Assembly: GCA_945874505.1 (NCBI GenBank)
Contig: CAMCII010000002.1
Location: forward strand, 1-33,528
Length of the DNA stretch: 33,528 nucleotides
DNA from: Bordetella parapertussis
GTDB lineage: Bacteria; Pseudomonadota; Gammaproteobacteria; Burkholderiales; Burkholderiaceae_B
Reading direction: 5' to 3'
Shown one piece after another: positions 1-33,528 of the stretch. Numbering within the stretch: position 1 is the stretch's first letter; each line of letters opens with the position of its first letter. Under the pieces are notes generated by a model. That model worked only from the letters and a program-made list of their open reading frames with translations. It did not search any database and was not told the DNA's origin. The position numbers and the translations under genes were made by a program.

Positions 1-143
1 GCGGCACGACGCTTATAGCGCCCAGGCAGACGCCATGTTAACCAACCGGCGCACCAGCCAAGAGCCTGCACCACAACGAGTGGTAAAGACCCGACTAGCT
101 TAAACAGGAGTGTGGCGAGTACGGGCAAAAATTTATTGAACAT
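1..143 (-). CDS. Lipid A acyltransferase, LpxL/HtrB family (N-terminal fragment)
   Basis: Reading the minus strand from an ATG at 143 gives 47 open codons that run off the left edge. The fragment has a hydrophobic N-terminal stretch, then a Leu-Gly-Trp segment and the motif LPGRYKRRA. That order matches the membrane anchor and following basic segment of LpxL/HtrB-type acyltransferases, which add secondary acyl chains to lipid A at the inner membrane. The catalytic HX4D motif would lie outside the window, so the family is recognised only from the N-terminus and a sub-type (LpxL, LpxM or LpxP) cannot be given. The gene diverges from the DSD1-type gene at 400. No strong Shine-Dalgarno sequence is visible upstream of the ATG. 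Confidence 0.72.
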   Translation of the reverse strand, partial: MFNKFLPVLATLLFKLVGSLPLVVVQALGWCAGWLTWRLPGRYKRRA

Positions 144-248
144 AACGAATAGAATACTAAAACATCGCCTGAAACGACTAACCCAAGGCTCTTTGTAAGG
201 CGCTGAAGGACTCACTGCCACCTCACAACGCTTCAACACAAAAACGAG

Positions 249-353
249 AGTCTGCCTTGGGATAGTCTGCCTTGAGATAGTCTGCCTCGGTAGAGTCTGC
301 CTTGGGATAGTCTGCTTTGGGATAGTCTGCCTCGGTAGAGTCTGCTTTGGTCA
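249..353. repeat. 15-bp minisatellite, seven copies
   Basis: Seven contiguous 15-bp units with consensus AGTCTGCCTTGGGAT begin at 249, 264, 279, 294, 309, 324 and 339. Variants are ordered: units 1-3 and 4-6 both end in a unit with CTCGGTAG, which gives a higher-order 45-bp period. The array sits in the divergent intergenic region between the acyltransferase and DSD1 genes and ends 46 bp before the ATG at 400. The repeats have no spacers, so this is not a CRISPR array. Confidence 0.95.
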
Positions 354-399
354 CCATAACCATTTTTTAACAAATATCACTTTTTTAGCCCCATTTTTT

Positions 400-1530
400 A
401 TGAAACTGACCGATCTCGTCACCCCCGTCGCCCTCATCGATCTACCGCGCATGCAGCACAACATTGAGCGGATGCAAGCGCAAGTCGCTCGCTTGGGTGC
501 GACCTTCAGGCCCCACGTGAAAACCTCAAAATGTGTACAGGCCACCGAGGCGCAAATTCAAGCCGGCGCGCAAGGCATCACGGTATCCACAATCAAAGAA
601 GCTGAACAGTTTTTTGCCGCTGGGATTCGAGATATTTTGTACGCAGTGGGCTTGGCGCCTAATAAACTCGCAGCGGCAGCGGCACTCATACGCAAGGGCT
701 GTGATCTCAAAGTGTTGACCGATAGCGTACAGTCGGCACAGGCAATGGCAGACTTTGCCAAAGCACAGGGGCTAAGTTTCAAGGTGCTGATCGAAATCGA
801 TACCGATGATCATCGTTCGGGGATTAAGCCCGAGTCGGCAGCACTGTTAGCGGTTGCACAAGCGCTTGAGTCACCGGCGTGCGAGATTGTTGGGGTGATG
901 ACTCACGCAGGCTCGAGTTACGACTTAAATACGCCCGAGGCACTGATTGCCATGGCAGAACAAGAGCGCGCTGGCTGTGTGCGCGCCGCCGAGCGTCTGC
1001 GCCAAGCTGGGTTTGCTTGCCCGATTGTGAGTATCGGTTCAACCCCCACGGCCTTGTCGGCAAAAAACCTTGAAGGGGTGACCGAAGTGCGGGCAGGCGT
1101 GTATGTCTTTTTCGATTTGGTGATGCACAACATTGGCGTGTGTACCAAAAATGAAATTGCACTCAGCGTGTTGACTAGTGTGATTGGTCATCAAGAAGAA
1201 AAAGGCTGGGCGATTGTTGACGCTGGCTGGATGGCCATGAGTCGCGACCGTGGTACGCAAAAGCAAACGATTGATTTCGGTTATGGTCAAGTTTGTGATC
1301 TAAGTGGGCAGGTGCTTGAGGGATACACCATTAGCGGTGCCAACCAAGAACACGGCATCGTTTCGCGTGTTGGGCAGCCTGATGTAGACATCGCAAAACG
1401 CTTTCCGATTGGTACGCAATTTAGAATTTTACCTAATCACGCTTGCGCCACGGGCGCTCAGTTTCCTGAGTATCAAGCGCTTGACGCACAAGGCACTGTT
1501 CAAACCTGGAGCCGTTTTTACGGTTGGTAA
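400..1530 (+). CDS. DSD1-type PLP enzyme (D-threonine aldolase / D-serine dehydratase-like)
   Basis: A 376-aa fold-type III PLP enzyme with an alanine-racemase-like N-terminal barrel. The presumed PLP Schiff-base lysine is Lys41 in RPHVKTSK. The C-terminal domain has PNHAC (His347, Cys349), which matches the metal-ligand His and Cys of D-serine dehydratases and D-threonine aldolases. Length fits the family. Such enzymes cleave D-beta-hydroxy amino acids or deaminate D-serine in the cytoplasm; the exact substrate cannot be decided from sequence. The ATG at 400 is chosen because the protein begins immediately with the conserved LxTPxxLID-like start, although no Shine-Dalgarno is visible before it (the leader is T- and C-rich). 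It appears monocistronic, and a minisatellite lies directly upstream. Confidence 0.85.
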   Translation: MKLTDLVTPVALIDLPRMQHNIERMQAQVARLGATFRPHVKTSKCVQATEAQIQAGAQGITVSTIKEAEQFFAAGIRDILYAVGLAPNKLAAAAALIRKGCDLKVLTDSVQSAQAMADFAKAQGLSFKVLIEIDTDDHRSGIKPESAALLAVAQALESPACEIVGVMTHAGSSYDLNTPEALIAMAEQERAGCVRAAERLRQAGFACPIVSIGSTPTALSAKNLEGVTEVRAGVYVFFDLVMHNIGVCTKNEIALSVLTSVIGHQEEKGWAIVDAGWMAMSRDRGTQKQTIDFGYGQVCDLSGQVLEGYTISGANQEHGIVSRVGQPDVDIAKRFPIGTQFRILPNHACATGAQFPEYQALDAQGTVQTWSRFYGW

Positions 1531-1566
1531 AACGAAAATTGTGAATGGCCCGCCTAACCTGCAGTG

Positions 1567-1689
1567 GGGTTTCAAAGAGTGGGGCTTCACTGGTGCCGTG
1601 GGGCTTCATGTGGTGCGGCTTTGCTCAGGCGACTGGGCGTCATTCACTTGAGCGTCAATCGTGTCGTAGGGCTTCACAGTTGGGCTTCA
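1567..1689. repeat. Dispersed GGGCTTCA octamers
   Basis: In the 244-bp gap before the pilus operon, GGGCTTCA occurs at 1582, 1601, 1669 and 1682, with a one-base variant at 1567. Spacing is irregular (13, 15, 19 and 68 bp), so this is a cluster of direct repeats and not a strict tandem array. It could be a decayed minisatellite or a set of binding sites; nothing in the sequence decides between these. Confidence 0.6.
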
Positions 1690-1736
1690 TTTAGCCATCG
1701 CGATGATTACGAATTGATGCCTGTTTAAGTGCAGGG

Positions 1737-1777
1737 CACACTGCGCTCTTGTTTACATTAGCAAGAGGTGCAGTGTG
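1737..1777 (+). promoter_or_regulatory. Long hairpin covering the pilin ribosome-binding site and start codon
   Basis: CACACTGC (1737-1744) pairs perfectly with GCAGTGTG (1770-1777), and CTCTTG (1746-1751) pairs with CAAGAG (1762-1767). The stem is about 14 bp with a small internal bulge and a 10-nt loop. The right arm contains the AAGAGG Shine-Dalgarno-like sequence and the GTG start at 1775. In mRNA it would hide the initiation site; in DNA it could equally be a dyad operator. The structure is read directly, while the regulatory role is inferred. Confidence 0.55.
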
Positions 1778-2179
1778 TCTGTTCAGTCGTCAAACCTAGC
1801 AGTCAAGTTATCTTTGCAAGGCCTGGCACGGAAATTTACCCGCGACCTGGCACCGCAATCTAACCGTGTTCTAGCACGCCAATCCATGCGCGACCCGGCG
1901 CCGCGTCGCTTCAGCCAAAGCCTCAGGCGGCAAGCTGGGCAAGGCATGACCGAATACATCATCATCGTCGCCTTGGTTGCGGTGGCTGCAATCGCGGTGT
2001 ATCAATATCTGGGGCAAGTGCTGCGCGCGCAAACTGCTGCGGTTGCAAAAGAGCTTGCTGGTGAGGACGGCAGCCAGCAGTCGCGCACAGCACAGTCTGC
2101 TGCAGAATCGGCAGCGACTCAAGCGGGCGCAAAGTCTTTGAAGGATTTCACTGGCAGTGCAGAGAGCTCGGCTCGATGA
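1775..2179 (+). CDS. Flp/Tad pilin-like prepilin
   Basis: A 134-aa protein with a basic leader, the processing motif RRQAG/QGMTEY and a hydrophobic helix (about residues 62-78). Cleavage after Gly55 would place Glu at +5 and Tyr at +6, as in Flp type IVb pilins processed by a prepilin peptidase. The GTG start has AGAGG six bases upstream, but its 55-aa leader is long. An in-frame ATG at 1886 would give an 18-aa leader of more usual size but has no ribosome site. Residues 17-48 are built from 24-bp DNA repeats. The mature part (about 79 aa) ends in an Ala/Ser/Gln-rich tail, longer than in small Flp pilins, so it may be a minor pilin. It opens the Tad operon and overlaps the next gene by 4 nt. 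Confidence 0.75.
   Translation: MSVQSSNLAVKLSLQGLARKFTRDLAPQSNRVLARQSMRDPAPRRFSQSLRRQAGQGMTEYIIIVALVAVAAIAVYQYLGQVLRAQTAAVAKELAGEDGSQQSRTAQSAAESAATQAGAKSLKDFTGSAESSAR
1823..1918 (+). repeat. 24-bp imperfect tandem repeat in the pilin leader
   Basis: Four consecutive 24-bp units start at 1823, 1847, 1871 and 1895; the last is the most diverged. They encode the eight-residue pattern (L/P)-A-(R/P)-x-x-x-(R/S)-x, seen as LARKFTRD, LAPQSNRV, LARQSMRD and PAPRRFSQ. The unit is divisible by three, so expansion or loss would lengthen or shorten the leader without a frameshift. Confidence 0.8.
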
Positions 2180-3648
2180 ACAACGGGCTTCCCAGTTTGC
2201 TGAGGACTTCTGCAACGCTTCAACGTCAACCAGTTTTTCCGCCGCAGGCGTTCAGCCAAGGTGGTCAAGTTTTGCCCCTGGGCTTGATACTGAGCGCCGT
2301 GGTACTGATCGCATGGGTGCTGTCCTTAAACTTAGGTCGGTTGATGCACAACAAAGCCTCGCTCTTACGGGCGACAGACGCAGCGGTCTATTCAGCTGCC
2401 GTGGCGCAGGCACGCGCTTTGAATCTTCATGCGTACTTAAATCGCGCACAACTCGCCCAGCAAGTTGCCATGGCGCATTTAATCACCATGGCTTCGGCTG
2501 AACGCTATCGGGCGACCCTCGCACGCCAAGCCAGCCGTTTTAATCCACCGGCAAGCCTGATCGGAATGCTTTTTGGCCCGCAATACGCCGCGGCATATCT
2601 GGCAGCGAAGGCGGGTGGCCCTGGCGATCAAGTGGCCTTGGCGCAGTTGTCTGAGGCCTTTGGTCGTCATGATGATGTGATTCATCGAGTGATTGAGCAG
2701 GTTCGAGGTGAGCAAATGAAACGTCTAAGTCGCCACAGACAACAAGTGCTTAGTGAGGTGTTGGTGCAAAACGTCGGTGCCAGTGGTTCGAGTATGGTCG
2801 GTAAAACACTGGCTGAACTCGGGCTCAAAGTAAGCGTCACGGTTGATGATTTGCCAGGCTTTATCTCGCGGTTTTCGAGCGCAGAGGCCAACTGGCAGGC
2901 GCTTTTAAAGCGTGTGTCAAAGCAGTATGGCTTTTTAAACGATCGTCATCACACAACCCGCAATATTTGGGCGGTGAACCTTCGGTGCCCTCACAAACGC
3001 CATGAGCTACGTCGCAAAGGCTCAACACGGCTTGGGGCAAATGGTAGCTGGTCGGTACAAGACCATCAATCGTTTCATGCCTTGCGTTACAACCGAGTGA
3101 TAGGTTGCTATCAGCGTGAATACCCAATGGGTTGGGCACTGGTCAACAGTGCGCCAAGCTCTCGTGCCCAACCAGACTTGCAGCGAGCCACTGACACTGA
3201 GCCGCAAAACTTTGCTAAAGAATCGTTTTGGCGTTGGGTTAATCAACAGCCCAATGGAGGCTGGAATATTTTTTCAGGTGGCGATAATCACCTTGCTCGC
3301 CGGTGGGCGTCTGTAAGCGAAATTCGCTGGACGACGAAAAGTATGCCTAGTTTTACGGCACTGACTTCAAAGCATCAAGAGTCGATCCGCCTGGCGATAG
3401 CCGTCATACAACAGAGTTCGCTGACTCATATGGGTGATGCGATCGAAGAGAAGCGTTTCGGTGGTCGATTCACCCTGAGCTCGCCTGAGCGCACTCAGGC
3501 GCTGCACGCAGAGGCCGCGGCTCAAACTGCCTTTGCCCCCCCACAGACGAGCGGCAACGCAACCGCCCCACCCAACCTTTTTCAACCGTTCTGGCGCGCA
3601 CGTTTGATTGACATCGCCGACACAAAACAGCGAGTGATGCCGAAATGA
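2176..3648 (+). CDS. TadG-like pilus assembly protein
   Basis: A 490-aa protein whose N-terminus has a short cytoplasmic segment, a Gly-Gly-Gln junction near residues 29-31 and one hydrophobic helix (about 33-55). A helix follows with the pattern LMHNKASLLRATDAAVYSAA, typical of the TadE/TadG-like N-terminal (Tad) domain. The large C-terminal part is presumably periplasmic, and no von Willebrand A domain is evident. TadG-type proteins are pseudopilin-like components that help assemble the Flp pilus. The ATGA overlap with the pilin gene upstream and with the TadE-like gene downstream indicates translational coupling. The Tad domain call is firm; the function of the C-terminal region is unknown. 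Confidence 0.75.
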   Translation: MNNGLPSLLRTSATLQRQPVFPPQAFSQGGQVLPLGLILSAVVLIAWVLSLNLGRLMHNKASLLRATDAAVYSAAVAQARALNLHAYLNRAQLAQQVAMAHLITMASAERYRATLARQASRFNPPASLIGMLFGPQYAAAYLAAKAGGPGDQVALAQLSEAFGRHDDVIHRVIEQVRGEQMKRLSRHRQQVLSEVLVQNVGASGSSMVGKTLAELGLKVSVTVDDLPGFISRFSSAEANWQALLKRVSKQYGFLNDRHHTTRNIWAVNLRCPHKRHELRRKGSTRLGANGSWSVQDHQSFHALRYNRVIGCYQREYPMGWALVNSAPSSRAQPDLQRATDTEPQNFAKESFWRWVNQQPNGGWNIFSGGDNHLARRWASVSEIRWTTKSMPSFTALTSKHQESIRLAIAVIQQSSLTHMGDAIEEKRFGGRFTLSSPERTQALHAEAAAQTAFAPPQTSGNATAPPNLFQPFWRARLIDIADTKQRVMPK

Positions 3649-4379
3649 GTGCACAATCGACGCCGTCTCAAACTCAAGGGCAGGCGACCTTTGAGGCACT
3701 CTTGATTATTCTCTTTGGCTTCTTGCTTGTGTTGGGCATACATCACCTCGGTCAGCTCCGTTCGCACACACTTCACTTGCTTGGCGAAAGTCATTTCTTA
3801 TCGTTTCTCCCCAATCGGGTATCCGATGCTCAGGATCCGTCAGGTGCATCATCGACGGTCAATGCTGTGCCTGTAGCAATGCCTTTGTCAAACGACGAGC
3901 GATTGCAGCATCGTTACGTCACTGTGCGCTTGGGTGATTTAACTTATAGCCGGATGCAGCTTGAGCTTGAAAATCAACTCGGCTTTGACTCAGCAACGAT
4001 GTTACGGACAAGCGTTCAGTCTGCCCCATCGTTACGAAGCAAGTTGCCAGCACTTGGTCTGACTGGCAAAGTCGGACTCACACGCCATAGTTTTTTGTTG
4101 CCTGGATATGGTCAGGCAGACTCAACCCTGGCAGCACAAGCGAAAATCGCCGGTTCGGATGCGCTATGGCAAAAAAGCTTTTCGCACTCAAGCCAGCTAG
4201 TCAATCAGAGTGCTACAACCTTACAGAGTATTGATCAGGCTTGGGGTCGAGCCTCGCCGACCACGTTATGGTTAGTGCCCTGGGCCAACGAGGGTTTGGA
4301 GGTTAAATCGTCGGGGCAAACGTTGACGCTACCGCGCGCACAAGCTGCCTTTACAAATCTTGGCAGTGCATTGAAATGA
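3645..4379 (+). CDS. TadE-like pseudopilin
   Basis: A 244-aa protein with an N-terminal prepilin-like motif TQG/QATFEALL. Cleavage after Gly12 puts Glu at +5, followed by a hydrophobic helix to about residue 34. This is the TadE-type arrangement in which pseudopilins are processed by the Tad prepilin peptidase. The rest of the protein is probably periplasmic and has no motif I recognise. It starts within an ATGA overlap with the TadG-like gene and ends in another ATGA overlap with the next gene. The pseudopilin call rests on the N-terminus and the operon position. Confidence 0.65.
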   Translation: MSAQSTPSQTQGQATFEALLIILFGFLLVLGIHHLGQLRSHTLHLLGESHFLSFLPNRVSDAQDPSGASSTVNAVPVAMPLSNDERLQHRYVTVRLGDLTYSRMQLELENQLGFDSATMLRTSVQSAPSLRSKLPALGLTGKVGLTRHSFLLPGYGQADSTLAAQAKIAGSDALWQKSFSHSSQLVNQSATTLQSIDQAWGRASPTTLWLVPWANEGLEVKSSGQTLTLPRAQAAFTNLGSALK

Positions 4380-5101
4380 CTCATCTAGCGATTTGTTTCG
4401 CCCCGGGGCGACAGCTACGCCTTGCGCTGCGTATCTTGGGTCTGGTCAGTGTTGTCAGCTTGTTATCCGCTAGCCTTTCACCCGCTCAAGCCAGCGTTTC
4501 GTTAAAGTCTATCGCGCTACCACAAGCGGTGACTCGTTCGGTCATTGTTGATAACAGTGAATGGCAAGGGGTAGGTGTTGAGCTTGAACATTTACATAGC
4601 TCTGCAACACTTGAGGTGACGCTCGAGCAGCTGTCGATGTTTTTGCCTGAGCTGACTCCTGTGTGGTCTGAACAAGGCGTGGCACAAGCGCATTGGACAA
4701 GCGCAGAGGCCTCGTACGCCTTGTTTCTTTGGGCAACTCACACACAAACGACCGAAGGCTTGTTGTCAGGGCTTGCGTTTGGCCAGCATCAGAGCTTTGA
4801 GCGCAACACCGCGCCCGTGCATTTTGCGGCAATTGATTGGCTTCCTAAGCAAGCCCAGCAGCTATTTCGTTTGATTGACAACTCGGGGGCTCAAGCGGTT
4901 GCACTCTCAAGTTTTACGGTTTCAACAACGTCTTCGCAACTCGCGGATCACCTCAAAGCCTATGGCCAACGCAATGGGTGGGTGCGTGTGCCTGACGAAC
5001 TGACGTTCTTTCGCAACGCAAGGCGCTTGTCGTTTCAGATCATGGCCGATCAAGGTCACACCACGGTTTTGGTTTACGAAACCTCGCAAGAGGCCCCATG
5101 A
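4376..5101 (+). CDS. Secreted protein of unknown function in the Tad operon
   Basis: I do not recognise this 241-aa protein. It has a clear Sec signal peptide: basic residues, a hydrophobic core around residues 19-34, and a probable signal peptidase site after SPAQA near residue 39. There is no cysteine at the cleavage site, so a lipoprotein is unlikely. The mature part is soluble with no further membrane helix. Four-nt overlaps with the genes on both sides tie it tightly to the pilus operon. A role in the periplasm beside the secretin (the position held by RcpB or TadD in other Tad loci) is an inference from location only; it does not resemble the TPR protein TadD. Confidence 0.7.
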   Translation: MTHLAICFAPGRQLRLALRILGLVSVVSLLSASLSPAQASVSLKSIALPQAVTRSVIVDNSEWQGVGVELEHLHSSATLEVTLEQLSMFLPELTPVWSEQGVAQAHWTSAEASYALFLWATHTQTTEGLLSGLAFGQHQSFERNTAPVHFAAIDWLPKQAQQLFRLIDNSGAQAVALSSFTVSTTSSQLADHLKAYGQRNGWVRVPDELTFFRNARRLSFQIMADQGHTTVLVYETSQEAP

Positions 5102-5964
5102 ATATCATCTCTACAAAGCGAAATGGGTTGCTGATTGCGGTTTCAATTGGCCTTGGGTGCTTGTCTGCCTGGGCGATTGAACAGCATCTTTCAGCGAAAG
5201 AAATCGAGCTTCAAGAGCAAAGTCGCACCGAGAAGGTGGTTCGGATTGTTGCGGCCCGAGATTTGCCACGAGGGACGCTCGTGACTTTGAAAGACTTTGC
5301 AAAAAGCGAGTTTCCGGCCAAGTGGATCGGTGCCGATGCAATCGCACTGAGCGAAGTGCAGCTTGTACAAGGTAAACAACTCAATATCGACTTAAAGGCC
5401 GGGCAGTTACTCATGCACGTTCATTTAATCGAGCCTGCGCAACCGGCACTGGCGTCGCGGCTAAGCCCAGATAAACGTGCGGTGACGATTCCGGTTGATC
5501 TCATGAGCTCGATGTCTGGCTTGCTACAACCCGGCGATCGGGTCGATCTGTTTGTGTCTTTTGACTACAAAGGGCAGCGCACGACCGCCTCGTTGTTACA
5601 GGGTGTTGAAGTGCTAGCGACGGGTCAGCAGACAAAGATGACGGGTGAGCACAACGCAGCAACCGAGCTGCGGTATTCAACCGTGACGTTAGCGGCTTCG
5701 CAGACTGAGGCAAAAAAACTTGTGGCTGCGCGCCAAGGCGGCACGATTACGGCTGTGCTTAGTCATGAGACGGCTGACCCTCTGATGTTAGGTCATCAGA
5801 TGACTGCTGCTCAATTACCTGAATTGTTGGGTCTCGAATCCGCTCAACCCAAAGCGTCAGTTGAGATCATCTATGGCGATCGTCTGGCGAAAGACTTACT
5901 ACCGGCCAACTCGGCGGACTGGTCGGACGTGATTGGTACAGTATCGCCCAAAGGGACACCATGA
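5098..5964 (+). CDS. cpaB: Flp pilus assembly protein CpaB/RcpC
   Basis: A 288-aa protein with one N-terminal membrane helix (about residues 8-27). A SAF domain follows: the segment VRIVAARDLPRGTLVTLKD, then a second half ending near residue 105. The RcpC/CpaB C-terminal domain follows with RAVTIPVDL and LLQPGDRVDLFVSF. CpaB/RcpC is a periplasmic, inner-membrane-anchored part of the Tad secretion channel, working beside the secretin encoded next. Length is normal for the family. ATGA-type overlaps with both neighbours place it firmly in the operon. Confidence 0.9.
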   Translation: MNIISTKRNGLLIAVSIGLGCLSAWAIEQHLSAKEIELQEQSRTEKVVRIVAARDLPRGTLVTLKDFAKSEFPAKWIGADAIALSEVQLVQGKQLNIDLKAGQLLMHVHLIEPAQPALASRLSPDKRAVTIPVDLMSSMSGLLQPGDRVDLFVSFDYKGQRTTASLLQGVEVLATGQQTKMTGEHNAATELRYSTVTLAASQTEAKKLVAARQGGTITAVLSHETADPLMLGHQMTAAQLPELLGLESAQPKASVEIIYGDRLAKDLLPANSADWSDVIGTVSPKGTP

Positions 5965-7409
5965 GTGATTGCAACACTTTTTTGCGAGTATCTAGGTTCG
6001 TGCTTTTAGGGATGACCGGTTTAACCATCGCCTGGTGCGACGTGACATTGGGCGCCGATAAACCGCTTCGTCTCGACCTTGAAACGGGGGCCTCTACAGT
6101 TCTTAAGCTCAAAGGGGTCACGCGCATTGCCGTGGGTAACAGTCAAATCGTCCAGGTGACAACCGTGAACCCTCGCGAGGTGTTGATATTTGGCAAAACG
6201 CGTGGTTCTACGACGGTTGATATTTGGATGTCTGATAAAAAGCGGCACACCTATCGTATTTTTGTTGCACCCGAAGGGTTGAGCAGAATCCAGGAAGAGA
6301 TCTCGCGCTTGCTTAAAAATATCCCGCAAGCACATAGCAGAATCGCTGGCGATAAATTGGTCATTGAGGGTGAAGACCTTAACGACGCAGATCAGTTACG
6401 TATTGCAACCCTTGCCAAGCGTTATCCCGAGGTGATTGACTTTACTAGTCAGCTTGGTTGGGACAAGATGATTTTGTTAGACGTGCAAGTGTTAGAGCTG
6501 CCAAGTTCGCGCATGCACGAATTGGGGGTGCGCTGGGATCCAACTTCGCAAGGCGGTCTTCAAACAGGCTTGGCCTGGGAGGGCGGCTCAACCGCGCTGA
6601 TGCAGCGCCCGGGTGAGGCGGGTATGGCGTTACCCTTTCCGTTGCCACAAGCTGCTGGCTATTTAGGGCTCAATGCCTTGTTGTCTGCCCGGTTGGCCGC
6701 CTTGTCAAAGTCTGGCGAAGCCGTCGTGCTGGCACAACCTCAGTTGCTTGCACGTAGCGGTTCGACTGCTAGCTTTTTAGCCGGCGGCGAAGTGCCCTAT
6801 GCCTCGGTCGATAAAGACGGAAAATCCACCACGACCTTTAAAAAATACGGTGTTTCATTAAACATTACCCCACATGCAGATCGTAATGCCGCGATTCGCT
6901 CGCGGATTGAAATTGAAGTCAGCTCAGTCGATACGACTATCACGGTACCAGGCGGGCCCGCCTTAAAAATTCGAAAAGCGTCAACAGAGTTCAATGTGCG
7001 CTCAGGGCAGACGCTAGTCTTAGGTGGTTTTATTTCGCGAGAACGGGCTCGGGATCAAGATGGTTTGCCGGGCTTGGCAGGGATACCGGTATTAGGTGGT
7101 TTGTTTGGGGTCAAACGAGAACAAGAGCGGCACACCGAGTTGGCAATTTTTGTAACGCCAATGATTGTTGACCCCCGAGATCCAGGGCTCGCCGCGCGCG
7201 TGGCCAACGCACAGGGTGTCTTGCAAGAGTCGTTTCCGGCTGCCCCAACACTGAATACGCCGCTTAATCATGTTGACTCACTTGAGTTGAACACGCCGCG
7301 TAACGCGTTTGAGGGCCTGGGCCAATGGGAGTCAGACTCGGACAGTGTTCAACCTACGGCGAACCCCTTGTCACAATGGGAAGACGCACCCGCTTTTTCA
7401 CAGCACTAG
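5961..7409 (+). CDS. cpaC: Flp pilus secretin CpaC/RcpA
   Basis: A 482-aa outer-membrane secretin with an N-terminal signal peptide (about residues 1-32). Next is the secretin N-terminal domain with TRIAVGNSQIVQV and TRGSTTVDIW, then a BON-like segment (about 110-155). The secretin core contains VSLNITPHAD, SGQTLVLGGFI and the hallmark GLPGLAGIPVLGGLFG, followed by LAIFVTP. It forms the pore through which the Flp pilus passes. The C-terminal 70 residues are polar and variable. It overlaps cpaB by 4 nt and is followed by a 35-nt gap before the cpaF start, one of the few places in the operon without a start/stop overlap. Confidence 0.92.
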   Translation: MSDCNTFLRVSRFVLLGMTGLTIAWCDVTLGADKPLRLDLETGASTVLKLKGVTRIAVGNSQIVQVTTVNPREVLIFGKTRGSTTVDIWMSDKKRHTYRIFVAPEGLSRIQEEISRLLKNIPQAHSRIAGDKLVIEGEDLNDADQLRIATLAKRYPEVIDFTSQLGWDKMILLDVQVLELPSSRMHELGVRWDPTSQGGLQTGLAWEGGSTALMQRPGEAGMALPFPLPQAAGYLGLNALLSARLAALSKSGEAVVLAQPQLLARSGSTASFLAGGEVPYASVDKDGKSTTTFKKYGVSLNITPHADRNAAIRSRIEIEVSSVDTTITVPGGPALKIRKASTEFNVRSGQTLVLGGFISRERARDQDGLPGLAGIPVLGGLFGVKREQERHTELAIFVTPMIVDPRDPGLAARVANAQGVLQESFPAAPTLNTPLNHVDSLELNTPRNAFEGLGQWESDSDSVQPTANPLSQWEDAPAFSQH

Positions 7410-7429
7410 TCATTTTTTGTTGCACTGTC

Positions 7430-7438
7430 AGGAAAGGA
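7430..7438 (+). promoter_or_regulatory. Strong ribosome-binding site deciding a TTG start
   Basis: AGGAAAGGA at 7430-7438 lies six bases before the TTG at 7445. The reading frame is open further upstream (to 7325, inside cpaC), but that part has no homology to the family. The spacing and purine-rich site support TTG 7445 as the real start of the FHA-CpaF gene. Confidence 0.7.
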
Positions 7439-7444
7439 TTTGAA

Positions 7445-9226
7445 TTGATTGAACTTGATTTGTTTTTTGAAGATGGCACACGCAGGCACGGACGCTTTGA
7501 GATCCCTTTGGTGATGGGCCGTGCGCCGGATTGCGGCATTCAGGTCTCGCACTGGCGCGTCGCGCGACAACATTTACGGATCTCGAGCGCTGATGATGGA
7601 TATCATGTGGATGATCTCGGTTCAATTCTAGGTACACGCGTAAACGGACATCGTATTACCCGTTACGGACCACTTAAAAAGTCTGACGAAATCGTGGTGG
7701 GTCCGTGCTTGCTGCGCCTAGCCCCTCAGGCGGCGCACTCGGCGGCTATCAAGAGCGTTTGCAGCGAGGGTACCCCAGCAGAATTGGGCAGACTTCAGTT
7801 GCAGTCAGAGCCAAACGTGGTGGCGCCTGAGTCGAGTTCTTTTGTATTTGAGAAAGGCGTGTTTGCCTTAACCGCCCGAACGTCAAGCGTTGGCGTCACA
7901 GAGGCACCGCTTGGCGCTCAACCGTCGTTGAGTGATCTCAAGTTACTTGAACCGAACGTATCCCTGTTGTCGGAGTCTACGGATAGTGCGCAGCAAGAAC
8001 TTCGCCAAGAGCTTCGTGCTGGCTTAATTCAGGCATTTGATCTACGGCGTCACGACGTTGGTGCATTATCTGAAGGTGCGTTAAAGGCGCACGCGCTGAC
8101 ATGTGTGGCTGACTTGCTAGACAAACGACGGTTGCCGCTCAGTGATGCGCAGCGCAGCAGAATTCTCAAACTCGTTGTCGATGAAGCAGTCGGGCTGGGC
8201 GTCATTGAAGAGTTACTTGAAGACCCTGTGGTCACTGAAATCATGGTCAATCGCTTTGATGAGATCTACGTTGAAGCAGGTGGGAGAATCTCGAAACATC
8301 TGCTTCAATTTAGTAGTGAGCAAGCGGTACGAAGTGTGATTGAACGTATTGTTTTCCCGTTAGGCCGTCGAATTGATGAGGCCTCACCGATGGTTGACGC
8401 CCGTTTGCCCAACGGCTCGCGCCTAAACGCAGTATTGCCTCCGGTCTCTGTCAAAGGGGCGAGCTTTACCATCAGAAAGTTTCCTCAACAGCGACTGCAA
8501 ATGCAAGATTTGGTTGCCCTGCAAGCCTTGCCTGCGCCGTTAGCCGAATTTTTACGTCTGTGCGTTGAACGTCGGTTAAATATTCTCGTTTCAGGCGGCA
8601 CAGGTTCAGGCAAAACCACCTTGCTCAATGTGTTGGCAGGGTTTGTTGATCCAGCACAACGCATTGTGACGATCGAAGATTGTGCCGAACTGTTGATCGC
8701 TCATCCGCATGTCGTGACGCTTGAGGCAAGGCAGGCAAATTCTGAAGGGCAAGGCGCAGTCACAATTCGTGACTTAGTCAAAAATGCTTTACGGATGCGA
8801 CCCGACCGTATTGTGATTGGTGAAGTCCGTAGCGCCGAAGCGATTGATATGCTGGCCGCGATGAACACCGGGCACGATGGCTCAATCACAACCTTGCATG
8901 CGAATAGCCCTCGCGATGCTCTATCGCGACTCGAGACAATGGTACTGAGTGGCAATACGGGTTTGCCCCTGCAGGCGATACGCGAGCAAATTGGTTCGGC
9001 ACTGAAGTTGATTGTGCAGCAGACCAGATTGGCAAATGGTCGAAGGGTGATCACTGGGGTGGCCGAAATATCTGGGATTGAGTCAGGCACTATTCAAACG
9101 CAACAATTGGCTATATTTGACGTCTGCCGTCAGCGTTTAACCGGCGCGGGCTTGCGGCCGTCGATCTTCGAAGATACCTCCGTTTCACCTGATTCGGAGA
9201 TGATGAATTGGTTTTTACACGTATGA
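7445..9226 (+). CDS. cpaF: FHA-domain CpaF/TadA pilus assembly ATPase
   Basis: A 593-aa fusion. Residues about 1-90 form an FHA domain: Gly25-Arg26, VARQH at 39-43, DLGS at 57-60 and VNG at 66-68. A low-conservation linker (about 95-190) precedes the CpaF/T2SSE ATPase. The ATPase has Walker A GGTGSGKTT at 384-392, RPDRIVIGEVR at about 452-462 (Glu460) and TTLHANSP. It powers Flp pilus assembly at the cytoplasmic face. The FHA core lacks the usual phosphothreonine-binding Ser (Ala40 in its place) and the Asn of SxNGT (Leu62), so phosphopeptide binding may be lost or altered. The TTG start is chosen for its ribosome site at 7430-7438. It overlaps tadB by 4 nt. Confidence 0.92.
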   Translation: MIELDLFFEDGTRRHGRFEIPLVMGRAPDCGIQVSHWRVARQHLRISSADDGYHVDDLGSILGTRVNGHRITRYGPLKKSDEIVVGPCLLRLAPQAAHSAAIKSVCSEGTPAELGRLQLQSEPNVVAPESSSFVFEKGVFALTARTSSVGVTEAPLGAQPSLSDLKLLEPNVSLLSESTDSAQQELRQELRAGLIQAFDLRRHDVGALSEGALKAHALTCVADLLDKRRLPLSDAQRSRILKLVVDEAVGLGVIEELLEDPVVTEIMVNRFDEIYVEAGGRISKHLLQFSSEQAVRSVIERIVFPLGRRIDEASPMVDARLPNGSRLNAVLPPVSVKGASFTIRKFPQQRLQMQDLVALQALPAPLAEFLRLCVERRLNILVSGGTGSGKTTLLNVLAGFVDPAQRIVTIEDCAELLIAHPHVVTLEARQANSEGQGAVTIRDLVKNALRMRPDRIVIGEVRSAEAIDMLAAMNTGHDGSITTLHANSPRDALSRLETMVLSGNTGLPLQAIREQIGSALKLIVQQTRLANGRRVITGVAEISGIESGTIQTQQLAIFDVCRQRLTGAGLRPSIFEDTSVSPDSEMMNWFLHV

Positions 9227-10068
9227 GTACGTTGGCGCTGGCGTGCGCGTGCTTGTCGATTGCATTGGGGGCATGGCTCGGGCAGTGCCTATTTTTTCGG
9301 GCGTCGCAGCACTATCGTACGCAACTCACTAAGCAAGCACGTGCAGAACTGTCTGATTTGTTCGTCTTTATCGACACCACACACCTGTGGCCCGCGCTAG
9401 TCTGCGTGGCGGTGGGGGCCAGCATGCTGCTTTGGTGGATGACGCAAAGCATCTTGTTTGCGATGTGTGTGGGCGGTGTGAGTTTTATATTGCCCCGAAT
9501 CGTGCTGAGTCGTGCTGTTCGCAAGCGTCAGCAACGTTTTGACCTGCAATTACCAGACCTCCTGTCATCGTTGTCAGGTGCTTTGCGTGCAGGGGTTGGT
9601 TTGTCGGTAGCGTTCAAGCACATTGTTCAAGACGCAAGCCCCCCGCTATCGCAAGAATTTGGGCTTGTGTTGCGCGAGCAAAGAATGGGGGTTGAATTGA
9701 CGCAAGCCCTGAATAATCTCTACCAGCGCATGCCCTCTGAAAGTGTTGAACTGGTGACAACCATGCTGATCGTCGGGACACGCTCGGGTGCCTCGTTGGC
9801 GGATTTGCTGGAACGTTTATGTACCAACCTGCGGGCGCGTCAGCATCTTGAAAAAAAAGTTGAAGTCATGACGACGCAAGGAAAGATGCAAGCCTGGGTG
9901 ATGGGTGCACTGCCCGCGGTGCTTTTGCTGGTATTAAGCCAAATTGACCCACAGTCGATGTATTTGCTACACAGTACTTCGGTGGGGCAGGCCGTGCTGG
10001 CGACTGTGTTCATTCTTGAATGCCTTGGGGTCTACTTCTTGCGCCGTATTCTCGCCATTCATGTTTAG
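9223..10068 (+). CDS. tadB: Tad inner-membrane platform protein TadB
   Basis: A 281-aa protein of the T2SSF family. N-terminal hydrophobic segments (about residues 3-22 and 50-85) precede the cytoplasmic helical domain with GALRAGVGLSVAF and EQRMGVELTQALNNL. C-terminal membrane helices lie near residues 225-275. TadB pairs with TadC as the membrane platform on which the CpaF ATPase acts. The ATG at 9223 overlaps the cpaF stop (ATGA). A TTG 15 nt upstream in the same frame is less likely. The last few codons overlap the start of tadC. Confidence 0.9.
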   Translation: MSTLALACACLSIALGAWLGQCLFFRASQHYRTQLTKQARAELSDLFVFIDTTHLWPALVCVAVGASMLLWWMTQSILFAMCVGGVSFILPRIVLSRAVRKRQQRFDLQLPDLLSSLSGALRAGVGLSVAFKHIVQDASPPLSQEFGLVLREQRMGVELTQALNNLYQRMPSESVELVTTMLIVGTRSGASLADLLERLCTNLRARQHLEKKVEVMTTQGKMQAWVMGALPAVLLLVLSQIDPQSMYLLHSTSVGQAVLATVFILECLGVYFLRRILAIHV

Positions 10069-10978
10069 CTCGATGGTTTGGCTGGCGTTGCTCTCGGGCG
10101 CATTGGCCATTGCAGCGGCGCTGTTCGTTGGTGGTCGGGCTTTGTTGGCTAATCTTGGTCAAATCCGTCGTACTGGCCTTCATGCGGTCATCAAGGCGTG
10201 GCTAAAAGTTGGAATCCTTCGCCCAATTTTGACGCCGCTCGGGCGCTGGCTGTTACCTTTTATCACCTGGAATCAACGGCGTACGTTGACTCAATTACTT
10301 TTACGTAGTGCGTCAACCGATTTGGATTACGCCCAGATGTTTGCAGCCCGAGTATTGCTGGGATTGCTAGGGCTCGTCATCTATTTGAGCGCTGTTGGTT
10401 TAAGTGCGATACAGGAGCGAGCGCTGCGCGCTGAGCTCTTGGTCGATATATTGTTGAGCACATGCCTAGCGGCATTCTTGTGGTGGTTACCAATCTTGTG
10501 GCTCAAGCAACGTTATCGGCAAAGGCTGATCGCTATCGAGCGTTCATTGCCCTTTTTTTTAGATATGGTTGGGCTTGGATTAGGCTCAGGGCAGAATTTG
10601 CAAGCCTCGCTCCAACTTGCTTGCGATCATCTCAGCGATGGCGCACTAAAGGCCGAATGGCTTCAGACCTTAGGCGATATTCGAACTGGCGTGGGGCGCA
10701 GCGAAGCGCTTAGGCAAATGAGTCTACGAATTGAATTAGTGGCTTTACGGCAACTGCTCTCGGCCTTGATTCAGGGCGAGGCGCTAGGTCAGGCGATGGC
10801 GCAGATTGTAGAAGTCTATGGCACTCAGCAGCGCGCACAACGTTTGATGAATGCTGAAAAACTGGCGTTACAGGCACCGATCAAGATGCTGTTTCCGTTG
10901 GCGCTGTTTATTTTTCCGTGTACGTTTTTAGTGCTGGGGTTTCCGGTGGTGGTACAGCTGTTTGGATTGCAACAGTGA
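10061..10978 (+). CDS. tadC: Tad inner-membrane platform protein TadC
   Basis: A 305-aa T2SSF-family protein. It begins with a membrane helix, has a helix pair near residues 105-150, then the cytoplasmic domain with LPFFLDMVGLGLGSGQNL and IQGEALGQAMAQI. A C-terminal hydrophobic pair ends the protein. It partners TadB. The frame is open upstream into tadB, but the ATG at 10061 (8-nt overlap with tadB) or the ATG at 10073 gives the family's usual N-terminus. It is the last recognisable Tad gene here; no tadD, tadZ or prepilin peptidase gene follows. Confidence 0.88.
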   Translation: MFSSMVWLALLSGALAIAAALFVGGRALLANLGQIRRTGLHAVIKAWLKVGILRPILTPLGRWLLPFITWNQRRTLTQLLLRSASTDLDYAQMFAARVLLGLLGLVIYLSAVGLSAIQERALRAELLVDILLSTCLAAFLWWLPILWLKQRYRQRLIAIERSLPFFLDMVGLGLGSGQNLQASLQLACDHLSDGALKAEWLQTLGDIRTGVGRSEALRQMSLRIELVALRQLLSALIQGEALGQAMAQIVEVYGTQQRAQRLMNAEKLALQAPIKMLFPLALFIFPCTFLVLGFPVVVQLFGLQQ

Positions 10979-11045
10979 CCAGAGGGCTGACATGTCGCTT
11001 TTGCTTTAACCTAATGCGCGGACATTCTCTCCGTTCAGGAGGAGG

Positions 11046-11135
11046 ATGAATAGCGCGGAGCGGACAGATGTTCAAAAGATGAATTTCAGACCGTATCGTT
11101 GTTCAAGAAAAATGGTGACAAGACTAGGAATTTGA
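11046..11135 (+). CDS. Possible 29-aa small protein or leader peptide
   Basis: In the 161-bp gap after tadC an ATG at 11046 is preceded directly by AGGAGGAGG (11037-11045), the best Shine-Dalgarno-like sequence in this stretch. The ORF encodes 29 residues, basic and Cys-containing, and stops 4 nt before the next gene's ATG. I do not recognise it. It could be a translated leader coupled to the DUF192 gene, or the site could be chance. The spacing from the purine run to the ATG is shorter than optimal unless its 5' part is used. Confidence 0.25.
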   Translation: MNSAERTDVQKMNFRPYRCSRKMVTRLGI

Positions 11136-11139
11136 TCAA

Positions 11140-11508
11140 ATGCTTTGCCTTCATACCAATCATGACATGACCGAACAGCCTGAGTACCAGTTTGCGTTGG
11201 TGCAAGCCGACACAATGTTTGCACGGCTGCTTGGTCTGCTAGGTCAACGTGCGATGGCGCCCAGCCAGGCGCTTTGGCTAAAGCCGTGTTTTGCCGTGCA
11301 TACCGTTGGTATGCGGTTTTCGCTTGGTGTCTTTTTTATCGACAAAAAAGGTGCCGTCGTCAAGGCGATTGCCCGGCTACAACCCAATCGCTTTGCCGTG
11401 TGCTGGCAGGCGAACTCTGTCGTTGAAACCGCGGCGTTTGCAAACGAGCAAACAGAGGCCTTATCGTTCGCCGTTATGCGGGCAATTGCTCAGGCTCAGT
11501 CGTCATAA
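11140..11508 (+). CDS. DUF192 family protein
   Basis: A protein of up to 122 aa that matches the DUF192 family: TMFARLLGLLGQ near the start, the characteristic HTVGMRFSLGVFFID in the middle and a VVETAAF-type motif near the C-terminus. The family's function is not established. DUF192 members often have an N-terminal signal, but none is seen here. The start could be the ATG at 11140 or that at 11167; the second begins just before the conserved region. It follows the Tad operon on the same strand. Its 3' end overlaps the convergent BPSS1780-type gene by 35 bp. Confidence 0.8.
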   Translation: MLCLHTNHDMTEQPEYQFALVQADTMFARLLGLLGQRAMAPSQALWLKPCFAVHTVGMRFSLGVFFIDKKGAVVKAIARLQPNRFAVCWQANSVVETAAFANEQTEALSFAVMRAIAQAQSS

Positions 11509-12256
11509 ACACTGATGCATAGCTTGGATAGAAACTGCAGTACAAAACGGCACCACCGACAATATTGATGGGCACTTGCACGGTGGCTGCGATTGTACTC
11601 GGAAGGCCTATCCAGACTAAGAGGCTTAGGGCGCTATCAATTGCTAAAAATATGGCTAGCCAGCAGAGTCCGTAAACCAAAAAGACCCATTTGTTACGCC
11701 AACAGGCGATACCGCTAAAAAATAGAGCTCGAAATATGCTGATTTGATGCCATGCCACAAGGATGGGTGCGTACCAAAAAATGGCAGCCATCAGCATGTA
11801 GAACACAGCAAAAATAAGCATCGGCGTGCGAACGGCCTCGAGCAAGGGCATTAAATTGTTGGCGTCGGTCATAGATTTGAGTGCTTCTGAGACCTCAGCG
11901 GCAAAAGGGGCGAACGCAAGTAGGCCCAACAATAGGCAGATCACTAAGTAGAGGGCACCCATCCCAACGAGTCGCTTGAAAACGCCACTTGGTTTGAGCG
12001 GCTCAAGCCACATGTTGAGTAACATTTTGTGCCCTTGCGCGGCGTGGCGCCCGGCAGATAGGGTCACGACGGTTACTGCTGGCATGAGGATGACAAACAG
12101 TATTGGACCGATCGGTGGTGTGATGCTTGCGACCATGAGTAGCAAACTGATGAACATTGCCCAGGAGAAAAAGGCAAGCGGCTGGGTACGAAACAAAGCC
12201 CAACCATCGTTGACCCAGCGCCAGCCTGATAAGGCGTTTAAAGCAATAGCTTGCAT
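11474..12256 (-). CDS. BPSS1780-type integral membrane protein
   Basis: A 260-aa hydrophobic protein with about six predicted membrane helices. It begins with an N-terminal segment containing GWRWVNDGWALFRTQPLAF. This pattern and length match the BPSS1780 family, common in Burkholderiales and of unknown function. The start codon shares one base with the thrB stop (TGATG), so the two genes are probably cotranscribed and coupled. The 3' end overlaps the convergent DUF192 gene, and no terminator is visible between them. Confidence 0.75.
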   Translation of the reverse strand: MQAIALNALSGWRWVNDGWALFRTQPLAFFSWAMFISLLLMVASITPPIGPILFVILMPAVTVVTLSAGRHAAQGHKMLLNMWLEPLKPSGVFKRLVGMGALYLVICLLLGLLAFAPFAAEVSEALKSMTDANNLMPLLEAVRTPMLIFAVFYMLMAAIFWYAPILVAWHQISIFRALFFSGIACWRNKWVFLVYGLCWLAIFLAIDSALSLLVWIGLPSTIAATVQVPINIVGGAVLYCSFYPSYASVFMTTEPEQLPA

Positions 12257-13233
12257 CAGTCTTCCTTTGGTAAATCGGGGATCAGACCGACAGTTCTCTG
12301 TTGAAGTACGCGCTCAAAATGAGTGGGGTCGTGCGGTTTAAGTGTTTGAGCAGAGCGAGGTAAATAAAAATCGTACAGACGTGATATCCAGAAACGTAAT
12401 GCTGCTGCGCGTAATATCGCTGGCCAAAGGCGACGCTCAGCCGCAGTGAAGGGCCGCAGGCTGGCGTAAGCACTTAACCATGCACTGGCGTATGCGGGTT
12501 TGACGATACCCGTGGCTAAATCAATACACCAGTCATTGACGCAAACGGCAACGTCAAACAGCCAGGTGTCACAGCCAGCAAAATAAAAATCAATCAATCC
12601 GCCCATTTGAGGCACGGTTTGAGTGCCTGCAAATAAAACGTTATCTCTGAAAAGATCGCAGTGTGCGGGCCCAAAGGGCAGGGTTTTGTAATCTTGCGTC
12701 AACGCCATGGCGCGCTGCTCTGCCAAGGTGCTGGATAACAATTCAGCAAGGGTAGGGGGTAGGTAGGGGAGTACTACTGGAGCGGTTTGCTCCCACCAAG
12801 CGAGGCCACGCAGGTTAGGTTGGCTAAGCTTGAAGTCTTTGGCGGCCAAGTGGGCTTGCGCCAGTGTTTGACCGGCGAGCGCGCAATGTGCGAGCGAGGG
12901 GACTGGCTCGTAGCCACCGGGCAGACGATTGACGATCGCTGCGGGTTTTTGCAAAAAAGTCGACAGCCGAACGCCGTCTAGGCGAGTTTGCGGTTGCGGC
13001 ACGGGTACGCCTCGTTGCGCCAGATGATGCATCAGTTCAATATAGAAGGGCAGTTGCTCGGCTGTGAGCACTTCAAAGATCGTTAAAACGTACTCGCCCT
13101 GTGTCGTCGTGAGAAAAAAATTGCTGTTTTCGATGCCAGCAGCAATCCCACGTAGCGCGACAAACTCACCTAAGGCATATTGCCTCAGTAGCGCGCGTGC
13201 GTCAGTGTCACTGACAATCGTAAAAACAGCCAT
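12256..13233 (-). CDS. thrB: Homoserine kinase, APH-fold type
   Basis: A 325-aa protein of the aminoglycoside-phosphotransferase-fold homoserine kinases. These phosphorylate L-homoserine in threonine synthesis and are unrelated to the GHMP-type ThrB of E. coli. The N-terminus has the family pattern GIAAGIENSNFFLTT. The Brenner-type catalytic loop reads AHCDLFRDNVLF, followed by the metal-binding segment GLIDFYFAG. Length is typical. The ATG at 13233 is the first codon of the conserved N-terminus. It forms a two-gene unit with the BPSS1780-type membrane gene downstream. Confidence 0.92.
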   Translation of the reverse strand: MAVFTIVSDTDARALLRQYALGEFVALRGIAAGIENSNFFLTTTQGEYVLTIFEVLTAEQLPFYIELMHHLAQRGVPVPQPQTRLDGVRLSTFLQKPAAIVNRLPGGYEPVPSLAHCALAGQTLAQAHLAAKDFKLSQPNLRGLAWWEQTAPVVLPYLPPTLAELLSSTLAEQRAMALTQDYKTLPFGPAHCDLFRDNVLFAGTQTVPQMGGLIDFYFAGCDTWLFDVAVCVNDWCIDLATGIVKPAYASAWLSAYASLRPFTAAERRLWPAILRAAALRFWISRLYDFYLPRSAQTLKPHDPTHFERVLQQRTVGLIPDLPKED

Positions 13234-13584
13234 AAAGCGTCACACAGGGTTAGGTCTTGCAAGTTCAGTTGCGTCAGCAAAGGGCAAGGCGCAAAGTCAG
13301 AGCTCGAAGTTTAGCAAGAAGTGCAGAAACCCTCTTAGTTCGCGACAAGAAGTTAGGTCGCAGAGTGCGTAAAAAGACTCGCTTGCGCGATGGTGAGCGT
13401 AAAATCGCGACTTTCTGGTGAAAACTACCAGAACGTTGAGCCACGGCGGTTGAGTCTTGGGGTGTGCTTGGTAGCCATCGCGTTTTCGTACCTTTTGCCA
13501 ATGAACAGCGTCCCTTTGCAATCTTGCCTCAGTCGTCTTTGAAATGTTGTCACAAGGCCGTGAAACAGGTGTTTTTCATTCAAT
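13234..13584. other. 351-bp divergent intergenic region between thrB and dusA
   Basis: No gene is supported here. It holds the upstream regions of two divergent genes. The only structured element I see is a 7-bp perfect inverted repeat, TTCTGGT (13413-13419) and ACCAGAA (13427-13433), with a 7-nt spacer. Short stretches sharing AAGTT(T)AG and GTCGCAG recur loosely around 13309-13360. No convincing -35/-10 pair was identified. Confidence 0.6.
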
Positions 13585-14607
13585 ATGCATAATTCGACCG
13601 CGGGTCAGGCGCTTGCGGTTTCAAATGCCAGCGATCGCTGGCGCTTGTGCGTCGCTCCTATGATCGACGTGACAGATCGTCATTGTCGTTTTTTTCATCG
13701 TCTGCTCGCCCCGCGGGCTCGTCTGTATACCGAGATGATTACAACGGGCGCCTTGTTGCATGGTGATGCGCAACGACATCTTGATTTTAATGAGCAAGAA
13801 CATCCTGTTGCGTTGCAGCTTGGTGGCAGCGAAGCAGAGGCCTTAGTGGCCAGCGCAAAGCTTGGCGCACAGTGGGGCTACGACGAGATCAATCTGAATT
13901 GTGGTTGTCCGTCTGAACGGGTTCAGAAAGGTGCGTTTGGCGCTTGTTTGATGGCCGAGCCTAACTTAGTGGCTGACTGTATCAAAGCTATGCAAGATGC
14001 GGTCAGTGTTCCCGTGACGGTTAAGCATCGTCTGGGGTTAGATAAAAATGAGTCGTACGATTTTGTGCGAGATTTTGTGGGTGCGATTTACGAGACTGGA
14101 TGCCGAGTCTTTATTATTCATGCCCGTAACGCTGTGCTGAAGGGTTTGTCGCCTAAAGATAACCGTGAGGTCCCGCCATTGAGGTACGACGAGGCGGCAC
14201 GGTTGAAACACGATTTTCCGGATGCGGTGATGGTGTTAAACGGTGGGCTCACGACTTTAGCTGATTGTGAAGCCGAGTTGCCACGCTTTGATGGCGTGAT
14301 GTTGGGGCGCTCGCCCTGGCACGATCCCTCAGTGTTGGCGCGTCTGTCACAAGCTTGGTGGCCGCAGTTAGCGGTCAAGACTGAGCCCGAAGTCATCGAG
14401 GCGTTGGTGAATTATGCCGGCCAACAAATCGCAGCTAAGGTGCCCTTGCGCATTGTCGTACGGCCGCTACTCGGTTTATTTAATGGGCGCTCGAATTCAC
14501 GTATCTGGCGGCGGATGTTGTCAGATTCGAAGCTCTTGCGGCAGGATGACCCAGAATTGATTCGCTTAGCGTGGCAGCAGGTTGGAGGTGATGCCGCTCG
14601 TCGATAA
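13585..14607 (+). CDS. dusA: tRNA-dihydrouridine(20/20a) synthase DusA
   Basis: A 340-aa FMN-dependent dihydrouridine synthase. It has the N-terminal VAPMIDVTDRHCRFFHR motif, the central EINLNCGCPSERVQKGAFG and the catalytic Cys121 in GACLM. RFDGVMLGR is in the C-terminal part of the barrel. The DusA-specific wording (APMIDVTDRH, NCGCPSxRVQ) and length set it apart from DusB and DusC. It reduces uridines 20 and 20a in the D-loop of tRNA. The first eight or so residues before the conserved start are variable, so the exact start is slightly uncertain. The gene stands alone, divergent from thrB and convergent with the CBS-domain gene. Confidence 0.94.
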   Translation: MHNSTAGQALAVSNASDRWRLCVAPMIDVTDRHCRFFHRLLAPRARLYTEMITTGALLHGDAQRHLDFNEQEHPVALQLGGSEAEALVASAKLGAQWGYDEINLNCGCPSERVQKGAFGACLMAEPNLVADCIKAMQDAVSVPVTVKHRLGLDKNESYDFVRDFVGAIYETGCRVFIIHARNAVLKGLSPKDNREVPPLRYDEAARLKHDFPDAVMVLNGGLTTLADCEAELPRFDGVMLGRSPWHDPSVLARLSQAWWPQLAVKTEPEVIEALVNYAGQQIAAKVPLRIVVRPLLGLFNGRSNSRIWRRMLSDSKLLRQDDPELIRLAWQQVGGDAARR

Positions 14608-14780
14608 GCCACAGAAAAACGTTTGCGATGCACAGGTTGCTCTGAGGTCTGTTCACGTTCATGGGCGCCGCTGGGACAGTTTTAGAGTGGTCACCCGCTG
14701 ACGTTAAGCGAAGGCTCAGACACACGCATGCTAGGGTGGCTAAAAAATAGTCATACAAGAGGCTTCAGGTGGACGCCTTT

Positions 14781-15242
14781 CTAGCTATTTTTAGCAGGCT
14801 CTTTGTCGGCAGGCCAGTCGCGGATGTAGGCCTTGAGCATTGAGTTTTCGAATTTTTGGGCAGCCGCAATGGCTTGTGCCATGTCATAAAATGAAATAAC
14901 ACCGAGCAACATTTCTCCCTCCATGACGGGTACATAACGCGAGTGATGCTCGAGCATCAGCCGCTGTACCTCAGTGGCTAAGGTGTCTGGGTTCACGCTG
15001 ACTGGGTTTCGCTGCATGATCGCACCGATGACCACATCGCCAATCGTTGCGTGGTGTTCGCTTAAATAACGAATGATTTCGCGAAACGTAAGGATGCCCG
15101 CGAGTTGACCACTCTGCATGATCACCAACGAGCCAATATCATGCGTGCTCATTGTTTTCAGAGCCTGAGTGACCAAGGTTTCGGGCGTGGCGGTGAAAAG
15201 GGTGTTGCCTTTCACCTTCAGAACTTCGCTAACTTTCAGCAT
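14781..15242 (-). CDS. CBS-pair domain protein
   Basis: A 153-aa stand-alone protein made of two CBS motifs: residues about 5-62 (ending in GILTFREIIRYL) and about 72-130 (ending in GVISFYDMAQAI). Tandem CBS domains usually bind adenosyl ligands such as AMP, ATP or SAM and act as energy or ligand sensors. No catalytic domain is attached. The start overlaps the end of the YihY/BrkB gene by 7 nt, so the two are likely cotranscribed with this gene second. The partner it regulates is unknown. Confidence 0.88.
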   Translation of the reverse strand: MLKVSEVLKVKGNTLFTATPETLVTQALKTMSTHDIGSLVIMQSGQLAGILTFREIIRYLSEHHATIGDVVIGAIMQRNPVSVNPDTLATEVQRLMLEHHSRYVPVMEGEMLLGVISFYDMAQAIAAAQKFENSMLKAYIRDWPADKEPAKNS

Positions 15243-16546
15243 GTTTGTCTCCTGCGTCGCTGCTCACTATTGGATTGTAGTGGGTGAGTCACGGAGCTGT
15301 CATGGTGCTCTAAAACCTCAGCAAGAGTGGGGTCAACCTGCTGCGTGATGAGTTGGCTAAGCGCCTGGGCGAGAAACGGCTGCTCTAAGAGCTTGATTGA
15401 AGAGCGATCCAGTGCAAGCTGATCGACTAAGGGACCAAGTGTTGTGCGTTCTGGGTCGCAAGCTAGCAACCAGCGTTCATTTTTTGCGCCAGGTGCGACG
15501 GCAACTAAACCCATTGCGGTTAAGCACTCTAGGCGCTCTTCGAGAACATTGAGCGGTAGGCGCAAACGCATCAGGAGTTTAGTGCTACTGCATCCCGGAG
15601 GTATGTTGCCACGGGCTTCACTCAGTACTTTTAGAACGGATAGAGCATCCATCAAGGCTGCACCTGGTCTAATTTTAGGATCAAGTCGACCGATTCGCAG
15701 TAACGGTAGATTGGCAGCGACTAAGGCACCAATCAAGATGCCAAGCCAGCACAGATAGATCCAGATCAAAAAAACAGGTAAAGCAGCAAAGGCACCATAA
15801 ATCATGGTGTATGTCGAAAAGCTCGAGACGTAATAGGCAAAGCCGATTTTCATGGTTTCTAAAATCAGGGCTGAGATGACGCCACCCACCAACGCATCGC
15901 CTCGATTGACACGTGTATTTGGCACCACAGTAAACAGGGCGGCAAAGGCGAGTGCGCCTAAAAGCACGGGTAATAGCTTCAGTGCGATGGCTAGAAAAAT
16001 TGGGGCATTTGCGAGTAACCCTATTGACTCACGGGCCAAAAAAGCCGTTGCGTAGAGGCTAGCGCCTGTCAGCACAGGTCCAAGAGTAATAACCGCCCAA
16101 TAGACCAGCATGCGGTAAGCCACCCGACGTTGCCGCTCGACTTGCCAAATAGTATTGAGCGCCGATTCAACAGACATGATCAAAAACACGACGGTCAGCA
16201 CTAAAAACCCACCACCAATTGCAGTCAGACGCGAGGCTTGCGCGGCGAACTCATTGAGGTAAGTCATAATCGTGTCTGACACGGTGGGCGGCATCAGACT
16301 GCTGCTCATAAAGGCTTGAAGCGCGTCGCTGAACTCGGTAAAGAGCGGAAACGCCGTGAAGAGTGAAAGCACCACCGCCAAGAGAGGCACAATCGAGAGC
16401 ACAGTGGTAAAGGTCAGGCTGGCGGCGAGTTGTACCGCTTTGGCTTGCGTGGCGCGTTGCACGGCCAAGCCAAGGATTTGCGTCGCAGCACCAAAATATC
16501 GATCTACGTCTTTTTGCGCAAAATGTTGCTTTGCATGGGCTTGCAT
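15236..16546 (-). CDS. YihY/BrkB family inner-membrane protein
   Basis: A 436-aa membrane protein of the YihY/virulence factor BrkB family (once misnamed ribonuclease BN). About six membrane helices occupy residues 40-300. The family's signature AASLTFTTVLSIVPLLAV is near the N-terminus. A soluble C-terminal domain of about 120 residues looks like a winged-helix fold by its helix pattern, as seen in longer members. The open frame extends 30 codons upstream, but ATG 16546 has GGAGGA five bases before it and starts at the family's usual point. Molecular function is unproven. It is followed by the CBS-pair gene. Confidence 0.88.
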   Translation of the reverse strand: MQAHAKQHFAQKDVDRYFGAATQILGLAVQRATQAKAVQLAASLTFTTVLSIVPLLAVVLSLFTAFPLFTEFSDALQAFMSSSLMPPTVSDTIMTYLNEFAAQASRLTAIGGGFLVLTVVFLIMSVESALNTIWQVERQRRVAYRMLVYWAVITLGPVLTGASLYATAFLARESIGLLANAPIFLAIALKLLPVLLGALAFAALFTVVPNTRVNRGDALVGGVISALILETMKIGFAYYVSSFSTYTMIYGAFAALPVFLIWIYLCWLGILIGALVAANLPLLRIGRLDPKIRPGAALMDALSVLKVLSEARGNIPPGCSSTKLLMRLRLPLNVLEERLECLTAMGLVAVAPGAKNERWLLACDPERTTLGPLVDQLALDRSSIKLLEQPFLAQALSQLITQQVDPTLAEVLEHHDSSVTHPLQSNSEQRRRRQTC

Positions 16547-16641
16547 GCGAATCCTCCGTCTGCAGGCGATAATAGCAGTGTCGCCTCCCATCGGGCGTTT
16601 CAGTACTGATATCTTTGCCCCACCTGAGCGCAGCACACAAC

Positions 16642-17139
16642 ATGTCCGAGATCAACGCTTCATCGCAGTCTACCGTCGTGTTAAATGTTGCACTGCAGCG
16701 TAGCGCTGCTGTGAGCTTATTCGGGCTCTTTTTTCTGTGTTTGCTCTGGGAGATCTGGCTAGCACCACTCAGGCCCGGTGGCACCTTATTGTTTTTAAAG
16801 GCGCTGCCGCTGGCCTTTGCGATGCGGGGCGTCTTGCGTGGCAGCCTGTATACGATTCAGTGGGCGTCTATGTTGGTGTTGTTGTACTTGATGGAGGGTG
16901 TGGTGCGGGTGATGTCTGATCCGCCGGGCCCCTCAATTATGTTGGCCTGGATTGAAATCGTCTTGGCGACAATCTTCTTTTTTAGTTCGGTCTTTTATGT
17001 TCGCCCGGCAAAGCGCGTGGCCAAAGCTTTGCAAAAGGCTGAAAAGCTAAATCAAAAGGCTGAAAAGCTCAATAAACAGACTGAAAAGCTAAATCAACAG
17101 ACTGAAAAGCTCAATCAACAGACTGAAAAGCTCAACTAG
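16642..17139 (+). CDS. DUF2069 membrane protein with a repeat-built coiled-coil tail
   Basis: A 165-aa protein. Residues 1-125 fit DUF2069: three or four membrane helices with LLWEIWLAPLRPGG and LLYLMEGVVRVMSDP. The family's function is unknown. The C-terminus is unusual, with about 33 residues made of five heptads of the type (A/T)-E-K-L-N-(Q/K)-(Q/K), predicted to form a charged coiled coil in the cytoplasm. It is encoded by 21-bp DNA repeats and ends directly at the stop. The ATG at 16642 is chosen over an upstream TTG at 16615. The gene is divergent from YihY/BrkB, separated by 95 bp. Confidence 0.85.
   Translation: MSEINASSQSTVVLNVALQRSAAVSLFGLFFLCLLWEIWLAPLRPGGTLLFLKALPLAFAMRGVLRGSLYTIQWASMLVLLYLMEGVVRVMSDPPGPSIMLAWIEIVLATIFFFSSVFYVRPAKRVAKALQKAEKLNQKAEKLNKQTEKLNQQTEKLNQQTEKLN
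17038..17136 (+). repeat. 21-bp tandem repeat, 4.7 copies
   Basis: Units start at 17038, 17059, 17080, 17101 and 17122 (the last partial, followed by TAG). The unit is GCTGAAAAGCTAAATCAAAAG-like, with ACT replacing GCT in the last three copies. Each encodes one coiled-coil heptad, so copy-number changes would alter the tail by whole heptads. Confidence 0.95.
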
Positions 17140-17141
17140 TG

Positions 17142-17167
17142 ATTGACCCTTCGTGCATGGGGTCAAT
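17142..17167 (+). terminator. Hairpin after the DUF2069 gene
   Basis: ATTGACCC (17142-17149) and GGGTCAAT (17160-17167) form a perfect 8-bp stem with a 10-nt loop just after the stop codon. There is no run of T behind it, so a classical intrinsic terminator is uncertain. Confidence 0.35.
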
Positions 17168-17188
17168 GCAAGTTCAGCCGACGTAACA

Positions 17189-17248
17189 AGCCAAAATAGT
17201 GCTAATCCAGCCAAAATAGTGCTAATCCAGCCAAAATAGTGTTAATCG
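17189..17248. repeat. 20-bp tandem repeat, three copies
   Basis: AGCCAAAATAGTGCTAATCC occurs at 17189 and 17209. A third copy at 17229 differs by a few bases. The array lies 23 bp before the selO start, where the 5' untranslated region or promoter of selO would be. Confidence 0.92.
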
Positions 17249-17270
17249 CAGCTCAAACAATATCACTCTC

Positions 17271-18890
17271 ATGACTTCACCTTCTTGTTTTGAACCGCTC
17301 GTTAAAGCGAATACGTTTGCAAGCTTACCCTCAGATTTTTATACACGCTTGCCCACGACACCGCTCACGGCGCCTCGCTTGGCGCATGCCAGTGCTGAGG
17401 TGGCTGCGGTCTTAGGGTTGCCCAGCGAGGCACTAGTCTCTCAAGAGTTTCTTGATGTGGTGAGCGGTACTAAACCGATGCCCGGTGGCGACACCATGGC
17501 GGCTGTGTATAGCGGGCACCAGTTTGGCGTGTGGGCTGGTCAGTTAGGCGACGGGCGCGCCCACCTGTTGGGTGAAATCCAGGGACCAGACGGTAGTTTT
17601 GAAGTGCAACTGAAGGGCGCGGGGATGACACCGTACTCACGTATGGGAGATGGCCGGGCTGTCTTGCGTTCTTCGGTGCGAGAGTATTTAGCGAGCCACG
17701 CGATGCTTGGGCTTGGCATCGCGACAACGCAGGCGCTATCGCTGGTTTCTGCCCGCAATCCTGTCAGACGCGAAACCCTTGAAACAGCTGCGGTCGTGGC
17801 GCGAGTGGCACCAAGTTTTATCCGCTTTGGTTCGTTTGAACACTGGGCTGCGCGCAGGCGACCCGACTTGTTGCGCGTGTTGGCCGATTACGTGATCGAC
17901 CGGTTTTACCCTGAGTGCCGCGATGCGAGTCACTCTAGTACTGCGGGGCATACCAGAATTCTAGGTGATACGAGCACTGTAGGTGAGATCAGCACGACTG
18001 GTGATACCACCACCGTCAAAGACTACGAGCCTTACGTGCAATTGCTGCGTGCAGTCGTGCGGCGCACCGCAACGCTCATGGCAAGTTGGCAAGTGGTGGG
18101 TTTTTGTCATGGGGTGATGAATACCGACAACATGTCGATTTTGGGGCTCACACTTGACTACGGCCCCTATGGTTTCATGGATGGCTTTGATGCCAAGCAC
18201 ATCTGTAATCACACTGATAGCGGCGGTCGCTACGCCTGGCACGCTCAACCCGCGGTGGCGCACTGGAATCTCTATCAGCTCGCGAATAGCCTGCACGAAA
18301 TCGTTCCCGAAGCCGAGCCTCTGAAAGCGGCGCTTGATGAATATGAAGCGTGTTTTCTGGGTGCCATGCAGGCTCGTATGAGCCAAAAGTTAGGCTTAAG
18401 CGCGTGGCAGGCAGGTGATGAAACGCTGATCGACGATCTCTGGAGTCTCATGCAAGCCAGTCACGCAGACTTTACGCTGACCTTTAGGCAACTGGCTTAC
18501 GCGCCGGGTCTGACGCAGGCCTCGCAAGCGCAAATTGAGCATGACTTGGGCGGCACGGTGAACGCGAACCTGCTGCCTTTTGTGGATTTATTTGTGGATC
18601 GTGCGGGCGCGCAAGCTTGGCTTAGCCGCTACAGCGCTCGACTGGGCTCGGACCCTACCCAACATTGGCAAGAGCGGGTTGCCGGCATGCTGGCGGTGAA
18701 CCCGCTGTATGTGCTGCGTAATCACATTGCACAGCAGGCGATTGAGGCAGCCGAAAAGGGCGACTTTAGCGAAGTGCAGCGCCAAATGCAGCTTTTGAGC
18801 GACCCGTTTCACGCTCGGGCGGGCCTAGAAGCGTATGCCGCTGCGCCACCGGCCGGGGCACCTCATTTAGAGGTGAGTTGCTCGTCTTGA
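17271..18890 (+). CDS. selO: Protein adenylyltransferase SelO (YdiU family)
   Basis: A 539-aa pseudokinase-fold enzyme of the SelO/YdiU (UPF0061) family, which transfers AMP to protein hydroxyl side chains. Conserved blocks are YSGHQFGVWAGQLGDGRA, QLKGAGMTPYSRMGDGRA, HGVMNTDNMS and LDYGPYGFMD. The C-terminus ends in Cys-Ser-Ser. This is the conserved redox tail of the family, where vertebrate SelO has selenocysteine. E. coli SelO is about 480 aa; part of the excess is an insertion (about residues 223-250) built from 18-bp repeats between the RFYPEC segment and the NTDN segment. The codons for the C-terminal tail are duplicated twice beyond the stop. The gene stands alone between DUF2069 and aroC. 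Confidence 0.93.
   Translation: MTSPSCFEPLVKANTFASLPSDFYTRLPTTPLTAPRLAHASAEVAAVLGLPSEALVSQEFLDVVSGTKPMPGGDTMAAVYSGHQFGVWAGQLGDGRAHLLGEIQGPDGSFEVQLKGAGMTPYSRMGDGRAVLRSSVREYLASHAMLGLGIATTQALSLVSARNPVRRETLETAAVVARVAPSFIRFGSFEHWAARRRPDLLRVLADYVIDRFYPECRDASHSSTAGHTRILGDTSTVGEISTTGDTTTVKDYEPYVQLLRAVVRRTATLMASWQVVGFCHGVMNTDNMSILGLTLDYGPYGFMDGFDAKHICNHTDSGGRYAWHAQPAVAHWNLYQLANSLHEIVPEAEPLKAALDEYEACFLGAMQARMSQKLGLSAWQAGDETLIDDLWSLMQASHADFTLTFRQLAYAPGLTQASQAQIEHDLGGTVNANLLPFVDLFVDRAGAQAWLSRYSARLGSDPTQHWQERVAGMLAVNPLYVLRNHIAQQAIEAAEKGDFSEVQRQMQLLSDPFHARAGLEAYAAAPPAGAPHLEVSCSS
17964..18017 (+). repeat. 18-bp tandem repeat inside selO, three copies
   Basis: Units at 17964-17981, 17982-17999 and 18000-18017 start with GGTGA and encode GDTSTV, GEISTT and GDTTTV. 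They lie in a loop that is shorter in E. coli SelO and keep the reading frame. The conserved domain resumes at the YEPYVQ segment shortly after. Confidence 0.85.
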
Positions 18891-19055
18891 GGCACTGACG
18901 TGGGCAAAGGGGCTAAAGCCGTTGCGCCTACCTCAGACACTCTGCATTTAGAGGTGAGTTGCTCTTCGTGAGGCACTGACGTGGGCAAAGGGGCCTAAGC
19001 CGCTGCGCCTCTCGCAAAGACATCGCATTTAGAGGTTAATTGCTCTGAGTGATGC
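18837..19055 (+). repeat. 81-bp tandem duplication of the selO 3' end
   Basis: The last selO codons and the stop recur downstream at exact 81-bp spacing. The CAT codon of HLEVSCSS-stop is at 18864, again at 18945 and again at 19026, always in the selO frame. Copy 2 again reads HLEVSCSS then TGA. Copy 3 reads HLEVNCSE then TGA. Copies 1 and 2 differ at five of the first 66 bases. The upstream part GCCGCTGCGCC also recurs in register (18837, 18918, 18999). Copy 2 carries an in-frame TAA in its middle, so only the first TGA could be read through to a complete second tail. Confidence 0.92.
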
Positions 19056-19140
19056 AATAATGTGAGTTTGAAGGTTGCGATGCTACTTTTAGAGGGCAAA
19101 CGTGACCTGACTCTGTTTATTTTTTCGGTACTTGTCGCCT

Positions 19141-20199
19141 ATGTCTGGTAATACGCTCGGTACGCTATTTTGTGTGACGAATTTTGGTGAGTCACATGGC
19201 CCCGCAATCGGCTGTGTGGTCGATGGGTGCCCTCCTGGCCTGGTGCTTTGCGAACAAGATATTCAAGTTGAACTTGATCGTCGTCGCCCCGGCACCTCGC
19301 GCCACGTGACGCAGCGCCAAGAGGCCGATCAGGTTGAGATTTTGTCTGGAGTCTACGAAGGTAAAACCACAGGTACCCCGATCGCGTTGTTGATTCGAAA
19401 CGTTGACGCACGCAGTAAAGACTACAGTGCCATCGCTGACACGTTTAGGCCTGGGCACGCTGACTTCACCTACTACAACAAGTACGGCGCACGCGATCCG
19501 CGTGGTGGTGGGCGCTCTTCGGCTCGCTTGACTGCGCCAACGGTCGCTGCCGGAGCCATCGCAAAAAAATGGCTGTCTGAGCACGTTGGGATCAAGGTGC
19601 GGGGCTACATGAGTCAGTTAGGCCCGATCGCGATGCCTTTTGTCAGTTGGGATCACGTCCCGAATAATCCGTTTTATGCGGCCAATGACACTAGCACGCC
19701 TGAACTCGAGGCCTATATGGATCAGTTACGTCGCGATGGGGATTCGGTTGGCGCTCGTATCGAAGTGGTCGCCGAGGGCTTGCCCGCGGGTTGGGGCGAG
19801 CCCATCTATGACCGCCTCGATGCAGACATTGCTCACGCCATGATGGGGTTGAACGCCGTCAAGGGCGTTGAGATTGGCGCTGGCTTCAAAAGCGTTGAGC
19901 AGCGCGGCTCTGAGCACGGCGACGAGATTACGCCTGAGGGCTTTTTGACGAATAATGCCGGTGGTGTGCTGGGTGGGATCTCAACGGGGCAGCCAATTAC
20001 GGTGAGCCTGGCGATTAAGCCAACCTCAAGTATTCGGACCGAGCGCCGCTCAATTGACCGGGCCGGCAACCCAGTCATGGTGCAAACCCTAGGTCGCCAC
20101 GATCCGTGTGTGGGGATTCGGGCGACACCGATTGCCGAAGCCTTGCTAGCCTTAATTTTGATCGATCATGCTTTGCGGCACCGTGCGCAGTGCGGGTAA
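19141..20199 (+). CDS. aroC: Chorismate synthase
   Basis: A 352-aa enzyme for the last step of the shikimate pathway, converting 5-enolpyruvylshikimate-3-phosphate to chorismate using reduced FMN. Signature motifs are visible: [18 protein letters not shown] near residue 17, [15 protein letters not shown] near residue 120 and [15 protein letters not shown] near the C-terminus. Length matches bacterial AroC. The ATG at 19141 is preferred over a TTG nine bases upstream because it starts the family's MSGNTxGxLF pattern. It is preceded by the selO repeat array and followed by the leucine genes on the same strand. Confidence 0.97.
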
Positions 20200-20225
20200 G
20201 GTTAAAAATGCCCTAGTTCTGGTCA

Positions 20226-20255
20226 GGTTAGCGGCCTGTTTGACGGCCACTAGCC
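20226..20255 (+). terminator. Imperfect hairpin between aroC and leuC
   Basis: GGTTAGCGGCC (20226-20236) pairs with GGCCACTAGCC (20245-20255) with one mismatch and one G-T pair, leaving an 8-nt loop. No T run follows. It could end aroC transcription or act in the leuC leader. A CATAAT preceded by TATGG at 20281-20291 may be an extended -10 for leuC, but no good -35 is present. Confidence 0.35.
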
Positions 20256-20335
20256 ACCAGACGCTAGTGATGAGGTTGGCTATGGCATAATCAAGGGCTA
20301 CCCTCTTACAACGCGTGTTTGGCAGATCGAACGTC

Positions 20336-21745
20336 ATGAAAAAAACTCTATACGACAAGCTTTGGGACGCTCATGTGGTTAACGAAGAACCAGATGGCAC
20401 CGCAATTTTGTACATCGACCGTCACTTGCTGCACGAGGTCACAAGCCCACAGGCTTTTGAAGGCCTTGATTTGGCCGGTCGCCCGCTTTGGCGTCTGAAT
20501 GCCAATTTGGCGGTGGCAGATCACAACGTGCCGACTGTGGCGCGTGATCGTGCCCAAGGTATCACTGACCCAATATCAAAATTGCAGGTCGATACGCTTG
20601 ACGCAAACTGCGTCAAACATAACGTGATTGAATTTCGCATGAACGATTTGCGTCAGGGCATTGTTCACGTGATCGGCCCCGAGCAAGGCGCAACGCTACC
20701 GGGCATGACCGTGGTGTGCGGCGACTCGCATACCAGCACACATGGCGCCTTTGGTGCCTTGGCCTTTGGTATCGGCACCTCAGAAGTCGAGCACGTGATG
20801 GCAACGCAAACACTGCAAGCCAAGAAAAACAAAAACATGTTGGTGCGTGTTGAAGGTACCTTGCCGATTGGCTGTACCGCGAAAGACGTGATTCTGTACG
20901 TGATTGGTCAAATTGGCACTGCCGGCGGCACGGGTCACGCGATTGAGTTTTCGGGCAGCACGATTCGTGGCTTGTCAATGGAAGGCCGCATGACCTTGTG
21001 CAACATGGCGATTGAAGCGGGTGCACGTTCAGGCATGGTGGCAGTTGACCAAAAAACGATTGATTACTGTGCGGGTCGTCCGTTTTCACCTAGCGGCGCT
21101 TTGTGGGATGCTGCGGTGGCTTACTGGAAAACCTTGCATACCGACGAAGGCGCTTTTTTCGATCGCGTCGTTGAGATCGATGCACGCCAGATTGTTCCTC
21201 AGGTCACTTGGGGGACATCACCCGAGATGGTCTTACCCGTGACCGGACGTGTGCCTGATCCTGATCGCGAAAAAGATGACATGCGCCGTGAAGGGATGGA
21301 GCGTGCTTTGGTGTACATGGGCTTGAAGCCCAACACCTTGATTGAAGACATCAAAATTGATCGCGTGTTTATCGGATCTTGCACCAACTCGCGGATTGAA
21401 GATTTGCGTGCGGCTGCAGTGGTTGCCCGCGGTCGTAAGGTCGCGAGCAATGTGCGTCAGGCGCTTGTGGTGGCTGGCTCTGGTCTGGTCAAAGCACAAG
21501 CTGAGCGCGAAGGCTTAGACAAGATTTTTATCGAGGCAGGTTTTGAATGGCGTGAGCCAGGCTGCTCAATGTGCTTGGCCATGAACGCCGATCGCATTGA
21601 ACCGGGCGAGCGTTGTGCCTCGACTTCAAACCGAAACTTTGAAGGTCGCCAAGGGCAGGGTGGTCGCACCCATCTCGTGAGTCCGGCCATGGCAGCAGCT
21701 GCCGCCGTGTCGGGTCATTTTGTTGACGTACGTAACCTCCGGTAA
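20336..21745 (+). CDS. leuC: 3-isopropylmalate dehydratase large subunit
   Basis: A 469-aa aconitase-family subunit that isomerises 2-isopropylmalate to 3-isopropylmalate in leucine synthesis, together with LeuD. Visible motifs are [31 protein letters not shown] and [11 protein letters not shown]. The Cys of the second and the two Cys of the third are the [4Fe-4S] ligands. The ATG at 20336 begins the conserved [15 protein letters not shown] start; a longer open frame upstream is ignored. The stop is 5 nt before leuD, so the subunits are translated from one message. Confidence 0.97.
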
Positions 21746-21750
21746 ACATC

Positions 21751-22407
21751 ATGGATTCATTCATCACGCATCAAGGCTTGGTCGCTCCGCTCGATCGCGA
21801 AAACGTCGATACCGATCTGATCATTCCAAAGCAGTTTTTGAAATCAATTAAGCGCACAGGCTTTGGCCCAAACTTGTTTGACGAGATCCGTTATCTGGAT
21901 CATGGCGAGCCAGGGATGGACAACTCCAAGCGCCCGTTGAACCCAGAATTTATTTTGAACCACTCGCGTTATCAGGGTGCTTCGATTTTGTTGGGTCGTA
22001 AAAACTTTGGCTGCGGTTCAAGCCGCGAGCATGCCCCCTGGGCGCTGGCGCAATATGGCTTTCGGGCAGTGATTGCACCGTCGTTTGCTGATATCTTTTT
22101 TAATAATAGCTACAAGACTGGTTTCTTGCCGATTGTGTTGTCTGAGTTGCAAATCTCGCGTCTGTTTGACGAGGTGCGTGGTTTTGTTGGCTATAAGTTA
22201 ACGATTGATCTTGAAAAACAAGTCGTGATTGCACCTGACGGTCGTGCGATGGATTTTGATATCACTGCACATCGCAAATATTGCATGATCAATGGTTTAG
22301 ATGAAATTGGTTTGACTCTGCGTCAGGCCGATAAGATTCGAACCTTTGAGGCTGAGCGGCTCGCCCGCCATCCTTGGTTAGATGTTCAACCAATCGGTGC
22401 ACGTTAA
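21751..22407 (+). CDS. leuD: 3-isopropylmalate dehydratase small subunit
   Basis: A 218-aa swivel-domain subunit that completes the LeuCD isomerase. It has the N-terminal [18 protein letters not shown] and the substrate-binding [13 protein letters not shown], both diagnostic. Length is typical for betaproteobacterial LeuD. It follows leuC after 5 nt and precedes leuB after a 54-nt gap that carries a strong hairpin. Confidence 0.97.
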
Positions 22408-22420
22408 TTCACTTAAACGT

Positions 22421-22440
22421 TGGGCCGGTTTACCGGCCCA
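22421..22440 (+). terminator. Perfect GC-rich hairpin between leuD and leuB
   Basis: TGGGCCGGTTTACCGGCCCA is a near-perfect palindrome: a 9-bp stem with a TT centre, or in practice a 7-bp GGGCCGG/CCGGCCC stem with a TTTA loop. A short T-rich stretch (TTACTTTT) follows. The form resembles an intrinsic terminator, which would reduce leuB expression relative to leuCD, or an mRNA stability element. Only 22 bp separate it from the leuB ATG. Confidence 0.55.
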
Positions 22441-22461
22441 TTACTTTTGGATCAAAGCAAC

Positions 22462-23538
22462 ATGACGCAAAAAATTGCAGTATTGCCTGGTGATGGAATC
22501 GGTGCCGAGATTATTGAACAGGCGGTTCGGGTCTTGGGTGCGTTGAAATTACCCCTTGAAATCACGCATGCCCCCGTGGGTGGCACCGCCTATGACTTAC
22601 ATGGCCATCCGTTGCCACCCGCAACCTTGAAGCTTGCACAAGAATCAAATGCTGTATTGTTTGGTGCAGTGGGCGATTGGAAATACGACAAGCTGCCTCG
22701 CGAGCACCGCCCTGAGCAGGCGATTTTGGGTCTGCGTAAAGCACTCGGTTTGTTTGCGAACTTTCGCCCGGCGATTTTGTATCCTGAGTTAGCCAACGCA
22801 TCATCTTTAAAGCCCGAAATCGTCTCTGGTTTAGATATTTTGATTTTGCGTGAGCTGACGGGTGATATTTATTTTGGTTCACCCCGCGGCGTGCGCGTGG
22901 CCCCTGACGGCCCGTTTGCAGGTGAACGTGAAGGCTTTGACACAATGCGTTATGCAGAGCCCGAGGTTCGCCGCATTGCGCATTTGGGTTTTCAGGCCGC
23001 GCTTAAGCGTCAACGTCGTTTGTGTAGCGTGGATAAGGCCAACGTACTTGAAACCTCGCAACTGTGGCGCGATATCGTGACCGAGATTGGCAAAGAGTAT
23101 CCGGATGTTGCGTTGTCGCATATGTACGTTGACAATGCCGCGATGCAGTTGGTGCGCGCGCCACGTGACTTTGATGTGATTGTGACCGGCAATTTGTTCG
23201 GCGACATTCTGTCTGATGAGGCGTCGATGTTGACGGGTTCGATCGGCATGTTGCCGTCGGCCTCGCTCAATGCCTCAGGTCAGGGCTTGTACGAGCCGAG
23301 CCATGGCTCGGCACCTGACATTGCCGGTAAAGGTGTGGCAAATCCCTTGGCCACGATCTTGTCTGCAGCAATGATGGTGCGCTACTCGCTTGACCAAGCC
23401 GCGCAGGCTGATCGTATCGAACAAGCCGTGCGTCGTGTGCTTCAGCAAGGGCTGCGCACCGCCGATATTTACGAGCAAGGCACAACTAAAGTTGGCACTG
23501 CAGCGATGGGCGATGCTGTCTTGAAGGCTTTAGGCTAA
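22462..23538 (+). CDS. leuB: 3-isopropylmalate dehydrogenase
   Basis: A 358-aa NAD-dependent decarboxylating dehydrogenase, oxidising 3-isopropylmalate in leucine synthesis. Motifs are [12 protein letters not shown] at the N-terminus, [14 protein letters not shown]-type (here [16 protein letters not shown]), [10 protein letters not shown], and [19 protein letters not shown] with the metal-binding Asp residues. The ATG at 22462 starts the conserved region. It follows leuD, with a hairpin between, and precedes asd by 184 bp. Confidence 0.97.
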
Positions 23539-23722
23539 TAGGGGTGCCGAGGCTTTCGCTCGACAGGGCGAGCTAGGCAGCTGAGTGATCTGCACGTTTA
23601 ACCATAGCCACTCGCAGGCGGCTTAAGCGAGTCTAAGGTGAGGTTTAACCTTGGTGGTAACATAGCCTCTAACTGCCTAGGCTCTAAGTGCACGTATCTA
23701 AACGATTTTTTGGTTTTTAACG

Positions 23723-24850
23723 ATGAGACAGTCTGTTGGTTTAGTGGGTTGGCGTGGGATGGTGGGCTCAGTGCTCATGCAGCGTATGCGCGACGAGGGT
23801 GATTTTGCCTTAATTGACCCAGTATTTTTTTCAACCAGTAACGCAGGTGGACGTGCGCCCGAGTGGGCTGGTTCTACAGCCTTACAGAACGCCTTTGACA
23901 TCGACGCTTTAAAAAAACTGCCAATTATCGTGACTGCACAAGGCGGCGACTACACCAGCGAGGTCTATCCCAAGCTGCGCGCAGCGGGCTGGACAGGTAT
24001 CTGGATTGATGCTGCAAGTACGCTGCGCATGAAAGATGATGCCATCATCGTGCTAGACCCTGTCAATCGCCCTGTGATTGATGCTGCACTTAAGCGTGGT
24101 ATCCGAAATTTTATTGGTGGTAATTGCACCGTTAGTTGCATGATGATGGGCTTGGCCGGTTTGTTCAAAGAAGGTTTGGTGCAGTGGATGACCAGCATGA
24201 CTTACCAAGCTGCCTCTGGCGGAGGTGCGCAGCACATGCGCGAGCTGCTGACTCAGTTTGGTTTGCTCAATGCCGCAGTCAAGCCTCAGCTTGATGACCC
24301 AGCTTCGGCGATTCTTGACATTGACCGATCTGTACTGGCTTTGCAGCAAAGCGGCCAGTTACCCACTGAGCACTTTGGGATTCCTTTAGCAGGTAACCTG
24401 ATCCCTTGGATTGATAAAGATCTGGGTAACGGGATGTCGCGCGAAGAGTGGAAAGGCGAGGCTGAAACGAACAAGATTTTAGGTCGTGGCGAAGGCTTTG
24501 GTTCAACCCCGATTCCGATTGATGGTTTGTGCGTGCGCATTGGCGCGATGCGCTGCCATAGCCAGGCGCTCACGATTAAGCTCACTCAAGATGTGCCGAT
24601 TGACGAGATTACCGATATTGTCAAAAACGGTACGGCCTGGGCTAAGGTCGTGGCCAACACGAAAGACGCTACCCTAGAAGCATTGTCACCCGTGGCTGTC
24701 ACGGGTACGCTTGATATTCCCGTTGGACGTATGCGCAAGCTATCAATGGGCCCTGAGTATTTGGGTGCCTTTACAGTTGGTGATCAACTGTTGTGGGGTG
24801 CAGCCGAACCGTTGCGCAGAATGTTGCGTATTTCGTTGGGCGAACTTTAA
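23723..24850 (+). CDS. asd: Aspartate-semialdehyde dehydrogenase
   Basis: A 375-aa NADPH-dependent enzyme reducing beta-aspartyl phosphate to aspartate semialdehyde, the branch point for lysine, methionine, threonine and diaminopimelate. It belongs to the E. coli-like type, with [18 protein letters not shown] at the N-terminus, catalytic Cys135 in GGNCTVS and [16 protein letters not shown] near residue 272. It lies downstream of leuB on the same strand, as is common in Burkholderiales. The 184-bp gap before it may hold its own promoter, but I could not identify a convincing one. Confidence 0.97.
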
Positions 24851-24867
24851 GTCAATGGAGTGTTGTG

Positions 24868-26760
24868 ATGCGCGATGAACTGAACGTTGCCTGCCGAAAG
24901 TCGCTGCAGTTTGGCGTAACGCTTGGCTTGACACTTGCCGTGTGTACACAAGCCTTTGCGTTAAAAGCCGGGCACGGTAGCGTGGATTCAATGCCTGGTG
25001 CACCTTTGAAGGTGTCGATTCCGTTACTCGAGGTTCTTGCCGCTGACGCTTCTTCCTTGCGGGTCAAGGTGGCGTCGGCCGATGCTTGGGCCAAATCTGG
25101 GTTGACTCCGCCCGTCAGTCTTGAGTCGATGACAGTATCAATTGAGGCGGGATTCGTAAAAGATTCACGCATGCTGGTGCTTCGTTCAAATCAACTCGCA
25201 GACAAACCGATTATTGATGTATTGCTTGAAGTGTCTTCTTCAAGCGGTTCGACACAAATTCAATCTAGCTTTCTTGTCCTGACGCGTGCCAACGCAGGCG
25301 CGTCGGCTGGGACAGTGCTCGTGAAAGTCGGTGATACGCTCTCTGGAATTGCGCTCGCGAATCCGGTCGCCGGAGCAGATTTGTATCAGATGCTTTGGGC
25401 GCTGTATCAAGCCAACCCACAAGCTTTTTTCTCGCAGAACATGAACATGCTCAAGGCGGGCGTGACGCTTAAATTGCCCGATGCCCAAACTGTTCGCGCC
25501 ATCGATCCAAAACTGGCGCGCGATAGGTATCAAACGCACTTGGATGCGTTTAAAGCTCTTCGTGGTACCGCAACTGCCGCGACTGTAACGTCTCGTGCCA
25601 CGACGCCGGTTGTGCCGCAGCCCAGTGTGGCGCAATCTAGCGGCGTGTCTGCTGCCAGAGCAGCTCCGACCCCAACGGCAAGTGACCGCGTGTTGTTGAC
25701 GTCCTCGAGCACGCCAGACCAACGAGAGGATGCTCGCGTGTCTGCCGCCAAAGAGATCGCTGAGATTCAATCTCGTGTCGATAGTCTGCAAGACAACGTC
25801 AAGAAACTGAAAGACGCGTTGAGTCAAGCATCAAGTGGGTCCGCTGCTAGCTCGGCGAATACAACTGGGTCGGCTCGCGCAGTGGGTACACCTGGCGTTT
25901 CCGGTACGACTGGTGCGACGGGCACCGCAGGCGTTGCAGGCAGCTCGGGTGCAGCAGGTACTACAGGTACGGCAGCTAGGGCAGGTACTACAGGCAATGC
26001 AGGCACGACAGGTGCAGCAGGTACAGCAGGTACAACAGGTACAACAGGTACAACAGGTACAACGGGTACAGCAGGTAGGGCAGGTGCTACCGGCAATGCA
26101 GGCACGACAGGTGCAGCAGGTACAGCAGTTACTACAGGCGCAGCGGCGACAGCAGGCACTACAGGTACAGCAGGCACTACAGGTACAGTTGGTACAACAG
26201 GTACAGCTGGTACAACAGGTACTGCAGGTACAACAGGTACTGCAGGTCCGTCAGGTACAGCAGGTAGGGCAGGTGCTACAGGCAATGCAGACACGACAGG
26301 TGCAGCAGGCACCACAGGCGCGGCGGCGACACCAGGCACTACAGGTACAGCCGGAAATGCAGGTACGACAGGTACTGCGGCAGGTACGACAGGTACTGCG
26401 GCTGCATCTGGTGCAAGTACGACTGCAGCGGGCACGACGTCCGCGAACGGAGCGCCGGCGAACGCTGTGACCGGAGCCCTTAGCCAATTTTGGTCAAGCT
26501 TTACCTCAAGCACTCTTGGGATGCTGACGGCCGTCTTGGCGCTTGGTGGTTTACTTGCGGCGTGGCTGTTGCGCCGGTCGGGAGCGCGACGTGAAGTCGA
26601 CGAGGTTGAGGGCGACGAGGTGTCTGAGCCGCTCAATCCGTTAATGCGAACTGCACTTGATCAAAAACTCCAAGGGATTGATCTCAATCTTGATCAAACA
26701 AAGGCGACTGATAAAAAAGAGCCGTCTATCACGCAGCCTAACGTAAGCCCAAAGGCTTGA
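24868..26760 (+). CDS. FimV/HubP-type polar protein with a collagen-like region
   Basis: A 630-aa protein. Order: signal peptide (residues 1-30, ending near AFA); FimV-type N-terminal domain; LysM-like peptidoglycan-binding segment (about 149-205, [17 protein letters not shown]); coiled coil (about 295-321); Gly-X-Y repeats rich in Thr and Ala (about 340-528); one membrane helix (about 548-570); and a short acidic cytoplasmic tail. FimV/HubP proteins organise the cell pole and support type IV pili. The usual large cytoplasmic TPR part is absent; only a short segment with [13 protein letters not shown] remains. The ATG has GGAG seven bases upstream. It lies 17 bp after asd and 25 bp before truA, the normal position for this gene. 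Confidence 0.85.
25885..26450 (+). repeat. 9-bp repeat array encoding collagen-like Gly-X-Y
   Basis: The array is built of GGTACAACA/GGTACAGCA-type nonamers, giving Gly-Thr-Thr and Gly-Thr-Ala triplets with few interruptions over about 190 residues. A longer block starting with Arg-Ala-Gly and containing Gly-Asn-Ala recurs at about 25978, 26077 and 26266, at spacings of 99 and 189 bp (both multiples of 9), showing that blocks have been duplicated. The other strand is also open across the array, but that is a by-product of the repeat. Confidence 0.93.
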
Positions 26761-26785
26761 GCTCAGTTTATTATTGTCTGCTTCA

Positions 26786-27583
26786 ATGCCACGCTTAGCG
26801 CTTGGTATCTCGTATGATGGGCGCCCGTGGCAAGGTTGGCAAAAACAACCGAACGGGCAAACTGTCCAAGATGCACTAGAGCGTGCCTTGGCTGCGTTTG
26901 CCACTGTTCCGGTACAGACGACCTGCGCGGGGCGCACTGATACTGCAGTCCATGCGTTAGAACAGGTGGTGCATTTTGATTGCGAAATCAAGCGCCCAGA
27001 AGAATCGTGGGTGAGAGGCGTGAATGCGCATCTTCCTGAGTCAATTTCAGTGCAATGGGCGCAGTCTGTCGGTGATGATTTTCATGCAAGATTTTCAGCC
27101 ACTGCGCGCGCCTATACCTATGTGCTGTTAAATAGCCGAGTGCGCCAGCCTCTGTGGGCTGGCAGAGCGGGCTGGGTATTTCAACCACTCGATGTGTTGG
27201 CAATGACTCAAGCTGCGCAGTGTTTGTTGGGTGAGCACGACTTCAGCAGCTTTCGCTCATCGCAGTGTCAAGCCAAGTCACCCGTGCGTACGATTTCTGA
27301 GCTTAATGTTGTGCAAAAAGATTGCCTAATTTTTGTGTCATTGCGCGGCAATGCTTTTTTGCATCATATGGTGCGCAATATTGTCGGTGCTTTAGTGCAA
27401 ATTGGTCAGGGTAGAGAGCCAGTCAAGTATATGGCTGACTTGGTGGTACTGAAAGACCGAACCAAAGGTGCGCCAACGTTTTCTCCTGATGGTTTATATC
27501 TAACCGAGGTGTCATATCCTCAGGGCTCGCTGTTACAGCGACAGGGCTTAAGCTTTGGTTTACGAGATCTCGGCCTAGGATGA
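26786..27583 (+). CDS. truA: tRNA pseudouridine(38-40) synthase TruA
   Basis: A 265-aa enzyme that forms pseudouridine at positions 38-40 of the tRNA anticodon arm. The catalytic Asp52 is in [11 protein letters not shown]. Other conserved blocks are [10 protein letters not shown] at the N-terminus, [16 protein letters not shown], and [20 protein letters not shown]. The ATG at 26786 is preferred over a TTG 12 nt upstream. It follows the FimV-type gene by 25 bp. Its 3' end and stop region are imperfectly repeated in the gap before trpF. Confidence 0.96.
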
Positions 27584-27667
27584 GATCCAGCGCTTTCTCA
27601 ATAGCATAAGCTTTGGTGGGTTTTTAAGATCTCGGTCTAGAATGGGAACCTGCGCTTTCTCGATCTC
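27549..27667 (+). repeat. About 60-bp imperfect duplication of the truA 3' end
   Basis: TAAGCTTTGG occurs at 27549 and 27607. AGATCTCGG(C/T)CTAG occurs at 27565 and 27627. GCGCTTTCTC occurs at 27590 and 27652. The shift is 58 bp at the left end and 62 bp elsewhere, so the copies differ by a small indel. The first copy contains the last truA codons and stop; the second is non-coding and ends just before the trpF ATG. Confidence 0.85.
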
Positions 27668-27675
27668 TCTTTGTC

Positions 27676-28347
27676 ATGACAAAAAATCTTTCTGCTGTAC
27701 GTACTCGTATCAAAATCTGCGGTTTGACGCGCGCTCAAGATGTGCGTGCTTGCGCCCAACTTGGCGCTGACGCCTTGGGCTTTGTTTTTTATCCGCCAAG
27801 CAAGCGCTTTGTGAGTGCAGTGCACGCTGCAGAACTGTGTACAGACTTGCCTGCGTTTATCAGTACAGTCGCGCTGTTTGTGAATCCAGATCTGCAGACG
27901 GTTAAAGAGGTCATTCATACCCTGCGGCCAAGCTTGTTGCAGTTTCACGGCGACGAAGATCCGGATTTTTGTGCTTCCTTTTGCGTGCCCTATCTGAAGG
28001 CCTTTAGGGTCGGTGGGCCTAGCTTAGACACTGCAGCGAATGTGTTAAATACGTGTCAGGGTTTTTCGCACGCTGCTGGCTGGTTGTTTGATAGCTACAC
28101 GCCTGCCTTTGGCGGAAGTGGGCAAGGCTTTGACCACACCTTGTTATCAGCGGTCTCGAGTGCCCAAGGTGCTGCACGACCCATGATTTTGTCTGGTGGT
28201 TTGAACGCCCAAAACGCTCGTGTCGCCGTGCAAGGCTTGAGGCCTTGGGCCGTTGATGTCAGCAGCAGTGTTGAAGAGAGCCCCGGCGTGAAGTCTGCTC
28301 AAAAGATTGATGAGTTCGTTCAAGCAATTCACCAAGCAAGCGTCTAG
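27676..28347 (+). CDS. trpF: Phosphoribosylanthranilate isomerase
   Basis: A 223-aa (beta/alpha)8-barrel enzyme of tryptophan synthesis, isomerising phosphoribosylanthranilate to CdRP. The general base Cys15 is in RIKICGLT and the general acid Asp139 in LFDSY; GSGQGFDH and MILSGGLNAQN form the phosphate-binding region. Length is normal. It follows truA, as in many Burkholderiales, but trpB and trpA, which usually come next, are not in the window. A tRNA gene follows instead, and its promoter -35 lies just after the trpF stop. Confidence 0.95.
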   Translation: MTKNLSAVRTRIKICGLTRAQDVRACAQLGADALGFVFYPPSKRFVSAVHAAELCTDLPAFISTVALFVNPDLQTVKEVIHTLRPSLLQFHGDEDPDFCASFCVPYLKAFRVGGPSLDTAANVLNTCQGFSHAAGWLFDSYTPAFGGSGQGFDHTLLSAVSSAQGAARPMILSGGLNAQNARVAVQGLRPWAVDVSSSVEESPGVKSAQKIDEFVQAIHQASV

Positions 28348-28355
28348 CGATGGCT

Positions 28356-28385
28356 TTGACAGCAGGTATCTAAAACCGATACAAT
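28356..28385 (+). promoter_or_regulatory. Near-consensus sigma-70 promoter for tRNA-Val
   Basis: TTGACA at 28356-28361 and TACAAT at 28380-28385 are separated by 18 bp. Transcription would start a few bases before the tRNA 5' end at 28398. This is the clearest promoter in the window and fits a stable RNA gene. Confidence 0.85.
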
Positions 28386-28397
28386 AGCGGTCTTTAC

Positions 28398-28474
28398 AGG
28401 CGGTTAGCTCAGCTGGTTAGAGCGCCACGTTGACATCGTGGAGGTCGTTGGTTCGATTCCAATACCGCCTACCA
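28398..28474 (+). tRNA. tRNA-Val (anticodon GAC)
   Basis: A full cloverleaf is visible. The acceptor stem AGGCGGT pairs perfectly with ACCGCCT. The D arm is AGCTCAGCTGGTTAGAGC-like. The anticodon stem CCACG/CGTGG encloses loop TTGACAT with anticodon GAC. The T arm GTTGG/CCAAT encloses TTCGATT. The discriminator is A and CCA is encoded. It reads the Val codon GUC (and GUU by wobble). Confidence 0.97.
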
Positions 28475-28754
28475 AGTATCGGGCTCGACCGCATCAATGG
28501 GGAAAAGCAGTACTTGGCTCTACCCCATTAACTGAACTGCACCCCAAAAGTTGGATACCAAGCCAACATTTGGAGTTTTTGTCCGTCTAAACACTCGATG
28601 ACGCTCATTGGTCCAAAATTGCTCACAATTGCTCTTGCTTAGGGTTGTTCGCCTGTACAAGCGGTTATCTAGCCGTCAAGCTGATAAAGGTAAAAACTCA
28701 GGCAAATATTTACCCAACCGGTGTCAGACTTAGTCTCAACAGTGCGTAAATCGT
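28475..28754. other. Non-coding region after the tRNA
   Basis: No gene is supported here. It contains an inverted repeat, AATGGGG (28496-28502) with CCCCATT (28523-28529), which could be a weak tRNA terminator. The IS-end relic lies next to it. Reading on from the relic gives only broken frames. Composition looks more AT-rich than the genes to the left. Confidence 0.6.
28533..28555. mobile_element. IS3-family terminal inverted repeat relic
   Basis: The sequence TGAACTGCACCCCAAAAG followed by TTGGA strongly resembles the terminal inverted repeats of IS3-family (IS150-like) elements. The following bases, with TTTGGAGTTTTT before a GTC, look like the leader of a degraded orfA, but no transposase reading frame survives. 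No second end is found nearby. It is read as the remaining end of an element mostly lost; the call rests on memory of the repeat pattern. Confidence 0.5.
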
Positions 28755-28925
28755 TTGAAAAATCCTTTGAACAACGCATACAGCTTGTTGCCTTGGCTGT
28801 GGTTAGGGCTTGCACTTCTTTTTCTGGCTGTTCTATTTGGGATGAGGCTCTTGACTGCTAGAGAGATTCAGGAGTTTCGAAAACAAGTTTGCTCGCTAAC
28901 ATCCGATCTTTTGTGTAATCGTTGA
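28755..28925 (+). CDS. Possible 56-aa single-pass membrane protein
   Basis: A TTG at 28755 opens a 56-codon frame to TGA at 28923-28925. It encodes a short polar N-terminus (MKNPLNNAYS), a strong hydrophobic helix (about residues 11-32, Leu/Trp/Ala-rich) and a polar tail with Arg, Lys and two Cys. Helix length and the basic residue after it look protein-like. No clear Shine-Dalgarno precedes the TTG, and a second in-frame TTG comes four codons later. It ends 39 bp before the formyltransferase ATG. I do not recognise it. Confidence 0.35.
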   Translation: MKNPLNNAYSLLPWLWLGLALLFLAVLFGMRLLTAREIQEFRKQVCSLTSDLLCNR

Positions 28926-28964
28926 AACCACCAGAACCATGAAATTGACGCTAGGAAATCCAAG

Positions 28965-29894
28965 ATGAGAGTTTTGTTTTGTACTAAAAGGGATGTGTTT
29001 GGTGCATCTATTTTGAATTGGATTCTGCCGCGACTCGGTGAACATCAGGTCAAGGTATTGTTGTCAGACAAAACCCGAACCGAAGAAAACTCGGTGCGAG
29101 CTCTGGTTGAAGAGAAGTTTCTTGAGCGCGACTTGCCTCTGCGGGCTTTATTTCCTTTGATTGATCAGCAAGCTGCTGCAGGAAGACTGGCGACCTTTGA
29201 GGGCTGCCGGCAACGCTATCAGGTTGAGATCGATACCATTACTCGGATCAATGACTCAGAGACTGAAGCAATGATTCGCGACTGGGCACCTGACATCATT
29301 GTGTCGGCGCGTTTTAGTCTCATTTTCAAGGCAAATATTGAATGTATTCCGCCATTAGGAATTTTTAATGTGCACCCTGGTGCTTTACCTGGGTATGCTG
29401 GGCTTTACGCGCCGCTTCGAGGTGTGCTTAACGAAGATAAACAATTGGGTTGTACGCTTCACCAAGTTGACGAAGGGATTGATACCGGAGCGATTTATTC
29501 GGTGTCTTACTTGCCGTTCATGCTTGAGCGATCGATATTTGGGCACATCGCACAATTATACGAATTAGGTCTCACGAGCTTTTTAGAGTTACTGAGTGAT
29601 CTAGAGCGTGGCAAACAACCCGTGCTGAAGGCGCAAGACACAGCGCTCTTTAGATACTTTAAATTGCCAGACGAAGCTGCCTTCGCAAAATTAAACGCGT
29701 TGGGAGTCGATCTCGTGGCCTTTGACCGATACAGCGATTTTATTAAACTATTTGTACCAGCCGAGTTGTCGCATCGATTGTCTGAAGTGCTTGCGGCTCA
29801 AGCACTTGAACAGGTCACGCAACAGGTGAGTATTGTTGGGATCGATGAAATGGTATCAGTGTTCAGTGAACAATTAGCGCGCAGTGTCCGTTAG
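28965..29894 (+). CDS. Formyltransferase-family protein, substrate unknown
   Basis: A 309-aa protein with the formyltransferase domain of methionyl-tRNA formyltransferase, GART and sugar-nucleotide N-formyltransferases. The catalytic Asn and His are in FNVHPGALPGYAGLY (about residues 127-141), and the catalytic Asp is in VDEGIDTGAIYS. The N-terminal half has the Rossmann-like DIIVSARFSLIF lead-in. It lacks a clear C-terminal tRNA-binding domain, and no sugar-nucleotide or fmt/def gene is nearby, so the substrate is unknown. It is alone on its strand and converges with the binding-protein gene, separated by one base, with no terminator between. Confidence 0.8.
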   Translation: MRVLFCTKRDVFGASILNWILPRLGEHQVKVLLSDKTRTEENSVRALVEEKFLERDLPLRALFPLIDQQAAAGRLATFEGCRQRYQVEIDTITRINDSETEAMIRDWAPDIIVSARFSLIFKANIECIPPLGIFNVHPGALPGYAGLYAPLRGVLNEDKQLGCTLHQVDEGIDTGAIYSVSYLPFMLERSIFGHIAQLYELGLTSFLELLSDLERGKQPVLKAQDTALFRYFKLPDEAAFAKLNALGVDLVAFDRYSDFIKLFVPAELSHRLSEVLAAQALEQVTQQVSIVGIDEMVSVFSEQLARSVR

Positions 29895-29895
29895 C

Positions 29896-30912
29896 TTACT
29901 GTACAGTTTCGGCTATTTTGACAACCCGTAGCGGAGGATATTTCTGCAGTTCTTTGGCGATGCCCATATTGACAATCAAGGTAAAGCCGGGTGGTGCAAC
30001 CACAGGAATGTTTTGAGGATCGATTTTTTTGACCAAAATCATTTCAGCTTTTGAAGCCGTTAGTTGCCCGACTGTTGAGTAGCGATTGACCACACCAAAT
30101 AAAGCATCCGCTTCTCTTACGATCGCTTCTGAAACAGCCAAAACAGGTATCTTTTTTTTCACGGCTTCTTTGGTTATGACGTCTCGGTTAAGAAGTAAAA
30201 AAGTGTCTGGCGCAAAGTAAAGTAAATCGATTTTATTTTTTGCAAGTTCCTCGATTAAGCTGGGTAGGCTCGACGGATCTGCTCTGCCGGCAGCATTAAG
30301 AGGGACATTCACGGTTATCAGATCAAAATTAAAATCAAATTGTGCAAGTTCTAGTTCTTTTTGCACGATCATTGAATTATCTTCGGTTGAGTTAGAAATG
30401 TAACCCACTCGCTTGAAGGGCATATATAGTCGCGCGGTACTCAACTGGGTCGCAACGGGCACGATGTAGAGTGTTCCTGTGACGTTTCGACCCGGAGCGT
30501 TTAGGCTTTTGATAATCTTGGACCCAACCGGAGTCGACACAATCATAAATAGGGCGGGTATGTCAGTGACGTGCTTGGCTGGGTCAACGTTGTCGACAGT
30601 GCCAAGCATTTGTAAACTTACGCTGGTACCCCACGTCACTAAAAGATCGGGCTTGTTAGCTTTCACGTGTTTGACAAACTCAGGTATCCGTTTGATATCA
30701 GTCTTGGCATCTAGCACTTCGATTACGACTGGTATTTTGCGGGTTGCCCAATAGCTTTTGAATCCTTCACAGGCTTCTTCGCAACCCCGAAATACCACCA
30801 TCGTGATGCGAAAAGGTTTTACTTCAGCGGCGAGCGTGCGTGCACCCCAACAGGAAAGCAGGATGCTAAGACAGGCTAGCAGTGCAGCACGACTAAGTCT
30901 TGAGAAAGTCAT
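29896..30912 (-). CDS. ABC-type substrate-binding protein (ABC_sub_bind family), orphan
   Basis: A 338-aa periplasmic binding protein. A signal sequence covers about residues 1-28; LLSC at 18-21 is a possible lipobox, while TLAA just after could be an ordinary cleavage site. The mature part has the two-lobed pattern of the ABC_sub_bind (PF04392, TrpX-like) family: PDLLVTWGTSVSLQML, IPALFMIVSTPVGSKI, PGRNVTGTLY, KKIPVLAVSEAIV, and a near-C-terminal IVNMGIAKELQ. The ligand is unknown. No ABC permease or ATPase gene is adjacent; the gene upstream, 16 bp away, encodes a sensor-MFS protein. ATG 30912 is chosen over a TTG at 30954 that would overlap that gene and precede the signal sequence. Confidence 0.85.
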   Translation of the reverse strand: MTFSRLSRAALLACLSILLSCWGARTLAAEVKPFRITMVVFRGCEEACEGFKSYWATRKIPVVIEVLDAKTDIKRIPEFVKHVKANKPDLLVTWGTSVSLQMLGTVDNVDPAKHVTDIPALFMIVSTPVGSKIIKSLNAPGRNVTGTLYIVPVATQLSTARLYMPFKRVGYISNSTEDNSMIVQKELELAQFDFNFDLITVNVPLNAAGRADPSSLPSLIEELAKNKIDLLYFAPDTFLLLNRDVITKEAVKKKIPVLAVSEAIVREADALFGVVNRYSTVGQLTASKAEMILVKKIDPQNIPVVAPPGFTLIVNMGIAKELQKYPPLRVVKIAETVQ

Positions 30913-30928
30913 TTTGTACAAGAACCTA

Positions 30929-32851
30929 TTAAATACGATTGGAACGTAGAGCAAGTCCCAGATTACCCATCACGAGAATCAACACAACGAGTCCTACGCA
31001 AATCGTTGCATCTCGATAATCGATAAGAAGTGAAAAAGTCGCTGCGAGCGCTGCACCAAGAATTCCGCCGATGCGGTCGAAGGTACGGACTAAAGATAGC
31101 GTGTGCGAAATATTGACCTGTGGCAACTCTGCGCGGGTGATCCTCAGTAGTATTGCAGGGGCCAAGGTCAAGACGGCGCTTTGGCCCAAACCTAAACAGA
31201 TGATTCCAAAGGCTAGCGAGAGCGGTTTGTTAATCCAAAGAAGCATTAAAATCCCGACTCCCGATAGGAGCGCCCCCAGCATCATCAGTGGAATGGTTGT
31301 CTGAGGCGAGGGGACGAAGCGAGCCAACAGTACGTTACCTAGGGTGAGAGGTACGTAATAAAACATAAAAAACTGGCCAATGCTCACCTGTGTGAAGCCA
31401 AACTGGAACAACAGCAGCGGCGTCAGATAGAACAGTAACCCGGCCAGCATCAATTTGCCGGATAAAACGTTACTGATTAAGATGATGGATATTTTTCGAT
31501 TCTTCAGCATAGTCGAAAAACTTTTGCTCAGCGAAGTGTTGGCTGCTGACGACTTGGCGGCACCGTCGAACGAGGGGACTGTGATACCCGTGAAGAAGAA
31601 CCAAGACAATACCGCTAATATTGCCGCAAAAAGCATCGCGGCGTCAGTGCCGAGCAACTGAGCAATAACTGCGCCAATGGGCGCTGCGGATAGAGAGGCT
31701 GCCGTTACCGACGCGACAAAAGTACTGAGCCCACGCGTTCTTTCGGCCTCGGTTGTTGCTGTTTTTGTCATAAACACCTGAGCGGCCACGGTCGCGACCG
31801 CATAACCAAAGGCGCAAAGGGAACGTAAGATCACCACCTCAATGACCGAGGTGGCAAACGCCAAGCCACCTAAACCGATGGTAGAGATCACGACACTCCA
31901 TTTAAAAGAGTTTCGGATGCCAAGTCGTTCGACTACGCCGCCACCAAACACGGTTCCGAGTCCGGCAAAGAGCATATAAGACATGATTGGTAATGCGATA
32001 TCAATATCTACCGCAATCAATGGGTGCATCACCGCAATATCTTTGACATAAATCGGTAAAAAAGATCTGAGTAGTTCTTCTGAAAAAACAAATAAAAACA
32101 ACACTAGTCGTAAGTCGTAAGCTTTGGGCTCGTACCAGTCGTTGCCTTTAGTCGGAGTTGTCGCTTTTCGAACTGAACTTGCGAGCGACTGGAAGTACTG
32201 AGAAGTCAGCGTGACCAGATCTGAAAAAGGCCCGGCAATCGCGGTAGACAGGCTTCTGTGGGTCCTGCCGGTCTTGAGTCCTTCGATCATTGAAACCCAA
32301 GTGCCGATCGGTCTAAAAATCCAAAGCACCACAAAAAAGAGAGTAATTTCAAGCCCAACGGTAAAGGCGACTAACGAAACAACGACCGCGTCTCCGACCA
32401 TCACTCTTAGCTGTTCGTTGACATATGACTTGCGCAAACCAACAGTGATAGTCGGTAAACTTTCGTGTTGAATAATCTCTTCAATGACATTTTGACTAGA
32501 TTGCGACGACTGACTGGCATCACGATGCTTGACGTACTCACGGCCCTCGCGGCTTTTGATCTTGATAAAATTGATCTCGGGGTTGTCGGCTAAGACATCT
32601 GACAAGTAATCTTCAACGCCGACCAGAGAGTCAAAGGGAATCCCAAGTTTGAGCGCATCAGAGATAGTCGCTTGAACCGATTTTGCAACGACATTACTCT
32701 TGAGTAAAACCTGAGGCGTCAGCGTGTCTTTAAAACTACTGAGCATCAAAAATGTTAAGAGCAATGCAGCACCAAGGCCGACGATCGAAAGTGCTAAATA
32801 GGTGCGTGTCGCTAGTTTTCGCTCAACGCTTTTTGGAACCGATTGACTCAT
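30929..32851 (-). CDS. Sensor-domain / MFS transporter fusion
   Basis: A 640-aa membrane protein with an unusual domain order. TM1 (about 18-38) and TM2 (about 153-179) enclose an extracytoplasmic domain of about 115 residues, as in Cache-type or other chemoreceptor-like sensors. A HAMP-like linker (about 180-235) follows. A full 12-helix major facilitator domain (about 245-638) comes next, with the loop 2-3 motif region GGGVVERLGIRNSFKW. The domain segment LGIPF...DVLADNPEI at about 69-93 has a related copy in the upstream protein. Start and stop overlap the upstream gene by 4 nt (ATGA), and the binding-protein gene follows after 16 bp. The cargo is unknown; coupling of sensing to transport is inferred from architecture. 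Confidence 0.82.
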   Translation of the reverse strand: MSQSVPKSVERKLATRTYLALSIVGLGAALLLTFLMLSSFKDTLTPQVLLKSNVVAKSVQATISDALKLGIPFDSLVGVEDYLSDVLADNPEINFIKIKSREGREYVKHRDASQSSQSSQNVIEEIIQHESLPTITVGLRKSYVNEQLRVMVGDAVVVSLVAFTVGLEITLFFVVLWIFRPIGTWVSMIEGLKTGRTHRSLSTAIAGPFSDLVTLTSQYFQSLASSVRKATTPTKGNDWYEPKAYDLRLVLFLFVFSEELLRSFLPIYVKDIAVMHPLIAVDIDIALPIMSYMLFAGLGTVFGGGVVERLGIRNSFKWSVVISTIGLGGLAFATSVIEVVILRSLCAFGYAVATVAAQVFMTKTATTEAERTRGLSTFVASVTAASLSAAPIGAVIAQLLGTDAAMLFAAILAVLSWFFFTGITVPSFDGAAKSSAANTSLSKSFSTMLKNRKISIILISNVLSGKLMLAGLLFYLTPLLLFQFGFTQVSIGQFFMFYYVPLTLGNVLLARFVPSPQTTIPLMMLGALLSGVGILMLLWINKPLSLAFGIICLGLGQSAVLTLAPAILLRITRAELPQVNISHTLSLVRTFDRIGGILGAALAATFSLLIDYRDATICVGLVVLILVMGNLGLALRSNRI

Positions 32852-33528
32852 GTTGGCGACGCCTCGCGTGCCAGTGTGGTTGCCAAGTTTTTAGCCTCTT
32901 GAGCATTTTGCGCGAGTCGACAGACCTCACTATTCATCAAAGAACTCTTGTCAGGCGTCGAGCCTAGAACGACTGATCTGGCCGTCAGTACAATCTTATC
33001 CAATTTCAGAAGTAAGAAAAAAAGAATCGGAGCCAATAGCGCAAGCGCCGCGATACATAAGGTCAGCGCTAGGGTCAGGATTTCAGCACGCGCATTGGCT
33101 GCGATGGTCAGCGCCTCAGATTTATCCGAAACGAATACTAACTGGGCAACGTTTATCCCAAGCGGATCGACAATCGGCCAGTGTTGTAAGAATACTGGAG
33201 TGTCTCCAGGCTTTGGTGATGGCGCAGTTCTACTAGAGGGGTTAGCTTGGTCGGCGCGCAGAGACGATGGTGGGCGAGCGCCTGCGGACCAAAGGACTTC
33301 GCGCTCACTTGCGTCTGCATTGGTCAGTTCGATCGACAACACAATCGGATTATTTTGTATGACGTCGTTCAGCATGAGGGGAATTTGCGCGTTGGTTTGT
33401 AGCGCAATCCCAGTCGCTATGCTACGTTCGATGTCACGTTTGAGTGCATCTGCCGGAACTTCGATTCTGTCTTTAGTGATGTCAAATAGCAGATGTTGAA
33501 AACGAAAATACTGTAGCGCTGACAGCAG
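32848..33528 (-). CDS. Membrane sensor protein without visible output domain (5' part outside window)
   Basis: The frame is open to the right edge, giving 226 visible C-terminal residues; the N-terminus lies beyond. An internal ATG at 33375 is unlikely to be the start because the domain clearly continues upstream (PADALKRDIERSIATG). Visible parts are an extracytoplasmic domain with DVIQNNPIVLSIEL, a Pro/Ser-rich loop, one membrane helix (about residues 147-172 of the visible part) and a HAMP-like segment. The protein then ends, with no kinase, GGDEF, methyl-accepting or HTH domain. It overlaps the sensor-MFS gene by 4 nt. It may be a partner subunit for that protein; no function is assigned. 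Confidence 0.7.
   Translation of the reverse strand: MLSALQYFRFQHLLFDITKDRIEVPADALKRDIERSIATGIALQTNAQIPLMLNDVIQNNPIVLSIELTNADASEREVLWSAGARPPSSLRADQANPSSRTAPSPKPGDTPVFLQHWPIVDPLGINVAQLVFVSDKSEALTIAANARAEILTLALTLCIAALALLAPILFFLLLKLDKIVLTARSVVLGSTPDKSSLMNSEVCRLAQNAQEAKNLATTLAREASPT

Follow-up and report, generated by a model that had tools for sequence, protein, structure and literature searches.

A conserved module of a periplasmic binding protein, paired Cache-like sensors and an MFS carrier at the end of a Bordetella parapertussis contig

Periplasmic binding proteins hand ligands to importers or act on sensor kinases and chemoreceptors, and in TRAP and TTT transporters they work with a secondary carrier. 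At one end of the window, the 33,528-nucleotide stretch of Bordetella parapertussis DNA analysed here, a binding-protein gene lies next to genes for a sensor-bearing MFS protein and for a second membrane sensor. What might these three proteins do together? The preliminary description of the locus had called it a possibly undescribed module and had offered two models, a binding-protein-dependent MFS transporter gated by the sensor, or a complex in which the binding protein reports ligand to both sensors.

Gene layout and census of the module

All three genes were found on the minus strand, tightly packed and at the positions first described. The gene of the sensor stub (32848..33528), whose 5′ end is cut, encodes TM1, a Cache-like periplasmic domain, TM2 and a cytoplasmic tail of HAMP length with no output domain. 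It overlaps by 4 nt (ATGA) the gene of a 640-aa sensor-MFS fusion protein (30929..32851; stop TAA at 30929-30931). Residues 1-194 of the fusion (32270..32851) form TM1, a Cache-like sensor and TM2 and are homologous to the stub, as judged from the structural model and a profile-profile match; helices in the model indicate a HAMP-like linker at residues ~181-236 (32144..32311), and Pfam and structural matches place the MFS domain at residues 240-638 (30938..32134). The third gene encodes a periplasmic ABC_sub_bind (PF04392) protein (SBP; 29896..30912), in which a signal-like N-terminal segment was recognized by eye. Its open reading frame (29896-30954) reaches a TTG at 30954, but the likely start is the ATG at 30912, by comparison with the start of its relative at locus L033, and with this start the gap to the MFS gene is 16 bp, as first described. 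In the window, Pfam matched MFS_1 at residues 249-600 of the fusion (E 5e-28) and ABC_sub_bind (E 3.3e-25), with no match to the stub. A formyltransferase-family gene (PF00551, by Pfam; 28965..29894, plus strand) is convergent to the module.

The contig appears to stop at the end of the window, as the fetched locus measured 5,133 bases, which leaves room for the 3,633-base match and a 1,500-base flank at a single end. Compared with the L033 stub, which has 20 residues ahead of the matching LLSALQF, the window stub is without only its first ~20 residues. The idea that the stub is an artefact of a truncated gene was rejected, as it is otherwise complete and occurs as a free-standing gene elsewhere too.

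Searches with the MFS protein gave a census of 53 sensor-MFS loci, which are related to each other. Locus L040, where the MFS gene is cut at a contig end, was left out, as were L076-L084, L089 and L092, which share contigs with loci already counted; G222 and G157 are not census loci, and their linkage was taken from coordinates. Copy counts are lower bounds, because in the large genome sets the best 2-5 candidates per genome were scored, and the Pfam scan covered part of the neighbour genes. One apparent neighbour family consisted of out-of-frame SBP translations in a six-frame check, and an L095-type cluster looked like antisense translation and was absent from the cleaned maps; both were discarded. 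The same gene order recurred across 20-82% MFS-protein identity. The three genes are a real, conserved module.

Linkage and clade of the binding protein

We found a close SBP homologue, by profile, no more than about 1.1 kb away in 46/53 sensor-MFS loci and a divergent SBP nearby in 5 further ones, in contrast to 0/16 sensor-less MFS-type control loci; beside the sensor-MFS gene of L090 no SBP was found. Across 399 genomes of the order, at least 25 SBP-clade genes were found, and all 25 adjoin such an MFS gene. The MFS-linked SBPs form one clade (44/44, support 99/98), apart from the ABC-linked and HAMP-linked SBPs, and MFS and SBP divergence are correlated (r 0.82, n=41; 0/2000 permutations as high), although genome kinship alone could cause this correlation. 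The association of the two genes in homologues, and the co-occurrence of both the SBP gene and a second sensor with the sensor-MFS gene, thus bear out what the preliminary description had proposed to look for. That the three genes are chance or otherwise unrelated operon neighbours is highly improbable in view of the controls, the single clade, the adjoining genes and the parallel divergence.

The SBP had also been described as lacking an ABC permease. A profile of permeases adjoining ABC-type PF04392 proteins, built from 8 of the 18 survey loci that it matches, was found in none of the 53 module loci (the window region stopping at the contig end past the stub) versus 18/30 PF04392 survey loci, and a hidden ABC importer was rejected on this count. 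Neither observation that the preliminary description had named as refuting it, genes completing an ordinary ABC importer or homologues with unassociated MFS and binding-protein genes, was thus made in these loci. An ABC ATPase domain is encoded in 5/53 loci (L033, L103-L105, L135) but never adjoins the SBP. The module shares the SBP family with TrpX-type ABC importers, which combine PF04392 with a BPD_transp_2 permease, and the nearest NCBIfam model of its SBP is TrpX, far below the cut-off; it differs from them in its separate SBP clade and in the absence of that permease type from the 53 mapped regions.

Paired sensors and the MFS domain

Sensor ends are uncut in 50/53 loci, and every one of these carries two sensors, either as stub plus fusion (37 loci) or in one chain (13 loci); in the other 3 loci the sensor end is lost to contig ends. 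The part of the preliminary description that called the stub a sensor with no output domain held, as no convincing Pfam output domain was seen in 18/18 stubs scanned (best stray match E 0.0048). The stub is not a fragment, and in 13/53 loci it is fused into the MFS chain. No histidine kinase domain was found in the 20 MFS proteins or 18 stubs scanned. Stub and fusion sensor are homologous (profile-profile probability 98%, E 3e-13, 192 columns). A natural two-sensor fusion (L088) was set aside as a stand-in for the heterodimer, as MAFFT placed the stubs on its second sensor. The stub looks like a second sensor that is apparently required.

Structures were modelled with AlphaFold as single chains only, from alignments of 15 and 18 sequences. 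The model of a stub homologue (L077; pLDDT 77, pTM 0.57) matched WalK (4ywz, Z 12.5), KinD (4jgo, Z 10.0) and LuxQ (3c30, Z 9.4). Whether taken by itself (3c30) or from crystals with LuxP (2hj9, 1zhh), the periplasmic domain of LuxQ gave Z 9.1-9.4, which is below WalK and level with other Cache sensors. The window fusion model (pLDDT 78, pTM 0.74) matched, over its MFS part, VMAT2 (8jtc, Z 43.0), SPNS2 (Z 40), SotB (6kkk, Z 40.0), NorA (9b3m, Z 39.2) and MdfA (4zow, Z 37.2), and also a symporter (6e9n, Z 38.1); this match list barely tests the sensor part. Among NCBIfam models, the nearest belonged for the most part to efflux families, and each match fell far short of the model's cut-off. The TM1 acid, motif A (by a lenient pattern) and the TM4 arginine were each present in 19/20 members. 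Motif C, given in one paper as gxxGPxiGGxl or GxxxG in TM5 (PMC9650428), was present in 17/20 members by a relaxed pattern and in 9/20 as strict GPxIGG, and the window's own copy is eroded (SAAPIGAV). The MFS domain looks like a DHA1-type exporter, with export itself predicted; it resembles the DHA1 drug:H+ antiporters (SotB, NorA, MdfA) and VMAT in fold, main motifs and nearest models, whereas the window protein departs from them in its eroded motif C and the module adds an N-terminal Cache sensor, a HAMP-like linker, the stub and the SBP.

This exporter-like character bears on the first of the two earlier models, in which the SBP would pass its ligand to the MFS domain for uptake, with the sensors as a docking platform, in the manner of TRAP and TTT systems. 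The SBP has no other transporter partner alongside, no second PF04392 gene was found in its 89.5%-complete genome, and its clade is strictly tied to the MFS protein, all of which would fit such an importer. However, the fold and motifs of the MFS part look like those of exporters, and PF04392 proteins are also found with Cache-HAMP signalling proteins, where cargo delivery is not likely. TRAP and TTT systems likewise tie an SBP to a secondary carrier, but the carrier here is an exporter-like MFS protein with sensor domains, and Pfam found MFS_1 only, and no DctQM or TctAB subunits, in the window's membrane protein. Given the DHA1-like appearance of the carrier, import is the weaker of the two earlier models, and we consider it improbable.

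A possible receptor-coupled transporter and its neighbours

Cache and HAMP units are usually dimeric while MFS carriers act singly, so that the stub may serve as a dimer partner that brings no second carrier. We tentatively favour the view, quite possible though short of probable, that the products of the three genes work as a single membrane machine, in which an MFS transporter is coupled to a receptor and export is ligand-gated. The SBP would pick up a small periplasmic ligand and dock on a Cache pair, to which the stub and the N-terminus of the MFS protein contribute one sensor each. The liganded state could then be relayed along the second sensor helix, which carries acidic residues, and onward by the HAMP-like linker to the MFS domain, the gating of which would permit small-molecule export.

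Two conserved acids lie in that helix (32348..32392, minus strand), D154 (codon 32390-32392) and E168 (codon 32348-32350). Both are invariant in 20/20 sensor-MFS proteins, and E168 with D/E at position 154 occurs in 47/51 intact ones, while none of five degenerate MFS-like paralogues retains the pair and two of the five keep E168 alone. Pfam HAMP was matched in 4/20 homologues at E <= 1 (best 0.00012). We counted against receptor-coupled transport that motif C is eroded in the window protein and strict in only 9/20 members, that a symporter also fits the fold, that four divergent members (L090, L136-L138) are without the acid pair and one of them (L090) has no SBP found next to it, that Pfam missed the HAMP and Cache parts of the window fusion protein, and that some neighbourhoods contain SpoIIE, kinases or cyclases.

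On the best reading, the module would be a LuxPQ-like binding-protein receptor with an MFS exporter as its output. Like LuxP-LuxQ, it combines a periplasmic SBP with a Cache/PDC sensor, and the structural matches to the stub include LuxQ. In contrast, an MFS domain takes the place of the histidine kinase as output, stub and fusion supply the two different halves of the sensor pair, and the SBP belongs to PF04392. According to one paper, the signal in LuxPQ is bound by the SBP and not by the sensor, and LuxQ has a double PDC, whereas each module sensor has a single Cache-like domain (PMC8534201).

The neighbour genes raise another possibility. SpoIIE was found in the mapped region of 12/53 loci versus about 0.35 expected (65 matches in 37 genomes), the loci not being independent, and several also carry genes for HATPase and STAS proteins. 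Degenerate sensor-bearing MFS-like paralogues lie near SpoIIE (L107, L132, L102, L091, L093), and at L111 a sensor is fused to SpoIIE. These kinase, cyclase and SpoIIE neighbours suggest that signalling, not transport, may be the main purpose. The MFS domain would then matter less for transport than as a component of a receptor in the membrane, much as UhpC serves UhpB, and SBP, Cache pair and MFS domain would together announce an external ligand to a partner in the cytoplasm, such as a SpoIIE phosphatase, a kinase or a cyclase, whose gene could lie close by or at a distance. However, SpoIIE was not matched in the window's own genome and is absent from the mapped region of 41/53 loci, and nearly every one of the 20 intact members checked retains the transport motifs. 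We regard this receptor role as somewhat unlikely.

The module is also present at type VI secretion loci. A formyltransferase homologue occurs in 12/53 mapped regions, the window included, and GNAT in 14/53; the two sets of loci do not overlap (probability 0.015 under independence), which is a hint only because of this value and the relatedness of the loci.

A review gives the order of the Bordetella btr locus, which governs type III secretion, as BtrN, BtrU, BtrO, alr, BtrW, BtrV; it lists BtrO as an MFS transporter and BtrN as an ABC transporter, both of unknown function, and calls the mechanism of the BtrU/W/V switch yet unknown (PMC7498569). Two divergent loci in genomes of the window's family (L046, L047) carry SBP, SpoIIE, a two-sensor MFS protein, alanine racemase (assigned through clustering at L046 and through Pfam at L047), HATPase and STAS in btr order. 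At L046, one transporter gene is inserted ahead of STAS and there is an extra glutamate-cysteine-ligase-like (BtrM-like) gene; L047 has an ECF sigma factor and a secretin in addition. The comparison was with the published gene order, and the BtrN/BtrO locus likely holds distant relatives of the module. The window differs from it in its separate stub, another SBP clade, the formyltransferase and the absence of a SpoIIE match in its genome. No sensor-MFS or SBP-MFS system was described in the papers listed by searches of open-licence PubMed Central literature, as judged by title and the start of the abstract; nevertheless, with BtrO and BtrN listed in that review in the same order as the two divergent members, "undescribed" needs qualifying, and the earlier interpretation overall is partly supported.

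We also considered a self-contained chemical signalling system, which seems doubtful and about as improbable as import. The acyltransferases (GNAT or formyltransferase), with alanine racemase at some loci, would make an N-acylated amino-acid-like signal that the MFS protein exports; the SBP and Cache pair would sense how much of it is present outside and restrain the exporter, and the same sensor type would drive the SpoIIE-HATPase-STAS switch in many genomes, including the kind controlling Bordetella type III secretion.

If the receptor-coupled transporter that we tentatively favour is correct, it joins the kind of receptor that serves importers, sensor kinases and chemoreceptors to an exporter-like carrier, and a ligand would gate this secondary transporter directly. 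The module would also offer a concrete hypothesis for btrN and btrO in a locus governing type III secretion, and would tie both to genes also found at type VI secretion loci.

The gene cluster at the right end of the window and its relatives

At the right end of the window, three minus-strand genes encode a Cache-type sensor (the stub; 32848-33528, 5′ end cut), a 640-aa fusion of a sensor with an MFS carrier (30929-32851), and an ABC_sub_bind (PF04392) binding protein (SBP; 29896-30912 from the likely ATG). The tight packing reported in the preliminary description was found again, with an ATGA overlap shared by the stub and MFS genes and 16 bp separating the MFS and SBP genes. A formyltransferase-family gene (Pfam; 28965-29894) is convergent with this module. 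Judged from the extent of the fetched locus, the contig stops at the window's edge on the stub side, and the stub is incomplete by only about 20 residues when judged by its relative in L033. Elsewhere in the window, a 655-aa ORF (24793-26760) contains an extended low-complexity stretch in which G, T and A residues are abundant, encoded by 9/18-bp tandem repeats (25948-26274), with a TrpF-like ORF (Pfam PRAI) and an ORF that we take to be TruA-like shortly downstream; short tandem repeats lie at 247-350, 17032-17257 and 18864-19046 (units of 15/45, 20-21 and 81 bp).

With the MFS protein as query, matches were obtained in 27 of 61 genomes (E <= 0.001, the window's own genome included), many of them to the MFS part only. 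Full or near-full-length relatives shared 47-82% identity within the genus, and one from another family of the order shared 27%. Profile searches gave matches in 22/399 genomes of the order (E <= 1e-20) and 15/398 of the phylum (E <= 1e-30), three of the latter (G458, G593 and G624) matching in the MFS part only and used as controls. Further matches, in Mesorhizobium, Jiella, Propionivibrio, a gammaproteobacterium and a cyanobacterium, came from scanning named genomes. The order stub, sensor-MFS, SBP recurs in the flanks of relatives, frequently with 4-nt overlaps, and a GNAT-like gene intervenes between MFS and SBP in L043 and L045 (for L045 at a Pfam E of 0.0008, barely under the cut-off).

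The co-occurrence of SBP and stub genes with the fusion, put forward for checking in the preliminary description, was borne out in a census of 53 sensor-MFS loci from 49 genomes or contigs. In 46 of them, a close SBP homologue lies no more than about 1.1 kb away. The stub is a gene of its own in 37 loci, the MFS chain itself carries two sensors in tandem in 13, and contig ends cut the remaining 3. Among the seven without a close SBP homologue, a contig end truncates L034, Pfam detects an adjacent PF04392 gene in L136 and L138, clustering with those two gives one in L137, and in L046 and L047 the PF04392 gene is one gene removed from the MFS gene; no SBP was found in L090, where the next gene scanned encodes an M23 peptidase. 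Sixteen sensor-less MFS-type control loci, taken from weak matches of the 61-genome and phylum searches, had neither SBP (0/16) nor stub (0/16) in flanks of up to 1.5 kb, shorter at contig ends. A profile of the MFS-linked SBP clade found 25 places in 21 of the 399 order genomes at E <= 2e-111, the next scores dropping to E 1e-42. By coordinates, all 25 genes lie within about 1.1 kb of a sensor-MFS-family MFS gene, although the G237 contig stops short of the sensor part and the G157 MFS match is fragmented with a stop. G034, the sole order genome with such an MFS but without an SBP-clade gene, carries a divergent form. Set beside these counts, an association by mere chance is highly improbable.

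Binding proteins, carrier and paired sensors

In a tree of 78 SBPs, a 99/98 branch unites all 44 MFS-linked SBPs, those of the ABC type (L140-L157) form a separate branch (100/99), and a third branch (97/90) holds a set containing the four HAMP-linked SBPs; the divergent SBPs of L046, L047, L136 and L138 lie outside those branches. A permease profile made from eight of L140-L157 matched all 18 of these loci, with the permease type verified by Pfam in L143 and L147, and had no match in L158-L169. It also matched none of the 53 module loci, in agreement with the earlier statement that no ABC permease is nearby, the window contig's end at the stub limiting its own check on that side.

The model of the window fusion (pLDDT 78, pTM 0.74) comprises a long helix, a Cache-like alpha/beta domain, a second sensor helix (TM2), HAMP-like helices and a 12-TM MFS part. 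Structural matches of the MFS part were VMAT2 (Z 43), SPNS2 (Z 40), SotB (Z 40) and NorA (Z 39), and likewise the symporter 6e9n (Z 38). In NCBIfam, the MFS parts of three relatives matched mostly efflux families and some symporters, every one below cut-off, and the window protein gave a single weak match, to a multidrug-resistance superfamily model. The TM1 acid, motif A (lenient pattern) and the TM4 arginine are each present in 19 of 20 members, and motif C in 17 by a relaxed and 9 by a strict pattern, the window's own copy being eroded. An importer dependent on the SBP, which the exporter-like fold and motifs speak against, is unlikely. Ranked best, at slightly under even confidence, is an SBP-fed Cache-pair receptor gating an exporter-type MFS, in which the SBP would feed the sensor pair and the receptor would gate the carrier.

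The L077 stub model (pLDDT 77, pTM 0.57) matched WalK (Z 12.5), KinD (Z 10), chemoreceptor Cache domains and, at Z 9.1-9.4, LuxQ both by itself and in LuxP complexes; by this model, the stub is a predicted Cache-type sensor with no special closeness to LuxQ. No convincing output domain was found in 18 stubs scanned, and the fusion sensor is homologous to the stub (hhalign probability 98%, E 3e-13). The first chain sensor of L109 and L111 was called mainly from four N-terminal TM segments, that of L109 also matching the stub profile. HAMP and Cache units are generally dimeric, and MFS carriers generally function as monomers; therefore, a receptor-driven MFS would presumably require a carrier-less sensor partner, a role that the stub would fill. 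On the second sensor helix, D154 and E168 (window fusion numbering) are invariant in the same 20 members, and E168 with D or E at 154 is retained in 47 of 51 intact fusions (exceptions L090 and L136-L138), while the degenerate MFS-like paralogues of L091, L093, L102, L107 and L132 keep both acids in 0/5 and E168 in 2/5. This retention in intact fusions and loss in degenerate paralogues suggests, at the sequence level, that the helix communicates with the carrier.

Signalling neighbours and the btr locus

SpoIIE phosphatase genes occur in 12/53 mapped regions, where 65 matches across 37 genomes, each taken as 4.2 Mb, would predict about 0.35, the loci not being independent. HATPase_c_2, STAS and alanine racemase genes are found at several loci. 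The degenerate paralogues (L107:2344-4392, L132:12167-14164, L102:778-2562, and on the minus strand L091:6634-8469 and L093:6497-8320) each have an adjacent stub and a SpoIIE gene close by; Pfam recognised no MFS in the four scanned (L107, L132, L102 and L091). At L111:12930-15761, a homologous Cache sensor and a SpoIIE phosphatase share one chain preceded by its own stub, which is the same sensor type with a different output. GNAT-like genes (14/53 regions) and formyltransferases (12/53) are never present together, and most, not all, adjoin the SBP. Protein kinases and class III cyclases adjoin other module loci, and type VI secretion genes (VgrG, PAAR, ClpB/ClpV-like, TssF, VipB) adjoin the module in L129, L130, L133, L134 and L100. 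A D-Ala-D-Ala-ligase-like ATP-grasp gene (L136:5262-6458), which has homologues in L137 and L138, immediately precedes the divergent two-sensor MFS.

In L046 and L047, from the window's family, the order SBP, SpoIIE, two-sensor MFS, alanine racemase, HATPase, STAS matches the published BtrN, BtrU, BtrO, alr, BtrW, BtrV order of the Bordetella btr locus. L046 has a Xan_ur_permease gene ahead of STAS and a GCS2 gene adjoining the SBP; in L047, genes for an ECF sigma factor and for a secretin lie past the SBP. PMC7498569 names BtrV, BtrW, alr, BtrO, BtrU, BtrN, BtrM, BtrA and BtrS, enters BtrO as an MFS and BtrN as an ABC transporter, both unknown, and places type III secretion under BtrU/W/V control by a "yet unknown mechanism". 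Among 11 papers listed in a search, the names BtrO and BtrN appeared in PMC7498569 only, and the putative identity of the L046/L047 genes with BtrN/BtrO is drawn from gene order and domain content. A transceptor, in which the module feeds a partner switch or other output, has these neighbours on its side and the conserved carrier motifs on the other; we regard it as possible but rather doubtful.

In the best-ranked reading, the module would be a new arrangement of known parts, with sensing like that of LuxPQ but a transporter as output. PF04392 proteins of L163, L165, L166 and L168 adjoin Cache-HAMP-PAS/GAF or HAMP-histidine-kinase genes (Pfam), and because of these HAMP-type signalling neighbours, a co-receptor role of this SBP family may extend beyond the module.
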